From Psychroflexus halocasei (GTDB taxonomy: Bacteria; Bacteroidota; Bacteroidia; Flavobacteriales; Flavobacteriaceae), in assembly GCF_900107595.1 (NCBI RefSeq), contig NZ_FNQF01000006.1, positions 62,001-126,000 on the forward strand: a stretch of DNA of 64,000 bases, given 5' to 3'. Numbering within the stretch: position 1 is the first letter of the stretch; each line of letters starts with the position of its first letter. Positions 1 through 64,000 of the stretch are shown in pieces. The notes under the pieces were generated by a model, which saw only the letters and a program-made list of their open reading frames with translations, was not told the origin of the DNA and ran no database searches. The position numbers were made by a program, and so were the translations under genes.

Positions 1-1233
1 GCAAATGTACCTGTTGTTCCTGTATATTTCCACGCTAAAAACAGTCCTGTCTTTTATAAATTAGCGAAAATCAATCCTAATTTACGAACTGCCAAATTAC
101 CAAGCGAAATGTTGTCTCGTCCTAAAAACAGACCGATTAACGTGCGTATTGGCAATCCTATTTCGCCCAAAGATTATCAAGAATATGAAGATCTAGAAGA
201 TTTCACAAATTACATGCGTCGCAAAACATATATGCTCGCGAATGCTTTTGAGAAAAAGAAATTAATTAGTCAAATCCCAACTCAGATCAAGCTTCCGAGA
301 GCTCCACAAAATATTATTGAGGAAGTCGGCAAAGACTGTATTTTAGAAGAAATAGAAAAATGTAGAAATAAAAGTGACCGTTTATTACAAAGCAATAATT
401 ATGAAGTTTTTCTTTCAAGAACGGATCACATCCCGAATATCATTAGAGAAATTGGGCGTCAAAGAGAAATCACTTTTAGGTCAGTAGGTGAAGGGACAAA
501 CAAATCTATTGATCTCGATAAATATGATGAATATTATCATCACATGTTTTTGTGGGATAATAAAGCAGAGCGTATTGCAGGTGCTTATCGCATGGGTTTT
601 GGGAAAGAAATTTATAAAAATCACGGAATTGATGGTTTTTACTTAAATGAATTATTTCGTTTTGAGCCTGAGCTTTACAAATTAATGAGCGAGTCTATTG
701 AAATGGGACGCGCTTACATCATTAAAGATTATCAGCAAAAACCAATGCCTTTGTTTTTGCTTTGGCGTGGTATAGTGCATTGTACATTGCGCTTTCCTGA
801 TCATAAATATTTAATAGGAGGCGTGAGTATTAGTAATAAATTTTCAAACTTCTCAAAATCAATGATGATTGAGTTTATGAAATCAAATTATTACGATCCT
901 TATGTTGCGCAATTTATTCGACCTAAGAAAGAGTTTAAAGTTAAGCTAAAAGATGCGGACAAAGATTTTGTTTTCGATGCGACAAAAGCTAACTTGAACA
1001 AGTTTGATAAAATTATTGATGAAATTGAACCAGACAATTTACGCTTACCCGTTTTGATTAAGAAATACATCAAACAAAATGCAAAAGTTGTCGCTTTTAA
1101 CGTCGATCCGATGTTTAATAACTCAGTAGATGGCTTAATGTATATCAGAATATCAGATTTACCAGAAAGCACCGTCAAACCAGTTTTAGAAGAATTTCAA
1201 GCAGAACTTGAACAACAAAATAAAGAAAAATAA
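1..1233 (+). CDS. Bifunctional acyltransferase (PlsC-type + GNAT/hemolysin-like), 5' end cut off
   Basis: The frame is open from base 1, so the gene starts outside the window; about 410 residues are visible. The first 50 residues look like the end of a PlsC-type lysophospholipid acyltransferase domain. The rest resembles the GNAT/hemolysin-like acyl-ACP N-acyltransferase fold, with a conserved ELFRFEPEL segment and a following segment that ends in EMGRAYI. This architecture matches the flavobacterial OlsF-type enzyme, which makes ornithine lipids by N- and then O-acylation of ornithine. The match is from family knowledge; the substrate is inferred. The stop codon lies one base before the start of the HIT gene, so the two are probably co-transcribed. 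Confidence 0.72.
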   Translation, partial: ANVPVVPVYFHAKNSPVFYKLAKINPNLRTAKLPSEMLSRPKNRPINVRIGNPISPKDYQEYEDLEDFTNYMRRKTYMLANAFEKKKLISQIPTQIKLPRAPQNIIEEVGKDCILEEIEKCRNKSDRLLQSNNYEVFLSRTDHIPNIIREIGRQREITFRSVGEGTNKSIDLDKYDEYYHHMFLWDNKAERIAGAYRMGFGKEIYKNHGIDGFYLNELFRFEPELYKLMSESIEMGRAYIIKDYQQKPMPLFLLWRGIVHCTLRFPDHKYLIGGVSISNKFSNFSKSMMIEFMKSNYYDPYVAQFIRPKKEFKVKLKDADKDFVFDATKANLNKFDKIIDEIEPDNLRLPVLIKKYIKQNAKVVAFNVDPMFNNSVDGLMYIRISDLPESTVKPVLEEFQAELEQQNKEK

Positions 1234-1234
1234 T

Positions 1235-1627
1235 ATGTCAATTTTCACAAAGATTATAAACGGAGATTTACCAGCCTATAAAGTTGCTGAAAATGATGAT
1301 TTTTTAGCCTTTTTAGACATCAATCCTAATACAAAAGGTCACACACTTTGTATTCCCAAAAAAGAAGTTGATAAAATTTTTGACCTTGATGAAGACACTT
1401 ACAATGCGTTGATGACATTCTCTAGAAAAGTCGCTTTGGCTTTACGCAAAACGGTTGAATGCAAGCGCATCGGCATGTCAGTCATTGGACTTGAAGTGCC
1501 ACACGTCCATGTCCATTTAATTCCTTTACACAAAATGGAAGACACGAGGTTTGATAAAAAAGTCTCACTTTTTGAAGAGGAATTTAAAAAGTTAGCAAAA
1601 GAAATTCAGGATAATTTTGAGGCTTGA
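1235..1627 (+). CDS. HIT family nucleotide hydrolase/transferase
   Basis: A 130-residue histidine-triad protein. The signature H-x-H-x-H is seen at His90, His92 and His94, followed by LIP; the middle residue of the triad is the usual nucleophile. HIT enzymes of this length hydrolyse purine nucleoside phosphoramidates or dinucleoside polyphosphates in the cytoplasm. I take the ATG at 1235 because it gives the standard N-terminus (MSIFTKIINGDLP); a frame-compatible upstream start at 1208 would run into the end of the acyltransferase gene. Only one base separates the two genes, which suggests one transcript, ending at the hairpin that follows. Confidence 0.9.
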   Translation: MSIFTKIINGDLPAYKVAENDDFLAFLDINPNTKGHTLCIPKKEVDKIFDLDEDTYNALMTFSRKVALALRKTVECKRIGMSVIGLEVPHVHVHLIPLHKMEDTRFDKKVSLFEEEFKKLAKEIQDNFEA

Positions 1628-1651
1628 TTGAATTATAAAGTACTTAAACTA

Positions 1652-1684
1652 AAAAGCCGAGATCAAATTTGAATCTCGGCTTTT
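1652..1684. terminator. Bidirectional intrinsic terminator
   Basis: A perfect inverted repeat (AAAAGCCGAGAT at 1652-1663, ATCTCGGCTTTT at 1673-1684) has an A-run on the left and a T-run on the right. It sits between the convergent HIT gene and mrcA, so it can stop transcripts from both sides. Confidence 0.85.
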
Positions 1685-1690
1685 GTGTAT

Positions 1691-4009
1691 TTAAAAATCA
1701 ATCTTGACTTCTTCAAATTCATTTTCTTCTCCTTCTTCATCTTCTTTTTCAAGATCATCGCAATCAATTTTGATGCTGAGGTTATCAGGTTTTTCAAAAT
1801 CATCATCAGAGACAATAATGTCTTCATCTTTATACAAAGATTTCATGTACATTCCCCAAATTGGCAAAGCCATTGTTGCACCTTGACCATAAGTAATTGT
1901 CGGGAAACGAACTGATCTATCTTCACCACCAACCCAAACGCCAGTTGCTAAGTCAGGAACCATCCCGATAAACCAACCATCACTTTGGTTTTGTGTTGTT
2001 CCTGTTTTTCCTGCAATCGCATTTTTAAAATCGTAAGGATAACCAGTGACTGCACGTTGATAGTGCGGTAACTTTTTAATATAATCGAAATTTGAACGTA
2101 AACGACGTCCAGAACCAAAACGCGTCACACCTTCAAGTAAGTTGACAGTAACATAAGCTGATTCTTCATTAAGGACATCACGTGTTTCAGGTGTGTGTTG
2201 ATAAAGTATAGTCCCGTTTTTATCTTCTATTCTTTCTATTAAAAAAGGCTCAACGTAAACACCTTTGTTAGCAAAAGTACTGTAAGCAGAAACCATTTCG
2301 TAAACTGAAATATCAGCAGAACCTAAAGCAATTGCGGCTACAGGGTCAATATTTCGGGTATCAATACCGAGTTTATTTAATAAACTGATGACATTTTCAG
2401 GTCCAGTTCTGTCAATCATTCTTGCTGTAATTGTGTTGATTGACTCAGCTAAAGCTCGTTTTAAAGTCTTGACTCCTCCATATTCATTACCTGCATTTCT
2501 TGGTGTCCAATCTTTTGTTACGCCATGTCTTCCTTTTGGAATGGTGTATTTTGTATTTGGCATTTCTAAGCATGGCGAATAATGAAGTTGATCAATGGCT
2601 GTTGCATAAACAAATGGTTTAAATGTTGACCCAACTTGTCGGCGCGCTTGCTTAACGTGTTCGTATTTAAAGTATTTGTAATTAATACCGCCAACCCAAG
2701 CTTTTACAGCACCGGTTTGTGGGCGCATTGACATCATCCCAGCGTTAAGGAATGATTTATAATAACGAATGGAATCTCTTGGTGTCATCAAAGTATCGAT
2801 AGCGCCTTCCCATGAGAAAACTTTCATTTCACGCTTTTTATCAAAGCTTGCAAGTATTTCTTCCTCGTTGAAATCTTTCTTTTTCATCTCTTTGTAACGA
2901 GGTGAATTTTTGATTCCTCTATTGATAATGCGTTTGATTTCTTCTTTATTAACGCTTCTAAAGGGTGATGTCTTATTGTTTTTATTCTGTCTATTAAATT
3001 CTTTTTGAAGTTTTTCTAAATGTCTATCAACAGCTATTTCAGCATATTCTTGCATGCGGTAATCAATGGTTGTGTATATTTTTAAACCATCACTGTAAAT
3101 ATTATACTTCGTGTCATCTGGCTTAAAATTTTCTTCATCATTGATCCAATTTTTTAAGAAATCACGGACGTGCTCTCTGAAATAAGTTGCGATACCATCA
3201 TCATGTTGCTCTGGTGAATAATCAGTAACAAGCTCTAACTGACGTAAAGAATCTCTTTCTTTTTCAGTGATAAAGCCGTTTTTTTCCATTTGCCCAAAAA
3301 CGGTATTTCTTCTATTTAAAGCATTTTCTTTGAAGGTTTCGCGAAGCGGATTATGAGATATCGGATTTTTGAGCATTGCGACCAACACAGCCGACTCCTC
3401 AACTGTCAACTCTTGTGGTTCTTTGCTGAAATAAATTCGCGCTGCAGATCTCACCCCAACAGCTTGATATAAGAAATCAAATTTGTTGAGGTACATCGTG
3501 ATAATTTCCTCTTTGGTGTATTGCTCTTCAAGCCTAACAGCGATAACCCATTCTTTTATTTTCTGAACACCACGTTCAAATTTGTTTTTATTTGTTACAT
3601 CAGAGAAAAGCAACTTTGCTAATTGCTGGGTAATTGTGCTTGCGCCACCTTTTGTTCCTAGGTAAGCGACGGCTCTTAGAGTTCCTTTAGCATCAATACC
3701 TGAGTGAGAGTAAAATCGCTCATCTTCAGTTGCAATTAACGCTTGAATCAAGTGAGGAGGGATATCTTCATACTTAACTGGCGTTCTGTTTTCTTCGTAA
3801 TATTTACCTAATGTTTTTCCATCTGCTGAAAGAACTTCAGTAGCTAAGTTAGTTTCAGGATTTTCTAATTCTTCAAAGGTTGGCATTTCACCAAAAAAGC
3901 CCCAACCTGCAAAAAGAAAGACGAAGACAACACACAGAATTCCAGCAGTAAAAATAGCCCAGAACCACAAGATGTATTTTTTGAAATTATTATTTTTTTT
4001 ATCTGTCAT
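1691..4009 (-). CDS. mrcA: Penicillin-binding protein 1A, bifunctional transglycosylase/transpeptidase
   Basis: A 772-residue class A PBP that polymerises and cross-links peptidoglycan at the outer face of the inner membrane. One N-terminal membrane anchor is at residues 12-38. The GT51 transglycosylase domain shows EDERFYSHSG at 95-104 (catalytic Glu95) and STITQQL at 124-130. The transpeptidase domain has the three penicilloyl motifs: STFK at 461-464, SIN at 523-525 and KTG at 668-670. The C-terminal tail is very acidic (many Glu/Asp after residue 735). The start overlaps the end of gldH by 11 bp, so it is the last gene of the ricT-gldH-mrcA unit. Confidence 0.96.
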   Translation of the reverse strand: MTDKKNNNFKKYILWFWAIFTAGILCVVFVFLFAGWGFFGEMPTFEELENPETNLATEVLSADGKTLGKYYEENRTPVKYEDIPPHLIQALIATEDERFYSHSGIDAKGTLRAVAYLGTKGGASTITQQLAKLLFSDVTNKNKFERGVQKIKEWVIAVRLEEQYTKEEIITMYLNKFDFLYQAVGVRSAARIYFSKEPQELTVEESAVLVAMLKNPISHNPLRETFKENALNRRNTVFGQMEKNGFITEKERDSLRQLELVTDYSPEQHDDGIATYFREHVRDFLKNWINDEENFKPDDTKYNIYSDGLKIYTTIDYRMQEYAEIAVDRHLEKLQKEFNRQNKNNKTSPFRSVNKEEIKRIINRGIKNSPRYKEMKKKDFNEEEILASFDKKREMKVFSWEGAIDTLMTPRDSIRYYKSFLNAGMMSMRPQTGAVKAWVGGINYKYFKYEHVKQARRQVGSTFKPFVYATAIDQLHYSPCLEMPNTKYTIPKGRHGVTKDWTPRNAGNEYGGVKTLKRALAESINTITARMIDRTGPENVISLLNKLGIDTRNIDPVAAIALGSADISVYEMVSAYSTFANKGVYVEPFLIERIEDKNGTILYQHTPETRDVLNEESAYVTVNLLEGVTRFGSGRRLRSNFDYIKKLPHYQRAVTGYPYDFKNAIAGKTGTTQNQSDGWFIGMVPDLATGVWVGGEDRSVRFPTITYGQGATMALPIWGMYMKSLYKDEDIIVSDDDFEKPDNLSIKIDCDDLEKEDEEGEENEFEEVKIDF

Positions 4010-4508
4010 TTTCTTGCTTGTGTTTTTCGATGCTTAAACCCACATCGGTAATTCCTTTTAAATTTTCGAGTCCTTTAACTTCTCCAAAAGCACGCATGGC
4101 TTGCTTGATATTAATTTTGTATTCACCAATTTCTGTGAATTTCACATTTTGTTTATACCACAATTTACTTGATTTGATACTGCTAAAACCTTCTCCCATA
4201 AACTCTCCATTAGGGTAAGCCATCTCGTACTCAAGTGTATCGACGATAACTTTTCCATTAGGGAAATTGATATCTGCGATGACAAATAAATTACTGAATT
4301 TATAGTCTTGATTATTTCTGATGTTAAAAAACAAATCATAATGATTGACTGTATCAGAAACCTCAACTTCAAATTCAGCAGTTTGTTCAGTTGGCCATCC
4401 ATCATCATAAGATTTGACCTTTGAATAAAAAGTATCATTTGATTGGCATGCGTTAAATATGAAAATCATCATTAAAATAGATGCGAATAAAAATCTATTG
4501 CTTTTCAT
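3999..4508 (-). CDS. gldH: Gliding motility lipoprotein GldH
   Basis: A 169-residue lipoprotein. The signal peptide covers residues 1-20 with lipobox FNAC and the acylated Cys21. The following sequence (conserved DGWP segment, beta-rich body) matches GldH, a lipoprotein needed for gliding and linked to the type IX secretion system in flavobacteria. The ATG at 4508 is chosen because it places the signal peptide at the N-terminus; a longer frame upstream only reads through the ricT end and adds 59 basic residues. It overlaps ricT by 14 bp and mrcA by 11 bp, so the three genes are likely translationally coupled. Confidence 0.88.
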   Translation of the reverse strand: MKSNRFLFASILMMIFIFNACQSNDTFYSKVKSYDDGWPTEQTAEFEVEVSDTVNHYDLFFNIRNNQDYKFSNLFVIADINFPNGKVIVDTLEYEMAYPNGEFMGEGFSSIKSSKLWYKQNVKFTEIGEYKINIKQAMRAFGEVKGLENLKGITDVGLSIEKHKQENDR

Positions 4509-5763
4509 TATTTGACTTAGGTTTGTTTTGTTTTTTAGGTTTTCTGTGACGTGAACCTTGGCTTTTATTGTCTTTATTTGACTTTTGCGGATTCGATTTC
4601 TTTTGGTTTTTTTGACCTCTTGATTTTTGAGAAGCTGGTTTTTTCTTATTTGATCTTTTCTTTGGTCTGCGTTTAGGCTTATCAAAACGTGTTAAACTAT
4701 CTTGATCAACTGAATTTTCGAAATTTGTCGATATTTCTGGCGTATCATCAACAAATTCTTCCAAGCTTGCGACGGGTTTACCCTCTTTCTCAGCTTTAAT
4801 AATTTCCTGAACAGCTTTGGTGTCTATTTCAATCCAGTTGTTATACTCGCCTTCATAAGCGTACCATAATTTGAATTTGAAAATATCTATTTTCTGGCAA
4901 ACTGCTTCTCCTTTTTTAGTGACTAATTTTTTGTCTTGTCTTGGGAAATCTTTTAAAGCATCTAAATATGAATCTAATTCATAATTTAAACAGCACTTTA
5001 ATTTTCCACATTGCCCAGCTAATTTCAATGGATTTAAAGATAACTGTTGGTAACGCGCAGCTGCTGTTTTAACTGTTCTAAAATCAGTTAACCAAGTTGA
5101 GCAACATAGCTCGCGGCCACAAGAACCGATACCGCCAAGTCTTGCAGCTTCTTGTCTAAAGCCAATTTGCTTCATTTCAATTCGAATCTTAAATTCGTAA
5201 GCAAACTCCTTGATCAGCTGTCTAAAATCAACTCTGTCTTCGGCAGTGTAATAAAAAATAGCTTTTGATGCATCACCTTGAAATTCAACGTCACTAATTT
5301 TCATTTTAAGGTTAAGTCTGATGGCAATTTCTCTTGCACGCACCTTAACTGCGTCCTCTCTTTCTCTGGCTTTTTGCCAGATATCTATATCTTTTTGGTT
5401 AGCTTTTCTGTATATTTTTGCTAAATCAGGCTTGTAAGGATCTTCTTTTTTCTTACGCATTTGCACTTTTACAAGTTCTCCTGTAAGCGTGACAATGCCA
5501 ATATCGTGACCTGGTGATGTTTCTGTAGCGACGATATCGCCAATTGATAATGTGAGTTTATCTGTATTTCTAAAAAACTCTTTACGTCCGTTTTTAAAGC
5601 GAACTTCAACAGCGTCAAAAGGTTCAGAACCTGCTGGAAGTTCTACATCTGATAACCAGTCAAAAACTGTCAATTTATTGCAAGAATCTACTCCACAATT
5701 TCCATTACTCTTGCATCCTTTGGGCAAACCATCACTTTTGCTAGCACAACTGCTACATCCCAT
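4495..5763 (-). CDS. ricT: PSP1 domain protein, RicT/YaaT family
   Basis: A 422-residue PSP1-domain protein. In Firmicutes the homologue RicT (YaaT) is part of an iron-sulfur complex that affects mRNA processing; the role in flavobacteria is not established. The conserved core carries GSCGRELCC (Cys215, Cys220, Cys221) and QCGKLKCC (Cys252, Cys257, Cys258), which fits cofactor binding. An additional N-terminal cluster of five cysteines lies at residues 3, 6, 17, 23 and 28. From about residue 355 the tail is extremely basic (Lys/Arg/Gln/Asn-rich), suggesting RNA or ribosome contact. It heads the overlapping unit with gldH and mrcA. Confidence 0.85.
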   Translation of the reverse strand: MGCSSCASKSDGLPKGCKSNGNCGVDSCNKLTVFDWLSDVELPAGSEPFDAVEVRFKNGRKEFFRNTDKLTLSIGDIVATETSPGHDIGIVTLTGELVKVQMRKKKEDPYKPDLAKIYRKANQKDIDIWQKAREREDAVKVRAREIAIRLNLKMKISDVEFQGDASKAIFYYTAEDRVDFRQLIKEFAYEFKIRIEMKQIGFRQEAARLGGIGSCGRELCCSTWLTDFRTVKTAAARYQQLSLNPLKLAGQCGKLKCCLNYELDSYLDALKDFPRQDKKLVTKKGEAVCQKIDIFKFKLWYAYEGEYNNWIEIDTKAVQEIIKAEKEGKPVASLEEFVDDTPEISTNFENSVDQDSLTRFDKPKRRPKKRSNKKKPASQKSRGQKNQKKSNPQKSNKDNKSQGSRHRKPKKQNKPKSNNEKQ

Positions 5764-5911
5764 ATGTTTATATATTTAGAGCTTTTTGGCGTTATGCCTC
5801 AGCGTTTTGTTAGTATAATAATAATCGGTAAAGATATTAAAATATTGTCAGGGCAGATTTTTTTAGCTTTCTTATCACTAAATTTTTCTTATTTCATGAG
5901 CTTATTCGGGC

Positions 5912-6391
5912 TCATGAAGCTTGACAAAGCCTGTTGATTGTTTCGTAAATTAATGTGTTTTCATAACCGCGATAGGCAAGGTATTGATATATTTTCTGAC
6001 GACTTTTTCGTGAACAATCTTGATTGAGTTGCTTGTATTTCTGTTCTGCAAGTTGATTAAGTGTTGCAATATAGTCTTGATCGTTGATTTCTTTTAAGGC
6101 CGTTTTGATATTAAAATGTGAAATTTTTCTGAATTTAAGTTCACGTGTAATTCTGAGACGTCCCCATTTTTTTATTCGAAATTTTCCTCTTGCAAAACTT
6201 TGAGAAAAACGTTCTTCATTTAAAAAATCATGTTTAATCAACTCATTAATAATGTGTGCTTTTGCCGTCTCATACATGCCTAACTGATCGAGTTTTTTCT
6301 CGACTTCTTGGTGGCAGCGATCTTGGTAAGCACAATATTGCATTGCTTTGGCAAGTGCTTCATCAACGGTTAAAGATTGTTCTTTCTTCAT
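5912..6391 (-). CDS. recX: Regulatory protein RecX
   Basis: A 159-residue helical repeat protein of the RecX family, which binds RecA filaments and limits recombinase activity. The segment with Tyr-Cys-Ala-Tyr-Gln-Asp and the later HDFLNEERFSQSFARGK stretch are typical of the three-helix repeats. The ATG at 6391 (MKKEQSL) is preferred: the longer frame to 6454 overlaps the terminator hairpin of the RNase G gene. recA itself is 16 kb away. A weak hairpin (5893-5918) covers its stop codon. Confidence 0.88.
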   Translation of the reverse strand: MKKEQSLTVDEALAKAMQYCAYQDRCHQEVEKKLDQLGMYETAKAHIINELIKHDFLNEERFSQSFARGKFRIKKWGRLRITRELKFRKISHFNIKTALKEINDQDYIATLNQLAEQKYKQLNQDCSRKSRQKIYQYLAYRGYENTLIYETINRLCQAS

Positions 6392-6428
6392 AGAATTCTC
6401 AAAGATAAGTTTTTTCTTTTTTGGGCAT

Positions 6429-6464
6429 AAAAAAAGCCCAGTTGCATATAGCAAATGGGCTTTT
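6429..6464 (-). terminator. Intrinsic terminator after the RNase G gene
   Basis: An inverted repeat (GCCCA/TGGGC core with a further inner stem TTGC/GCAA) has a run of seven A on its left, which is the U-tract for leftward transcripts. It lies 3 bp past the RNase G stop codon and before the recX start, separating the two genes. Confidence 0.75.
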
Positions 6465-6466
6465 AT

Positions 6467-8008
6467 TTAGTATTTAATAGGATTTCCATCCTTATCGACA
6501 AAGTGATACTCTAAATATTGATGTGCATCACGTGGTTGTATTTTGATCCATTTTTTGAAATCAAGAAACCATTTTGTTCGCATTGATGGCGTTCCTTTAA
6601 CAAGGTATGCCGCAACGAAAGGATGTGCTGTTAGAGTTACTTTTTTGTAACCTTTAGCAATTATCTTTTGTAAATCTGTATTTATTTTATTGATGATAAC
6701 GATAGGCGCTTCAACTTCTCCGTCTCTATTCGGATTTTTTTCACGCGTTTTAATCGCGAGTTCTGGTCTGACACGCTGTCTGGTAATTTGGATTAATCCA
6801 AATTTACTAGGCGGTAAGATTTTGTGTTTAGCTCTATCATCACTCATTTCAGCTCTTAAATGATCGTAAAGTTTTTTACGATGTTCTGCATTGATCATGT
6901 CAATAAAGTCAACAACAATAATACCTCCCATATCACGTAGCCTGAGTTGGCGTGCGATTTCGGTAGCACTAATGAGGTTAACTTCTAAAGCTGTATCTGC
7001 TTGATTTTTTGCCTTGTTGCTTCTATTACCACTATTCACGTCAATAACGTGCATAGCCTCTGTATGCTCTATAACGAGATAAGCACCTTTTTTCATTGTG
7101 ACAGTTTCTCCAAAAGAGGTTTTAATCTGTCTTTCAACATTATATTTTTCGTAAACAGGTACTTTAGAGTTGTAATGAGAAACGATTGATTCTTTCTCTG
7201 GTGATATTTCACCAACGTAATCTTTAATTTGTGAGTATAAGCTTTCATCATCAACAACAATAGAAGTAAATGAGTCGTTAAACAGATCTCTTAACATTGA
7301 TGATGCTTTATTGAGTTCGCCAAGAACTTTATTAGGAGGTTGTACACGTTGTATTTTTTTACACATGCTTTGCCAGCGATTGAGTAGATTCTGTAAATCT
7401 TTATCAATATCGGCAACTTTTTTACCTTCGGCTACTGTACGAATAATAACGCTAAAGCCTTTCGGTTTAATGCTTTTAACAAGACGTTTAAGTCTGTTTT
7501 TCTCTTCTTTATCTTCTATCTTTTGTGAGATAGAAACTCTATCTGAGAAAGGAACCAGTACAATATAGCGACCTGCTAATGAGAGTTCACTACTAAGGCG
7601 AGGACCTTTGCTTGAAATTGGTTCTTTAACAACTTGTACGAGTACAGATTGATTTGGATTCAGTACATCTGTAATCACACCATCTTTGTCAATATCTTCT
7701 TCAAAGTTAAAATTTTTGAAGGTGTAATCTTTAAATTTTGGCGAGCTTGCTTTCTTAACAAATTTAAGTAATGTTTTGATTTGTGGACCTAAATCATGGT
7801 AGTGTAAAAATCCATCTTTTTCATAGCCAACATTGACGAATGCGGCATTGAGGCCAGAAAGTGCTTTTCTGACTTTGGCGAGGTAAATGTCACCAACTGC
7901 AATATTATTGTCACTAGACTCTTTGTGCAGTTCGATTAATCTTCCCTCTTTAAGCAAGGCAAAATCTACAGCGCCGGAACTTGATCTTATAATTAATTCC
8001 TTGTTCAC
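6467..8008 (-). CDS. rng: Ribonuclease G/E family endoribonuclease
   Basis: A 513-residue RNase E/G catalytic protein acting in rRNA maturation and mRNA decay. An S1-like RNA-binding region is near the N-terminus (SVGDIY/GFLHYHDLG pattern), and the DNase-I-like catalytic region carries HVIDVNSG and GGIIVVDFIDM, which hold the two metal-binding Asp residues. The CxxC zinc link of proteobacterial RNase E is not seen. I choose GTG at 8008, giving MNKELIIRSS as in other flavobacteria; a TTG at 8056 is also in frame. Upstream lies the 29-residue basic peptide. Confidence 0.9.
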   Translation of the reverse strand: MNKELIIRSSSGAVDFALLKEGRLIELHKESSDNNIAVGDIYLAKVRKALSGLNAAFVNVGYEKDGFLHYHDLGPQIKTLLKFVKKASSPKFKDYTFKNFNFEEDIDKDGVITDVLNPNQSVLVQVVKEPISSKGPRLSSELSLAGRYIVLVPFSDRVSISQKIEDKEEKNRLKRLVKSIKPKGFSVIIRTVAEGKKVADIDKDLQNLLNRWQSMCKKIQRVQPPNKVLGELNKASSMLRDLFNDSFTSIVVDDESLYSQIKDYVGEISPEKESIVSHYNSKVPVYEKYNVERQIKTSFGETVTMKKGAYLVIEHTEAMHVIDVNSGNRSNKAKNQADTALEVNLISATEIARQLRLRDMGGIIVVDFIDMINAEHRKKLYDHLRAEMSDDRAKHKILPPSKFGLIQITRQRVRPELAIKTREKNPNRDGEVEAPIVIINKINTDLQKIIAKGYKKVTLTAHPFVAAYLVKGTPSMRTKWFLDFKKWIKIQPRDAHQYLEYHFVDKDGNPIKY

Positions 8009-8120
8009 GCTTTTAAATTTTGTTTCTAAGCTGTTCTGCTTAGAAAAATTAAACAATTATTGTAAGGATGTAGAAGTTTAGGTTTTAAACTTCGATGTCA
8101 AAGAACGTGTTGATAAAAGT

Positions 8121-8152
8121 AGAAAAAGTAGTTATTGAAAACTACTTTTTCT
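8121..8152 (-). terminator. Hairpin overlapping the stop codon of the small basic peptide gene
   Basis: A perfect 13-bp inverted repeat (8121-8133 with 8140-8152, loop 8134-8139) contains the TAG stop of the small gene (8142-8144) in one arm. For leftward transcripts it ends in a U-rich arm and probably acts as the terminator before rng. Confidence 0.7.
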
Positions 8153-8231
8153 TGTGACGGTTAGCTCTGTTTCTCTTTTTTCTTTTGTGAGTTGCTACCT
8201 TATGTCTTTTTCTTTTTTTACCACTTGGCAT
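8142..8231 (-). CDS. 29-residue highly basic peptide, probable ribosome-associated protein
   Basis: A tiny ORF below usual gene-calling limits: MPSGKKRKRHKV at the start, then Lys/Arg/His-rich to RHKKK at the end; 18 of 29 residues are Lys, Arg or His. The same short protein is, as I recall, conserved next to hup or rng in flavobacteria. The composition and size are those of a small ribosomal protein embedded in rRNA. A small ribosomal protein named bL38 was reported from the Flavobacterium johnsoniae ribosome; I cannot confirm whether this is it. It has its own terminator hairpin and lies 28 bp after hup. Confidence 0.7.
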   Translation of the reverse strand: MPSGKKRKRHKVATHKRKKRNRANRHKKK

Positions 8232-8259
8232 AAGCTGTGTTTTTTTATTGATTAATAAT

Positions 8260-8550
8260 TTATTTTACTTCAACTTTAGTTTTTACACCTTCTATGAAAA
8301 CCTTTGCAGGTTTAAAAGCAGGAATGTTGTGTGCTGGTATCTTAATTGTTGTGTTCTTAGAGATGTTACGACCAGTTTTTTCTGCTCTTTTCTTGACAAC
8401 AAAACTTCCGAAACCTCTCAAGTACACATTGTCTCCGCTCTCTAAAGAATCCTTTACTTCAGCCATAAAAGTTTCAACAGTAGCCTGTACTTCAGCTTTC
8501 TCTAAGCCTAACTTATCTGAAATATTAGCTACAATATCTGCTTTTGTCAT
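8260..8550 (-). CDS. hup: HU family DNA-binding protein
   Basis: A 96-residue histone-like protein that bends and packs DNA. It starts MTKADIVANI and shows the family core RGFGSFVVKKRAEKTGRN, followed by a beta-arm with IPAHNIPAFKPAK. The size and motifs match the usual HU dimer subunit. It has a good -7 promoter element (8590-8597) and is followed by the small basic peptide gene, with which it may share a transcript. Confidence 0.95.
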   Translation of the reverse strand: MTKADIVANISDKLGLEKAEVQATVETFMAEVKDSLESGDNVYLRGFGSFVVKKRAEKTGRNISKNTTIKIPAHNIPAFKPAKVFIEGVKTKVEVK

Positions 8551-8589
8551 AGTCTTTATATTTAAAAGTGTTTATTAAATTTGAGTTTG

Positions 8590-8597
8590 CAAATATA
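8590..8597 (-). promoter_or_regulatory. -7 promoter element for hup
   Basis: TATATTTG read leftward matches the Bacteroidota -7 consensus TAnnTTTG. It lies 39 bp upstream of the hup ATG, a normal distance for a short leader. Confidence 0.65.
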
Positions 8598-8653
8598 CAG
8601 AATTAAATAACAATAAATAAATACAAAACGCTAAATAGTAGTGATATAAGCCA

Positions 8654-8661
8654 TATTTTTG
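8654..8661 (+). promoter_or_regulatory. -7 promoter element for mutY
   Basis: TATTTTTG matches TAnnTTTG exactly. The first in-frame TTG (8659) lies inside this element, so translation must start further on; this decides the mutY start at 8677. Confidence 0.6.
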
Positions 8662-8676
8662 TTCGAAAATAAAAAT

Positions 8677-9732
8677 TTGAACTTTTCTAAAGCGCTCATT
8701 AACTGGTATCATACGCATCACAGAGACTTGCCATGGCGTCATACAACGGCTGCTTACAATATTTGGTTGTCAGAGATTATGCTTCAACAAACGCAAGTTA
8801 TAAAAGTGCTTGACTATTATCGCAATTTTTTAGAAAAATATCCAACCGTTCACGATTTATCAAGGGCTAGTGAAGATGAAGTCCTGAAAATGTGGCAAGG
8901 TTTAGGGTATTACTCCAGAGCAAGAAACTTGCACAAAACAGCTCAAACAGTGAGTGAAAACAATGGAGAATTCCCTGATACTTACAAAGAACTTAAAAAA
9001 TTAAAAGGCATAGGTGATTATACGGCTGCTGCTATTTCGTCTTTTGCTTTTGGTGAAGCTCAGGCAGTGCTAGATGGTAATGTTTATCGTGTGTTAGCTA
9101 GATATTTAGGAATTGATTTACCCATAAACTCCACTGAAGGTGTCAAGCTATTTAAGGAAAAAGCAAAACAACTTTTGGATAAAGATAGACCAGCAGATCA
9201 CAATCAGGCCATTATGGAGTTTGGTGCATTGCATTGTAAACCAAAGAAACCTAAGTGTGATTCATGTCCTTTACAAATTGATTGCGTCGCATATCAACAA
9301 AATAAAGTGAATGAACTTCCTGTAAAACTAAAAAAAGTGAAAGTTAGAAAGCGGTACCTTAATTATGTGATACTTCAAGATCAGAAAGAACATTTTTTAC
9401 TTCAAAAACGAACTGAAAAAGATATTTGGCAAAATATGTTTGAGTTTCCTCTTTATGAATCTCAAAATAATCTTAATCAAGCGACAACTCAAAGTTTTAA
9501 TTTAACTTTGCCAACTGAAAATTTAATACGCTTAACTGATCAGCCTATTAAACATCAATTAACGCATCAAAGCTTGTTTGTTCATTTTTGGAAGTTAGAC
9601 TTGAGCGAATCTTTTAAAACATACCCAAATTTACTAGAAGATTATGAGGTTGTCACCAAAGAAGAACTTCTGGATTATGCAGTCCCAGTTTTGATTGCTA
9701 ATTATATTCAGAAACACTTTTTTAAAGGATAA
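8677..9732 (+). CDS. mutY: A/G-specific adenine glycosylase MutY
   Basis: A base-excision repair glycosylase of about 351 residues that removes adenine opposite 8-oxoguanine. Counting from the TTG at 8659, it shows the catalytic Glu39 (SEIMLQQTQV), the helix-hairpin-helix LKGIGDYTAAA and catalytic Asp139 (LDGNVYR), then a 4Fe-4S loop C-x6-C-x2-C-x5-C at 193, 200, 203 and 209. The C-terminal third is the NUDIX-like 8-oxoG recognition domain. There is no ATG; TTG at 8677 gives the usual MNFSKALINWY start and lies downstream of the promoter. It is first in a run with ssb, gldE and gldD. Confidence 0.92.
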   Translation: MNFSKALINWYHTHHRDLPWRHTTAAYNIWLSEIMLQQTQVIKVLDYYRNFLEKYPTVHDLSRASEDEVLKMWQGLGYYSRARNLHKTAQTVSENNGEFPDTYKELKKLKGIGDYTAAAISSFAFGEAQAVLDGNVYRVLARYLGIDLPINSTEGVKLFKEKAKQLLDKDRPADHNQAIMEFGALHCKPKKPKCDSCPLQIDCVAYQQNKVNELPVKLKKVKVRKRYLNYVILQDQKEHFLLQKRTEKDIWQNMFEFPLYESQNNLNQATTQSFNLTLPTENLIRLTDQPIKHQLTHQSLFVHFWKLDLSESFKTYPNLLEDYEVVTKEELLDYAVPVLIANYIQKHFFKG

Positions 9733-9769
9733 ATCTTTTTTATTACATTTACATTTAAAATCAATTATT

Positions 9770-10219
9770 ATGGCTGGGACACTCAATAAAGTTATGCTTA
9801 TCGGACACACAGGAGATGACGTTAAAATGCATTATTTTGAAGGCGGTAATTCTATCGGAAGATTTCCGTTAGCTACCAATGAAGAATATGTTAATAAAGC
9901 AACAAATGAGCGTGTTAGCAATACGGAATGGCACAATGTTGTTGTTCGTAATAAAGCAGCCGAGATTTGTGAAAAATACCTCAAAAAAGGTGATAAGGTT
10001 TATATTGAAGGTCGCATCAAAACCAGAAAATGGCAAGATGATAAAGGCATGGACAGATATTCAACAGAAATTCATTGTTCAGAATTTACATTCTTGACGC
10101 CTAAAGGAGAGAGCGATCAAAGCTCTTCAGCTCCAGCCACTCAACCTAACCAGCAGAAACCAGCTTCACAACCTACTAAAGAAACGAAGGTTGAAGAAGA
10201 AGACGATCTGCCCTTTTAG
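9770..10219 (+). CDS. ssb: Single-stranded DNA-binding protein
   Basis: A 149-residue SSB: an N-terminal OB fold starting MAGTLNKVMLIGHTGDD, a Gln/Pro/Ser-rich linker (about residues 110-138) and the acidic tip EEDDLPF that recruits repair and replication partners. The ATG at 9770 gives this normal N-terminus; upstream in-frame codons read through the end of mutY. It lies 37 bp after mutY and 22 bp before gldE, the usual flavobacterial order. Confidence 0.95.
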   Translation: MAGTLNKVMLIGHTGDDVKMHYFEGGNSIGRFPLATNEEYVNKATNERVSNTEWHNVVVRNKAAEICEKYLKKGDKVYIEGRIKTRKWQDDKGMDRYSTEIHCSEFTFLTPKGESDQSSSAPATQPNQQKPASQPTKETKVEEEDDLPF

Positions 10220-10241
10220 TTCAATTTAAATCACACGTAAT

Positions 10242-11561
10242 TTGGAACCTGACCCCTCGAGTTTGTTTATAAGTTTAGCCCTAGATGCTGGCGGTATATT
10301 TCAGCTTGTTCTCTTTTTTATATTATTGATATGCTCAGCTTTGGTTTCTGGATCAGAAGTAGCTTTGTTTTCTCTTAAGCCGACTGATTTTGATTACGAA
10401 AATATATCGGCTAAAGATCAAATTTTGATCAATCTTATCGATAGACCAAAAAAACTTTTAGCAACAATACTTATTGCTAATAACTTTATCAATATTGCTA
10501 TTGTTTTGCTTTACAGTTCGTTTAGTGACGACTTAATGCAAAGTACCAACATCAGCTGGTTTGGCATTAATCTTAAATTGATAATTGATATCGGGATTGT
10601 GACTTTCCTGATTTTGCTTTTTGGTGAAATCTTGCCTAAAGTTTATGCCAACAGAAATAGTGTAGAGTTTGCACATTTTATGGCTTATCCATTAGCTGTT
10701 TTAGATAAAATATTTTCACCTTTAAGCATGCCAATGCGCTCAGTAACCTTGAAAATTCACCAGAAGTTTGGTAAACAAAAATCTCACTTAAGTGTTGATC
10801 AACTATCCCAAGCGCTTGAGCTAACCAACGAAGAAGAGACAACTGTTGATGAAAAAAAGATTTTGCAAGGCATTGTTTCTTTTGGAAATACCGATGCTAA
10901 GCAAGTCATGAAACCAAGACTTGATGTTTTTGCTTTGAGTTCTGATACGGATTACCAAGTTGTTTTGAATCAAATTGTTGAAAATGGTTATTCTCGAATT
11001 CCAGTTTATAAAGAAGATGTTGACAATATTATCGGGATTCTTTATGTGAAAGATTTGTTGCCTTACCGAGATCATGATGATTTTGAATGGCAGAGCTTGC
11101 TGAGAGAACCTTACTTTGTTCCTGAAAACAAAAAACTTGATGATTTATTAAACGATTTTAAGTCTCAGAAAAATCACTTAGCAATTGTTGTTGACGAGTA
11201 CGGAGGCACAAGCGGATTGATTTCTCTTGAAGATATTATTGAAGAAATAGTCGGGGATATCAGTGATGAGTTTGATGATGAAGATTTGGTTTTTTCTAAA
11301 ATTGATAATCATACTTTTGTTTTTGAAGGTAAAACTTCTCTGAAGGATTTCTACCGTATCTTTGATTTTGATGAAAATACGCAAACCGAATTTGAAACAG
11401 AGAAGGGTGAGTCAGAAACCTTAGCGGGTTTTGTTCTTGAAATTTCAAAAAGTTTACCCAAGAAAAATCAAACCATTCAGTTTTTACAATTTACTTTTAC
11501 AATTGAAGTTGTTGATAATAGGCGTATTAAACAAATTAAAGTGAAACGAAATGAATCTTAA
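10242..11561 (+). CDS. gldE: Gliding motility-associated protein GldE (CNNM/CorC-type, CBS domains)
   Basis: A 439-residue inner-membrane protein with the CNNM (DUF21) transmembrane domain at about residues 15-150, a pair of CBS domains at about 205-330 and a CorC_HlyC-type C-terminal domain. The order mutY-ssb-gldE-gldD identifies it as GldE, which is needed for gliding in flavobacteria and assists GldD. The only plausible start is TTG at 10242, giving MEPDPSS as in relatives. It overlaps gldD by 11 bp. Confidence 0.9.
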   Translation: MEPDPSSLFISLALDAGGIFQLVLFFILLICSALVSGSEVALFSLKPTDFDYENISAKDQILINLIDRPKKLLATILIANNFINIAIVLLYSSFSDDLMQSTNISWFGINLKLIIDIGIVTFLILLFGEILPKVYANRNSVEFAHFMAYPLAVLDKIFSPLSMPMRSVTLKIHQKFGKQKSHLSVDQLSQALELTNEEETTVDEKKILQGIVSFGNTDAKQVMKPRLDVFALSSDTDYQVVLNQIVENGYSRIPVYKEDVDNIIGILYVKDLLPYRDHDDFEWQSLLREPYFVPENKKLDDLLNDFKSQKNHLAIVVDEYGGTSGLISLEDIIEEIVGDISDEFDDEDLVFSKIDNHTFVFEGKTSLKDFYRIFDFDENTQTEFETEKGESETLAGFVLEISKSLPKKNQTIQFLQFTFTIEVVDNRRIKQIKVKRNES

Positions 11562-12120
11562 GCTTGTCTCTTTCTTATTATTGTTCGTTTTTTTGACGAT
11601 GAGTTGTCAAACGGATGTGCAACCTAAAGCCAAGGCTTTTCTGGATTTAAATTATCCTGATAATAGTTATAAACAGCTTAATACAAACTGTCATTTTTAC
11701 TTTGATGTTAATGAGTTAGTGAAGATTGATCAATCCAAAAATTACGATCAATGCTCATTTGATATCGTTTATCCTCAAATGGACGCGACCATATTTTTCT
11801 CTTATAAAAAAGTCAATAATAATTTGAGAGAATTATTGTCTGATGCTCAAAAGCTTCCCTTAAAACACACGATTAAAGCAGATGCGATAGAGGTTGATGT
11901 TTACTCAAACGATGAAACAAATACCTATGGAAACTTTTATGAAGTTGAGGGTGACGCAGCTTCTCAAGCTCAATTTTATTTAACTGACAGTGTCAACCAC
12001 TTTGTGACAGCTTCTATTTATTTCAAAACACGTCCCAATTATGATTCCATTTTGCCAGCTGCAGCTTATCTCAAAAAGGATTTAAAACGAATGGTTGAGA
12101 GCTTAAGGTGGACGAAATAA
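11551..12120 (+). CDS. gldD: Gliding motility lipoprotein GldD
   Basis: A 189-residue lipoprotein. The signal peptide has a lipobox LTMSC, giving the acylated Cys19, and the mature part begins with a conserved FLDLNYPDNSY segment typical of GldD. GldD is essential for gliding and for the type IX secretion apparatus in flavobacteria; its exact biochemical role is not known. The ATG overlaps the end of gldE by 11 bp, indicating translational coupling. Confidence 0.92.
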   Translation: MNLKLVSFLLLFVFLTMSCQTDVQPKAKAFLDLNYPDNSYKQLNTNCHFYFDVNELVKIDQSKNYDQCSFDIVYPQMDATIFFSYKKVNNNLRELLSDAQKLPLKHTIKADAIEVDVYSNDETNTYGNFYEVEGDAASQAQFYLTDSVNHFVTASIYFKTRPNYDSILPAAAYLKKDLKRMVESLRWTK

Positions 12121-12169
12121 GCCTTTAAATTTTAGTCAACTTTTATAAGGAAAGCTGAATAATTAAATT

Positions 12170-12177
12170 GATTTTTG
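12170..12177 (+). promoter_or_regulatory. Possible -7 element for the EamA exporter
   Basis: GATTTTTG differs from TAnnTTTG only at the first base. It overlaps an in-frame TTG at 12175, so the GTG at 12193 is the better translation start. Confidence 0.35.
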
Positions 12178-12192
12178 CACAAAAATTTCAAA

Positions 12193-13086
12193 GTGCCAAA
12201 TCAATATCTAAAATGGTTTTTCCTCATCACATTATCTTTGCTTTGGGGAAGCTCATTTATTCTTATTAAAAAATCTTTATTAGGTTTAACTCCAATACAA
12301 TTGGGAGCAGTTCGTGTATTAATCACTGGTATAGTGCTAATTCTATTTGGCTTTAGGAAGCTCAAACAGCTCAATAAGCAACAATGGTTTTGGGTAGGTT
12401 TATCAGGCTTTATAGGGACGTTTTTTCCAAGTATTTTATTTGCTTATGCAGAAACAGAAATTGACAGTGCAATTGCTTCAATATTAAATTCAACTGTCCC
12501 TTTATTAGCGCTTATTGTTGGGTTGAGCTTTTTTGGAGCAGCTTTTATCAGGAAACAATTTATTGGTGTTTTCATCGGTTTAATAGGTTCTGTATTGCTC
12601 ATTTTTGCTGGCGCATCACTTAATCCTGATCAGAATTATTGGTTTTCAATTTTACCTATTATCGCTTCTGTGATGTATGCTTTTAATGCAAATATTATTA
12701 AAAAATATCTTCAAAATGTATCAGCTTTAGGTATTGCAACGGGATCCTTTTTAATTTTAATTCCTGTTTCAATTATTGTTTTATTTGCAACTGATTTTTT
12801 TACTGCTGAAAAGTTGAAATCTCCTGAGACGCATCAAGCGCTTATTTATGTAAGCATTTTAGCTGTTTTAGGGACTGCTTTCGCAAAGATTATTTTTAAT
12901 CGTTTAATACAGATTTCGAATCCTGTTTTTACAACTTCAGTGACTTACTTAATACCAATCATCGCTTTGTCTTGGGGGTTTTTAGATGGAGAGCAATTTA
13001 ATATGATGCAATTTGGTGCAGGCTTAATCATTTTATTAGGTGTTTATCTTGCCAATAAAAAGAAGCGACTTAAAAATAGAGCTTAA
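12193..13086 (+). CDS. EamA/DMT superfamily exporter
   Basis: About 297 residues with ten predicted membrane helices in two EamA repeats, the drug/metabolite transporter fold. The N-terminal repeat carries LSLLWGSSFILIKKSL and the second begins near ILPIIASVMYAFNANI. The substrate cannot be deduced; family members export amino acids, nucleotides or toxic metabolites. The start is ambiguous between TTG 12175 and GTG 12193; I take the second because the first lies in a promoter-like motif. The gene stands alone and ends before a terminator. Confidence 0.82.
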   Translation: MPNQYLKWFFLITLSLLWGSSFILIKKSLLGLTPIQLGAVRVLITGIVLILFGFRKLKQLNKQQWFWVGLSGFIGTFFPSILFAYAETEIDSAIASILNSTVPLLALIVGLSFFGAAFIRKQFIGVFIGLIGSVLLIFAGASLNPDQNYWFSILPIIASVMYAFNANIIKKYLQNVSALGIATGSFLILIPVSIIVLFATDFFTAEKLKSPETHQALIYVSILAVLGTAFAKIIFNRLIQISNPVFTTSVTYLIPIIALSWGFLDGEQFNMMQFGAGLIILLGVYLANKKKRLKNRA

Positions 13087-13102
13087 TTTTTAGCATAAAA
13101 AA

Positions 13103-13132
13103 AGCTGCTCTAAAAATTAATTTAGAGCAGCT
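13103..13132. terminator. Intrinsic terminator between convergent genes
   Basis: A 12-bp perfect stem (AGCTGCTCTAAA with TTTAGAGCAGCT) has a strong A-run on the left, serving the leftward M16 operon, and a weaker AT-rich tail on the right for the exporter gene. Confidence 0.8.
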
Positions 13133-13155
13133 GAATTATTTAAAGGATTTCAGAT

Positions 13156-15219
13156 TTATTCGAAATCTTTATCAGAAACACCTTCGTTAACTTTAACTTC
13201 TTCAATGTTGATTTCAATCTCCATTGGTCCTACTTTTTGAGTTAATTTAAATGGAAACTTAATCCCTTTAACTTCCTTGTAGTCAGAGTAGTCAATTGTT
13301 GTTGTCGCTGTTTGCCCCATTTGCTCAACTGTTGTTGCAGTTTGGATTTTTAAACCAGTTTCAACACTATAAAACTCTTTAGTTGTTTCGTTGATTTTTA
13401 CAGCATATGCATCTTGTCCATCAATGCTTTCAATTGCTACAAGTTCAACACCATCAGCGACATTTAATTCACGAACAGCACCAGCAATTTTTTTGTTTGC
13501 CATATTTTGCTCTTCAGTGTAATCCATACGTTGACCTTGAGCAACTTGGTAACCTTTTTCACCATCAAAAATCATTTTCTGTACTGTGTTTCCGCCCATT
13601 TTAAGCTCTACACTAGATTTCCCTGATTTGGTTCTTTTTTCTTGGTATTGAAAAGTTGCACCTGGTACAGTTGCATCACCTTTTAAGTAAACTGTGTTTA
13701 CGTTTTCGGCTTTGTCTTTTCCTCCAATTGCTTTGATGTAATTTTGGTAAACACTAGCTGCATCAACACCTTCTGGAATTGGCTTAGTGAACTCTGGTTT
13801 ATCAATTTTATTCGCTTTCTTATCATAGTACAATACTGGGACACGCTTGCCATCAACAGTTACTTTTTCTAAGTTTTCAACAACTTCAGAACCTTTACCA
13901 GTCACAATAATTCTTAAGTTATCAACTTTAAGATATTTATTTGCGACTCTTTTAATGTCAGCAACAGTTACAGCATTAATCTTCTCTAAGAAAGTTTCAT
14001 AAAAATCTTCAGGAAGCTTTTTAGTTTTAATATTAAGTGCGTAGTTAGCCACAGTTGAAGGGTTTTCTAATTGCATCACAAAGCTACCAGCAAACTTTTT
14101 CTTAACGTCTTCTAACTTATCTTTATCAACGTCTTCAGTTCTGATACGTTTGATTTCTTTAACAAATTCAACAACTGAACTGTCAGTTACCGCATTTCTT
14201 ACACCAGCTGAAGCTCTAAAGCGTGCAGCATATCTGCTACTGCCAATGCTTGATCTTGCGCCGTAGGTGTAACCTTTATCTTCTCTAAGATTCATGTTTA
14301 GGTAACTTCCGAAACTACCGCCAAGGATTTGGTTAGCAACAATAACTGGGAAATAGTCAGCATCACTCATCTTTAAGTCAACAGTGTTTTGAACGATAAT
14401 TTGACTTTGAACAGCATTTGGCATATCAACAAAGTTGATTTGCGTGTATTGCGCATCACGAACTGCAGGAAGACTCTCACTTGGAGGTGTTTCTTCTTTC
14501 CAGTTCTTGAAATGTTCTTTTACTAACTTCTTTACTTCTTTTTTAGAAATATCTCCAACAACAACCATATATGCATTTTTTGGAGAGAAGTAGTTACGGT
14601 ACATGTTTTTAACATCAGCTAAAGTAATAGACTCAACAGATTCTGGTGTTGTAAATTGTCCGTAAGGATGATTTTTCCCATAAGCTAAAGCAGATGATAC
14701 ACGACTACCAATAGCTTCTACGTTTTTTTCATTGCTTTTTAAACCTTCAATAAGTTTTGCTTTTTCAGATTCAAATTCTTCTTGAGAAAAAACTGGATTT
14801 AAAGCACCTTCAGCCATTAATTCCATCACACGAGGGAAGAATTTTGATAAAGAACTCGCGTAAGCACTTTCAGATCCGAAGCCAACTGAAGCGCCAAGAA
14901 AATCTATCTCTTCATTGAATTCGTCTTTAGAAATGTTTTTAGTACCAGTACCAAGTAAGCTAGAAACCAGGCTCGCTGTTCCAGGTTTATCAGCAGTGTA
15001 AGGTTTGTTGTCTATCATTAATCGCACAGAAACTCTTGGTAGCTTGTTGTTTTCAACAACTAATACTTCAAGCCCGTTGCTTAACGAGAATTGATCAGGC
15101 TCTCCAAGATTAATTTTTGGAGCTGGTCCTGGTTTAGGCATTGTCGATCTATCGATTTGTGCAGTCGCATTTGTTGCGATCAGACAAACTATAAATAGGG
15201 TTAAAATTTTAAATTTCAT
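13156..15219 (-). CDS. M16 family peptidase, non-catalytic subunit with extra C-terminal domain
   Basis: 687 residues with a signal peptide (1-20). The M16 fold covers roughly residues 40-460, but the zinc motif HxxEH is replaced by SLVSS at 83-87, while the R/Y pair of the non-catalytic half is present (Arg312 and Tyr317/319 in LREDKGYTYG). It therefore probably forms a heterodimer with the adjacent catalytic protein. The last 200 residues form an additional beta-rich domain resembling the LolA/LppX-like lipoprotein-carrier fold; this is my inference from pattern. It lies 5 bp after the catalytic gene, in one periplasmic operon. Confidence 0.86.
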   Translation of the reverse strand: MKFKILTLFIVCLIATNATAQIDRSTMPKPGPAPKINLGEPDQFSLSNGLEVLVVENNKLPRVSVRLMIDNKPYTADKPGTASLVSSLLGTGTKNISKDEFNEEIDFLGASVGFGSESAYASSLSKFFPRVMELMAEGALNPVFSQEEFESEKAKLIEGLKSNEKNVEAIGSRVSSALAYGKNHPYGQFTTPESVESITLADVKNMYRNYFSPKNAYMVVVGDISKKEVKKLVKEHFKNWKEETPPSESLPAVRDAQYTQINFVDMPNAVQSQIIVQNTVDLKMSDADYFPVIVANQILGGSFGSYLNMNLREDKGYTYGARSSIGSSRYAARFRASAGVRNAVTDSSVVEFVKEIKRIRTEDVDKDKLEDVKKKFAGSFVMQLENPSTVANYALNIKTKKLPEDFYETFLEKINAVTVADIKRVANKYLKVDNLRIIVTGKGSEVVENLEKVTVDGKRVPVLYYDKKANKIDKPEFTKPIPEGVDAASVYQNYIKAIGGKDKAENVNTVYLKGDATVPGATFQYQEKRTKSGKSSVELKMGGNTVQKMIFDGEKGYQVAQGQRMDYTEEQNMANKKIAGAVRELNVADGVELVAIESIDGQDAYAVKINETTKEFYSVETGLKIQTATTVEQMGQTATTTIDYSDYKEVKGIKFPFKLTQKVGPMEIEINIEEVKVNEGVSDKDFE

Positions 15220-15224
15220 GTCTT

Positions 15225-16553
15225 TTATTTTTGTTCTTTATCTGATTCAGGTAAATAGTCTAAGTCTAAACGCTTGTTTTCTTGTAAGTATTTCTGAGCT
15301 ACTTCTTGAATTTCTTCACGCGTAATACTTCTGTAGATTTCAATTTCTTCATTGATTAAATCTGTATCACCATATAATACATTGTAAGTTGCTAATGAAC
15401 TTGCGATTCCTTGAATGCTTGAATTAGAACTTACAAATCTATTTTCAAATTTGTTTTGTAACTTCTGAAATTCTCTTTCTGAAATAAGTTCAGTTCTCAG
15501 TTTCTCAACTTCATCATCCATAATTTCAGCAAGCTTGTCTAAAGGAGTATCTCCCATAGGTAAAGCACCCATAACGTATGTTCCGTAATCTTCCATTGGT
15601 CTTGGGAAAGCTAAAACTTGTAATGCTACTTTTTCATCGTCAACCATTCTTTTATATAAACGTGAACTTTTACCGTCTGTCAAAATTGAAGAAATCATGC
15701 TCATAACGTAAGAATCACGGTGGCTCATACCAGGAATTCTGTAAACATGAACTTTTAAAGGAATTTGGATATTGCTATCGTATTCAGTTTTAACGATTGT
15801 CTCCTTAATTGGGTCTTCCTTAATATTAACTCTTTTGACCTCTGGTTTGCTTTTGATAGAACCAAAATAGTCTTGAACCATTTTTTTCATTTCGTTCTTT
15901 TCGAAATTACCAGCGACAACTAATGTTGCATTATTTGGGCCGTAGAATTTTTCAAAAAATGCTATAAATTCATCGAGTTGAGCAGCATTTAAATCATCCA
16001 TCGTACCGATAACAGAGTTTTTGTAGGGGTGTTTTTTAAACAAATGCTTATTAATACCTGTTGCATATGCAACTTTACCATAAGGAGCGTTGTCAATTCT
16101 AGAACGTTTTTCTTCTTTAACGACTTCATTTTGTGTGTCAACACCAATTTGATTAATGATTGGGTGGAGCATACGCTCAGATTCCATCCATAAACCAATT
16201 TCAATAGCGTTAGAAGGGAAAGTTTCGTAGTAGAAAGTTCTGTCTTGTGATGTGTTTGCATTGTTGCTACCACCGTTGGCTGCAACGATGTTGAACCACT
16301 CACCACGTTCAATATTTTTTGTTCCTTCAAATAAAAGGTGCTCAAAAAAATGGGCAAAACCTGTACGTCCTTCTGTTTCGTCTTTTGAGCCAACGTGGTA
16401 CATAACACCAACTGTTGCAACAGGAACAGTATTGTCTTGATGTAAAATGACATGTAAGCCATTGTCTAAATCATACTCTGTAAACTCTACTTGCTGAGCG
16501 AAAACAGGTATACTCATACAAAAAAGCAACAGTAAATTAAATGTTCTTTTCAT
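15225..16553 (-). CDS. M16 family zinc peptidase, catalytic subunit
   Basis: A 442-residue secreted insulinase-type peptidase. The signal peptide is residues 1-19. The inverted zinc motif HxxEH is HFFEH at 68-72, and the third ligand Glu lies in VVKEEK (147 or 148), 75 residues further, as expected. M16 enzymes degrade peptides in a closed chamber made of two homologous halves; here the second half is the next gene. The likely role is periplasmic peptide turnover. Confidence 0.92.
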   Translation of the reverse strand: MKRTFNLLLLFCMSIPVFAQQVEFTEYDLDNGLHVILHQDNTVPVATVGVMYHVGSKDETEGRTGFAHFFEHLLFEGTKNIERGEWFNIVAANGGSNNANTSQDRTFYYETFPSNAIEIGLWMESERMLHPIINQIGVDTQNEVVKEEKRSRIDNAPYGKVAYATGINKHLFKKHPYKNSVIGTMDDLNAAQLDEFIAFFEKFYGPNNATLVVAGNFEKNEMKKMVQDYFGSIKSKPEVKRVNIKEDPIKETIVKTEYDSNIQIPLKVHVYRIPGMSHRDSYVMSMISSILTDGKSSRLYKRMVDDEKVALQVLAFPRPMEDYGTYVMGALPMGDTPLDKLAEIMDDEVEKLRTELISEREFQKLQNKFENRFVSSNSSIQGIASSLATYNVLYGDTDLINEEIEIYRSITREEIQEVAQKYLQENKRLDLDYLPESDKEQK

Positions 16554-16732
16554 TTTTAAATAATTTTAAATGTAAACTATAAGTTGATAAAATTTTAGAT
16601 ATGTTACAAATATCTATGTTTAATTTTGAACTAACCTGCTAAAGACATCTTAAATCTATAATTTTTATGTCTTAACAAGATATTTGAATATGTTTTACAT
16701 TAATTTTTGTAATTTAACATAAAAATTAAACG

Positions 16733-17176
16733 ATGAACAGAATTTCTATTTCAATCAGATACGGAACTGCACTCGCAGCATCACTTATTGCGTATTTCTT
16801 AATATTAAGTTTATTTGATGCACACACGCAAGCAGGTTTTAGTACATTTAATATGGTGATTACGGCCTTTGCGATTTATGACTCAATACGTTCGCGCAAA
16901 CACGAGCTTCGAGAAAATTTTAAATATGAAAATGGAGTTGTTTCAGGATTGATCACAGGTATTTTTGGTACAATCTTATTTACTGTTTTTATGAGTATTT
17001 ACACTTCGGAGTTAAATCCTGATTTTTTAGACAACTTAACAGGAATGATGTCCAAAAATTTAGATGTTAATCCATTGATGTTTTCATTTGTAGTTGCCAT
17101 TATGGGCTTTGCGACAACAGTCGTGATGACTTTAACTTTTATGCAGCTTTTCAAAAAATCTATTCATAAAAAATAA
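16733..17176 (+). CDS. DUF4199 family membrane protein
   Basis: A 147-residue protein with four predicted membrane helices (about 10-28, 37-52, 68-90 and 114-138) and a basic C-terminus. The pattern, including a charged loop IRSRKHELRENFKYENG between helices 2 and 3, is that of DUF4199, a Bacteroidota family of unknown function. It reads away from the M16 operon across a 179-bp gap in which I see only AT-rich promoter-like sequence. Confidence 0.75.
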   Translation: MNRISISIRYGTALAASLIAYFLILSLFDAHTQAGFSTFNMVITAFAIYDSIRSRKHELRENFKYENGVVSGLITGIFGTILFTVFMSIYTSELNPDFLDNLTGMMSKNLDVNPLMFSFVVAIMGFATTVVMTLTFMQLFKKSIHKK

Positions 17177-17182
17177 AAATTC

Positions 17183-17212
17183 TTTGTGTTTATTTTAAAA
17201 GGCGTATATTTG
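17183..17212 (+). promoter_or_regulatory. Promoter of rplU-rpmA
   Basis: A -33 TTTG (17183-17186) and a -7 TATATTTG (17205-17212) are separated by 18 bp, matching the Bacteroidota housekeeping consensus. The rplU ATG follows 30 bp later. Confidence 0.75.
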
Positions 17213-17242
17213 CAAGCATTTTAAAATTTAAACATAAACACT

Positions 17243-17734
17243 ATGTACGCAATCGTAGAGATAGCAGGGCAACAGTTCAAAGTAACTAAAGACCAAAAAG
17301 TGTTTGTACATCGTTTAAAAGAAGATGAAGGAGCTTCAATTAGCTTTGATAAAGTTCTTTTATTTAACGATGGCAGCACAACGACTCTTGGCGCCCCAGC
17401 TATAGATGGTGCAAAAGTTGACGCAAAAGTCCTTAAGCACTTGAAAGGAGACAAAGTTATTGTCTTCAAAAAGAAAAGAAGAAAAGGTTACAAAAAGAAA
17501 AACGGTCACAGACAATATTTGACTGAGATTCAGATTGAAGGTCTTTTCGGAAGTGGATCAAAATCATCATCAAAGAAAGCTGAGCCAAAAAAGGAAGAAG
17601 CTAAAAAAGATGACGGAAAACAAGACTTGAGTAAAAATACCGTTGCTGAATTAAAGGAAATGGCTAAGGCTCAAGGTTTAGAAGGTTATTCTTCATTGAA
17701 GAAAGCAGAATTAATTGAAGCTTTAAGCAAATAA
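17243..17734 (+). CDS. rplU: 50S ribosomal protein bL21 with C-terminal extension
   Basis: The first 103 residues are a complete bL21 (MYAIVEIAGQQFKV at the start, KKKRRKGYKKKNGHRQ near the end), which binds 23S rRNA. Beyond this the protein continues to 163 residues: a Lys/Ser/Glu linker and a folded-looking tail from about residue 130 (LSKNTVAELKEMAKAQGL then SSLKKAELIEAL). This tail has the helix-extension-helix pattern of Rho-N/SAP-like nucleic-acid-binding motifs. Followed 17 bp later by rpmA. Confidence 0.95.
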   Translation: MYAIVEIAGQQFKVTKDQKVFVHRLKEDEGASISFDKVLLFNDGSTTTLGAPAIDGAKVDAKVLKHLKGDKVIVFKKKRRKGYKKKNGHRQYLTEIQIEGLFGSGSKSSSKKAEPKKEEAKKDDGKQDLSKNTVAELKEMAKAQGLEGYSSLKKAELIEALSK

Positions 17735-17751
17735 TTTAAAAACTTTTAGAG

Positions 17752-18012
17752 ATGGCACATAAGAAAGGTGTAGGTAGTTCGAAGAACGGAAGAGAATCAG
17801 AATCGAAAAGATTAGGCGTAAAGATATTTGGTGGTCAAGCTGCTGTTGCAGGAAACATCATCGTTAGACAAAGAGGGACTAAACACAGACCTGGAACTAA
17901 CGTTTACTTAGGAAAAGATCACACTTTACACGCTAAAGTTGATGGAATTGTGCAGTTTACAAAAACAAAAGGTGATAAATCTTATGTTTCTATTGAGCCT
18001 TTTGAGGCTTAA
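17752..18012 (+). CDS. rpmA: 50S ribosomal protein bL27
   Basis: An 86-residue bL27 beginning [20 protein letters not shown], with the conserved [22 protein letters not shown] core. bL27 reaches toward the peptidyl transferase centre. There is no Firmicutes-type N-terminal propeptide, so no cleavage is expected. It is the second gene of the rplU operon and ends before a strong terminator. Confidence 0.97.
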
Positions 18013-18034
18013 AAAGCGCACTTATATAATTTTT

Positions 18035-18068
18035 AAAAAGCCTGATGAAATTTTCATCAGGCTTTTTT
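18035..18068 (+). terminator. Terminator of rplU-rpmA
   Basis: A long near-perfect palindrome (AAGCCTGATGAAA with TTTCATCAGGCTT) is followed by a T-run. It lies 23 bp after the rpmA stop. Confidence 0.9.
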
Positions 18069-18126
18069 TATCATTTCATTTCTTGAAATTCGTTCTGATT
18101 TTAAATCAAACCAAATTTTATAAACA

Positions 18127-18156
18127 AAAAATGCCTTTCATATGAAAGGCATTTTT
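18127..18156. terminator. Second terminator, for the leftward small membrane gene
   Basis: A perfect palindrome (AAAAATGCCTTTCAT with its complement) is flanked by A and T runs. It lies 26 bp past the stop of the leftward gene at 18182 and can also back up the rpmA terminator. Confidence 0.8.
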
Positions 18157-18181
18157 ATAAAATTTATGATCCATTAATTTC

Positions 18182-18619
18182 TTAAAACCATACGCTCCAA
18201 GGAATTCTAGACAACATCAGAATAAGCGCTAATGCGTAAAATATAGCAATCATTCTAAATTTCTTAGTTGAAGATAATTTTTTCTTGTGCTTGCTATATC
18301 CCATTGTAATCAAAACGATGGCAATAATCATTGTAAGCGGATGTTCAACAAGGTATAATCTTAATCCAGAATTTTTCATCACTTCTCCCATACCTTGTTC
18401 AGAAAATGCTGAAAAATATGGAGAGACAAAGTAAAGAACAATACCTATTAATAATTGAATGTGTGAAACAATCAATGTAAATAGTGAAATTCTGAAATCT
18501 TTAGCGCCATAAGGGCTTTTAGAAAGTGTTTTAATAATGGCGTTAAAGGTTGCCAATATTAAGATTAAGAGTACCAAATAGGCCCAATATGAATGGAGTA
18601 TTTTAATAGCTTCTGACAT
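18182..18619 (-). CDS. Four-helix membrane protein, cytochrome b-like
   Basis: A 145-residue integral membrane protein with four hydrophobic helices (about 13-32, 46-67, 93-112 and 121-140). Related flavobacterial proteins are often labelled cytochrome b. Conserved-looking histidines (His9, His53, His93) lie near helix ends and could ligate haem, but I cannot confirm this. It ends with the distinctive SRIPWSVWF. The next gene upstream, 23 bp away, is a thioesterase on the same strand. Confidence 0.65.
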   Translation of the reverse strand: MSEAIKILHSYWAYLVLLILILATFNAIIKTLSKSPYGAKDFRISLFTLIVSHIQLLIGIVLYFVSPYFSAFSEQGMGEVMKNSGLRLYLVEHPLTMIIAIVLITMGYSKHKKKLSSTKKFRMIAIFYALALILMLSRIPWSVWF

Positions 18620-18642
18620 TTTTTAGTTTTTGTTGATTATTA

Positions 18643-19146
18643 TTATTCGAATATAGCTTTTAATTCTGTAGCATCTTTAGGATTCATTTTTCCGGCCAAC
18701 ACTAAACTGAGTTGTTTACGTCTCAATGCACCTTCAAAACGCTCTTTTTCTAAATCGGTTTGAGGTTCTATTTTTGGAACTGGAACTGGATTTCCAAGAT
18801 CATCTACAGCAACAAATGTGTAAATTGCATCATTTGCCTTAGTGCGTCTTCCACTTTCTCTGTCTTCAATCCAAACATCAATAACAATTTCTAAAGATGT
18901 TTTAAAAGCTCGAGAGACTTTAGCTTCAACGGTTACAACACTTCCCAAAGGAATAGCTTTATTAAAAGCAACGTGGTTAACAGATGCTGTAACAACAATT
19001 CGTCTTGAGTGTCTTCGTGCTGCAATACTCGCCGCACGATCCATTCTTGCTAGAAGTTCACCGCCAAACAAATTGTTTAATGGATTGGTTTCACTAGGAA
19101 GCACCAAGTCCGTCATCACAGCTTTAGAATCTTCAGGATATCTCAT
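18643..19146 (-). CDS. Acyl-CoA thioesterase, YciA-type hotdog protein
   Basis: A 167-residue single hotdog-fold thioesterase that hydrolyses acyl-CoA to free acid and CoA in the cytoplasm. The signature NPLNNLFGGELLARMDRAA at about residues 21-39 contains the catalytic Asp of the YciA/BACH group. The substrate range is not visible from sequence. It lies 23 bp ahead of the small membrane protein gene and is probably co-transcribed with it. Confidence 0.88.
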   Translation of the reverse strand: MRYPEDSKAVMTDLVLPSETNPLNNLFGGELLARMDRAASIAARRHSRRIVVTASVNHVAFNKAIPLGSVVTVEAKVSRAFKTSLEIVIDVWIEDRESGRRTKANDAIYTFVAVDDLGNPVPVPKIEPQTDLEKERFEGALRRKQLSLVLAGKMNPKDATELKAIFE

Positions 19147-19203
19147 TTAATTTTGATTTTCGACAAAGATAAGTCTTGTTTTATTAAGAGAATACTAAAA
19201 TCT

Positions 19204-20163
19204 TTATTTTACGAGTAGCCAAGCGGATGGATTTTCTTGTTTGATTTTTCTTAAAAAGCTATTAGCTTTTGCTCTGCTGTTAAAGCTTGCATATGCAATC
19301 TGGTGAAGCTGATATTTATTTATTCCAACGTAAGTTGCTGCGTGGTTTTGTTTTTTGAGTTGTTTTATTTTCTTATGTGCGTTTGCCTCCACACGAAAAG
19401 CACCAGCAATGACATGATATTTACTCGTACTAATTTCTTGTTTAAAATCTTTGTTGTTTTGAGAATTATTTTCTTCAACTTCGTTTTCAACAATTATGGG
19501 TTGGAAGGCACTTTTTAAGCTAAAACTAGCTTCTTGAATTTCTTCTTGTAATATTTTTTCAGCTTTTTGTTGCTCGGCAATATTATGTGTTTCAACTTGG
19601 GTTTCATAGTAACTAAGACCTAAGATTGAAGCAATCCCTAAACCGATAAAACCAATTGCTGCGTACTTTAAATATCCAGAAGTTTTTGATTGACGCTCAG
19701 GTTTAATTTGCTTAATCTCATTTTGATCTCGAGAAGCTTCGGTTTTTTGCTTTTCAAAAGCTTTGATTGTCATACGCTCTAATCCAAAGGCATCGAGCAG
19801 GAAGTTTTGACCTTTATCAGCTTGGAAAGAGATTTGTTCATCTTGTCTGAAAGTTCCTAGACGATCTAACGAAACCACTTTACCTTCATGTAAGGCTAAT
19901 TTAAGATCATCAACGAAGAAGTTCATTTTTGAAACAGCTTTTTGATATGTTATCTTTTCTTTAAAAGCAATATGTTTTGCAAGTAAACCATCATTGTTTT
20001 TGATTTGGGCATTGAACTGAAGACTTCTTTTAGGCGGTTCAATATGATGTATTTCAGTATTGATGACGGCAGATTCTCTTTTTGTCAAAAAAGCGCCAAA
20101 ATCAGGGATAATCACACAATCATGCGTGTATAAAAGTTCAATGATGTAGTCTTCGATTCTCAT
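19204..20163 (-). CDS. HU-CCDC81 and SPOR domain membrane protein
   Basis: 319 residues. The N-terminal half (about 1-110) has the HU/CCDC81-like pattern (IIPDFGAFLTKRES and VVSLDRLGTFRQD). A single membrane helix follows at about 168-185, and the C-terminal 75 residues are a SPOR domain (YHVIAGAFRVEANAHKKI to the end). SPOR domains bind denuded peptidoglycan, often at the division site, so the protein may link a cytoplasmic HU-like domain to the cell wall. The function in flavobacteria is unknown. Confidence 0.82.
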   Translation of the reverse strand: MRIEDYIIELLYTHDCVIIPDFGAFLTKRESAVINTEIHHIEPPKRSLQFNAQIKNNDGLLAKHIAFKEKITYQKAVSKMNFFVDDLKLALHEGKVVSLDRLGTFRQDEQISFQADKGQNFLLDAFGLERMTIKAFEKQKTEASRDQNEIKQIKPERQSKTSGYLKYAAIGFIGLGIASILGLSYYETQVETHNIAEQQKAEKILQEEIQEASFSLKSAFQPIIVENEVEENNSQNNKDFKQEISTSKYHVIAGAFRVEANAHKKIKQLKKQNHAATYVGINKYQLHQIAYASFNSRAKANSFLRKIKQENPSAWLLVK

Positions 20164-20217
20164 AGAAACAAAAATAAGCTTATTTAAATCTTATAAAAAT
20201 TTGTTGATGATATTTTT

Positions 20218-21477
20218 TTAAAATCTAAATTTCACCCCAGAAAAAAGCCCGAAATAATAAGGTTGAACATTTGTGGTTTCTACCTCAAATGTATTGATTT
20301 GGTATTTGAAATTAGGCTCTAAATTTAAAGACCATTTATCAGAAAAATTATAATCAACCCCAAAGCCTATATTGGCGGAGAAGCTAGTTTTATTAATGTT
20401 TGCAGTTTTCCCGACATAACTATTTAATGCTTCTGAGTGATAGCTCACTTGATTTTGATTAAGCAAAAGCGTACTCGTTCCAGCCATGATATGAAAACCG
20501 ATTTCCTTATCGATTAATTTATATTCAACCTCAAGTGGTATTTCAATAAAGCCCATGTCTTGGCTGAGATATCCAGATGTTACATTTCCAGATGAATACT
20601 CTTCATAATTTGCTCTTTTTGCATCATAAGATGTGACATATTTTTGTTGAGAAGCAACTGTATTTTGAAGATTCGTTTTGTTATAGCTTGACATATTATA
20701 AGTTTGAACAATATCTTCAGTTTTATAATTCATATTCACTTGATTGATGCCTGTTCTAACACTTAATTTCGGAGTGACTTGATAGGCAAGCTTAACGCCA
20801 TAAGACATATTGATATCACTTGTGTGAGCCTCATATTTTTGATTTAATGTATTAGAACCATTAAGTGAACTTGCATAGATAGGTGCAATTTGCGGATTTA
20901 CCATCCAAGGGTTTTTAATTTCAGGGGAGTTTTCTGATTTTTGTTTTTTATGAAGATGATAATGATCAAACAATAGCATTGATGTCTCAAAATCAAAAGA
21001 GTTCTGAATGATTGATGCTGATTTGTAATTTAAAAAATCGGTATTAGTATTTTTTTCCTTTGTGCTGGCAAAATTTGCAATTTCAGAGGAAGTTTGATTT
21101 GAAAAATCATCGAAAATCAAGCTTAAATCTTGCCAAAGCGCTGATGAATAATCGGTTTCAGAATTATCAATAAAATGATTTTTCCAAAAATATTGATCAT
21201 TTTTATAAATGATCTTACTCTGCGTGCCATATTTGTTTTCTGTAAAAGCAGAAGATGATGTTTTGAAATTTTGATAAAAAGCGCCTAAACCAAAAATGAT
21301 AAGTCCTGAAGTGACAACAGCCGCATATTTTAATAAAACCAAGAAAGGGAAGAATCTTTTCTTTTTGGTTGTCAATTTCTTTTCAATCTGATGCCATGTT
21401 GAATGGGGAGGTTGAGCTTCAAAATCTTGAAAAGCCTCTTGAAAAACACGATCGATATGTTTTTTTGACTCACTCAT
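20218..21477 (-). CDS. Membrane-anchored outer-membrane-type beta-barrel protein, partner of an ECF sigma factor
   Basis: About 419 residues. The N-terminal 40 residues (HIDRVFQEAFQDFEAQPP) resemble the cytoplasmic segment of Bacteroidota anti-sigma-like proteins, followed by one membrane helix at about 43-65. A long Ser/Asn-rich linker comes next, and from about residue 190 alternating beta strands with aromatic ends finish in Phe (SGVKFRF), the hallmark of an outer-membrane barrel. The ATG at 21477 shares one base with the stop of the sigma gene (TGATG), so the two are coupled. It could sense envelope state and control the sigma factor; that role is inferred. Confidence 0.7.
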   Translation of the reverse strand: MSESKKHIDRVFQEAFQDFEAQPPHSTWHQIEKKLTTKKKRFFPFLVLLKYAAVVTSGLIIFGLGAFYQNFKTSSSAFTENKYGTQSKIIYKNDQYFWKNHFIDNSETDYSSALWQDLSLIFDDFSNQTSSEIANFASTKEKNTNTDFLNYKSASIIQNSFDFETSMLLFDHYHLHKKQKSENSPEIKNPWMVNPQIAPIYASSLNGSNTLNQKYEAHTSDINMSYGVKLAYQVTPKLSVRTGINQVNMNYKTEDIVQTYNMSSYNKTNLQNTVASQQKYVTSYDAKRANYEEYSSGNVTSGYLSQDMGFIEIPLEVEYKLIDKEIGFHIMAGTSTLLLNQNQVSYHSEALNSYVGKTANINKTSFSANIGFGVDYNFSDKWSLNLEPNFKYQINTFEVETTNVQPYYFGLFSGVKFRF

Positions 21478-22019
21478 CAAGCTTGTTTTTGAGATTTTAA
21501 GTTTTGTTTGTTTTCAACATCTTTTCTCAAAATTTCTCTGGCACGAGATAAATTAGATTTTGAAGTTCCAATACTGATATCCAATTCATCAGCAACTTCT
21601 TGATGTGAGTAACCGTCTAAAACATAAAGATTGAAAACTAATCTATATCGGTTTGGCAAATTTTGAATACAACTAAGGAGTTCATCTAAATTTAGATTTT
21701 TATCATCAACATTTGATTTTTTCTCATCAGGAATATTTGTGTGGATGAGCTCATAAACCTTTTGCTTTTTGTATTTCTGCAAGGCTGTGTTGATCAATAT
21801 ACGTTTCATCCAACCTTCAAAAGAGCCTTTAAATTTATATTGATGTATTTTTTCAAATATATTGATAAAAGCATCCTGCAAATTATCCTGAGCTTCAGGA
21901 TAATTGCGGGAGTACTTTAAAGCAATTCCAAAAAACTTAGGCGCATAAATATTATAAAGCTCTTTTTGAGCTTCAGTATTATGATTCTTGCACTTTTTAA
22001 TAAGTTTTTTGAGTAGCAT
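21477..22019 (-). CDS. ECF-type RNA polymerase sigma factor
   Basis: A 180-residue sigma-70 family protein with region 2 (NNLQDAFINIFEKIHQYKF then GWMKRILIN, about 45-95) and region 4 (LPNRYRLVFNLYVLDGYSHQEVADEL, about 118-145), but no regions 1 or 3, the ECF layout. It should direct transcription of its own operon and unknown targets. The downstream gene encodes a single-pass membrane protein with a beta-barrel C-terminus, which is the likely regulator. Confidence 0.9.
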   Translation of the reverse strand: MLLKKLIKKCKNHNTEAQKELYNIYAPKFFGIALKYSRNYPEAQDNLQDAFINIFEKIHQYKFKGSFEGWMKRILINTALQKYKKQKVYELIHTNIPDEKKSNVDDKNLNLDELLSCIQNLPNRYRLVFNLYVLDGYSHQEVADELDISIGTSKSNLSRAREILRKDVENKQNLKSQKQA

Positions 22020-22144
22020 TTTAGATGTTCACAGTCAATAATTGATATACCCGCACTTTTCAGATATAGAATTGAGAAGTGCTTATTTCTTAAAGATATG
22101 ATAAAAAAATCAGATAATCTTAACTACTAGATAATGAACAAGAC

Positions 22145-22163
22145 TAAAGGTTGCGTCAAACCT
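22145..22163 (-). terminator. Possible weak terminator of recA
   Basis: A short stem (AAGGTT with AACCTT) lies directly after the recA stop, with only a partial U-rich tail. The rest of the 146-bp gap before the sigma gene also contains an imperfect repeat around GCACTT/AAGTGC at 22055-22082. Confidence 0.35.
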
Positions 22164-22165
22164 TA

Positions 22166-23188
22166 TTAAGATTCTTCTTTTGAAATTTTAATCGCTTCTA
22201 AAATTTTAGCTTCAAGTTCATCCATCAATTCAGGGTTGTCCTTTAAAAGCATTTTGACAGCATCACGACCTTGCCCTAGTTTTGTGTCACCATAACTGAA
22301 CCAAGAACCTGCTTTTTTTACGATCTCGTAATCAACGCCAATATCAATGATCTCACCAACTTTTGAAATTCCTTCTCCGTACATAATGTCAAACTCTGAC
22401 ATTTTGAAAGGTGGTGCAACTTTATTTTTAACAACTTTTACACGGGTTTTATTCCCCATAACTTCGCTGTTGCTATTTTTTATTTGTGTAGATCGACGAA
22501 TGTCTAATCTTACTGAAGAGTAAAATTTCAATGCGTTACCACCAGTTGTAGTTTCCGGGTTACCGAACATCACACCAATTTTTTCTCTCAATTGGTTAAT
22601 GAAAATCACTGTACATTTTGATTTACTAATTGACGCTGTTAATTTACGGAGTGCTTGAGACATTAATCTTGCATGTAACCCCATTTTTGAATCACCCATT
22701 TCACCCTCAATTTCACTTTTAGGTGTCAGTGCAGCAACGGAGTCAACAACCACAATATCAATAGCACCTGAGCGAATCAAGTTATCAGCAATCTCTAAAG
22801 CTTGCTCACCATGATCAGGTTGAGAGATTATTAAATCATCTATATCAACACCAAGTTTTTGAGCATAAGTGCGATCAAATGCATGCTCAGCGTCAATGAA
22901 AGCTGCAATTCCACCAGCTTTTTGTGCCTCAGCGATTGCGTGTAAAGTTAAAGTTGTTTTACCTGAAGATTCAGGGCCGAAAATCTCAATCACTCGTCCA
23001 CGTGGATAGCCGCCAACGCCTAAAGCCAAATCTAAACCAAGTGATCCTGAAGAAATTGCGTCAATATCCTCAACGGCTTGATCGCTCATCTTCATCACAG
23101 TTCCTTTTCCGTATGTCTTGTCTAACTTATCTAAAGTGAGCTTTAATGCTTTTAGCTTAGCTTCCTTTTCATTATTTTCCTTTGCCAT
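22166..23188 (-). CDS. recA: Recombinase RecA
   Basis: A 340-residue RecA, the ATP-dependent strand-exchange protein for homologous recombination and the SOS co-protease. The Walker A motif GPESSGKT is at 71-78; Walker B is the [12 protein letters not shown] segment near 138-149, and the L1/L2 loops include the conserved [22 protein letters not shown] stretch. The C-terminus is the normal acidic/helical tail. It is transcribed alone, away from a probable non-coding RNA and trhO. Confidence 0.98.
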
Positions 23189-23264
23189 AATTCTTTCTTT
23201 TGATGTAAAAATACTATTTAATTCAATAATATTTTATTTTAACGCAACCATTTTGAGATAGACT

Positions 23265-23433
23265 CATCTTCTAGGTGGGCAGTTCAAACCTTACTTAATT
23301 GCTCACCATGGGAACCAATTTATTTTGGTAGACGGTTGGCTAGTTTTTGAAAACACTAAAAACTAAGCAAGTATATGTTATTATCCAATAACGAGTTAGC
23401 CACTAGAAAAAGTCCTGAAGATCAGGACTTTTT
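23265..23433 (+). ncRNA. Candidate structured non-coding RNA (6S-like size), recA-trhO gap
   Basis: The 326-bp gap between recA and trhO has no supported ORF. Instead it shows a closing stem between TTCTA(g)GTGG (23269-23278) and CCACTAGAA (23400-23408), an internal hairpin TAGTTTTT/AAAAACTA (23341-23348 with 23358-23365) extended by GC pairs, a small hairpin GTTATT/AATAAC near 23377-23392, and a strong terminator at 23407-23433. This is the layout of an independent RNA of about 150-190 nt. Flavobacteria are known to have a 6S-type RNA of similar size; whether this is it, or another RNA, I cannot tell. Strand follows the terminator T-run. Confidence 0.5.
23407..23433 (+). terminator. Intrinsic terminator of the candidate RNA
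   Basis: A 12-bp stem (AAAAAGTCCTGA with TCAGGACTTTTT) with a 3-nt loop and a T-run. It precedes the trhO promoter, so it ends a separate upstream transcript. Confidence 0.85.
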
Positions 23434-23464
23434 TCATTTTTATATTTTTTTATTCAGAAGTGTT

Positions 23465-23472
23465 TATCTTTG
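23465..23472 (+). promoter_or_regulatory. -7 promoter element for trhO
   Basis: TATCTTTG matches TAnnTTTG and lies 42 bp before the trhO ATG, downstream of the RNA terminator. Confidence 0.65.
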
Positions 23473-23514
23473 CACTTTATTAAAACTTTCTTTTAACTTT
23501 TAAATTAGTATAGC

Positions 23515-24564
23515 ATGCAACTGTACAATAAACTAAGTGCCAAAGAAAGGGAAGCTCTTCTTGATGAAGCTGGCGAAGAACGCTTAACACTTTCCTTTTA
23601 TAAATATGCGAAAATTGGCAATCCGCAACTTTTCAGAAACTATCTTTTTATCGCGTGGGATGCACTTGATGTGTTGGGCAGAATTTATGTTGCTCACGAA
23701 GGCATCAATGCTCAACTTTCTGTGCCTGCCAAAAAATTTGAAAAATTCAAGTCCTTTTTAGATAGCATTTATTTTCTAGAAAATGTGAGACTCAATATTG
23801 CGATTGAGCAAGATGATAAGTCCTTTTTGAAATTAAAACTCAAAGTGAGACCGAAAATTGTTGCTGATGGTTTGAATGATGACACTTTTGATGTGACTGA
23901 CAAAGGCGTTCACGTTGATGCTGATCGTTTTAATGAATTGATTGAAGACCCAAACACTGTTTTGGTTGATATGCGAAATCACTATGAAAGTGAAATCGGT
24001 CATTTCAAAAATGCAGTCACACCTGATGTTGATACGTTTAGAGATTCTCTCGATATAATTGAAGCTGACTTAAGTGAGCATAAAGAAGACAAAAACCTTG
24101 TGATGTATTGCACAGGAGGTATTCGTTGTGAAAAAGCTAGTGCTTATTATAAACATAAAGGCTTTAAAAATGTTTTTCAGTTAGAAGGTGGGATTATTGA
24201 ATATGCCCGACAAATTGAAAATAAAGGCTTAGAAAATAAATTTTTAGGCAAAAATTTTGTTTTTGATCATAGACGAAGCGAACAGATTTCTAATGAAGTT
24301 ATTGCCAAATGTCACCAATGTGGTGAAGCTTGTGATACACATGTGAATTGTGCAAATGAAGCTTGTCATTTGCTTTTTATACAATGTAAAAGCTGCGCAG
24401 AAAAAATGGAAAATTGTTGCTCTGAAGCTTGCCAAGAAGTAATTCAATTGCCTTATGAAGAACAAAAAAGACTTCGTGCAGGCAAAAAGAATAGCAATAA
24501 AATCTTTAAAAAAGGCCGTTCACCTGTATTGAAATATAAATCAATGCCAGCTGAAACAGCTTAA
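23515..24564 (+). CDS. trhO: tRNA uridine(34) hydroxylase, rhodanese family
   Basis: A 349-residue UPF0176/TrhO protein. These enzymes hydroxylate U34 in tRNA using oxygen, giving 5-hydroxyuridine. The N-terminal domain has the conserved AHEGINAQLS; the rhodanese domain (about 130-235) carries the active loop MYCTGGIRCEKA with Cys199 and Cys205. The C-terminal part is a cysteine-rich zinc-type region (at least ten Cys between about 263 and 306, e.g. CHQCGEAC). It has its own promoter. Confidence 0.9.
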   Translation: MQLYNKLSAKEREALLDEAGEERLTLSFYKYAKIGNPQLFRNYLFIAWDALDVLGRIYVAHEGINAQLSVPAKKFEKFKSFLDSIYFLENVRLNIAIEQDDKSFLKLKLKVRPKIVADGLNDDTFDVTDKGVHVDADRFNELIEDPNTVLVDMRNHYESEIGHFKNAVTPDVDTFRDSLDIIEADLSEHKEDKNLVMYCTGGIRCEKASAYYKHKGFKNVFQLEGGIIEYARQIENKGLENKFLGKNFVFDHRRSEQISNEVIAKCHQCGEACDTHVNCANEACHLLFIQCKSCAEKMENCCSEACQEVIQLPYEEQKRLRAGKKNSNKIFKKGRSPVLKYKSMPAETA

Positions 24565-24592
24565 TTATAAACAGGCATTATAGGTTTAAATT

Positions 24593-25438
24593 TTAGCCAA
24601 TTTCAGTAATGAGGTTGGCTAAACTTTTGTCCCAACTTTTGATTTGATAATTAAAATTCTTGATCAATTTAGATTTATCAAGCGTTGAGTTTTGAGGTCT
24701 TTTGGCTTTTGTTTTAAAATGATCGACAGCTGAAACTTGGATATCAGAATGATAAAGTGATTTGATTTCTAGAGTAAAATCATACCAGGTTAAGCTTCCT
24801 AAGTTGCTGAAGTGATAAACACCATAAGCTTTAGATTTATTTGAAATAAGCCATAAAATAAAATCTGCCAAATCATTGGCATTTGTCGGTGTGCCTTTTT
24901 GTTCAGTGGTAATTTTGACTTCTTCAGCGTTTTGGTCAATTTGAGACTTGATAAATGTGAAAAAATTCTTTCCAAATTCAGAATATAACCATGAAGTCCT
25001 GATGATAAAGTGCTCTTTTAAAGATTTTTTAATCAGCTCTTCTCCTTTTAATTTTGATGCACCATAAACATTTATTGGTTGTGTCTCATCTACCTCAAGA
25101 TAAGCAGTTTCTTTTTCTCCATCAAAAACATAATCCGTTGAAGGATGAATTAAAACGACTTGATTTTTCTGGCAAACTTTAGCTAAATTTTCAGCAGCTC
25201 TTGCATTGACTAAAAACGCTTTCTCAATTTCTGTTTCAGCAGCTTCAACATTCGTGTAAGCTGCGCAGTTGATGCAATAATCAAATTCATTTTCTTGAAA
25301 GAAAGATTCAACAGCAGCGTGATTTGTTAAATCTAAACTTGATGAATTTTGAAAAATGAAATCAGCCTTGATTTGTTTTTCTTTCTTTTGAAAAACTTGC
25401 CCCAATTGACCGTTGGCACCTGTGACGAGAACTTTCAT
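24593..25438 (-). CDS. rfbD: dTDP-4-dehydrorhamnose reductase
   Basis: A 281-residue SDR enzyme that reduces dTDP-4-dehydro-L-rhamnose to dTDP-L-rhamnose, the last step of the pathway. It has the NAD(P)-binding GANGQLGQ at 7-14 and the catalytic Tyr125-x3-Lys129 (YGASK). It overlaps rfbC by 4 bp; the order in the transcript is rfbB-rfbC-rfbD after the Wzz-like gene. Confidence 0.93.
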   Translation of the reverse strand: MKVLVTGANGQLGQVFQKKEKQIKADFIFQNSSSLDLTNHAAVESFFQENEFDYCINCAAYTNVEAAETEIEKAFLVNARAAENLAKVCQKNQVVLIHPSTDYVFDGEKETAYLEVDETQPINVYGASKLKGEELIKKSLKEHFIIRTSWLYSEFGKNFFTFIKSQIDQNAEEVKITTEQKGTPTNANDLADFILWLISNKSKAYGVYHFSNLGSLTWYDFTLEIKSLYHSDIQVSAVDHFKTKAKRPQNSTLDKSKLIKNFNYQIKSWDKSLANLITEIG

Positions 25439-25986
25439 ATTTCTTCTAAAAATTCAGATAAACTCGGGTTTGAAGCATCTTTTTCTGAAATGATACGATC
25501 TTTTTCAGGAATTTGCCAATCGATGTTGAGGTCTTTATCAGCAAAATAAATTCCGCGTTCAGCATTTTTATCGTAGTAGGTATCACATTTATAGGCAAAA
25601 ATAACCTCTTCTGAAAGGCAAGAAAAACCATGCGCACAACCTTTTGGGACAAAAAGCTGATGATTGTTTTCATCGTTTAAAAGATAGCTAAATTTTTGCT
25701 TAAAAGTAGGAGAGTCGGGACGTAAATCAACGACAACATCTAGGACTTCGCCTTTGACAACTCTGACTAGTTTGGCTTGTGACTTTTCTCCAATTTGAAA
25801 ATGTAAACCTCTGATGGATCCGTAGTAAGAGGTTGATTGATTGTCTTGAACGAAATTAATTTCTTGTTCCAGCACTTCCTCAAGGATGTTTAACCTGAAA
25901 GTTTCCATAAAAGATCCGCGGTCATCTTTAAAAATTCTTGGCTTAATGATTAAACAATCTTTTAATTTTGTTCTTTCAATAATCAT
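25435..25986 (-). CDS. rfbC: dTDP-4-dehydrorhamnose 3,5-epimerase
   Basis: A 183-residue cupin epimerase for the third rhamnose step. The conserved IRGLHFQ contains the catalytic His62, and the DVVVDLR and GCAHGFSCLSE motifs are present. It overlaps both neighbours by 4 bp. The C-terminus is slightly longer than the minimal family length. Confidence 0.94.
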   Translation of the reverse strand: MIIERTKLKDCLIIKPRIFKDDRGSFMETFRLNILEEVLEQEINFVQDNQSTSYYGSIRGLHFQIGEKSQAKLVRVVKGEVLDVVVDLRPDSPTFKQKFSYLLNDENNHQLFVPKGCAHGFSCLSEEVIFAYKCDTYYDKNAERGIYFADKDLNIDWQIPEKDRIISEKDASNPSLSEFLEEI

Positions 25987-26999
25987 GAAGTTCTATATTT
26001 TTTGAGATACCACTCAATTGTTTTTTTTATGCCAGATTCAAAATTCTCTTCAGCCTTCCAGCCTAATTGATTTTCTATTTTCGAGGCATCGATGGCATAT
26101 CTAAAATCGTGGCCAGGTCTGTCGTTGACAAACTCGATTTGATCTTTATAAGACTTATTGTTTTCTTTAGGGAAAATGTCGTCTAAAATTTCACAAATTT
26201 CGTTAGCGATATAGAGGTTATTTCTCTCGTTTCTTCCGCCAATATTATAAGTTTCTCCAAGTTCTCCTTTGTCAATTACAAGCTGAATCCCTTTGCAATG
26301 GTCAGTGACATAAAGCCAATCTCTGATGTTTTGACCATCACCATAAATAGGGATGACTTCATTATTTAGAGCTTTACGAATAATTGTTGGTATTAACTTT
26401 TCATCATGTTGATTAGGACCGTAATTATTTGAACAATTTGTTGTCACAACAGGCATGTTGTAGGTGTGGTAATAACTTCTGACCAAAAAATCTGAAGAAG
26501 CTTTTGACGCACTATATGGACTGTTTGGAGCGTAGGGAGTTGTTTCTTCAAACAAACCTTCATCACCTAAAGTGCCGTAAACTTCATCGGTAGAAACATG
26601 TAAAAACCTTGCATTTTTGAAATTAGGTTTCAATTGATCAGGACCCTCCATCCACAATTGGTAAGCTTCGTTTAATAAATTAAAGGTTCCTGTAATGTTT
26701 GTGTCAATAAACGCTGTAGGATTTGTAATCGAGTTATCTACATGTGACTCCGCAGCAAAATGAATCACTTGCGTAAATTCATATTTTTCAAAAAGCTGAT
26801 TTAATAAATTTTTGTCACAAATATCACCTTCAATAAAAGTGTAATTTTCATGATCAGAAATTTTAATATTTTTTTGATTACCAGCGTAAGTAAGCTTATC
26901 TAAATTAACGAAATGATATTTTCCAAGAGGGACAAATGTGTTGATAAAATTGCTCCCAATAAAACCAGCTCCGCCTGTGACAAGGATGTTATCTTTCAT
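25983..26999 (-). CDS. rfbB: dTDP-glucose 4,6-dehydratase
   Basis: A 338-residue extended SDR that converts dTDP-glucose to the 4-keto-6-deoxy intermediate. It has GGAGFIGSNF near residue 8, HFAAESHVDNSI in the middle and the catalytic YSASK. The first-step gene rfbA (glucose-1-phosphate thymidylyltransferase) is not in this window. It overlaps the Wzz-like gene by 11 bp. Confidence 0.95.
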   Translation of the reverse strand: MKDNILVTGGAGFIGSNFINTFVPLGKYHFVNLDKLTYAGNQKNIKISDHENYTFIEGDICDKNLLNQLFEKYEFTQVIHFAAESHVDNSITNPTAFIDTNITGTFNLLNEAYQLWMEGPDQLKPNFKNARFLHVSTDEVYGTLGDEGLFEETTPYAPNSPYSASKASSDFLVRSYYHTYNMPVVTTNCSNNYGPNQHDEKLIPTIIRKALNNEVIPIYGDGQNIRDWLYVTDHCKGIQLVIDKGELGETYNIGGRNERNNLYIANEICEILDDIFPKENNKSYKDQIEFVNDRPGHDFRYAIDASKIENQLGWKAEENFESGIKKTIEWYLKKYRTS

Positions 27000-27972
27000 T
27001 TTCGTAATGTTTTGCTTTTCTGTTAAGGTAAATTACAAATCTAATCCCTAAGTATAAAAAGATAAGTAAAACAGGAATTGTGATTATTTCTTTTGATAGT
27101 GTTGGCTCTTCAAATTCAGCAGTTTTAGGCTCATCGATAGGAGAAATGAAGTCTTTTTGCTTCGTTAATCTTTCTTCTAATCTGTTGATTGCGTATCTAA
27201 GTTCTTTTTTTTCAGATAAAATTTGACCAACATTTAGGTTGTTTTCTGAGCTATAGAAAGTAGAATTTCCTGGGTTCTTTTGATTGAGATTGGTGTTGTA
27301 AGATTTTAAAATTGTATCGATTTGTTGTATACTTTCTCTATTAGATTGAATAGATTCTTTTATATTTTTAATTTCAGTTTGGTGAATTTCCGCATAGGAT
27401 TTATTCTCTAAGAGTCTTTCTCTAAAAGCTTCAAAAAAATGAGTCACATCAAAACCTTCGGGATGTTTGATCTTTATCTTGTGTAATTCAGAACTTCTCA
27501 ATACGATTTGCATTAAGTCTTCTTGTGAGTATGCGCCTTCTTCTTTTAAAAGCGTGATGTATTCTTTTTCTTCATTAGATAGGTTGGTCACCCGTTCTAA
27601 AGGTTTTACCTCTAAGCTGATCATTTTTAAGGTATCAGCATCTATTTTGAATTCTTTGGCAAGGATTTCAAATCTATTTTTAATTTCCCAGTTGACTTCA
27701 TTGACAGATTTGTAAAGGTAATCTTGACTGCCATAAAAGCTATGTAAAGTGACAGATGACTCATTATATTTCTTAGAAGAACTTTGAAGGAAATATCCAA
27801 TAACAGCTCCAATGACAATTAGAGAGATTAGTATGATTGCATTTCTTTTAAGAAAAACAATGAGCATTAAAAATAGCTCTCCTATTTTATTAAAACCTCT
27901 TTTTATAAGCTTGAAAAGGTCACCCAAGTCAATCTCTTCGCTTTGGTTATTGTTGTAACTATTCTCTTGCAT
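26989..27972 (-). CDS. Wzz-like chain-length determinant protein
   Basis: A 327-residue inner-membrane protein with a helix at about 44-63, a long periplasmic coiled-coil region (about 150-285) and a second helix at about 293-313. This is the polysaccharide co-polymerase (Wzz) layout controlling O-antigen chain length, although the sequence is divergent and lacks a clear Pro-rich motif. It lies between a 564-residue unknown gene (14-bp overlap) and rfbB (11-bp overlap), so all are translationally coupled. Confidence 0.78.
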   Translation of the reverse strand: MQENSYNNNQSEEIDLGDLFKLIKRGFNKIGELFLMLIVFLKRNAIILISLIVIGAVIGYFLQSSSKKYNESSVTLHSFYGSQDYLYKSVNEVNWEIKNRFEILAKEFKIDADTLKMISLEVKPLERVTNLSNEEKEYITLLKEEGAYSQEDLMQIVLRSSELHKIKIKHPEGFDVTHFFEAFRERLLENKSYAEIHQTEIKNIKESIQSNRESIQQIDTILKSYNTNLNQKNPGNSTFYSSENNLNVGQILSEKKELRYAINRLEERLTKQKDFISPIDEPKTAEFEEPTLSKEIITIPVLLIFLYLGIRFVIYLNRKAKHYENER

Positions 27973-29653
27973 CTTTAAAAATTTGGTTAAGTATTTTCTC
28001 AGTAATTAAATATGTTGGTTTAACACCTGTTGTGCCTAAGCCACCTGAAGCTAATGTTGATCCAGTTTCAAGAGGGTTATCACTTGCGTAATAAGCGTAT
28101 CTTACTTTTACATCTCTTTTAATATTGCCTCTTAATTTTGAAGCAGCTTGTATTGCTTTTTGGTAATGAGCACCTTCCATTTCGAGGCCAATCACTCTCC
28201 ATGTTGAATCGTGGAAAAATTTTAAAAGATCTTTATTTTGTAATGAAGTTCCTAAAACTGTAATCATTGCACCATCAAACACCTTTAAACCTTGGCCTTC
28301 TAAATCTGATTTTAAAAGCTCATTTTTAAAAGGATAATTATCTGCTGTTCCTTCAAATAGGTGTGCATTTGGTATCATAATATCTCCTTTTCCTCCTTCT
28401 AAAATACCTGCTTTTCCCATCAGAGAAACTGAATCAACATTCATGTGATATGTTTTTTCATCTTCAGCGGTGTATGGTTTTAAAAGCTCATCTATTGTTT
28501 CATAGGCTTGCTCACCAAAAGCATAATCCATCACAATAATAACGGGTGCATTTTCAGTTGAACCTATTTTGAAATTATCTTCTGGGTGATTGATTTTAGC
28601 TGTATCGAAAACTTGGACATTGATGTTTGTTCCACTAGTATCTTTCAAATAATATGCACCTTTTGATGAAGCTTCTTTGTGAACTTGATTTCTTATGTCT
28701 TGGTTATCATCATTACTCAAAGCTTCGTAAACCTCAAAGCGTTTCTTTTTTTTGCACATTTCTTTTAACGCAATTGGTGCAAAAAGTGTGTTCATCACAC
28801 TATGCATATTCGCACTGATGATGTGGATCGGTCTATCAAATAGACCCTTTTCCCAAAGTGTACTTTTTATTTTCTGTGCCCAGACTTCACCATGAATGTG
28901 ATGACCTAATCGCTCTCTTAAAACTGGACTAAACGTAATTGTTCTTTTTTCCTCTTGAATGATTTCGCGTAAGGCTAGCCGACCAAGATTATAAATAAGA
29001 TGCAAAAATTTATCAGGATTTGAAGGTGTTGCAAATTTATCATAAACATTCATCAACTCTTCAAATGTGCGACCTAAAATATTGCCTGTATGCGTAATTG
29101 CAATTTCTCTATCTTTCTGACTCAGTGGGTCTCCATCTTTTATAAAACTTTCAAGCTTGCGCCAATCACGTGAAACATTTGATTCTTTATCAATGATAAT
29201 GTATTTCATGATTTTGTGCGACTCAATGAATAAGAAAGTGAGATGCGTTAAAATATCATATATTTCAGAGCGTCCTCTTGTAATTTCTATATTCATTTGC
29301 TCATCGTCAATACGATAACAATTACGGCGCCTTTTAGCAGGTATGATTGCTTTAAAGTGAGAATCAGTATAGCCTTCATCACTGGTTAAGTTAATGAAGC
29401 GACACTCTTCAATACCTTCAGGTAAACGTTCAATAACATATAGAAGTCCATTGAGTTCAATTTTATCTTCGGCAATTGTTCCGTAAATTTCTGGTCTTAA
29501 AGTCAAAAGTGCTTCGCGAAGCGTTTCCCCCGAAACTCCCATAGGTTTATAAAAACCTCTGATAAAAAGATGACGCATTGTGATATACATGCGCTCAATT
29601 GCATTTGTACTCTCTTGTGCTCTATTTCTTCCTGTATGTATGATATTTCTCAT
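27959..29653 (-). CDS. Conserved flavobacterial protein with nucleoside-phosphorylase-like C-terminal domain
   Basis: 564 residues, no signal peptide or membrane helix. I recognise it only as a conserved protein of unknown function (possibly DUF6909). The N-terminal half is helical and charged, with conserved His/Arg clusters. The C-terminal part shows features of the purine nucleoside phosphorylase/MTA nucleosidase fold: MGKAGILEGGKGDIMIP at 412-428, GLEMEGAHY at 489-497 and YYASDNP at 521-527, where the family has the glycine-rich GDI motif, the ribose-binding EMEG and the acid Asp. The start overlaps nothing; the end overlaps the Wzz-like gene by 14 bp. Confidence 0.6.
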   Translation of the reverse strand: MRNIIHTGRNRAQESTNAIERMYITMRHLFIRGFYKPMGVSGETLREALLTLRPEIYGTIAEDKIELNGLLYVIERLPEGIEECRFINLTSDEGYTDSHFKAIIPAKRRRNCYRIDDEQMNIEITRGRSEIYDILTHLTFLFIESHKIMKYIIIDKESNVSRDWRKLESFIKDGDPLSQKDREIAITHTGNILGRTFEELMNVYDKFATPSNPDKFLHLIYNLGRLALREIIQEEKRTITFSPVLRERLGHHIHGEVWAQKIKSTLWEKGLFDRPIHIISANMHSVMNTLFAPIALKEMCKKKKRFEVYEALSNDDNQDIRNQVHKEASSKGAYYLKDTSGTNINVQVFDTAKINHPEDNFKIGSTENAPVIIVMDYAFGEQAYETIDELLKPYTAEDEKTYHMNVDSVSLMGKAGILEGGKGDIMIPNAHLFEGTADNYPFKNELLKSDLEGQGLKVFDGAMITVLGTSLQNKDLLKFFHDSTWRVIGLEMEGAHYQKAIQAASKLRGNIKRDVKVRYAYYASDNPLETGSTLASGGLGTTGVKPTYLITEKILNQIFKDARE

Positions 29654-29697
29654 TATATTTTTAATTGGTAAAAGTAAAGAATTAAAATCTGATTCAA

Positions 29698-31176
29698 TTA
29701 TAACTTATCTGCAATGTTTCTATCGTTAGACAAGCGTGGAACTTTGTTTTGACCGCCCAATTTACCTAAACTTTTCATATATTTTGAAAAACTATTTTTA
29801 GGTAAACAAGTTATCTTTAAGCAAGCCAGCATTTGTCCTTCTCTTAAATCTTTATAATATGAGTTTTGCTTTTGTAAATTTTGATCGATAGTTTCAGCAA
29901 ATTTATTAAGATTTGTTGGATTTTGATCAAACTCTATCAGCCATTCATGATGTGCCAAACCTTCTTTTGGATGTAATTGAGGTGCTACTGTAAATTCAGT
30001 AATTTGTATATTAAAATCTTTTTGTGCTTCTTTTAAAGCGTGCTCAACTTCTTTAGCTATGACGTGTTCTCCAAAGGCTGAAGTAAAATGTTTAATACGA
30101 CCAGAAACAATAACTCTGTAAGGTGATGTGTTTGTGAACATAACAGTATCACCTAGATTATAGCGCCATAAACCAGCTGTTGTTGAAATAATCATGACGT
30201 AATTGACATCAATTTCAACATCTTTAATGGTGTAAATTTTTGGTGATTCGTCAAAGAACTCATCTGCTTTGATAAATTCATAAAAAATACCAGAATCAAG
30301 TTGAAGTAGCATTCCATTTGCTTCTTGTGAATCTTGAAATGCAAAAAAACCTTCAGATGCAGGATATAACTCGATACTTGATATTTTTCTGCCGATTAAG
30401 GCTTCAAATTTTGAGCGATAGGGTTCATAATTAACACCACCATAGATAAAAAGTTCTAGGTTAGGATATAATTCACCGATTTTTTTCCCTGTTTGTTCTT
30501 CCAGTTTTTCAAAATAATTTTGAACCCAAGAAGGAATTCCACCCATCACCGTCATATCTTGATCAACGGTTTCATCAATGACTTTCTGCAATTTGGTTTC
30601 CCAATCTTCAATGCAATTTGTTTCCCAGCTCGGTAAACGATTACGTTGTAAATAATTAGGGACAAAATGAGCTGAAATTCCTGATAATCTACCAAGCTTA
30701 ACACCGTTTTTTTCTTCTAGTTTTGGACTGCCTTGTAGAAAAATCATTTTACCGTCAACAAATCTAGAACTGCCAGTTTCAGCAATATAGCATAAAATCG
30801 CATTTCTGGCTGCATCGATATGCGTTGGCATCGATTCTTTGGTGAGTGGTATATATTTAGCACCGCTTGTTGTGCCTGATGTTTTGGCAAAGTACAAAGG
30901 TTTTCCTGGCCAAAGTATAGATTCTTCACCTGCGACCATGCGATCCACATAAGTTTTTAAAGCTTCGTAATCACGAATAGGAACACGCTCTTGAAAATCT
31001 TTAAAGTTTTGAATTCTATCAAATTGATGGTCTTTTCCGAAAACAGTATTTTTAGCTTTAGAGATTAAATTATTAAAAACATCTTGCTGTGTCTTGACAG
31101 GTTTGTCAATCCATTTTTGCATTTTGTTTCTTGTATATTTTGCAAATATTTTGGCGGCAAAGGATTTTAAGGACAT
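29698..31176 (-). CDS. GH3 family acyl-adenylating protein
   Basis: A 492-residue protein of the GH3 (auxin-responsive promoter) family, related to acyl-acid amido synthetases of the ANL fold. The ATP-binding loop FAKTSGTTSGAKYIP is at about residues 107-121. Plant GH3 enzymes join amino acids to acyl acids; the bacterial substrate is unknown. It lies 44 bp ahead of the nucleoside-phosphorylase-like gene and 3 bp after the M23 gene, suggesting one transcript. Confidence 0.87.
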   Translation of the reverse strand: MSLKSFAAKIFAKYTRNKMQKWIDKPVKTQQDVFNNLISKAKNTVFGKDHQFDRIQNFKDFQERVPIRDYEALKTYVDRMVAGEESILWPGKPLYFAKTSGTTSGAKYIPLTKESMPTHIDAARNAILCYIAETGSSRFVDGKMIFLQGSPKLEEKNGVKLGRLSGISAHFVPNYLQRNRLPSWETNCIEDWETKLQKVIDETVDQDMTVMGGIPSWVQNYFEKLEEQTGKKIGELYPNLELFIYGGVNYEPYRSKFEALIGRKISSIELYPASEGFFAFQDSQEANGMLLQLDSGIFYEFIKADEFFDESPKIYTIKDVEIDVNYVMIISTTAGLWRYNLGDTVMFTNTSPYRVIVSGRIKHFTSAFGEHVIAKEVEHALKEAQKDFNIQITEFTVAPQLHPKEGLAHHEWLIEFDQNPTNLNKFAETIDQNLQKQNSYYKDLREGQMLACLKITCLPKNSFSKYMKSLGKLGGQNKVPRLSNDRNIADKL

Positions 31177-31179
31177 ACT

Positions 31180-32052
31180 TTAATCTTCAAATGTTATATA
31201 ATCACGCGGATTGACAGGGTAACCGTCAACCCATAATTCAAAATGTAAATGTGTTCCCGTGGTCAGTTCGCCGGTATTTCCAGCAATAGCAATGACCTCA
31301 CCAGTTTTCACTAAGTCACCTTGTGATTTTAAAAGTTCTGCATTGTGTTTATAGGCGGAAATCAATCCGAAACTGTGTTCAATAATCAGTACATAACCCG
31401 TATTTGGCGTCCAGTCGGAGAAAATGACTGTGCCGTCTGCAGTCGCTTTAATTGGTGTATCTTTTTCTGTCACAATATCAACAGCGTAATGCTTGATATC
31501 AACATCATATTCAGCTGAAATCCGACCATTAACTGGCGGAAAAAGATTCATTTGTGTTTGTCTGACTGCGCTTTCTAGTAAATTAAACTTATCTTTCTTT
31601 TCAACTTCATCTCTTAATTCCTTTTCTTCTTGTGAAGCAGAAAAGTCAACATTATCAGGTGAGATATTGTTTGTATTTAAAATCGTGTCACTCTGTTGAT
31701 CAATATCACTCACTTCACCTGTCAGTACTTTCCTGATGGATTTATAATAAGCATTATTGCGATCAACAACGCTTTCTAAAGAATCAACTTGCATTGTCAA
31801 ACGCGTCGCTTTCTCTTTTAAAGCACTTGATGAATAACCAGGAATATATTCTCGTAATGGTGTGAAAGCGATTAATAGGATTGTTAAAGTAATAAGTAGA
31901 AAAGTTGATAAAGCTGTTAAGCTAATAACATTGAGCCTTGTGAGCTTAAAAGAGATTTTTTCTTCAAAAGTGTTTTCATTTAAAATGACCAATCGGTACT
32001 TATGAATCAGCTTTTGAGATAACTTTCTTTCTGTCTTTTTCTTTTTTGCCAT
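31180..32052 (-). CDS. M23 family metallopeptidase (LytM-type)
   Basis: A 290-residue inner-membrane-anchored protein: basic cytoplasmic N-terminus, one helix at about 44-63, a coiled-coil region at about 75-165 and a C-terminal M23 domain. The zinc ligands are His188-x3-Asp192 and His268-x-His270 (THLHFELW), with the further His236. All catalytic residues are present, so it should cut peptidoglycan cross-links. It is the first gene of a leftward unit with GH3. Confidence 0.92.
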   Translation of the reverse strand: MAKKKKTERKLSQKLIHKYRLVILNENTFEEKISFKLTRLNVISLTALSTFLLITLTILLIAFTPLREYIPGYSSSALKEKATRLTMQVDSLESVVDRNNAYYKSIRKVLTGEVSDIDQQSDTILNTNNISPDNVDFSASQEEKELRDEVEKKDKFNLLESAVRQTQMNLFPPVNGRISAEYDVDIKHYAVDIVTEKDTPIKATADGTVIFSDWTPNTGYVLIIEHSFGLISAYKHNAELLKSQGDLVKTGEVIAIAGNTGELTTGTHLHFELWVDGYPVNPRDYITFED

Positions 32053-32136
32053 AACAACTTCTACTTACTCTAGATAGCATCAAGCAAATTTATGATAGTT
32101 TTTGTTGTCTAAACCCTTGTTTTATATTTTTATTAT

Positions 32137-32144
32137 TAATTTTG
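32137..32144 (+). promoter_or_regulatory. -7 promoter element for tatA
   Basis: TAATTTTG matches TAnnTTTG. A TTG at 32117-32119 is a possible -33 element. The tatA ATG is 17 bp downstream. Confidence 0.6.
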
Positions 32145-32161
32145 CATTAGAATTTTAACCA

Positions 32162-32359
32162 ATGCATATGTTACATGTTATTTTAGGAATGGTCGGACCT
32201 TGGCAATGGGTGATTATTGGCATCGCGATTTTATTACTTTTCGGTGGCAAAAAAATCCCTGAATTAATGAGAGGTTTAGGAAGTGGAATTAAAGAATTTA
32301 AAGACGCTTCTAAAGATGATGAAAAGGGATCAGATGATGGTTCGAAAACTTTGAAATAA
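32162..32359 (+). CDS. tatA: Twin-arginine translocase subunit TatA/E
   Basis: A 65-residue protein with one membrane helix (about 14-27), the conserved FGGKKIPELMRGLGSGIKEF amphipathic region and a charged tail. TatA forms the channel for folded proteins exported by the Tat system. tatC is not in this window. The ATG at 32168 (MLHVIL) is a possible alternative start. A terminator follows. Confidence 0.93.
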   Translation: MHMLHVILGMVGPWQWVIIGIAILLLFGGKKIPELMRGLGSGIKEFKDASKDDEKGSDDGSKTLK

Positions 32360-32389
32360 AAGAGAAATTCCCAAAGCGGAATATGATAT

Positions 32390-32418
32390 AAACCTAAGTC
32401 TTATCGGCTTAGGTTTTT
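32390..32418. terminator. Terminator between tatA and lpxH
   Basis: A stem AAACCTAAG with CTTAGGTTT, loop of nine bases, ends in a T-run that abuts the lpxH stop codon. It mainly serves tatA; the leftward A-run is weak. Confidence 0.75.
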
Positions 32419-33174
32419 TTATTTCCAATTTTTAAGCTCAAAGCTTTCACCATCAAAAACGCCGTAAGTGTAATGCACAATCCAGTCACCAAGATTATGG
32501 TAAACTGAGTTTTGACCAATTTCAATTTTCATGGGTAAGTGGCGATGACCAAATATGAAATAGTCATAATGCTTTTCTTCTAATTTACGTTTTGCATAAA
32601 GCGCAAGCCACTCGTTTTCTTCTCCTAAAAACTTAGCATCTTCATCCCCAGAAATGAGTTTGTTTTTAACAGAAAGGTGTTTAGCAAGTCTGACACCAAT
32701 GTCAGGATGAAGCCAACGGTAAAGCCATTTTGAAAAAGGATTTGTAAATACTTTTTTCATTCGCTTGTAACCAATATCGCCGGGTCCCAAACCATCGCCG
32801 TGACCTATTAAAAATCTTTTGTTGTTATATAAAAACTCTTGTGGTTTATGAAAAACTTCAATGCCAAGTTCTTTTTGAAAGTAGTCATCCATCCATAAAT
32901 CATGATTACCAACAAAAAAGAAAATAGGAATTCCGCTATCAGCTATTTCAGCAAGCTTACCTAATGTTCTTGTAAATCCTTTTGGAACAACTTCTTTATA
33001 TTCAAACCAAAAGTCAAACAAGTCACCCAACAGAAATATGGCAGCCGCGTCTTTTTTGGCTTCATCTAAAAAAGAAACAAATTTCTTTTCGCGAATTAAG
33101 CTTTCTTCATGTGTAGGAGCGCCCAAATGATTATCAGACGCAAAATATATTTTCTTTCCTTCAGGAATTTGCAT
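32419..33174 (-). CDS. lpxH: UDP-2,3-diacylglucosamine diphosphatase LpxH
   Basis: A 251-residue metallophosphoesterase that hydrolyses UDP-2,3-diacylglucosamine to lipid X in lipid A synthesis. The metal motifs are Asp14-x-His16 (SDNHLG), GDLFDFW, GNHDLW, GHGDGLGPGD and GHRHLP. The size and motifs fit the Bacteroidota LpxH group, which is membrane-associated through its C-terminal region. It has its own promoter at 33192-33199. Confidence 0.9.
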   Translation of the reverse strand: MQIPEGKKIYFASDNHLGAPTHEESLIREKKFVSFLDEAKKDAAAIFLLGDLFDFWFEYKEVVPKGFTRTLGKLAEIADSGIPIFFFVGNHDLWMDDYFQKELGIEVFHKPQEFLYNNKRFLIGHGDGLGPGDIGYKRMKKVFTNPFSKWLYRWLHPDIGVRLAKHLSVKNKLISGDEDAKFLGEENEWLALYAKRKLEEKHYDYFIFGHRHLPMKIEIGQNSVYHNLGDWIVHYTYGVFDGESFELKNWK

Positions 33175-33191
33175 AGTTCAAAATCAATTGT

Positions 33192-33199
33192 CAAATATA
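33192..33199 (-). promoter_or_regulatory. -7 promoter element for lpxH
   Basis: TATATTTG read leftward matches TAnnTTTG and lies 17 bp before the lpxH ATG. Confidence 0.65.
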
Positions 33200-33312
33200 C
33201 TGAAAGCAAAACTTTTGTTTTACAAATTTTAAAAACAAAGTTGAATCATTCACTTTCAATTTTATAAAGCTAAAAAAATTCTAAAAGAAGTCAATCTCCT
33301 TATCTACTCTCA

Positions 33313-33320
33313 TATCTTTG
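33313..33320 (+). promoter_or_regulatory. -7 promoter element for the DUF2807 gene
   Basis: TATCTTTG matches TAnnTTTG; the ATG is only 11 bp downstream, so the 5' leader is very short. Confidence 0.65.
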
Positions 33321-33331
33321 TTAGAAAAAAC

Positions 33332-34012
33332 ATGAAAGCACATTTTTTATATATCTGCCTTTTTGTGGCAAGCATTGTCTCAGCGCAAGACAGAACAGAA
33401 ACAATCGAGGGGAGTTTTAATAAAATAAAAATCGCGAACAAGGTTGACGTTGATCTTGTTCCTTACGCAAGTGAGAATAAAATTGAAATTTCGGGTTATG
33501 ATGCTGATGAGGTTATCATTAAGGTTAAACAAGGCGAACTTGTTGTAAAACTGCCTATCGATGAAGTTTTTTCTGACTCTGACACCAAAATAAAACTTTA
33601 TATTAAAGATTTTACGAGCTTAAATCTTAACAATGGTGCTGATGTTGAAATAACATCTCAAATTAAACAAAAGGAAATTTCGCTTGAAGCCTCAGAAGGT
33701 AGTTTTTTATCTGCGGATTTAGATGTTAAAACAGCAAGATTAAAGGCTGTAACCGGATCTGAAATGCATGTTTACGGAGAATCTAAAAATCAATATGTCA
33801 CTGTTAAAACGGGAGGAATTTTTATAGGGAAATCTTTTAAAACAGAAAAAACAGATGTCAAAGTGAGTTATGGGGGAACAGCTGAAGTTTATGCAACTCA
33901 TTCTTGTAAAGCAAAAACGACTGCTGGTGGTGAGATAGAAATATATGGAAATCCTAAAAAAGTTGATCAAAAAACGAAGTTAGGCGGATCTATTGATTTG
34001 ATGTCTAAATAA
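33332..34012 (+). CDS. Secreted DUF2807 (head GIN) beta-helix protein
   Basis: A 226-residue exported protein: signal peptide 1-18 and then repeated short beta strands, with a run of Gly/Asn/Asp turns typical of the right-handed beta-helix DUF2807 domain. The family is common in Bacteroidota and has no known enzymatic activity. The stop overlaps the stop of the convergent DUF6427-like gene by 8 bp, with no terminator between them. Confidence 0.85.
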   Translation: MKAHFLYICLFVASIVSAQDRTETIEGSFNKIKIANKVDVDLVPYASENKIEISGYDADEVIIKVKQGELVVKLPIDEVFSDSDTKIKLYIKDFTSLNLNNGADVEITSQIKQKEISLEASEGSFLSADLDVKTARLKAVTGSEMHVYGESKNQYVTVKTGGIFIGKSFKTEKTDVKVSYGGTAEVYATHSCKAKTTAGGEIEIYGNPKKVDQKTKLGGSIDLMSK

Positions 34013-34925
34013 AATGTAAGCCAATAGCTGCAAGAATTAGCAACCAAATAAAAATTTCTTTCCATAAAGTTTTGAGCTGTTTGAGCTCTAAAAAATTACC
34101 TGTAATAACTGCCAGTGGCATGATTAGGAAAAACGACTGAGAGAAATTTTCGTTAACATTAAAAATTAAAGCAAAGGCAAATAGTGCATAAGCAACAGCA
34201 AAAAGCGAAAGGCTTCTTTGCATATTGAGTTTTAATCCTGTGTAAATTTTTGGAAGGAAAAATAACAGAAACAAACTCAGAATAATTAAGAAATAAATCC
34301 TGATTTGTTCATGCGAGCTATAATTAAGCTCAGGTTGTAATACAAAATCTGGAAGTCTGCTAATGTAGCTCTCAGACGTTGAAAACACCAACATCTTAAA
34401 AGTGTAATGTAAAACTAAAGCAGCAGTAAACCCTAAAAATGGTAAAATATAAAACCTGAAATTATCTGAAGCATAGAAAAGTACAGCTATAATCGCTAAG
34501 ATCAAAACCAAGATGCTCGGTGGCCAAAATAGGCTGCTAAAGAAACACCAGAAACCAACATCAAAAACTTTTTTTTTCAAATCGATATTTGAGTGCATGC
34601 TCAGCATTCTTCTAAAAGCAAATAAATTAAACATTAATGCTAAGCTCATATTGATGTTTGATAGTGTTTCAGGAAAAATCATCAAATAAAGTAATAAACA
34701 AAAAATACTGTAATTACTCGACTTTTGAAAGTTATTTTTATGAATAATAAACCTCATCAAAAAGATGTTGAACACAATAATGGCAAGGTTTAAAGCCAAA
34801 TTAGCAATACCCATTTCTGGCAAATTATCTGTCAGAAAATGCTGTGAAATGTAATACGCAACAAGTAGAATTAGCGTTAAAAAAAGAGGAATTGGTTTAG
34901 ATTGCTTAAAAAACCTTGTTAGCAT
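34005..34925 (-). CDS. DUF6427-like multi-pass membrane protein
   Basis: A 306-residue integral membrane protein with about nine to ten hydrophobic helices and few charged residues outside the loops. It matches a flavobacterial family of unknown function (DUF6427) that is usually next to the small DUF6341 gene and purD, as here. No catalytic residue is evident. It ends in convergent overlap with the DUF2807 gene. Confidence 0.65.
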   Translation of the reverse strand: MLTRFFKQSKPIPLFLTLILLVAYYISQHFLTDNLPEMGIANLALNLAIIVFNIFLMRFIIHKNNFQKSSNYSIFCLLLYLMIFPETLSNINMSLALMFNLFAFRRMLSMHSNIDLKKKVFDVGFWCFFSSLFWPPSILVLILAIIAVLFYASDNFRFYILPFLGFTAALVLHYTFKMLVFSTSESYISRLPDFVLQPELNYSSHEQIRIYFLIILSLFLLFFLPKIYTGLKLNMQRSLSLFAVAYALFAFALIFNVNENFSQSFFLIMPLAVITGNFLELKQLKTLWKEIFIWLLILAAIGLHFI

Positions 34926-34937
34926 AGTTCAAATTGT

Positions 34938-34945
34938 TATTTTTG
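34938..34945 (+). promoter_or_regulatory. -7 promoter element for the DUF6341-like gene
   Basis: TATTTTTG matches TAnnTTTG and lies 25 bp before the ATG. Confidence 0.6.
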
Positions 34946-34970
34946 CAATATAATTTAATATCAACTGATC

Positions 34971-35219
34971 ATGAAAGATTTTTTTGAGGCAATACAATCT
35001 TTATTTGAAGATGTACTTTTTTTACCATTTGACGCTTTAAGAACACTTGAGGCTTCTACTTGGTGGGGGGCAAATGCGATTAACTGGCTTTTTATTTTAA
35101 TCACTGCTGTTGCATTTGTTTATTGGATGATGAAACTTCGCGATTATGACGATACAAAAGAGGAAAGAAAAGATGTGAAAGCACATCCTTTCTTAGGTAA
35201 AAATGCCGAGTTAGATTAA
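34971..35219 (+). CDS. DUF6341-like small membrane protein
   Basis: An 82-residue protein with an amphipathic N-terminus (MKDFFEAIQSLFEDVLFLPF), the pattern WWGANAINWLF and one membrane helix at about 38-55, then a charged tail. It matches the flavobacterial DUF6341 family, sometimes mislabelled uracil phosphoribosyltransferase from its neighbourhood. The function is unknown. Its stop overlaps the purD stop by 9 bp on the opposite strand. Confidence 0.65.
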   Translation: MKDFFEAIQSLFEDVLFLPFDALRTLEASTWWGANAINWLFILITAVAFVYWMMKLRDYDDTKEERKDVKAHPFLGKNAELD

Positions 35220-36491
35220 ATCTTTCCCGATATCTTTTCTATAAAACATCTTATCGAAACTGATTTTTTCAGTTGCTCGATAAGATTTTTTTATGGCTTT
35301 TTTAAAGTCATTATCAAAAGCAGTTACTGCAATCACACGGCCACCATTAGTCAAGATCGAATCTCCTTCTTGCTTTGTTCCAGCATGACAGATAAAAACA
35401 TCCTCATCATCAATTTTATCTAAACCATTTATTTCTTTTCCTTTTTCGTAAGCTTCAGGATAACCACCAGAAACTAACATAACAGTTGCAGCACTTTGAG
35501 AACTAACTTCCAGATTAACAGTAGATAATTCTTCAGAACTTGTTTTCTCTAAAAGTTCAACTAAATCTGATTTTAAACGAGGAATAACGACTTCAGTTTC
35601 AGGGTCGCCCATTCTTACATTATATTCAATCACGTAAGGCTCATCATCAACTTTCATTAAGCCGATAAATACAAAACCTTTGTAATCTATTTCTTCTTTT
35701 GCTAAACCATCAATCGTTGGTTTTATAATTCTGTTTTCCACCTTCTGCATAAAATCCTTATCAGCAAAAGGAACAGGAGAAATGGCACCCATACCGCCAG
35801 TATTAAGGCCAGTATCATTTTCGCCAATACGTTTGTAATCTTTTGCATTTGGGAGCGTGATGTAATTTTTGCCGTCCGTCAAAACAAAAACGCTGAGTTC
35901 GATACCATCCAGAAATTCTTCAATCACTACTTTTTCTGAAGCTTTTCCAAATTTATCATGTGTGAGCATTTGCTCGAGTTCATCTTGCGCTGTTTTGAGA
36001 TCATCAATAATCAACACACCTTTTCCGCCAGCCAATCCATCAGCTTTTAAAACAAAAGGCGGTTTTAAAGTTTCCAGAAAATCTTTACCAGCCGCTAAAC
36101 TTTCTTTAGAAAAACTTTGATAAGCAGCTGTTGGAATTTTGTGGCTAAACATAAACTCTTTAGCGCGTTCTTTACTGCCTTCAAGCAAAGCACCTCTTTT
36201 GGAAGGGCCGATAATCATTAAATCTTTGAATTCAGGTTTGGCGTCAAAAAAATCTTTAATGCCATTCACAAGTGGCGCTTCTGGGCCAACGATTAACATA
36301 TTGATTTGATGCTTCTTGATGTGCTCAGCAATGGCTTCAAAATCATTAACATCACAATTGATATTTGTAGCAATTTGAGTTGTGCCAGCATTACCAGGTG
36401 CAACAAATAATGCGTTGCAACGGGGACTTTCATAAAGTTTTTGTGCAATTGTGTGTTCTCGACCACCGCTTCCTAAAAGTAGAATATTCAT
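35211..36491 (-). CDS. purD: Phosphoribosylamine-glycine ligase
   Basis: A 426-residue ATP-grasp ligase for the second step of de novo purine synthesis, joining phosphoribosylamine and glycine. It begins MNILLLGSGGREHTIA and has KADGLAGGKGV (ATP loop) and EYNVRMGDPETEV (metal binding). It is transcribed alone from a TAnnTTTG promoter and ends in convergent overlap with the DUF6341-like gene. Confidence 0.97.
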   Translation of the reverse strand: MNILLLGSGGREHTIAQKLYESPRCNALFVAPGNAGTTQIATNINCDVNDFEAIAEHIKKHQINMLIVGPEAPLVNGIKDFFDAKPEFKDLMIIGPSKRGALLEGSKERAKEFMFSHKIPTAAYQSFSKESLAAGKDFLETLKPPFVLKADGLAGGKGVLIIDDLKTAQDELEQMLTHDKFGKASEKVVIEEFLDGIELSVFVLTDGKNYITLPNAKDYKRIGENDTGLNTGGMGAISPVPFADKDFMQKVENRIIKPTIDGLAKEEIDYKGFVFIGLMKVDDEPYVIEYNVRMGDPETEVVIPRLKSDLVELLEKTSSEELSTVNLEVSSQSAATVMLVSGGYPEAYEKGKEINGLDKIDDEDVFICHAGTKQEGDSILTNGGRVIAVTAFDNDFKKAIKKSYRATEKISFDKMFYRKDIGKDLI

Positions 36492-36518
36492 GATTTTTAT
36501 TGACTAAGATTACAGCTT

Positions 36519-36546
36519 CAAAAATAATTGTTTGTAAATTGCCAAA
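36519..36546 (-). promoter_or_regulatory. Promoter of purD
   Basis: Read leftward, TTTG (36543-36546) and TATTTTTG (36519-36526) are 16 bp apart, close to the -33/-7 consensus. The purD ATG lies 27 bp downstream. Confidence 0.6.
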
Positions 36547-36580
36547 CTAATCAATTGATGAGAAAATTCTCTGTTTATTT

Positions 36581-37918
36581 ATGTCAAATATCCTTTCTGA
36601 AACTTATATCAAGTTGCTTAATAATATCATCTTGCCAATTGGCGATAAAGCCTTTGGTGGTGATTATATAAAGCATCTAAAGGAATGGAATCAGTTTGAT
36701 TTAAAAAGCTCTGATGAGCTGGCTGAAATACAAAGGGCGCGACTTTCTGAAATTTTGACACATGCTCATGAGACAGTTCCTTTTTATAAAAATAAAATTG
36801 ATAAAAGCTTTACAGATCCATATCAAACTTTAAAAAAATTACCTGTATTAAGTAAAACTTTGTTGACTGAAAAAAGAGAAGAGCTTGTTTCAGATCAGTT
36901 TTCAGAAGATGAACTTTCAAAAAACTTCAGTAGTGGGAGCACAGGTGTTCAGTCTTATAGTTACTCATTACCAAAAGATGTTTTTTTAAATCAAGCTATA
37001 CAAAGACATTGGTTTTTATGGACAGGTTACCGCCAAGGTGACCCTGTAATGCAGTTTGGTATTTCGCCACAGCGCACATTAGTCAAAAAACTAAAAGATA
37101 TTTTCTTTAATGCCACATATGTCAATGCTTTTTCTATTTCTGAAGAAGATTGTAAACAGCTTTATTTAAAATTAAAAAAGAAGAAAATACAATTCATGAT
37201 TGGTTATCCTTCAGCTATTTATCAGCTGGCTAAATGGATGAAAGAAAACGATAAAAAACATCAGATTAAATCGATTATTTCATTAGGTGATAAATTATTT
37301 TCACATTACGAGAAATTGTTTCAAGATGTTTTTAATAAGCCTTTAGTTATGGATACTTACGGATGTGCAGAAGGCTTTTTAATAGCAGCAAGGTTAGATC
37401 ATCCTTATTATTATATAAGTTCGCCTCATGTTGTTGTCGAGATTGTTGATGATGAAGGGAACGAAGTTAAAGATGGCGAAATGGGACATGTTTTACTAAC
37501 TTCCTTAACCAATTATGCACAGCCGTTTTTGAGATATAAACTCGGAGATTTAGCTGTTAGATTACCAAAAAATGAATATCCTGAATCACCTCAATTCAAT
37601 TATCCATTATTGAAAAAAATTGTAGGTAGAGAAACAGATGCTATACATACACCAACAAATATTAGTTTAACAGTACATAGCTTTACCGGAATTTTTGAGT
37701 ATTACGAAGAAATTGTACAATTTAAAGTTATACAAACGACTAAAGAAAATCTTTTGATTGAATACATCTCTGAAGAACAAATTGATTTAATCATTAAAGA
37801 GATAAAGAAGAAATTAGATAAACTCACGCAAAACTCGATGAAAATTGATTTTGAAAGAGTCGAAAAGATTTCGGCAATGAAATCTGGAAAACCACAAATT
37901 ATTGAAAAAAGAATTTAA
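36581..37918 (+). CDS. Phenylacetate-CoA ligase-like (CapK/PaaK family) adenylating enzyme
   Basis: A 445-residue ANL-fold protein of the CapK/PaaK group, often found in polysaccharide loci. The nucleotide loop NFSSGSTGVQSYSYSL is at about residues 114-129 and the DTYGCAEGF motif near 264-272. The true substrate is unknown; in capsule loci such enzymes are thought to activate an acyl or amino acid substituent for the glycan. It opens the rightward three-gene run with wecB and a GT4 glycosyltransferase. Confidence 0.85.
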   Translation: MSNILSETYIKLLNNIILPIGDKAFGGDYIKHLKEWNQFDLKSSDELAEIQRARLSEILTHAHETVPFYKNKIDKSFTDPYQTLKKLPVLSKTLLTEKREELVSDQFSEDELSKNFSSGSTGVQSYSYSLPKDVFLNQAIQRHWFLWTGYRQGDPVMQFGISPQRTLVKKLKDIFFNATYVNAFSISEEDCKQLYLKLKKKKIQFMIGYPSAIYQLAKWMKENDKKHQIKSIISLGDKLFSHYEKLFQDVFNKPLVMDTYGCAEGFLIAARLDHPYYYISSPHVVVEIVDDEGNEVKDGEMGHVLLTSLTNYAQPFLRYKLGDLAVRLPKNEYPESPQFNYPLLKKIVGRETDAIHTPTNISLTVHSFTGIFEYYEEIVQFKVIQTTKENLLIEYISEEQIDLIIKEIKKKLDKLTQNSMKIDFERVEKISAMKSGKPQIIEKRI

Positions 37919-37940
37919 AAAAATCCTAAACATAACCAAC

Positions 37941-39038
37941 ATGCTTAAAATCACAATTATCGCAGGTGCAAGACCAAACTTCATGAAAATTGCACCGATT
38001 ATAGAAGCTATTAAAAACGCTAAAAACAAAGGTAAACAAATCGATTATCGACTTGTGCACACAGGTCAGCATTATGATAAAAAACTGAGCGATACTTTTT
38101 TTGAAGAACTCAATATTCCGCATCCAGACATTAACCTTGAGGTTAAAAGCGGAACACAAGCTGAGCAAACAGCACAAATCATGACAAAGTTTGAAGCTGA
38201 ATTAACCAAGAATCCAGCTGATTTAGTGCTTGTTGTTGGTGATGTCACATCAACTATGGCATGTGCAATTGTGGCCAAAAAAATGCATGTTGATGTCGCT
38301 CACGTTGAAGGCGGTATTCGCTCTGGAGATATGAAAATGCCAGAAGAGGTGAACCGAATTGTGACCGATAGTATTACTGATTATTTCTTTACAACAACAG
38401 ATTTGGCTAACGAAAATTTATTGTCATCAGGTAAATCTAAATCACAATTATTCTTGGTGGGTAACGTGATGATAGATACTTTATTTAAGAACTTAAATAG
38501 ACTTGAAAAACCAAAATTTTGGGATGAACTTGGCTTAGATGAAAAATCATATTATGTGATGACTTTGCACAGACCATCAAATGTTGATGAGGAAGAACAG
38601 TTAAGATCCTTAATTTCTAAAATCGTTGAAAAGTCTGAAGGCAAGCCGATTATATTTCCTGTACATCCGAGAACAAAAAAGCTATTACAAAACTTAGAGC
38701 TTAATTTTGAAAACCTGCATTATGTCGAGCCACAAGGTTATTTAAACTTTATTTATTTAATTAAAAATGCTTTTGCGGTGCTGACAGATTCTGGTGGAAT
38801 TACTGAAGAAACAACAATGCTTAATGTGCCTTGTATGACGTTTAGAGATTCGACTGAAAGACCTGAAACATGTGAAATTGGCTCAAATGAGCTGGTTGGT
38901 TCAGATATTTCTAAAATAGAAAAAGCATTTGAGCGACTGAATTCAGGAAAATGGAAGCAAGCCTCAGCACCAGCGTTATGGGATGGTGAAGCAGCAGAAA
39001 GAATCGTTAAGGATGTGTTGAAGATTTATGGGAAGTAA
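37941..39038 (+). CDS. wecB: UDP-N-acetylglucosamine 2-epimerase (non-hydrolysing)
   Basis: About 365 residues with GARPNFMKIAPII at the start, HVEGGIRSGDMKMPEEVNR in the middle and LTDSGGITEE near the C-terminus, all typical of the non-hydrolysing epimerase that interconverts UDP-GlcNAc and UDP-ManNAc. ATG 37941 is chosen (MLKITIIAG); a TTG at 37902 would extend it into the CapK-like gene. No UDP-ManNAc dehydrogenase is nearby except the ugd-type gene. Confidence 0.93.
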   Translation: MLKITIIAGARPNFMKIAPIIEAIKNAKNKGKQIDYRLVHTGQHYDKKLSDTFFEELNIPHPDINLEVKSGTQAEQTAQIMTKFEAELTKNPADLVLVVGDVTSTMACAIVAKKMHVDVAHVEGGIRSGDMKMPEEVNRIVTDSITDYFFTTTDLANENLLSSGKSKSQLFLVGNVMIDTLFKNLNRLEKPKFWDELGLDEKSYYVMTLHRPSNVDEEEQLRSLISKIVEKSEGKPIIFPVHPRTKKLLQNLELNFENLHYVEPQGYLNFIYLIKNAFAVLTDSGGITEETTMLNVPCMTFRDSTERPETCEIGSNELVGSDISKIEKAFERLNSGKWKQASAPALWDGEAAERIVKDVLKIYGK

Positions 39039-40215
39039 AAATAAAGATATTTTAATAGTTTCAAATTATTTTCCGCCAGAGACAGGCGCTGCCTCAAATC
39101 GTATTTTTTCTTTGGCGGAAAAGCTTTCTAAGCATCAATATAATGTAAAAGTAATCTCTCCTTTACCTAACTATCCACATGGTAAAGTTTTGAAAACTTA
39201 TCGAGGTAAATTTAAAGTTAAAGAAACTTTTAAAAGTATTGACGTAACTAGGCTTTTTGTTGTTGCGAGTAAATCTAGCAATAAAATAATCAGGTTACTT
39301 TCTTCTTTGAGTTTCGCAATCACATTATTTTTTTATATCCTTTTTGCTAAGACTCCAAATCGATTTATTATTCAGTGTTCACCGCTTTTTGTTGGCTTTC
39401 TTGCCGTACTAGCATGTAAACTGAAAAATAAAGAAATCATCTTAAATGTTTCTGATTTGTGGCCTTTAGCGGGTTTGGAAATGGGAATATTAAACGATGG
39501 TTTCTATTATCGCATACTCCAAAAAATGGAATCTTTCATTTATAAAAATTCAAAAAAAATAATTGGACAATCGAATGAGATTTTGTCACATATTAAGAGA
39601 ACGGCTAATTGCGATGATAAGTTCTTATTTTTATATAGAAATTTTCCTCAATTTAAAAGACCTGAACTTGTTTCTTCAAGCCATACAAGTTCTACTCGGT
39701 TTAGAATTGTTTATGCTGGATTAATAGGCGTTGCACAAGGCATTGAAACTATTTGCAAAGAAGTTAATTTTCCTTCTCAAATGGAGTTTCATATTTATGG
39801 AGATGGCCCAATGACTCAAGATTTAAAAGAGTACATTAATAATAAAGAAAATATTTTTTATCACGGTAGCTTAAAACGAGAAGAACTTCATCATATATTA
39901 ATGACTTATGATGCTACTTTGATTCCTCTTAAGAATAGAATATTTGGATCAGTTCCTTCAAAAATTTTTGAGTATGCAAAATTAGGCTTACCTATAATTT
40001 ATTTTTCCGATGGAGAGGGAGCAAATATTGTTGAAGATTTAAATTTAGGTGTAGCTATTAGAGAAATTAATTATCAATTATTAGAAAACCAATTCATAAA
40101 AATACTAAACCAAAAGGAGGTTTTGCCTTCTAAGAAAGAAGTTCTTGAAATAGCTGAACATCATTTTAATTTAGAAAAGCAGTTTAATGATTTTGATAGA
40201 AATTGTCTAAATTAA
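39028..40215 (+). CDS. GT4-family glycosyltransferase (WbuB-like)
   Basis: A 395-residue GT-B glycosyltransferase. The N-terminal domain begins ILIVSNYFPPETGAASNR, and the C-terminal domain has a nucleotide-sugar pattern (IPLKNRIFGSVPSKIFEYAKLG). It overlaps wecB by 11 bp. WbuB-type enzymes use amino-sugar donors made by such epimerases; the donor here is inferred, not known. The stop shares bases with the stop of the convergent sugar transferase. Confidence 0.83.
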   Translation: MGSKNKDILIVSNYFPPETGAASNRIFSLAEKLSKHQYNVKVISPLPNYPHGKVLKTYRGKFKVKETFKSIDVTRLFVVASKSSNKIIRLLSSLSFAITLFFYILFAKTPNRFIIQCSPLFVGFLAVLACKLKNKEIILNVSDLWPLAGLEMGILNDGFYYRILQKMESFIYKNSKKIIGQSNEILSHIKRTANCDDKFLFLYRNFPQFKRPELVSSSHTSSTRFRIVYAGLIGVAQGIETICKEVNFPSQMEFHIYGDGPMTQDLKEYINNKENIFYHGSLKREELHHILMTYDATLIPLKNRIFGSVPSKIFEYAKLGLPIIYFSDGEGANIVEDLNLGVAIREINYQLLENQFIKILNQKEVLPSKKEVLEIAEHHFNLEKQFNDFDRNCLN

Positions 40216-41561
40216 TAAGCTTTCTTATCACCTTTTAAGGCATTAAAAACAGTGAGGAAAATCACCTTAATATCGATTAATAAAGACCAGTTTTCGAGAT
40301 AATAAATATCATATTTTACACGATTGATGATGTCATGCTCTGTTTCAACCTCACCTCTGTAGCCACTTACTTGTGCTAGGCCAGTAATTCCTGGTTTGAT
40401 AAAATGCCTTACCATAAATTTATCGACACGCTCGGCATACATATTGGTATGGCTCACCATGTGGGGACGAGGGCCAACAACACTCATATCGCCTAACAAA
40501 ACATTGTAAAATTGGGGAAGTTCATCTATACTGGTTTTACGCATAAACTTTCCGATTTTTGTAATACGCTTATCATTTTTACGGACCTGATGGATATCTG
40601 CCTCTAAGTTAGGTCTCATTGAGCGGTATTTATAGCAATAAAATTCTTGGTAGTTACGGCCATTTCTTTTTTGTTTAAAGAAAACAGGGCCTTTTGATTC
40701 TAATTTAATCAAAATAGCTAATAAAGGCGTCAACCAAGATAAAATAAATACGAGAACAAAAACACTTAAAATAAGATCAAAGACTCTTTTTGTGACGCGG
40801 TTAAAAGATTCGTCAATAGGGATTTTCCTTAATGAAATAATAGGCAAAACACCATAATAATCATATTTAATTTGTTTACTGTAAACCTCTTTGTTATCAG
40901 GTATAAATTTTAAAACACGTAAATTATTATCTGCAAAATCTATGAGTTCATTGATGTTATCATCAGAAAGTTTTGAGATTGAGGCATACAGTTCATCAAT
41001 GTCGTGATTGAGAACATACTCGAAAATTTCACTCATTTCCGTTTTTTCATTCACTTGAAAAACCTTTTGACAATGATAGCCATAATCTGGATTGTCTTGG
41101 AAGAATTTATATAGCTGATGTGTTCTAAATGTTTGACCAATAATGATGGTTCGTCTGTGATTTCCACCTAAGTTTCTTCTATATTTCTTAAGAAGGTAGT
41201 GAATAGAAAGTTTGACGATCAAAATGATTAACATTGTAAAGCCAGCATAGTTGAAAATATCACGAGGCTTGATGTCTATTTGGTTTTTGTAACCAAAAAA
41301 TGCAAAAACAGCGAGGGTGAAAATTAAAGCTTGTAAAATACTTAAGGATAATATCTTAGTCACTTTAGTAAAACGATAAATCTCATAAAATCCAGTGCGT
41401 AATGAAATAAATAACCAGGCAATGATTAAATAAATTGAAAGGGCAAAAAAATCACTTAATTTTAAATTGATAAAAAAGGCGAATAAAATAGTAATCCCGA
41501 TATCAATTGTATATGAAATGGGTCTTAAGTAACCAGAATATCTGCCGATTCGATTTCTCAT
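40212..41561 (-). CDS. Undecaprenyl-phosphate sugar-1-phosphate transferase (initiating glycosyltransferase)
   Basis: A 449-residue polyisoprenyl-phosphate hexose-1-phosphate transferase of the WbaP/WcaJ type. It has four N-terminal membrane helices (about 14-130), a Rossmann-like middle and a C-terminal catalytic domain (from about 255) with a membrane segment, FFKQKRNG, YKYRSM and SIDELPQFYNVLLGDMSVVGPRP. This enzyme starts repeat-unit assembly on the lipid carrier. It is the last gene of the leftward run from 46170. Confidence 0.93.
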   Translation of the reverse strand: MRNRIGRYSGYLRPISYTIDIGITILFAFFINLKLSDFFALSIYLIIAWLFISLRTGFYEIYRFTKVTKILSLSILQALIFTLAVFAFFGYKNQIDIKPRDIFNYAGFTMLIILIVKLSIHYLLKKYRRNLGGNHRRTIIIGQTFRTHQLYKFFQDNPDYGYHCQKVFQVNEKTEMSEIFEYVLNHDIDELYASISKLSDDNINELIDFADNNLRVLKFIPDNKEVYSKQIKYDYYGVLPIISLRKIPIDESFNRVTKRVFDLILSVFVLVFILSWLTPLLAILIKLESKGPVFFKQKRNGRNYQEFYCYKYRSMRPNLEADIHQVRKNDKRITKIGKFMRKTSIDELPQFYNVLLGDMSVVGPRPHMVSHTNMYAERVDKFMVRHFIKPGITGLAQVSGYRGEVETEHDIINRVKYDIYYLENWSLLIDIKVIFLTVFNALKGDKKAY

Positions 41562-41565
41562 TTAC

Positions 41566-42555
41566 TTAACGTCTAATGTGGTCTGAGAAATCTTTGTGTT
41601 CGCTTTTTTCAAGATCTTCCTTTGATAAAGATTTGAAGTATTCATAGGTTTTTTGCATGCCATCAGCACGATCAACTTTTGGTTCCCAATCTAGAATTTC
41701 TTTAGCTAAGCTAATATCAGGTTGTCTTTGTTGAGGATCATTGACGGGTAAATCCTTATAGATTACTTTTTGATCAGTCCCAGTTAGTTTGATAATTTCT
41801 TGTGCGAAATCAGAAATTGTGATTTCATGTGGGTTTCCAATATTCACAGGTTCTACATAATCACTTAATAGTAACCTATAAATGCCTTCAACCTGATCGT
41901 CAACAAAACAGAATGAACGTGTTTGAGAGCCATCGCCAAAAACTGTTAAGTCTTCGCCACGTAAAGCTTGACCAATGAATGCAGGAATCACACGACCATC
42001 ATTCAATCGCATGCGTGGGCCATAAGTATTAAAAATACGGACAATGCGAGTCTCTAATCCATGAAAACGATTGTAAGCCATTGTGATAGATTCCTGAAAA
42101 CGCTTAGCTTCATCGTAAACACCACGTGGGCCAATGGTGTTGACATTACCGTAATAATCCTCAGTTTGTGGATGCACAAGCGGATCGCCATAAACTTCAG
42201 AAGTACTTGCAATTAAGATTCTAGCGTCTTTTTGTTTAGCGAGGCCCAATAAATTATGTGTTCCTAAAGATCCTACTTTTAAAGTTTGAATCGGAATTTT
42301 GAGATAATCAATCGGACTTGCAGGAGAAGCAAAATGCAGGATGTAATCTAAATCACCGGCAACATGTACAAACTTTGTGACATCGTGATTATGAAATTCA
42401 AAATTTTCAAGCGGAAATAAATGCTCAATATTTTTGATGTTTCCAGTAATCAGGTTATCCATCGCAATGACGTGATAACCTTCTTTTATAAAACGATCAC
42501 ACAGGTGAGAGCCTAAAAATCCTGCAGCACCCGTGATTAAAATTTTCTTTTTCAT
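41566..42555 (-). CDS. UDP-glucuronate decarboxylase (UDP-xylose synthase)
   Basis: A 329-residue extended [17 protein letters not shown] at the N-terminus binds NAD, and the YDEAKR motif holds the catalytic Tyr and Lys. The [17 protein letters not shown] and [10 protein letters not shown] segments are those of the UXS group, which decarboxylates UDP-GlcA to UDP-xylose. It abuts ugd, which makes its substrate. Confidence 0.9.
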
Positions 42556-43863
42556 CTAAACGTGTTTTCTACCTATAGAGCTGTATCTAAATCCAGCTTC
42601 CGTCATTTCTTCAATTTCATATAAGTTTCGCCCATCAAAGATAACAGGAGATTTCATTTCAGCCTTGAGTTTTTTGAAATCTGGTGTTCTAAAAATGCTC
42701 CATTCTGTACAAATCAAAAGGGCATCAACATCTTTTGAAGCTTCATACATGCCTTCACAGTAAGAAATCTGATCACCAATTTGAGATTTCACATTTGGCA
42801 TCGCTTCAGGATCGAAAGCTGTAACCTCAGCACCAGCTTCAGTGAGTTTATCAATCATATATAAAGAAGGCGCTTCCCTGATATCATCAGTTTCTGGTTT
42901 AAATGATAAGCCCCAAAGTCCGATTTTCTTTCCTTTAAGATCACCCATAAAGTGATTTTTCATTTCTGGGAAAAGAATTGTTTTTTGAGCTTCATTCACT
43001 TGAACGACAGCATCTAATATTTTGAACTGATGGTTAACATCTTGTCCTGATTTATGTAAAGCTTTGACATCTTTAGGAAAACATGAACCGCCGTAACCAA
43101 TGCCTGGAAATAAAAACCTTTTTCCGATACGAGAATCAGTTCCCATCCCGATACGCACTTTATCAACATCAGCACCCACAATTTGGCAGTAATTGGCAAT
43201 CTCATTCATGAACGTAATTTTAGTAGCCAAGAATGAGTTGGAAGCATATTTTGTAAGTTCGGCTGACTTTTCATCCATAAAGATAATTGGATTGCCAGAT
43301 CGTACAAAAGGTTTGTAAAGTCTGTGCATCAAGTCTTCCGCTTTTTTACTTGATGTCCCAATGACGATGCGTTCAGGTTTCAAGAAATCTTCAACGGCAT
43401 AACCTTCACGTAAAAATTCAGGATTTGAAACCACATCAAACTCTGAAGAACAAAATTTTGAAATTGTTTGTTCAACTTTTTCAGCAGTGCCAACAGGGAC
43501 AGTACTTTTATCAACAATTACTTTATAGTCTTTAATATATTTACCGATATCTTCAGCAACGCCCAAAACGTATTTAAGATCTGCAGAACCATCTTCATCT
43601 TCAGGTGTAGGTAATGCCAAAAATATAATTTCGCCATGGTCAAGACCTTCGTGAAGTGAAGTTGTGAAGCTTAATCTGCCAGCGTCAATATTTCGATCAA
43701 AAAGTACATCGAGTTGAGGTTCATAAATCGGGATTTCGCCATTTTTCATGCGTTCAACTTTCTTTTGGTCGATGTCAACACATATGACATCGTTTCCATT
43801 TTCAGCGAGACAAGTTCCTGTAACAAGGCCAACATAGCCAGTACCTACAACAGTTATTTTCAT
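42556..43863 (-). CDS. ugd: UDP-glucose 6-dehydrogenase
   Basis: A 435-residue NAD-dependent four-electron dehydrogenase oxidising UDP-glucose to UDP-GlcA. It starts MKITVVGTGYVGLVTGT and has the catalytic Cys261 in GGSCFPKD. The stop codon abuts the UDP-xylose synthase start, so the two form a unit making UDP-GlcA and UDP-Xyl. A related UDP-ManNAc dehydrogenase cannot be fully excluded without a search. Confidence 0.93.
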   Translation of the reverse strand: MKITVVGTGYVGLVTGTCLAENGNDVICVDIDQKKVERMKNGEIPIYEPQLDVLFDRNIDAGRLSFTTSLHEGLDHGEIIFLALPTPEDEDGSADLKYVLGVAEDIGKYIKDYKVIVDKSTVPVGTAEKVEQTISKFCSSEFDVVSNPEFLREGYAVEDFLKPERIVIGTSSKKAEDLMHRLYKPFVRSGNPIIFMDEKSAELTKYASNSFLATKITFMNEIANYCQIVGADVDKVRIGMGTDSRIGKRFLFPGIGYGGSCFPKDVKALHKSGQDVNHQFKILDAVVQVNEAQKTILFPEMKNHFMGDLKGKKIGLWGLSFKPETDDIREAPSLYMIDKLTEAGAEVTAFDPEAMPNVKSQIGDQISYCEGMYEASKDVDALLICTEWSIFRTPDFKKLKAEMKSPVIFDGRNLYEIEEMTEAGFRYSSIGRKHV

Positions 43864-44990
43864 TTTTTAAGGTTATTTAGGTAAATTCTTTCTAAAGATT
43901 GAATTGTATTATTAATATTAAAATTTGAATTAAAACGTTGATATGCGTTTTCTTCAAATTGTTTTTTTAATTCGTTGTCGCTTAAAAGAAGTTCTATTTT
44001 CTGATTGAACTCTTTGATATTGTTGTCAAAAATAACAAATCCATTATGATTATCTTTAATCAAATCACGATTACCGTCAGCATCAGTCACTACACATGCT
44101 TTTTTAAGAGCGAGCGCCTCAATAATAGAGTAAGGCAAACCTTCATAACGAGCCGTTGATATATAGAGCTGTGACTTTTTAATAATGTGAAATATATCCT
44201 CTCTTTCAGTCCATTCTAAAAGACTGATGTTTTTTGATAAATTATATTTCTTGATCAATTTTTTAATGGTCTCAAGGTTGGGAGAGTGGAAACCGACTCC
44301 CATTAAAACAAGATGAATTTGAGAATTTTTCTTTTTTAATTCAGCTAAAATTTCAATCATCAACTCAATATTTTTCTGAAATGATGGTCGTCCTACCGAA
44401 CAAATATATTCATCTGGCCATGTTTTACGAATACTTAAAGGCTTGATTTCATCAATAGGCTTAATTGAATTATTAAAAATTAAAGCTTTTTCTGTTTCAT
44501 AGCCAACTTCATTAATCGCTCTATTTTGCTCAGAAGTAGAAGAAGCTAATATTTTATTATTAAGTTTTGAAAATACCTTTTCAATAGTTAAAAAAGCACT
44601 TTTTTTAATTTTAGAATTAACACTTAAAAAAGAGTAGGCTTGAGGCGTGTGTAAAATAGGTATTTTTTTGAAATGTCCGACCAATTTACCTAAAATACCA
44701 CCTTTAGCACTGTGTGCGTGAATTAAATCTGGTTTCTCTTCTTTTACAATTTTTTGAAGATCCTTTAATGCTTTTAAATCATTTAAAGGACTTATATTTC
44801 TAATAATTGTACAGTTATATGTTTTAATCTTAGCATGGTTTGCATCGTAAAAAGCCCTATCAGTGTCTGTTTTTCCTTTAACGACAACAGATTCAAACTT
44901 ATTAGGGTCTAAGTTTGAAAGAATTAAACGTAATGAAACATCAACGCCGCCTACTGAATGTAAAACATGTAAGATTTTGACTTTACTCAT
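43860..44990 (-). CDS. GT4-family glycosyltransferase
   Basis: About 376 residues with a GT-B fold: N-terminal KILHVLHSVGGVDVSLRL, and a C-terminal donor domain with CSVGRPSFQKN and the ARYEGLPYSIIEALALK motif that binds the nucleotide sugar. The ATG at 44990 is preferred over 45017, which would lengthen the overlap with the upstream gene; with 44990 the overlap is 8 bp. Sugar and linkage are unknown. Confidence 0.87.
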   Translation of the reverse strand: MSKVKILHVLHSVGGVDVSLRLILSNLDPNKFESVVVKGKTDTDRAFYDANHAKIKTYNCTIIRNISPLNDLKALKDLQKIVKEEKPDLIHAHSAKGGILGKLVGHFKKIPILHTPQAYSFLSVNSKIKKSAFLTIEKVFSKLNNKILASSTSEQNRAINEVGYETEKALIFNNSIKPIDEIKPLSIRKTWPDEYICSVGRPSFQKNIELMIEILAELKKKNSQIHLVLMGVGFHSPNLETIKKLIKKYNLSKNISLLEWTEREDIFHIIKKSQLYISTARYEGLPYSIIEALALKKACVVTDADGNRDLIKDNHNGFVIFDNNIKEFNQKIELLLSDNELKKQFEENAYQRFNSNFNINNTIQSLERIYLNNLKK

Positions 44991-46170
44991 TTCTGGGTTT
45001 TGAATATAAAGCTGCAAAAATAGCGAAAAAATAACGACCTAATTGTCGATGTATTACATTTTCAACTATGAAAAATGCTAAAAACATGATTAAGATTATT
45101 TTCATCTCAAAACTAATGTTTTTAAGCAATAAAGGAATTAAAAAACTAAGAATTAAAAATATAACTGAAAAAATACCACCCAACATCAAATAATCTAAAA
45201 ACTGATTGTGTGTATTAAAACCTTCATTAATATAATAATTGCGTTTATCATCTTGCTCAATTTCGTTAGCATAACAGTTTTTAAGCTTGTTTTCAGTTAT
45301 ATCAAAACTTGGTGTTCCCCATAAAATATTTTCTTCAATAATGTTGTAGGTACATGGCCAAATAATAAAACGCGGTTCGTATGCTTTAACACGAATCATA
45401 AGCTTATCATAATCTTTATCAAGATGTATTCGCTTCATAAAATTATCACTTAAGCTAAGAAAAAAGCCTAAAATGATCACTAAAACAAGTCCAATTCCTA
45501 AAGATTTTTTAAAGCCAAAAGGACTGTTTTTAATCGCATAAATAAAGAACAAAAGCATGCAAAGAATGATGGCCAGCCTTGCTGAAACGTAAATATTAAA
45601 AGCTGTGAAACAAATAGCTAACAAATAATATTTTGGTTTTATAGCAGCTTTTTTTAAGGCGATAAAAGTGGCTAAAGCAAATGCAAAGCCTAAGTAAGGT
45701 CGCTCTAATATCAATAATTCATTAACGAGTTCTCCATTGGCTAAAGAGAAATCAGGATTATCAAAATATTCAAATAAAATAATCAAACACGTGATTAATA
45801 AAGTTATGCTTGAACCTAATAAAAATGCATTTTCCGCTTGTTTAATTTTGCTGACTTGATAGAATAGGATGAATAAGACTAAAACTAAAAAATGCTTAGA
45901 TAACTTATTAAAATCAGAGATAATAGTCCCTTGAGAAATCGCAGATAATATGATGACAGTAACAGCGGCAGCAAAAAAAATAAAAAATGGTGATTTGATA
46001 AAGCTTATATCCTTTTTATGAAAAACTATAGAGAGTATAAAAGGAATTAGTAATATATTGGGTAGTGCGGTTGATAATAAAAGAGTTGAGATTAATAAAA
46101 CAGCAATTGAATTATTATCAAAAAAACGAATTGCTTTTATGTTTTTTAACCATTTTCTCACAAAAATCAA
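44983..46170 (-). CDS. O-antigen polymerase/ligase-type membrane protein (Wzy-like)
   Basis: A 395-residue protein with about ten to eleven membrane helices and a large periplasmic loop at about 250-320, the layout of Wzy polymerases and WaaL-type ligases. The sequence is too divergent to tell the two apart. It leads the leftward block of glycosyltransferase, ugd, UDP-xylose synthase and initiating transferase. Confidence 0.75.
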   Translation of the reverse strand: MIFVRKWLKNIKAIRFFDNNSIAVLLISTLLLSTALPNILLIPFILSIVFHKKDISFIKSPFFIFFAAAVTVIILSAISQGTIISDFNKLSKHFLVLVLFILFYQVSKIKQAENAFLLGSSITLLITCLIILFEYFDNPDFSLANGELVNELLILERPYLGFAFALATFIALKKAAIKPKYYLLAICFTAFNIYVSARLAIILCMLLFFIYAIKNSPFGFKKSLGIGLVLVIILGFFLSLSDNFMKRIHLDKDYDKLMIRVKAYEPRFIIWPCTYNIIEENILWGTPSFDITENKLKNCYANEIEQDDKRNYYINEGFNTHNQFLDYLMLGGIFSVIFLILSFLIPLLLKNISFEMKIILIMFLAFFIVENVIHRQLGRYFFAIFAALYSKPRNE

Positions 46171-46283
46171 AATTACATTTTATTTAATGAATTATCTAAT
46201 TAATATTGCCACTTGAGTAGTGATACTTTCTCAAAAGAGCTTTACTACAATAACAATTTAAAGATAAATATCAACGATTTAAA

Positions 46284-47090
46284 ATGAGTTATACACAAGA
46301 TATTGTTGTTTTAATACCGCATTACAATAACCCAAATGGACTTTTGAGGAGTGTTGAATCAGTTGATGATTTTGAGAATAAGGTCTTGATTTTAATCGTA
46401 GATGATGGTAGCACAAAAAGCCAAATAGATGAAAGCCAGATATTAGCTTGCACAAGCGCTAAAGTTAATTTTTTGTATCTCAAAGCAAATTCAGGTATTG
46501 AAAATGCTTTAAACTATGGTTTAAATTATATTCAAAATAATTTAGCTCATATTAAATACATCTCACGTTTAGACTGTGATGATATTTGTGTTAATAATAG
46601 ATTTGAAAAACAATATCAGTATTTAGAAAGTCATCAAGAAATTGATTTTATAGGTTCTTATGTTAAGTTTGTTAATCTTAATCGACAACTTATTTTCAAT
46701 TTAAAATTACCAATCACTAATGCAAAAATCAAGAAGAAAATGTATTTCAATGCGATGTTTATTCATCCAGCTATTTTTTTTAGAAAAGAAGTTTTAGATC
46801 AATCTGGGCTTTATCCAGTAAACAGGAAGGCCGCAGAAGATTATGCTTTTTTCTTTAATGTGATAAAAAACAATAGAGTTGCAAATATTCCCGAATATTT
46901 AGTTGAGTGCGTTGTCGATCCAGATGGGATCTCTGGTAAACAAAGAAAGAAACAAGTGCTAAGCAGAATTCAAGTTATTTTAGACAATTTCTATTTTGGA
47001 TATTATCCAATCATGGGATTAATACGAAGTTTCATATTGCTTATTATCCCTCGCAAAACATTAAATGTTTTAAAAAGTAAATTGAAATAA
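46284..47090 (+). CDS. GT2-family glycosyltransferase
   Basis: A 268-residue GT-A enzyme with LIVDDGST near residue 38 and the metal-binding ISRLDCDDICVNNRF at about 90-104. The C-terminus ends hydrophobic and basic, perhaps membrane-associated. It stands alone on the + strand between two leftward transcripts, with a 113-bp gap ahead of it and only 12 bp behind. Confidence 0.87.
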   Translation: MSYTQDIVVLIPHYNNPNGLLRSVESVDDFENKVLILIVDDGSTKSQIDESQILACTSAKVNFLYLKANSGIENALNYGLNYIQNNLAHIKYISRLDCDDICVNNRFEKQYQYLESHQEIDFIGSYVKFVNLNRQLIFNLKLPITNAKIKKKMYFNAMFIHPAIFFRKEVLDQSGLYPVNRKAAEDYAFFFNVIKNNRVANIPEYLVECVVDPDGISGKQRKKQVLSRIQVILDNFYFGYYPIMGLIRSFILLIIPRKTLNVLKSKLK

Positions 47091-47102
47091 AGAACTAGAC
47101 AT

Positions 47103-48512
47103 TTACTCTTCCTCTTTAGATTTTATCTTATTTAGTTTTAGAAAAGTGAATTTATTTCTGGTCACATAAAGTAGCAGTGCCAAATTAATCCAGAAACCAA
47201 ATACTCTAAAAGTATCAATTTGCACCCAGTTGATGATAAGACCAACCATTGATATAAGGATCACCATCCCGATAATTTGATTTTCGTTTTTTTGTCGAAT
47301 CAGTTTAATACACGTGAAAATGATTAAGCATAAAAAGCTGGAAAATAATAAAAAACCAACAATACCCGTTTCAGCAAGTAATCTTAAATATAAATTATAA
47401 CCTGGCGGAAAGTTAGGATGGTCTGGGTTCAGGTACATTAATCTAAATTCCCAATTATCTTCTACAGCCCAACTTGGGTAATGCCTTCGAGACTCATAAG
47501 CCTGTTGCCCAAAACCGACACCGCTAACAGGATTTTCTAAAAAAACTTGACCTAAAGCATATTGGATACCAAATCTAGTTTTATTAGAAATACTGTGTGT
47601 GCCGTCATTAACACCAAATGAAGTTGCCTTCTCAACAATATATTCAGAAATTTCTTGACCTTTATAAACACCAATTGCCATTACGGCAACAAGGCCAACA
47701 ATACCGATACGAATTAAAATATGCTGGAAGTTTTTTTTATGTGCTAAAAAGAGTAAAAATATAAAAGCTTGAGTGAAAATGATTACCAATGCAGATCTTG
47801 AATCAGAAAACAAAGCAAACACGAGTACTAATAGGGCAGGAATGTATTTTTTAAAACCTTTTCCTGTTAGTATGTAACTGAACATCCAGCCAGCAGTTGT
47901 AAGAAGAAAAGAAGAAAAAGCAGGAGGCTCGTGTGTCAGAGATGAAATTCTTAAGTTAGTTGTATCAATAATAACATTAACAAAAGGTAAATAGTCGAAA
48001 AAATTTAAAATGGGTTTAAATTGAGATATGCCGAGTTTTATGTAAGCGATTTCTAAAAAAGCATAGACTGAAACAAAACAAAAACTAATAAAAAAAACTT
48101 TTCTAATATTTAAAAAAAGCCTTTTGTTATCTTTCTTATGAAATGCGTTATAAAAGGTTAGCAAGAATATGATAGCTGACATCACTAGCGCACCATACTG
48201 CCGAATAAATCGCATAACCCCATTAAGGCCTTTGAATTTATAGTCCAATATATTGGGTAGATTTATAACAGTTGAAAGAATAAACCAAATTAAAACAAGG
48301 AGTAAAGACCAAAATATCGGATTTCTATAAGGAACCACTAACCGCCCTTTCAGAGTAATTTTAAAAAAGAAAATTCCACTAGCTATTAAAAAGAATATCG
48401 TTGATGATTCTTTGGCAAACTCTCCTAAAAAAGGAAGACCACCCCAAGAATTAAAAGGGATAAAGAATATGCCAAGTAATACAAAAAAAAATATTATTTG
48501 CTTTAAATTCAT
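47103..48512 (-). CDS. O-antigen ligase/polymerase family membrane protein
   Basis: A 469-residue protein with about twelve membrane helices and the Wzy_C-type periplasmic region near 315-370 (GVGFGQQAYESRR is the family-like motif). It could be a polymerase or ligase. This is the second such protein in the locus. It overlaps the upstream GT4 gene by 4 bp. Confidence 0.8.
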   Translation of the reverse strand: MNLKQIIFFFVLLGIFFIPFNSWGGLPFLGEFAKESSTIFFLIASGIFFFKITLKGRLVVPYRNPIFWSLLLVLIWFILSTVINLPNILDYKFKGLNGVMRFIRQYGALVMSAIIFLLTFYNAFHKKDNKRLFLNIRKVFFISFCFVSVYAFLEIAYIKLGISQFKPILNFFDYLPFVNVIIDTTNLRISSLTHEPPAFSSFLLTTAGWMFSYILTGKGFKKYIPALLVLVFALFSDSRSALVIIFTQAFIFLLFLAHKKNFQHILIRIGIVGLVAVMAIGVYKGQEISEYIVEKATSFGVNDGTHSISNKTRFGIQYALGQVFLENPVSGVGFGQQAYESRRHYPSWAVEDNWEFRLMYLNPDHPNFPPGYNLYLRLLAETGIVGFLLFSSFLCLIIFTCIKLIRQKNENQIIGMVILISMVGLIINWVQIDTFRVFGFWINLALLLYVTRNKFTFLKLNKIKSKEEE

Positions 48513-49732
48513 TCTTTCGTAATGCTTTGTTTGTAAAACTCAATATGTTGTTTTGCTATTATATTGATATCAAATTTATCTTTAACATAATTAATACCGT
48601 TCTTGGAAAGATTAGATTGTAAGGTCTCATCTTTTAAAACTTTTAAAATCAATTCAGCAAGCTGCTCAAAATCTTTCTTTTTATGAATTAAAATAGGAGC
48701 TTCAGTTATTTTTTTATTTTCGCTATACCAAGTTTTGGTAAAAATCTCACTTCCAATAGTTGGGCAACCTAACATCATTGACTCAACAGGCGCTAATCCA
48801 AAAGTTTCAGTATGTGATGGGAAGATAGCAACTTTAGCTTTACGGTAATTTTCAAATAATTCTGTTTGGGTCAAATGTCCAGTAAAAACAATTCTGTTTT
48901 TATATTTGCTTTTAATAAATCTAGTAAATTTTTGCTTGATACCTTTTCCACAAATTTTCAATACAATATCATCATGGCTATCACACACAGAATTCCATGA
49001 TTTTAATAATGTTTCTATTCCCTTATTTTCAACTAAAGACCCTGAAAATATGGCAAAGTTTTCCTTATTTGTGTTTAATTTTTTGGTGTTAAGAATTTTT
49101 AATCCGTTGAATATTTCAGTAGTCTTATTCAAGTCTAAATCGTAATATTTCTTTATTTTACTGGTTGTGTGAGGGCTTAGTGAAATAATTTGATCAGAAT
49201 AATCGAGCAAACTTTGTTCAAATTGAAATTCATTTTTTGATAAACTTTTACAACGTTCTAATCTAAGGAAATTGATGCTTCCATGAAGTTTTTCAACTTT
49301 AAAGATATTGGTCTGTGGCCAAACTTTTTTAAGCTTTTGAAAGTTAATGTGAGAGTAAGCAAATCTAAAATCTGGAAATTCAATAACATTTATTTTTTTT
49401 TCTTCAATTAATTGTTCTAAAAACAAATTATGATTTTGCCACACCTTCTTAACACCCCAGAAATCAATCTTCATGAGTTTATTAATTCCTTTATAAATTA
49501 ATGATTCTCTGTTTAAAAAAGGAAGTTTAATACCATGTTTAAATCTCCATATTTCAACACCATTAATTTTTTCATATTCTTTTCCACCTAAAGATTTTGC
49601 ATTTATACCAACAACATAAACATTGTGTTTTTTTTTCACCAACTCTTCGGCCAAAATTTTAACTGCTGAACCAATACCGCCATGACTAACGGGCGGGTAC
49701 TCATCACAGATGAAACAAATACTTAGTTGCAT
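48509..49732 (-). CDS. GT4-family glycosyltransferase
   Basis: A 407-residue GT-B enzyme. The start (ICFICDEYPPVSHGGIGSA) and the donor-site motif (FPSHTETFGLAPVESMMLG) are typical of GT4. It lies between a flippase and an O-antigen ligase-type gene in one leftward run. Sugar specificity is not visible. Confidence 0.9.
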   Translation of the reverse strand: MQLSICFICDEYPPVSHGGIGSAVKILAEELVKKKHNVYVVGINAKSLGGKEYEKINGVEIWRFKHGIKLPFLNRESLIYKGINKLMKIDFWGVKKVWQNHNLFLEQLIEEKKINVIEFPDFRFAYSHINFQKLKKVWPQTNIFKVEKLHGSINFLRLERCKSLSKNEFQFEQSLLDYSDQIISLSPHTTSKIKKYYDLDLNKTTEIFNGLKILNTKKLNTNKENFAIFSGSLVENKGIETLLKSWNSVCDSHDDIVLKICGKGIKQKFTRFIKSKYKNRIVFTGHLTQTELFENYRKAKVAIFPSHTETFGLAPVESMMLGCPTIGSEIFTKTWYSENKKITEAPILIHKKKDFEQLAELILKVLKDETLQSNLSKNGINYVKDKFDINIIAKQHIEFYKQSITKE

Positions 49733-49743
49733 TTAATAATAAA

Positions 49744-51051
49744 TTATTTAAAGGTGTAATACGATGTTATATTCATTCGCTTTTTTAAATATATAGCACT
49801 GCCAATATTCCAGAACAACATACTAATTACTGTTGCAGTTGCAGCACCCAATCCTCCATAGCGTGGCGTAAGAGCGAAAGTTAATATTAAATTTATGATA
49901 AAAGCAATAAAAACAAAATTTTGAAGTACTTTTTGCTTGCCAATCATTTGTAAGATAATTCCCACAGAGCCTGAAAAAGAATTAACAAACTGACCAACAC
50001 AAAAAATAATGAGTATTTGGCTACCTGTTTCAAAATCTTCACCAAATAAACTTAGCAAATACTTATGGAAAGTCAACATAACGATAACAATAATTGTGCT
50101 GATGATGAAATTCAATTTTGTAGAAAAAGCAATGAGCTTTTTATAATTAGTTTCATCATTGTCAGCATAGCTTCTGGCTATTTTTGGTGCTAAAATAGAG
50201 TTTATGGCTTGTAAACTAAAAGTTGTTAAGGCTGCTAATTTTAAACTCACATTATAAATCCCAATTTCTGTATTTGATTCATAAACACCTAAAACTTGAG
50301 TGTCAGTTAAGCCTAATAAAATTAAAATAGAAGAAGATAACAGCATCGGAAAAGACTCTTTAACAAATGCTATTGATTTTGTTTTGCTTTTAATTTCAAT
50401 ACCAGAAATACTTTTAAAAACCATTGATAGTCCTATAATTGCGGATATGATGACACCCCAGAAGTGAGCCTTGACAATATTTAAAGGGATTTTTTCAAAG
50501 AAGTATGAAATAAAAATCACAAGTAATAAACTGAATAAAAAACGACTTGGATTATTAAGAAAAGCGAATGCATTATTTCTTTTTTTTGCTCTAAGGAAGC
50601 TTGCACTTATCATTGCAATATTCCAAAAAGGAATTGCGAATAAAATCCATGGTAAATATTCTAGTAATTCAGGTTTAGGTTCTTGATAAAATTTTAAAAC
50701 GATGACATCACTAAAGTAGTAAACAACCCATGCAAGAAATGAGCTTGCAAAAAATGAAATCCCTAAAGATTTAAAAAAAATTCCTGCTTCTGAATCATGT
50801 TTATCTTGTGAAAAAAACTTAACAATATTTGTATCTAAACCTAAACGTCCAAATTCGCTGATAATCAAAAACATGGATAAGCCTAATGCGATTAATCCAT
50901 AAATGTCAGCTCCGTAAGTATTTGAAACGTAAAATATAAATAAATAACCAACGACCGCTCCAAGAATTCTAAACACTAAAAAAGAAAATCCCTTTGACAG
51001 GATTTCTTTTTGGTCGGTGTCGCCCAATATTTTTTGGATACGTTTTTTCAT
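49744..51051 (-). CDS. Oligosaccharide flippase, Wzx family
   Basis: A 435-residue MATE-like polysaccharide transporter with about twelve to fourteen membrane helices and a basic N-terminus. It should move lipid-linked repeat units to the periplasm for the Wzy-type proteins encoded downstream. It is the first polysaccharide gene of the leftward run; purF lies 19 bp upstream, on the same strand. Confidence 0.86.
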   Translation of the reverse strand: MKKRIQKILGDTDQKEILSKGFSFLVFRILGAVVGYLFIFYVSNTYGADIYGLIALGLSMFLIISEFGRLGLDTNIVKFFSQDKHDSEAGIFFKSLGISFFASSFLAWVVYYFSDVIVLKFYQEPKPELLEYLPWILFAIPFWNIAMISASFLRAKKRNNAFAFLNNPSRFLFSLLLVIFISYFFEKIPLNIVKAHFWGVIISAIIGLSMVFKSISGIEIKSKTKSIAFVKESFPMLLSSSILILLGLTDTQVLGVYESNTEIGIYNVSLKLAALTTFSLQAINSILAPKIARSYADNDETNYKKLIAFSTKLNFIISTIIVIVMLTFHKYLLSLFGEDFETGSQILIIFCVGQFVNSFSGSVGIILQMIGKQKVLQNFVFIAFIINLILTFALTPRYGGLGAATATVISMLFWNIGSAIYLKKRMNITSYYTFK

Positions 51052-51070
51052 CTTTTGAGTTACAACTTAA

Positions 51071-52972
51071 TTAGTAAGCGCGGTCTTCTTTACCTTCATA
51101 GAAATTCATAAACGCTCGATTCACAACCTTATTGCCTCCTGGCGTTGGGTAATTACCTGTGAAATACCAGTCACCTAAATTCTTAGGGCAAGCTTCATGC
51201 AAGTTTTCTACACTTTGATAAATGACTTCAACTTCTGTTGAAATACTATCATCGCTTAATAAAGTTGCAATCTTACTCGAAATTTCTGAGGCAGAGAAAT
51301 ATTGATAAAATTCTTTCACATGATTTTCAACCTCAGCGCTTGGTAAATCTTTTTGAGCCACACATTTTTTGTAAATTGACTCAATAACTTCTTCATAAGT
51401 GCCACGTTCTCTGTGCAATGCTTTTGCAGCTTTAAAGGCAACAAAATCATCGATACGTGCCATATCAATTCCGTAACAATCAGGGTAACGAATTTGTGGC
51501 GCCGAAGAAACGATAATGATTTTTTTAGGATTTAATCGATCCAACATTTTCAAAATACTTTTCTTTAATGTCGTTCCACGAACGATACTGTCATCAATCA
51601 CTACTAAATTATCTGTTGGTTTAACAACACCATAAGTCACGTCATAAACATGAGCAACCAAATCGTCACGACTGCTATCTTCTGTGATAAATGTGCGGAG
51701 CTTAGCATCTTTAACAGCAATTTTTTCTGTGCGCAAACGATGGGCTAATATTTCAGATAATCGCTCATCAGTCAGATTTTCTTTTTCTTTTAAAATCGCT
51801 TGATTCTTCTGGCGGTTAAGCTCATCTTGAGCAGCTTCAACCATGCCATAAAATGATGTTTCGGCTGTATTTGGAATAAATGAAAACACTGAATTGATGG
51901 TGTCAAAATCTATCGCTTTTAAAACTTCAGGCATTAATAATGATCCTAGTTTTTTTCTTTCAGTATAAATTTCAGCATCGCTTCCGCGTGAGAAATAAAT
52001 ACGTTCAAAGGAACAAGCTTTTCTTTCTTTAGCTTCGATGATTTGTTTAAAGTAAACTTCACCATTTTTTTGAGTAATAATGGCTTGTCCTGGCTTTAAT
52101 TCTTTAACATCATCATAAGCTACATTAAAAGCTGTTTGTATTACAGGGCGCTCTGAAGCTGTTACAACAATTTCATCATCCATATAATAGTAAGCTGGCC
52201 TGATGCCATTTGGATCACGCAAAACAAAAGCATCGCCATGCCCAAGCATGCCTGCCATAACATAGCCGCCATCCCAATCTTTTGATGCTTTTCGTAAAAT
52301 TTTATGGACTTTAATTTGCTCAACAATATGCGGTGAAGCTTGTTGCTTGTTAAAGCCTTTTGATTTTAATTTCTTATAAAGTTTTTCAACTTCACTATCT
52401 AGAAAATGACCGATTTTTTCCATCACAGTAATGGTATCGGCTTTTTCTTTAGGATGTTGGCCAAGGCTAACAAGTTTATCAAAAAGTTCATTAACATTGG
52501 TGAGGTTAAAATTCCCAGCAACGATAAGGTTTCTGTGCATCCAGTTATTTTGTCTTAAAAACGGATGAACATTTTCGATGCTATTTTTCCCAAAAGTTCC
52601 GTATCTCACATGGCCTAAATAAAGTTCGCCGAGATAAGGTAGATTTTCTTTTTGTAATTCAGCACTTTTTAGCCATTCAGGATTTTCTTTTAAACCTTGA
52701 TTGATGCGGTTATTGACTTTCTCAAAAATATCTTGAATCGGTTGCGCAGCGTTTGATCGGACACGGCTGATGTAACGATTGCCAGGTTCGACATCAAGCT
52801 TAATGCTGGCTAAACCTGCACCATCTTGACCACGATTGTGCTGCTTTTCCATCATCAAATACATTTTATTGATACCATAAAATGCTGTTCCGTATTTCTC
52901 CTTGTAATAGCTGAGTGGTTTGAGCAATCTGAGTTGCGCAATTCCACATTCATGTTTTATTAGTTCGCTCAT
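51071..52972 (-). CDS. purF: Amidophosphoribosyltransferase, long flavobacterial form
   Basis: A 633-residue glutamine-PRPP amidotransferase, first step of purine synthesis. The nucleophile candidate is Cys9 (HECGIAQLR), so the N-terminus may be trimmed or the Cys is simply internal. The PRPP-binding VVIDDSIVRGTTLKKSI is near residue 470, and the Ntn domain has KQHNRGQDGAG. The 630-residue length is larger than the usual 450-500 and is typical of a Bacteroidota paralogue. Upstream lies the terminator of the sugar kinase gene. Confidence 0.9.
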   Translation of the reverse strand: MSELIKHECGIAQLRLLKPLSYYKEKYGTAFYGINKMYLMMEKQHNRGQDGAGLASIKLDVEPGNRYISRVRSNAAQPIQDIFEKVNNRINQGLKENPEWLKSAELQKENLPYLGELYLGHVRYGTFGKNSIENVHPFLRQNNWMHRNLIVAGNFNLTNVNELFDKLVSLGQHPKEKADTITVMEKIGHFLDSEVEKLYKKLKSKGFNKQQASPHIVEQIKVHKILRKASKDWDGGYVMAGMLGHGDAFVLRDPNGIRPAYYYMDDEIVVTASERPVIQTAFNVAYDDVKELKPGQAIITQKNGEVYFKQIIEAKERKACSFERIYFSRGSDAEIYTERKKLGSLLMPEVLKAIDFDTINSVFSFIPNTAETSFYGMVEAAQDELNRQKNQAILKEKENLTDERLSEILAHRLRTEKIAVKDAKLRTFITEDSSRDDLVAHVYDVTYGVVKPTDNLVVIDDSIVRGTTLKKSILKMLDRLNPKKIIIVSSAPQIRYPDCYGIDMARIDDFVAFKAAKALHRERGTYEEVIESIYKKCVAQKDLPSAEVENHVKEFYQYFSASEISSKIATLLSDDSISTEVEVIYQSVENLHEACPKNLGDWYFTGNYPTPGGNKVVNRAFMNFYEGKEDRAY

Positions 52973-52980
52973 AGCTGCAC

Positions 52981-53006
52981 AAAAAAGCCCCGAAATTTCA
53001 GGGCTT
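52981..53006 (-). terminator. Terminator of the sugar kinase gene
   Basis: The stem AAGCCC/GGGCTT with a further GAAA/TTTC inner pairing has an A-run on its left, the U-tract for leftward transcripts. It separates the kinase from purF. Confidence 0.7.
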
Positions 53007-53013
53007 AAATTAT

Positions 53014-53937
53014 TTAAGTAAGATTTATTTCAAATTGTGTTAGCGATTTAAATTCTTTTAATCGCCCATTGATTTCTTCAATATCAAGATTTTTCATTCT
53101 TTCTGTGCCAAATTTTTCAACACAAAAGGAAGCTAAGTTCGAGCCATAAACAATGGCTTTTTTCATATTTTCAAAAGACGTATCTTTTGTTTCAGCTAAA
53201 TATCCTGCAAATCCTCCCGCAAATGTATCGCCTGCACCTGTTGGATCAAAAACCTCTTCTAAAGGCAAGGCAGGAGCAAAGAAAATTTCATCATCATGAA
53301 AAAGCAAAGCGCCGTGTTCTCCCTTTTTGATAACTACATATTTGGGACCCATTTCATGTATTTTTTTGGCAGCTTTGACTAATGAATATTCACCAGAAAG
53401 CTGTCGCGCTTCTTCGTCGTTAATCGTAATCACGTCAATTTTTGCAATCACCTCTTTCAAGAGATCCAAAGTTGTATCCATCCAAAAATTCATCGTGTCA
53501 AGGATAATCAGTTTTGGAGCTTTGACTTGCTCGATGACAGACATTTGAACTGCAGGATGCAAATTGCCGAGCATGATTATGTCTGAATCTAAAAAGTGAT
53601 CTGGGACTTTTGGTTCAAAATCTGCTAGCACATTGAGTTGTGTTTCAAGTGTATCTCGTGTGTTCATGTCGTTATGATAGCGACCTTTCCAAAAGAAAGT
53701 TCGTCCGTCTGCTACAACCTGAAGTCCGTCAAGATTAATGTTTTGTTCTCTAAACAAGTTGAGGTGTTTCTCTGGGAAATCTTGCCCAACAACTGATACA
53801 ATTGCACTTTCTGTATTAAAGTTAGCGGCACTCAATCCGATGTATGTCGCAGCGCCACCGAGAATTTTATCTGTTTTTCCGAAAGGTGTTTCAATTTCAT
53901 CAAAGGCAACTGTTCCAACAATTAAGAGTTTACTCAT
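53014..53937 (-). CDS. PfkB family sugar kinase
   Basis: A 307-residue ribokinase-like carbohydrate kinase. It starts MSKLLIVGTVAFDEIETPFG, has GGAATYIGLSAANF and the catalytic DPTGAGDTFAGGF near residues 232-245 with Asp as general base. The sugar substrate is unclear; adenosine or ribose-type kinases share the layout. It is transcribed alone from a TAnnTTTG promoter. Confidence 0.88.
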   Translation of the reverse strand: MSKLLIVGTVAFDEIETPFGKTDKILGGAATYIGLSAANFNTESAIVSVVGQDFPEKHLNLFREQNINLDGLQVVADGRTFFWKGRYHNDMNTRDTLETQLNVLADFEPKVPDHFLDSDIIMLGNLHPAVQMSVIEQVKAPKLIILDTMNFWMDTTLDLLKEVIAKIDVITINDEEARQLSGEYSLVKAAKKIHEMGPKYVVIKKGEHGALLFHDDEIFFAPALPLEEVFDPTGAGDTFAGGFAGYLAETKDTSFENMKKAIVYGSNLASFCVEKFGTERMKNLDIEEINGRLKEFKSLTQFEINLT

Positions 53938-53956
53938 GAGTGAGGTTGATTTTTTG

Positions 53957-53964
53957 CAAATATA
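53957..53964 (-). promoter_or_regulatory. -7 promoter element for the sugar kinase
   Basis: TATATTTG read leftward matches TAnnTTTG and lies 19 bp before the ATG. Confidence 0.65.
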
Positions 53965-53997
53965 AAACTAATTCATTTCAAAATTATTCTGAGCGCC

Positions 53998-54561
53998 TTA
54001 ATTCTCAAATTCATAAATTTTTGAAGGAGTGACGCAATAATTTAACTGTTGATCATGTGCTTGAGCTTCGATTTCCTTTTCAGCAGAAAAGAATGATAAA
54101 CCCACTTTTATCACGTTTTTTCGGCATTGATCAAGAAAAACGTCATAATAACCTTTGCCATAACCAACTCTATTTCCTTGCTGATCGAATGCTAAAAGCG
54201 GAATAAACACCACATCAAGATCTTCAGCTTTGATTGAAATACCATCTTGAGGTTCTGGAATTCCGTATTTGTTATGTTTAATCGGTGTCGAGTCGGTTAA
54301 AAGATAGTGCGCCATCTCTAAATCCTTCTGTGTTTTAGAGATGACAACATCTTTGTCTTTCCCTTGAATGGCATGTAGCAAGTGTTCAGTGTTGATTTCT
54401 TGGTGCCTTGTGATGCTTAGAAAAATGTGATACAATCTGTGATTCCAAATATCTAAATTTAGACATTGATTAGCAATATCAAGGCTAAGCTGGTCAATCT
54501 CGTGTTCAGAGAGTTCTTTTCTTTTGGCTTTATATTTTATCCTTAATTCGTTTTTAGTCAT
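53998..54561 (-). CDS. 5-formyltetrahydrofolate cyclo-ligase
   Basis: A 187-residue enzyme that converts 5-formyl-THF to 5,10-methenyl-THF with ATP. It has the family motif RVGYGKGYYDVFL near residues 131-143 and the N-terminal basic RIKYKAKRKEL. It is the last gene of the operon with AstE-like, RimK and retropepsin-like genes, overlapping the AstE-like gene by 4 bp. Confidence 0.92.
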   Translation of the reverse strand: MTKNELRIKYKAKRKELSEHEIDQLSLDIANQCLNLDIWNHRLYHIFLSITRHQEINTEHLLHAIQGKDKDVVISKTQKDLEMAHYLLTDSTPIKHNKYGIPEPQDGISIKAEDLDVVFIPLLAFDQQGNRVGYGKGYYDVFLDQCRKNVIKVGLSFFSAEKEIEAQAHDQQLNYCVTPSKIYEFEN

Positions 54562-55532
54562 TTTATTTGTGTTGAAATATGAAAAATGGCGTCACCTTGA
54601 TAAACAATCGGTGCTTGATTAACATTGATGAGGTAGCCATTGTTTGTGGCTCTAACTTTATGTTGTAAACTGCCATAAGCATCTGTAATATAGGCAATAA
54701 TCTGACCTTTGTCAACATATTCACCAACAGCGATTTCTGGATGAAAAAGACCGCTGTATTTAGCACGGATCCATTTTGTTTTTGTGATGAATTTACTTTT
54801 TTCTTCTTGATTTGGCGCCTCAATTTTCAGACTTAACATATTCAGGTGATTCAAAATTCGTTTGACACCTTCAACACCATGTGCTGTGATTTCTTTATTT
54901 CTATCTAAAGATTTTCCTCCCTCAAAAAGTAGAATAGGAATATTTTTTTTCTCACACATTGCTCGGTATGAATTTTTTAGTGTTTTAGAATAAACTGTGA
55001 AAGGTGCGTTGAAAATAGACGCAAGCTCATCAAACTGCGGATTGTTTTCTGTAATTCGGATTTGAGCTGCGTTAAATCGACTTGCGCCACCTGTATGAAA
55101 ATCTAAACAATAGTCGGCAATGGGTAAAATATCTTCTGAAAATCTAAAAGCTAAACGACTTGCTAAAGCGCCTTTTTTAGTTCCTGGAAACATACGATTA
55201 AGATCGCGACCATCAGGAAATTGGCGTGACAAATTTAGAAAACCAAAAACATTGATGACTGGCAAACAAATAATTGTACCGCATTTTGGTTTGTTGATAC
55301 CCTTTGCAACAACCTGTCTGACAACTTCAACACCATTAATTTCATCGCCGTGAATACCAGCAGTGATAAGAACAACAGGGCCTTTTCGCTTAGCACGATG
55401 AATGATGACGGGAACTTCAACGGCAGTGTTTGTGTAAAGTTTAGCTGTGTTAAAATTTATTCTGGCTTTTTGACCAGGCAATATTTCATGATCTAAAATA
55501 TGCAAGATATTATGCTCGTCAATGTATGGCAT
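54558..55532 (-). CDS. Succinylglutamate desuccinylase/aspartoacylase-family deacylase
   Basis: A 324-residue M14-like zinc deacylase of the AstE/ASPA family. The zinc motif is GIHGDEINGVEV (His61, Glu64), with a further His in LDFHTGG. The C-terminal 60 residues look like a lipoyl/biotinyl-type beta domain (VDKGQIIAYI ... GDAIFHIS). AstE itself acts on N-succinylglutamate; in the RimK context the substrate may be a glutamate-modified peptide or metabolite. It overlaps the cyclo-ligase by 4 bp and is 2 bp after rimK. Confidence 0.85.
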   Translation of the reverse strand: MPYIDEHNILHILDHEILPGQKARINFNTAKLYTNTAVEVPVIIHRAKRKGPVVLITAGIHGDEINGVEVVRQVVAKGINKPKCGTIICLPVINVFGFLNLSRQFPDGRDLNRMFPGTKKGALASRLAFRFSEDILPIADYCLDFHTGGASRFNAAQIRITENNPQFDELASIFNAPFTVYSKTLKNSYRAMCEKKNIPILLFEGGKSLDRNKEITAHGVEGVKRILNHLNMLSLKIEAPNQEEKSKFITKTKWIRAKYSGLFHPEIAVGEYVDKGQIIAYITDAYGSLQHKVRATNNGYLINVNQAPIVYQGDAIFHISTQIK

Positions 55533-55534
55533 AT

Positions 55535-56407
55535 TTACACATTCTTTTCTATGTACTGGATAATGCTTTTTGCAATATCTTTTCCAGTCGCTTTCTCAAT
55601 GCCTTCAAGTCCTGGCGAAGAATTAACTTCAAGAATTAAAGGACCACGTGAACTTTGAATAAGATCAACTCCAGCAACCGCCAAACGCATGGCTTTCGCA
55701 GCTCGGATAGCAGCAATTTCTTCTTCATCTGAAAGTTCAACGACTTCAGCAGAACCACCCTGATGTAAATTTGATCTGAACTCACCTTCTTTTCCCTGTC
55801 GCTTCATCGCACCAACCACGTGACCATCAACAACAAAAACACGAATGTCAGCACCTTTTGCTTCTTCAATAAACTCTTGAACTATCACTCTTGCTTTTAA
55901 ACCATTAAAGGCTTCAATGACAGATTTAGCTGCATTTTTTGTTTCTGCTAACACCACACCCAAACCTTGTGTGCCTTCAAGTAACTTCACAACTAAAGGT
56001 GTTCCGCCAACATGATCAATCAAACCTTCAACATCACGAGAGTAATTGGTGAAAACCGTTTTTGGTAAACCAATTTTAGCACGTGACAAGACTTGCAAGC
56101 TTCTCAATTTATCTCTACTTCTCACAAGTGCCTCAGAATCGGTTGTTGAAAAAGCGCCCATCATTTCAAACTGTCTGACAACTGCTGTACCGAAGTAAGT
56201 GACCGATGCTCCAATACGCGGAATTATCGCATCAGTATCAGTGATGTAATCACCTTTATAATAAATATTTGGTTTGCGCTTTTCGATCACTAAATCACAT
56301 TTAAGGTGATCAATGACTTGAACATTGTGTTTGCGTTTTTCGGCTGCTTCAACTAAACGTCTTGTCGAATATAAATTCTGGTTTCTTGATAAAATTTTAA
56401 TATTCAT
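55535..56407 (-). CDS. rimK: RimK family ATP-grasp glutamate ligase
   Basis: A 290-residue ATP-grasp ligase with the RimK core: [32 protein letters not shown] (ATP loop), and [19 protein letters not shown] at the metal site. E. coli RimK adds Glu residues to the C-terminus of ribosomal protein bS6. The immediate neighbours (retropepsin-like protease, AstE-like deacylase) suggest a reversible or processed modification. It overlaps the protease gene by 4 bp. Confidence 0.92.
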
Positions 56408-56826
56408 GCTTGGGCTTTAAATGAGAGATTGTTTAAATCTGTATCAACGATAAATTTCTTATTAAGGAATTTTCTACCAATCAAAACAGGATTTTTCATC
56501 GTTGAACGATCTGTTAATGAAAGAGAAATTTGATATGTTTTCTGAAATAATTCTATTTTTGATTTGATTTGATAGCGTTCTTCTACACCACCATTACTGC
56601 TTTTTACCTTTATTTTTTTATAATTATTAATGACAAGAGATTGATAATTTATTTTTTTATTTTTAGAGTCAATAAATCTACAATGCAATTGACCGTTGAT
56701 TTCTTTAAAATCATCGCAATGTATTGAAGACGTATAAGCACCTGTGTCAATCTTGATCGCGACTTGTTGTAAACCTAATTCTGGAAAGTTGGCGATATCT
56801 TTTCTGCCGATTATTTTTTTAGCCAT
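56404..56826 (-). CDS. Retropepsin-like aspartic protease (RimB/PF05618 type)
   Basis: A 140-residue protein often called ATP-dependent zinc protease. It carries the aspartic protease signature Asp27-Thr28-Gly29 in [11 protein letters not shown], and the hydrophobic-hydrophobic-Gly partner in VLIGRKFL near the C-terminus, so a homodimeric retropepsin-like fold is expected. In pseudomonads a relative, RimB, is encoded with RimK and acts with it. It is the first gene of the operon. Confidence 0.85.
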
Positions 56827-56843
56827 ATTGCAAATTACAAAAT

Positions 56844-56851
56844 CAAATGTA
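56844..56851 (-). promoter_or_regulatory. -7 promoter element for the retropepsin-rimK operon
   Basis: TACATTTG read leftward matches TAnnTTTG and lies 17 bp before the ATG of the protease gene. Confidence 0.6.
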
Positions 56852-56901
56852 AGACAGAATTTAAAATAAATATTATCTTTAAAATAAAAAATTCAAAATT
56901 C

Positions 56902-57327
56902 ATGACAAAAGATTTATATACATCAGACTCTGCTAAAATGCGCTTTTATCATTTCGCAAATTTAGTAAGTCTTGCTGCCTCAGATGGTCAAATCACAGAA
57001 CTTGAAGAAAATTTATTGCGCCGCTTTAAGCGAAAGCTTAGCATCAGTGATTCAGATTATGAGAAGATTATGAAAGATCCTTCAGGCTATTCTATTCTTT
57101 CAATCGGTTCAAAAGATCAGAGATTAGAGTATTTATATGATTTGCTAAAAGTTATTTATGTTGATGGAACGATGGATGAAGTTGAAGCCTTATTGATTAG
57201 ACGTTATGCAATTGGCCTTGGTTATAGCGATGTTCAAGCTTCTGAAATTTTAAAGAAATCAATTAAATTATTTAGCGGTGCTTTTTCTTTTGACGCTTAT
57301 CAAAACTATATTGAAAACGATTTTTAA
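56902..57327 (+). CDS. TerB-like helical protein
   Basis: A 141-residue, all-helical acidic protein with the TerB-type pattern: FANLVSLAASDGQITELEENLL and a later matching VIYVDGTMDEVEALLIRRYA, each placing Asp/Gly/Glu in a metal-binding-like turn. TerB proteins are known from tellurite operons, but no other ter gene is near, so a general stress or membrane-contact role is as likely. It diverges from the rimK operon. Confidence 0.75.
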   Translation: MTKDLYTSDSAKMRFYHFANLVSLAASDGQITELEENLLRRFKRKLSISDSDYEKIMKDPSGYSILSIGSKDQRLEYLYDLLKVIYVDGTMDEVEALLIRRYAIGLGYSDVQASEILKKSIKLFSGAFSFDAYQNYIENDF

Positions 57328-57343
57328 GATTTATTGTCAAACA

Positions 57344-57381
57344 AAAAAGCTGTCTTTTTTTAATTGAAAAGACAGCTTTTT
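57344..57381. terminator. Bidirectional terminator between the TerB-like gene and serS
   Basis: A 14-bp perfect stem (AAAAGCTGTCTTTT with AAAAGACAGCTTTT) has A and T runs on the two sides and can serve both convergent genes. Confidence 0.85.
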
Positions 57382-57405
57382 GTTTTCTGTATTTTTACAA
57401 GAAGA

Positions 57406-58677
57406 TTATTTAATCCATTCAAAACCTGTATAAGGCACTAATACTTCAGGTATTTTGATACCTTCATCAGTTTGACAATTTTCTAGAAGCCCTGCAATAA
57501 CTCGTGGTAATGCGAGTGAGCTTCCGTTAAGTGTATGGACTAATTCTTTTTTCTTGTCTTTATTTTTATATCTAATTTTTAAACGGTTTGCTTGAAAAGT
57601 TTCGAAATTTGAAACAGAAGAAATCTCCAACCAACGCTCTTGGGCTGTTGAATATAATTCAAAATCATAGGTTAAAGCAGATGTAAAACCTAGGTCGCCT
57701 CCACATAACCTTAAAATACGATAAGGTAATTTAAGCTCTTTCAAAATGCCTTTAACGTGTTCAACCATTTCATCTAAAACTTTGTAAGAATTTTCAGGTT
57801 TTACTACATTTACGAGTTCAACTTTGTCAAATTGGTGAAGTCTGTTAAGTCCTCTAACGTGTGCACCATAGCTTCCAGCTTCTCTTCTAAAGCAAGGTGT
57901 GTAGGTTGTCATTTGTATAGGTAGCTTTTTTTCTTCAAGCAAATCATTACGGTAAATATTTGTCAGCGGCACCTCAGAAGTTGGGATAAGGTATAAATCG
58001 TCCCCTGTAACATGATACATTTGTCCTTCTTTGTCAGGAAGCTGTCCAGTTCCGTAACCAGATTCTTCGTTAACTAAAAGCGGAACTTGTAGTTCGCTGT
58101 AGCCAGCTTCGGTGTTTTTATCGAGGAAATAACTGATTAAAGCTCTTTGTAAACGCGCGCCTTTTCCTTTAAAAACAGGAAAACCAGCACCGGTAATTTT
58201 ATTACCAAGCTCAAAATCAATTAAGTCATATTTTTTGGCCAACTCCCAATGCGGAAGTGCTTTTTTAGACAATTCAGGAACTTTACCTTCTTTAAAAATC
58301 TCAACATTATCTTCTTCATCTTGACCAGCTGGAACAGAATCATGAGGAACGTTGGGCACTTGGTAAAGTAACTCTTGTAAATCTTCAGAAATTTCGCTCA
58401 TTTGTTGAGACAACACTTTAGAATCATCTTTTAATTGAGTTGTTTTTTCTTTCAGTTGATTAGCTTTTTCAGTTTCACCTTCTTTAAAAAGTTGACCGAT
58501 TTGTTTGGACAAATTGTTAGATTGTGACAGAATTTCATCAAGTTGAACTTGCGTTGAACGTCTTTCTTCATCTAGACGAAGAATGTCGTCAAAAATTTCT
58601 TTCGCGTCAAAATTTCTTTTCTTAAGCGCCTCGCAATAAGCGTCTTTGTTGGCTTTAATGTTTTTAACTTCTAACAT
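57406..58677 (-). CDS. serS: Seryl-tRNA synthetase
   Basis: A 423-residue class II synthetase charging tRNA-Ser. The N-terminal coiled-coil arm covers about residues 25-105, and the catalytic core has class II motifs 2 and 3 (TPCFRREAGSYG; NGSSLALPRVIAGLLEN). The ATG at 58677 (MLEVKNIK) matches relatives; the in-frame ATG at 58740 lies 2 bp from the -7 promoter element and is therefore not usable for the normal transcript. Confidence 0.96.
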   Translation of the reverse strand: MLEVKNIKANKDAYCEALKKRNFDAKEIFDDILRLDEERRSTQVQLDEILSQSNNLSKQIGQLFKEGETEKANQLKEKTTQLKDDSKVLSQQMSEISEDLQELLYQVPNVPHDSVPAGQDEEDNVEIFKEGKVPELSKKALPHWELAKKYDLIDFELGNKITGAGFPVFKGKGARLQRALISYFLDKNTEAGYSELQVPLLVNEESGYGTGQLPDKEGQMYHVTGDDLYLIPTSEVPLTNIYRNDLLEEKKLPIQMTTYTPCFRREAGSYGAHVRGLNRLHQFDKVELVNVVKPENSYKVLDEMVEHVKGILKELKLPYRILRLCGGDLGFTSALTYDFELYSTAQERWLEISSVSNFETFQANRLKIRYKNKDKKKELVHTLNGSSLALPRVIAGLLENCQTDEGIKIPEVLVPYTGFEWIK

Positions 58678-58741
58678 GTTTTGTCTATTAATTTCTAATA
58701 ATGAATTGATAAATTTTAGTTTACCAAAAATTCCAGTCATG

Positions 58742-58749
58742 CAAATTTA
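58742..58749 (-). promoter_or_regulatory. -7 promoter element for serS
   Basis: TAAATTTG read leftward matches TAnnTTTG. The position decides the serS start in favour of 58677. Confidence 0.6.
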
Positions 58750-58836
58750 GCAAATCGATATATATGGGCAATTATTTTGAAACTTATAAAAGCTTAATTT
58801 TGAAGCGTTTTAAGATTGTATTTTATACACATTAAC

Positions 58837-58844
58837 TATATTTG
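58837..58844 (+). promoter_or_regulatory. -7 promoter element for the serine hydrolase
   Basis: TATATTTG matches TAnnTTTG and lies 25 bp before the ATG at 58870. Confidence 0.65.
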
Positions 58845-58869
58845 GCTTCTCTTAAAGAAAAAATTGTCT

Positions 58870-60123
58870 ATGAGTTTAGGTTTTTTAAGCTCAAAAAAGC
58901 TGTTTACAGTATCGCTTGTTGTCGGCTTTTTTGTTATTATTAATTACGCGTTTTCAAGTCATCCTTCTTCAGAAAATAACAGTTTTACTGTGATGCATAC
59001 AGACGTAGATTCTGTTGCAATTGCAGATATTGCTAAATCTGTAAAAGTTGAAAAATCTAAAGTAAGTTATAAAGAAGAGCTTGCTGTTGATATTGCTCAG
59101 GTTTCTGAGAAACTGAAAACTAAAGCGAATCGGTTGAGGTTTAACGGCTCTTTGTTGATCGCTTATAAAGATCAAGTTATTTTTGACTCATCTTATGGGT
59201 ATAAAGATCCGATTAATAAAACAGAAATAGATTCATCAACATCATTTGAGTTAGCATCAGTGAGTAAACAATTTACTGCAGCAGCCATAATGAAGCTTTA
59301 TGATGATGAATTATTAGACTTAAATGAAAGTGTAACAACTTATTTGTCTGGGTTTAAATTTCCTGAATTAACCGTTAAAGATTTATTGAAACATAGATCT
59401 GGCTTATGGAATTATATGTATATGACTGAAGCTTATTGGAAAAAAGATAAAGCGCCTAACAATTTTGATGTTGTTAAGCTTGTCAATCAGCACCAAACGA
59501 GTTTGAGTTTTAGACCAGGTTCTAGATTTAAGTATAACAATACCAATTATGTGCTTTTAGCAGCTATTGTTGAAAGTGTTTCAGGAACAAATTTTGAAGA
59601 TTATTTAGAAGAAGAATTCTTTAAACCGCTCAACATTAATGAAACTTATGTTGGACTTGAGAATAGAGATTTGGATAATGTAGCGAAGGCTTATCAAGCT
59701 TATGGGCGTGGTTATGTTAAATTAGCGCCTAGTTTCCATAATGGAGCTGTTGGTGATAAAGGTGTTTATGCATCTGCTGATAACTTGTGGAGATGGTTTA
59801 AAGCAATTAAAAATGCAGAAATTTTAAAGCCAGAAACTGTTGATTTAATGTTCAACTCTGATGAGTTTGATTTTTACAAGTATGGCATTGGTTACCGCAC
59901 TAAAAAAGATCAAGATAAAAGAATTATTTATCACAACGGTATATGGGATGGTTACAGAAATGGCTTAACATTTGTCCCTGATGAAGACTTAGTTGTGATT
60001 ACATTAAGCAATACTCAAAACAGAAATAAACGTTACTTTCAAAGCTACGTGATTGATAAACTTGAGGACGTGATTAAAAATTACGAACTAACGACTGAAA
60101 AACTTGTTGAAGAAAAGATTTAA
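58870..60123 (+). CDS. Beta-lactamase-family serine hydrolase (class C-like / PBP4*-type)
   Basis: A 417-residue serine hydrolase with one N-terminal membrane or signal helix (about 11-27). The catalytic motifs are SVSK at 130-133, YNN at 222-224 and HNG at 355-357. This is the class C beta-lactamase/DD-peptidase/esterase superfamily. The YNN variant instead of YAN/YSN and the lone position make an antibiotic-resistance role unlikely; a peptidase or esterase role is more probable. The ATG at 58870 is downstream of the promoter. Confidence 0.88.
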   Translation: MSLGFLSSKKLFTVSLVVGFFVIINYAFSSHPSSENNSFTVMHTDVDSVAIADIAKSVKVEKSKVSYKEELAVDIAQVSEKLKTKANRLRFNGSLLIAYKDQVIFDSSYGYKDPINKTEIDSSTSFELASVSKQFTAAAIMKLYDDELLDLNESVTTYLSGFKFPELTVKDLLKHRSGLWNYMYMTEAYWKKDKAPNNFDVVKLVNQHQTSLSFRPGSRFKYNNTNYVLLAAIVESVSGTNFEDYLEEEFFKPLNINETYVGLENRDLDNVAKAYQAYGRGYVKLAPSFHNGAVGDKGVYASADNLWRWFKAIKNAEILKPETVDLMFNSDEFDFYKYGIGYRTKKDQDKRIIYHNGIWDGYRNGLTFVPDEDLVVITLSNTQNRNKRYFQSYVIDKLEDVIKNYELTTEKLVEEKI

Positions 60124-60154
60124 TCAATTTTATTTTTTTATTCAAAAATAATTC

Positions 60155-60162
60155 TACATTTG
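60155..60162 (+). promoter_or_regulatory. -7 promoter element of the phhA leader transcript
   Basis: TACATTTG matches TAnnTTTG. The expected transcription start, a few bases downstream, almost coincides with the ATG of the leader peptide at 60171, so the leader would be nearly leaderless. Confidence 0.7.
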
Positions 60163-60170
60163 CTTAAGCA

Positions 60171-60236
60171 ATGACAAATTTTACAATGACATATTATTAC
60201 TATTCTTCAATTCTGAAATCCAGAGTCGGTAGGTAG
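60171..60236 (+). CDS. Tyrosine-rich leader peptide (21 residues)
   Basis: A short ORF beginning MTNFTMT, followed by four consecutive Tyr codons (60192-60203: tat tat tac tat), and ending RVGR then TAG. It has a promoter just upstream and an intrinsic terminator 27 bp after its stop, in front of the aromatic amino acid hydroxylase gene. This is the typical setting of a leader peptide in ribosome-mediated attenuation, with Tyr-tRNA as the sensed species. The protein itself is not expected to have another function. Confidence 0.75.
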   Translation: MTNFTMTYYYYSSILKSRVGR

Positions 60237-60299
60237 TACAATAAATTTAAAAATATATTCACCAAATCCCGATTCATAACGAATCGGGATTTTTTTATT
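60223..60299 (+). promoter_or_regulatory. Tyr attenuator: antiterminator segment plus terminator upstream of phhA
   Basis: GAGTCGG (60223-60229), which lies inside the leader ORF 20 nt past the Tyr codons, can pair with CCGATTC (60269-60275) in the left arm of the terminator (seven pairs, one G-U). A ribosome stalled at Tyr codons would leave it free, blocking the terminator; a ribosome reaching the stop at 60234 would cover it and let the terminator form. A possible extension is GGT 60232-60234 with ACC 60261-60263. The mechanism is inferred. Confidence 0.65.
60264..60298 (+). terminator. Intrinsic terminator upstream of phhA (attenuator)
   Basis: A perfect 12-bp stem (AAATCCCGATTC with GAATCGGGATTT, loop ATAAC) is followed by a T-run and lies 12 bp before the phhA ATG. 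A terminator directly ahead of a gene implies conditional read-through. Confidence 0.9.
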
Positions 60300-60309
60300 T
60301 ACAATAGTT

Positions 60310-61038
60310 ATGATACAAGACATGAACACTTACACAGCTGATGATTTATGGGTTTGGAACAAACTCTTCCAGCGTCAATTAGAAAACATTCCAAACAAAG
60401 CAAGTGAAACATATCTTGAAGCAGTTGATGTGATGAAACCAGTTTTAAATGCGGATGAATTACCAGATTTTAGCAAGCTTGGAGAGTGGTTTAAAGATTC
60501 AACTTCATGGTCTTTAGAAGTTGTCCCAGGCTTGATAGAAGTCGAGGATTTCTTCAAACTCCTAGCTCAAAAGAAATTTTGTTCATCGACGTGGTTGCGC
60601 AGTAAAGACTCTTTAGATTATTTGGAAGAGCCTGATATGTTTCATGATATTTTTGGTCATGTACCATTATTGAGTAATTCTATTTTTTCAGCTTTTATGC
60701 AAGAATTTGCACAATTAGGCTGTGATTTTATCAATGATAAAGAGAAAATAAAACAACTTCAACGCCTGTATTGGTTTACCATTGAGTTTGGTGTGATTAA
60801 AGAAAACGGAATCATCAAATCTTATGGTGCAGGAATCTTATCTTCTTTTGGAGAGACCAATCAAATTGCCGAGTTGAAAGCTAATTTTCATCCTTTTGAA
60901 ATGGATACAATTTTGCAAAAAGAATTCAGAACTGATGTAATGCAAGAAGATTACTTTGTAATTGACTCTTATGAGCAGTTATTTGAGAGTTTGCAACAAC
61001 TTAAAAAAGAATGGAAGGATCAAATGGTTTTAGCCTAA
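60310..61038 (+). CDS. phhA: Aromatic amino acid hydroxylase (phenylalanine 4-monooxygenase type)
   Basis: A 242-residue pterin-dependent iron hydroxylase, the catalytic core only, converting Phe to Tyr. The iron ligands are His112 and His117 (MFHDIFGHVPLL) and Glu159 (WFTIEFG). No N-terminal ACT domain is present, as usual in bacteria. Tryptophan or tyrosine hydroxylation cannot be excluded from sequence alone, but the Tyr-codon attenuator ahead of it favours Tyr production. No pterin carbinolamine dehydratase gene is adjacent. A terminator follows. Confidence 0.92.
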   Translation: MIQDMNTYTADDLWVWNKLFQRQLENIPNKASETYLEAVDVMKPVLNADELPDFSKLGEWFKDSTSWSLEVVPGLIEVEDFFKLLAQKKFCSSTWLRSKDSLDYLEEPDMFHDIFGHVPLLSNSIFSAFMQEFAQLGCDFINDKEKIKQLQRLYWFTIEFGVIKENGIIKSYGAGILSSFGETNQIAELKANFHPFEMDTILQKEFRTDVMQEDYFVIDSYEQLFESLQQLKKEWKDQMVLA

Positions 61039-61042
61039 AATA

Positions 61043-61080
61043 AAAAATCCCGACTTTCTCATTTGGAAGTCGGGATTTTT
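61043..61080. terminator. Terminator after phhA
   Basis: A 14-bp stem (AAAAATCCCGACTT with AAGTCGGGATTTTT) has A and T runs on its two sides and serves phhA and the convergent metalloprotease gene. Its core AAATCCCGA is the same as in the attenuator terminator. Confidence 0.88.
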
Positions 61081-61103
61081 AACAATCAAATAATCATGAA
61101 TAA

Positions 61104-63596
61104 TTATTTCCCATTCGGGTTTAAAATCATTTCTATTCTTTCAATCGCATCATTGATGTGATATTGAGTCATGGTGTCGCGTGTTCTTCTCGCAGCCGTT
61201 TTTAAATCACGTTGCAAAGTCACTAATTCGCCTCTTACTAATGCTCTGATGTCACTGTTTTCAACATCGATGTTACTTCTACTGATGTATGAACGGTAAC
61301 GTGCAGGTAAACTTGATTGCTTCTCTGTCATTAATTCGCCCATGCGAGAAATGTAAACACGTTGTAGGTTACGACGCGTTCTTGATATTTCTTGTCCTCT
61401 TCTTAATTCTTTAAATAATGATGACCTTAAATCTTCCATCATTTCGATAGGTGTGTAAGCATCGTCATTCATTTCTTCGTTTTCCATCATACGAGCAAAA
61501 CGACCAAAGTCCAATAGATTATTGATTGTGCGTTCGTGGTAAGATTTCAAACGATCTAAATGTCCGTCAGATTCTATTTTATTAAAAATTTCGTGATCTA
61601 ATAACCATTCAGGTGTATCAAACAATTGTTTATCCAAAAACTGCATAGCGCGAATTTGCTTATCTCTTGGTGTGTGAACGTAAACTGCCCCCTCTTGATC
61701 GTAAGTTTTGTAATATTCATAAACTCCACCAATATTAGCTGTCACATGACCCATATAACGGTTAAACTGACTTAAAACTTGGTTGTACATTTGATCAAGA
61801 TCATCATAGTTTTTCCCATCTTCAGCAGTCCATTTTGTTAGATTAGGAACAATTCTTTTAAGGTTTTTGATACCATATTCAGAAGCCAACATAGAGTCAT
61901 CACCTAAATCTTCTGTTTGTGAGCTAGGATCGATTAAGCCGCCGATTTGTTGTTTTCCAAATCTATATTTTGGATCGCCAGCTTTCTCTAAAATCCATTG
62001 GTCTAGAATTTCTTTTTCTTCTTTTGCTGTTTTGCCTAAAATAGGACGGTAACCCCAATTGATTGAGTATTTATCATAAGGTCCAATATTCGGCATTAAA
62101 GCGACATCGCCATCACCTGGTTGCGCGATGTAGTTAAAACGTGCATAATCCATAATAGATGGAGCGGTTCCGTATTTTTTTGTAAATTCAGGATCACGTA
62201 AATCTTCAACTTTGTAAGCAACACTGCTTCCCATGTTATGAGGTAGACCTAAAGTATGACCAACTTCGTGAGAAGAAACAAAACGAATTAAACGTCCCAT
62301 CACTTCATCATCAAAATTCATTTTTTGAGCATCAGGGTTGATCGCTGCGGTTTGTACAAAGAACCAATTTTTAAGAAGCGTCATCACATTATGATACCAG
62401 TTGATATCACTTTCAATAATTTCTCCAGAACGTGGGTCGCTCACGTGAGGACCATTTGCATTTGGAATTGGAGATGCTAAATAACGTACAACTGAATAAC
62501 GTGCATCTTCTGGGCTCCAATCAGGATCTTCTTCAACTGAAGGTGGATTTTTTGCAATAATGGCGTTTTTAAATCCTGCTGCTTCAAAAGCAACTTGCCA
62601 ATCTTCAATACCTTGCTTGATGTACTTTCTCCATTTTTTAGGTGTTGCTCTGTCTATATAATAAACGATTTGTTTTTTAGGCTCAACGAGCTCACCTTTT
62701 TTAAATTTCTCAATGTCTTCATCTTTAACTTCAAGTCTCCAACGATCAAGATATTCTACAGTTTTAGATTTATGATCTTCAAGACCGTAATCTGTTTGGC
62801 GACTTGTAAACCAGCCTACACGTTGGTCAAAATAACGACGCTGCATTGGTTCTTTGTCAAGTAGAATCATTGAGTTTGAAAACTCTAAACTAATTGAGCC
62901 ATTACTTGAATTTGATGGTGGTTTTCCTGCATTATATGTTTTGACGTGTCTAACTTCAATATTTTTCGGGTAACTTCTAATCGTATCTATGTAAGAACGC
63001 GATCCGTCTAAACGAGAAATTTTGTAGCTACCACGACGGCTTTGTTGAAGACCAATTGCTTTAACATCTTTATTAAATAAATCAGTGACTTCAATAACTG
63101 TGTTGTTACTAACTGAATCCTTTTTATAAGCTTCAACTTTAAAACTATAAAGAATAGGTTCAAAGTTTGAATTGACAACCGCTTCATGAACAGGAAGAGA
63201 GTCAGCTGCTGAAATTTCGTGAGAGACTACTCTTAAATTAACACGGTCACCTTTTTTCTGCCAACGAAGAACTTGCTCGTTTTGCTTACCACCGCCAAAA
63301 CCAATACCCTTGGCAGTTTTAGCTATACGTGTAACCATCAACATTTCTCTATTAAAAAGAGAGTCAGGAATTTCGTAGTAATATTTTTGGTCAACATGAT
63401 GAACCTTAAAAAGTCCTTCATCAGTTTTAGCTGATTTGGTGATGACTTTAGTGTAGGGTTTAGGACCTTTCTTTGATTTTTGTTGTTGCGATGTACCAGA
63501 TTTAGTATTCGCCTTTTTGTCTTCAAAAACAGAACAAGAGCCAATAGAAAGCATCAATCCTGCGATTAAAGGAAAATAAAGTACCTTTTTGATCAT
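61104..63596 (-). CDS. Zinc-dependent metzincin lipoprotein (DUF5117/DUF5118 type)
   Basis: An 830-residue lipoprotein: signal peptide with lipobox SIGSC, acylated Cys21, then a Lys/Ser/Gln-rich linker. The catalytic motif HEVGHTLGLPH at 443-453 is the HExxHxxGxxH of metzincins, and SIMDY about 40 residues later is the Met-turn. The N-terminal DUF5118 and following DUF5117-like parts and an MDM-like C-terminal region give the full Bacteroidota family length. It should be an envelope-anchored peptidase of unknown substrate. Confidence 0.9.
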   Translation of the reverse strand: MIKKVLYFPLIAGLMLSIGSCSVFEDKKANTKSGTSQQQKSKKGPKPYTKVITKSAKTDEGLFKVHHVDQKYYYEIPDSLFNREMLMVTRIAKTAKGIGFGGGKQNEQVLRWQKKGDRVNLRVVSHEISAADSLPVHEAVVNSNFEPILYSFKVEAYKKDSVSNNTVIEVTDLFNKDVKAIGLQQSRRGSYKISRLDGSRSYIDTIRSYPKNIEVRHVKTYNAGKPPSNSSNGSISLEFSNSMILLDKEPMQRRYFDQRVGWFTSRQTDYGLEDHKSKTVEYLDRWRLEVKDEDIEKFKKGELVEPKKQIVYYIDRATPKKWRKYIKQGIEDWQVAFEAAGFKNAIIAKNPPSVEEDPDWSPEDARYSVVRYLASPIPNANGPHVSDPRSGEIIESDINWYHNVMTLLKNWFFVQTAAINPDAQKMNFDDEVMGRLIRFVSSHEVGHTLGLPHNMGSSVAYKVEDLRDPEFTKKYGTAPSIMDYARFNYIAQPGDGDVALMPNIGPYDKYSINWGYRPILGKTAKEEKEILDQWILEKAGDPKYRFGKQQIGGLIDPSSQTEDLGDDSMLASEYGIKNLKRIVPNLTKWTAEDGKNYDDLDQMYNQVLSQFNRYMGHVTANIGGVYEYYKTYDQEGAVYVHTPRDKQIRAMQFLDKQLFDTPEWLLDHEIFNKIESDGHLDRLKSYHERTINNLLDFGRFARMMENEEMNDDAYTPIEMMEDLRSSLFKELRRGQEISRTRRNLQRVYISRMGELMTEKQSSLPARYRSYISRSNIDVENSDIRALVRGELVTLQRDLKTAARRTRDTMTQYHINDAIERIEMILNPNGK

Positions 63597-63604
63597 GTGA
63601 GATA

Positions 63605-63641
63605 TTTTATGATTTATTGTAAGACAATATAAATCATAAAA
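63605..63641 (-). terminator. AT-rich hairpin, possible terminator of the outer-membrane protein gene
   Basis: A long AT-rich inverted repeat (63605-63620 with 63624-63641, one 2-nt bulge) lies between two leftward genes. It may end the upstream gene or form a structured 5' leader of the metalloprotease; the sequence does not decide. Confidence 0.4.
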
Positions 63642-63684
63642 GGTTTAAAGCTCTACAAAAAAGATAGAATATATTTTAAAATAT

Positions 63685-64000
63685 TTATAAGTAGTAAATG
63701 TAACCTATAGCTAACATTGCCATCCAATCATTGCTTTTATTTCCAGAACTTGGATTTAATCCGTCAACCATATCGCTAAAATATGTGTGCCATCTTGCTT
63801 CAAGCTGCAATTCTCCGCTTCTGGATAATTTATATTTGATTCCAGCTTGGAAGTTTAACCCAAAAGTTGTCTCGGCTTCACTTGAAACTCTAGGGTCTTC
63901 TCCTGGCTTCCATAAAAAACTTGGCCATGTGTTATCAGACGAACCTAATTCTCCAGGTAAACTGGTTTCATTTTTAGGTGAAGCAAAAACAACGTTAAAT
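63685..64000 (-). CDS. Outer-membrane beta-barrel protein, C-terminal part only
   Basis: The frame is open to the window edge, giving 105 residues of a protein whose start lies outside. Alternating strands with aromatic residues (TTFGLNFQAGIKYKLS, LQLEARWHTYF) end in MLAIGYIYYL, the pattern of a small outer-membrane barrel. I cannot name the family with certainty. Confidence 0.65.
   Translation of the reverse strand, partial: FNVVFASPKNETSLPGELGSSDNTWPSFLWKPGEDPRVSSEAETTFGLNFQAGIKYKLSRSGELQLEARWHTYFSDMVDGLNPSSGNKSNDWMAMLAIGYIYYL

Follow-up and report, generated by a model that had tools for sequence, protein, structure and literature searches.

The window analysed here is a 64,000-nt stretch of the Psychroflexus halocasei genome, and towards its end lies phhA, whose predicted product matches the Pfam family Biopterin_H (6e-45) and the NCBIfam family PRK11913.1-2 (2e-72; 243.5 bits, just under the cut-off of 247). 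Residues H112, H117 and E159, which we take to be the iron ligands, sit in columns that are invariant among 12 sequences. Proteins of this family convert phenylalanine to tyrosine. A stem-loop with a T-run follows the gene; it was found by eye, and is not in the output of the terminator finder, which has a loop limit of 8 (the loop here is 10). phhA is apparently a one-gene transcription unit. The two arms of this downstream stem (AAATCCCGACTT / AAGTCGGGATTT) look like those of a stem that precedes the gene (AAATCCCGATTC / GAATCGGGATTT). On the other side is an ORF for a serine beta-lactamase-fold hydrolase (58816-60123), with D-aminopeptidase as its best NCBIfam match; it scores below the cut-off of all 25 NCBIfam families shown.

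The features found between this ORF and phhA are given in Table 1. The original prediction had named a TAnnTTTG promoter, a small ORF with four Tyr codons in a row, a perfect 12-bp terminator just before phhA, and a segment within the ORF complementary to the left arm of that terminator, and all four are present. The terminator (60264-60292) has 12 pairs, a 5-base loop and a T-run at 60290-60296, and the GAGTCGG of segment 2 pairs with CCGATTC of the left arm with one G-U. The predicted spacings of 20 and 5 nt are close to those counted: 19 bases separate the last Tyr codon from segment 2, and 4 bases separate segment 2 from the stop codon. Folding of the leader region, also proposed at that stage, gave z = -4.26, and none of 200 shuffles was equally stable. 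Two features had not been noted before. The first is a 1:2 hairpin (60198-60238), the 5' arm of which begins within the Tyr codons while the 3' arm contains segment 2, and the second is a very short predicted 5' UTR: the box lies 8 nt from the leader start, which places the predicted transcription start site (TSS) at 60167 and leaves 4 nt before the start codon.

Table 1. Features of the phhA locus of P. halocasei (positions are those of the window).
Feature	Position	Strand	Basis
-7 box, sigma-A type, TAnnTTTG (TACATTTG)	60155..60162	+	sequence
Leader peptide ORF, encoding MTNFTMTYYYYSSILKSRVGR*	60171..60236	+	sequence
Four consecutive Tyr codons (putative sensing stretch)	60192..60203	+	sequence
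1:2 hairpin (last two Tyr codons and next bases against the stretch holding segment 2)	60198..60238	+	folds
Segment 2, antiterminator 5' strand, GAGTCGG	60223..60229	+	pairs with terminator left arm
Segment 3, terminator left arm and antiterminator 3' strand, AAATCCCGATTC	60264..60275	+	sequence, fold
Segment 4, right arm of intrinsic terminator	60281..60292	+	sequence, fold
phhA, short biopterin-dependent phenylalanine 4-monooxygenase, 242 aa	60310..61038	+	NCBIfam, Pfam
Stem-loop with T-run 3' of phhA, loop 10, likely 3' terminator	61046..61078	+	by eye

This arrangement is very probably a tyrosine-specific, ribosome-mediated transcription attenuator, as judged from sequence comparison. From its parts we infer a transcription start, translation of the leader, stalling and a response to tyrosine, which may be pictured as follows. 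Transcription would begin a few bases before the leader start codon and, by prediction, exactly at it in many relatives. When Tyr-tRNA is ample, the ribosome would pass the Tyr codons and reach the stop codon, covering segment 2, and the 3:4 terminator would end transcription before phhA. When charged Tyr-tRNA is scarce, the ribosome would stall in the Tyr run, opening the 1:2 hairpin and freeing segment 2 past the ribosome edge. Segment 2 could then pair with segment 3, the terminator would be blocked, and PhhA would be made and turn phenylalanine into tyrosine.

The leader is conserved. Among 27 genomes of the genus Psychroflexus, 17 carry a close, short phhA (at least 64% identity, the gene of the window included), and a Tyr-rich leader ORF with a terminator precedes 16 of these 17, the exception being L005. 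A wider set of 84 short-type loci, which overlaps the genus set, was made up of the best 80 of 405 related loci and four more (L001, L003, L006 and L024). With a leader defined by at least 3 Tyr within 6 residues, 56 of the 84 have one, a count that is not of independent loci because the rows are related, some being near-identical (L102/L111; L118/L123). The other 28, of which four have no more than about 200 nt of sequence upstream, show no recognisable leader. Nor was one found at another three short-type loci from the family (L023, L025 and L026), bringing the totals to 56 of 87 with a leader and 31 of 87 without. Together with L005, these leaderless loci show that phhA can do without it. 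Leader ORFs are 14-26 codons long, where the start was chosen by a rule blind to the promoter box (the most Tyr-rich option, with preference for ATG and for the longest frame, to a maximum of 26 aa).

By their labels, the owners of leaders are Psychroflexus, Planktosalinus, Mesonia, Flavobacterium gelidilacus, a large number of Crocinitomicaceae and Fluviicola, together with two MAGs under the label Saprospiraceae; not all of these labels look right. Several phhA genes that are close to flavobacterial ones carry labels that seem odd, namely Chryseobacterium gleum (L117), Actinomyces viscosus (L125), Halobacteriovoraceae (L127), Glaciecola amylolytica (L135) and Saccharospirillaceae (L142), and L135 has a leader that closely resembles that of Fluviicola. 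No leader was seen at any of nine loci labelled Balneolaceae (one with 203 nt upstream), nor at any of 26 long-type aromatic hydroxylases (about 590 aa), even when the threshold was relaxed to 3 Tyr within 8 residues. The proposal of amino-acid leader attenuation before phhA is largely borne out by these comparisons, which, as had been anticipated for relatives, recovered Tyr-rich leaders and alternative pairings, with compensatory change, upstream of many phhA genes of Flavobacteriales.

Between leader and phhA, an intrinsic terminator was detected by script at 54 of the 56 leaders, and by eye at the other two (L086 and L131), which the finder missed, apparently through greedy extension. By sequence, the left arms form 12 classes, for example CCCGATTC, CCCGGTTC, CCGGTTTC, CTCAGTTC, CCTCTG and GGCTCTC, and segment 2, 5-9 nt long and partnered with the left arm, changes along with them (GAATCGG, GAACTGG, GAAGCCGG, GGACTG, CAGAGG, GAGGGC). 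In a MAFFT alignment segment 2 is displaced by one base from group to group, and for this reason the pairing was scored by script. With one row per arm class (12) and 20 random draws of 500 permutations each, the pairing score with the own arm was 192 against 145 (sd 9.4) with permuted arms, and none of the 10,000 permutations reached 192; segment 2 was picked by best complementarity, and the permuted arms were given equal freedom. Taken one row at a time, segment 2 outscores mononucleotide shuffles (p < 0.05) at no more than 37 of the 54 loci.

These data bear on the simplest alternative, in which the terminator belongs to the upstream gene, or arose by chance, and merely lies beside a chance Tyr-rich ORF. 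Small ORFs are indeed abundant, with 588 ATG-started ORFs of 10-40 aa on the two strands of the window, but the phhA leader is the only one of them to encode YYYY, or even YYY, and 40 first-order Markov windows held a mean of 0.0 ORFs with YYYY and 0.6 with YYY. Retention of the leader at so many loci, the fact that segment 2 co-varies with the terminator, the fixed spacing of segment 2 to the Tyr run, the promoter box placed between the upstream gene and the leader, and the lack of leaders at long-type genes all speak against coincidence, which we regard as scarcely credible and have rejected.

The spacing itself is consistent with attenuation by a translating ribosome. Segment 2 begins a median of 15 nt past the last Tyr codon (interquartile range 14-16, range 7-21), and its placement varies less relative to the Tyr run (sd 2.3) than relative to the stop codon (sd 5.9). 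Under an assumed footprint, a ribosome whose A site holds the last Tyr codon would leave segment 2 clear at 51 of 54 loci (exceptions L104, L108 and L115), and one at the stop codon would cover it, also at 51 of 54 (exceptions L102, L103 and L111). When the RNA 3' of the stalled ribosome was folded as far as arm 3, the 2:3 antiterminator formed part of the minimum free energy (MFE) structure at 50 of 54 loci, including the window, the others being L094, L108, L115 and L123; a 2:3 pairing of at least 6 pairs is available at 52 of 54 loci, compared with 544 of 2160 shuffles. The 1:2 hairpin engages at least 4 bases of segment 2 in the MFE structure at 47 of 54 loci, again including the window, and is only moderately stabler than mononucleotide shuffles (mean z -2.0, with some rows near 0). 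At the thresholds applied to the 54 loci, L108, L115 and L123 display neither 1:2 nor 2:3. The elements by which an attenuator is recognised have been found, that is, a run of cognate codons, a terminator, a mutually exclusive antiterminator with compensatory change and a 1:2 hairpin, and the gene under the putative control would provide the amino acid that is sensed, as judged from what is known of the PhhA family and from the failure to detect tyrA or pheA in the same genome.

In a T-box, the RNA reads the tRNA directly. A T-box, or a riboswitch that binds tyrosine, with the ORF falling within the fold by accident, is another possible reading. A T-box is described as controlling phenylalanine-4-hydroxylase in the Bacillus cereus group (PMC2494555), likewise an RNA-based control of this enzyme but one found in Firmicutes and acting without a leader peptide; its specifier amino acid is not named in the accessible text. 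Such an element would give no reason for the Tyr run to be preserved in an ORF across loci, or for the leaders of pheA in the genus to switch to mixed Phe and Tyr codons. The same paper gives a count of 0 T-boxes for 7 Bacteroidetes/Chlorobi genomes (PMC2494555). Within the window, no Rfam 15 family matched over its gathering score, and T-box is absent from the 27 Rfam hits with E values up to 5 that fall in the region 60000-61100, all of which are below gathering. A T-box or known Rfam element was rejected on this lack of a covariance-model match, and we hold a tRNA- or tyrosine-binding RNA to be very improbable here, and retain the leader-peptide attenuator.

At 42 of the 56 loci the leader start is preceded by an exact TAnnTTTG whose end lies no more than 20 nt away. 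By comparison, the motif was met at 156 of 11,200 random positions of the same loci, which are mostly coding, and before the start codon in 2 of 26 long-type hydroxylases. The commonest spacing between box and leader start is 4 nt (16 loci), followed by 5 (7 loci), 8 (6 loci) and 6 (5 loci). In Flavobacterium psychrophilum the sigma-A box is reported to occupy -12 to -5 (PMC9723704), so a spacing of 4 would put the leader start codon at +1, and given the proximity of the box the leader mRNA is predicted to be usually leaderless, or nearly so. The same source gives 5.5% as the share of leaderless transcripts among F. psychrophilum mRNAs with a mapped TSS, and describes mRNAs of that group as lacking Shine-Dalgarno sequences (PMC9723704). 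Attenuator ORFs without a 5' UTR are reported elsewhere, such as the mycobacterial polycysteine ORFs (cited in PMC9031893) and trpL of Sinorhizobium meliloti, where the RNA likewise begins at the leader ATG, but the system is trpL/trpE(G) of an alphaproteobacterium (PMC7298713). With the modal leader start at the predicted +1, leaderless initiation in attenuation becomes testable.

Related leaders occur at other genes of aromatic amino acid synthesis. In Psychroflexus, mixed Phe/Tyr leaders such as MTTRFYFYFNFYFADPAKRG precede pheA at 19 of 20 loci (L059-L077, in attenuator layout), and the twentieth locus (L078) is cut short; at L066 the leader has at its end CGAAACGAGG, which is perfectly complementary to the terminator arm CCTCGTTTCG. 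Two genomes from a different family of the order have Tyr leaders upstream of genes identified as tyrA by NCBIfam, VKTTNRTYYYAILTLKQD (L201) and VITNKETYYYRIFNSDLG (L206); in each, a box that differs from the -7 motif by one mismatch lies 4 nt upstream of a GTG start. His-rich leaders (HHH) with a terminator were also seen before hisG, identified by eye at L204 and by NCBIfam at L209. The codons of the leaders fit the products: those before pheA have Phe and Tyr codons, those before tyrA and phhA have Tyr codons, and those before hisG have His codons. The tyrA and pheA leaders share the order and the layout of the phhA leader; they differ in that the target is the prephenate branch, and the pheA leaders also combine Phe with Tyr codons and in most cases stand further from the box, which is a variant one. 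When 395 genomes of the order were searched with a covariance model (R1), which has 6 base pairs only and is mainly a sequence model, 44 matches had E values of 0.01 or below. The seven best (E up to 2.2e-5) are all upstream of phhA, the gene at L186 and L187 being identified by eye alone, and the remainder, among 30 loci listed, are a mixture of tyrA and hisG leaders and unrelated terminators.

The genome of P. halocasei is 99.96% complete, and profile searches found in it no match to PF02153 (tyrA) or PF00800 (pheA), families that the matching members of the genus hit at 3e-29 and 2e-44 or better. Chorismate synthase and Pterin_4a are present. Since neither pheA nor tyrA was detected, PhhA would be the sole visible route to tyrosine in this genome, starting from imported phenylalanine. 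Both genes are undetected in 6 of the 27 genus members, and five of the six carry a leader-bearing phhA; the sixth, G008, matches none of pheA, tyrA and short phhA, and is predicted to be auxotrophic for both phenylalanine and tyrosine. Loss of tyrA is not required for the leader, because 11 of the 16 leader-bearing Psychroflexus keep the gene.

Outside the genus set, 50 of the other 66 genomes were searched (their completeness is not given). The 39 with a leader include 2 with tyrA over cut-off and 12 with pheA: 10 have pheA without tyrA, 27 have neither and 2 have both. The 37 that lack tyrA over cut-off include G180 and G209, which match below it. Of the 11 without a leader, 5 have tyrA over cut-off (four of these being partial and weak) and 7 have pheA.

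Tyrosine breakdown must also be considered. HPPD is over cut-off in 25 of the 27 genus members, including P. halocasei, where an HmgA-like ORF (L216:3627-6047) adjoins it. This ORF matches HgmA_N (3.9e-14) and TIGR01015 (1.2e-19, yet far under its cut-off), and when scanned as a protein it reaches 21.1 bits for HgmA_C against a cut-off of 21, a match that the genome search did not report. Genome searches with PF04209 (HgmA_C) found matches in 3 of the 27 members, from which an absence of tyrosine catabolism had been considered; that idea was dropped in view of HPPD in 25 of 27 and the HmgA-like ORF beside the HPPD of P. halocasei. In G000 at least, and also in G002 (L217, 20.2 bits), the PF04209 result is a false negative; HgmA_C barely reaches its Pfam cut-off in the ORF of P. 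halocasei, so that genome searches for this family yield false negatives in the group. HPPD and the HmgA-like ORF together indicate that P. halocasei can probably also degrade tyrosine, and PhhA may possibly have a mixed role, feeding catabolism too.

It is conceivable, then, that the attenuator is real while PhhA serves mainly in phenylalanine catabolism (to HPPD and homogentisate) or in pigment formation, and that sensing of tyrosine does no more than fine-tune it. The degradation genes just described and the retention of tyrA by most leader-bearing Psychroflexus fit such a role. A shortage of tyrosine should not switch on a catabolic gene, however; HPPD occurs as well in genus members that have no short phhA, long-type hydroxylases have no leader, and nearly all of the leader-bearing genomes outside the genus are without tyrA over cut-off. 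We therefore consider a chiefly catabolic or pigment function unlikely. The original prediction had seen in PhhA an enzyme of tyrosine supply: the absence of tyrA, the Phe/Tyr leaders of pheA and the Tyr leaders of tyrA favour this, and HPPD, the HmgA-like gene and the 11 genomes that keep tyrA qualify it. Conservation of the leader in many relatives suggests that the enzyme is used for tyrosine supply when tyrosine is short.

Classical attenuators of the trpL, hisL and pheL type have a short ORF with cognate codons, 1:2, 2:3 and 3:4 pairings and an intrinsic terminator, all of which are shared by the phhA leader. It differs in that it would sense tyrosine alone, in that the hydroxylase it would control uses another amino acid as substrate, in occurring in Bacteroidota, and in a 5' UTR that is very short or nil by prediction. 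We know of no leader peptide that senses tyrosine alone. Within the phylum, signs of leader-peptide attenuation are described for F. psychrophilum (PMC9723704), and a putative attenuator is given upstream of the pheA operon of Bacteroides thetaiotaomicron (PMC1173090, Table 7); these likewise concern amino-acid operons, and phhA is not named in the accessible text of either paper. The main text of a 2010 survey of premature terminators does not mention Bacteroidetes, flavobacteria or tyrosine (PMC2965389). A biosynthetic role of phenylalanine hydroxylase in Dyella, Legionella and Echinicola is in print (PMC7311316). Among the papers listed as matches, none dealt with a Tyr leader peptide or with an attenuator of phhA, the subscription literature being largely outside the search. 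The sensed amino acid, the target and the start are all unusual for a leader-peptide attenuator.

Bacterial phenylalanine hydroxylase is usually classed as catabolic. On balance we lean towards a broader interpretation, in which a Tyr-only attenuator on a leaderless, or nearly leaderless, mRNA would be spread across the order, and PhhA would be a dedicated, and often the sole, tyrosine-supply enzyme in many Flavobacteriales. Lineages lacking pheA and tyrA would meter the hydroxylation of imported phenylalanine by the charging of Tyr-tRNA, and the same kind of leader would act on tyrA in relatives. If this is true, a conserved switch that turns on at low charged Tyr-tRNA would mean that PhhA serves biosynthesis in many members of a large order; it would explain the genomes without tyrA, and tyrosine would join the amino acids sensed by leader peptides.
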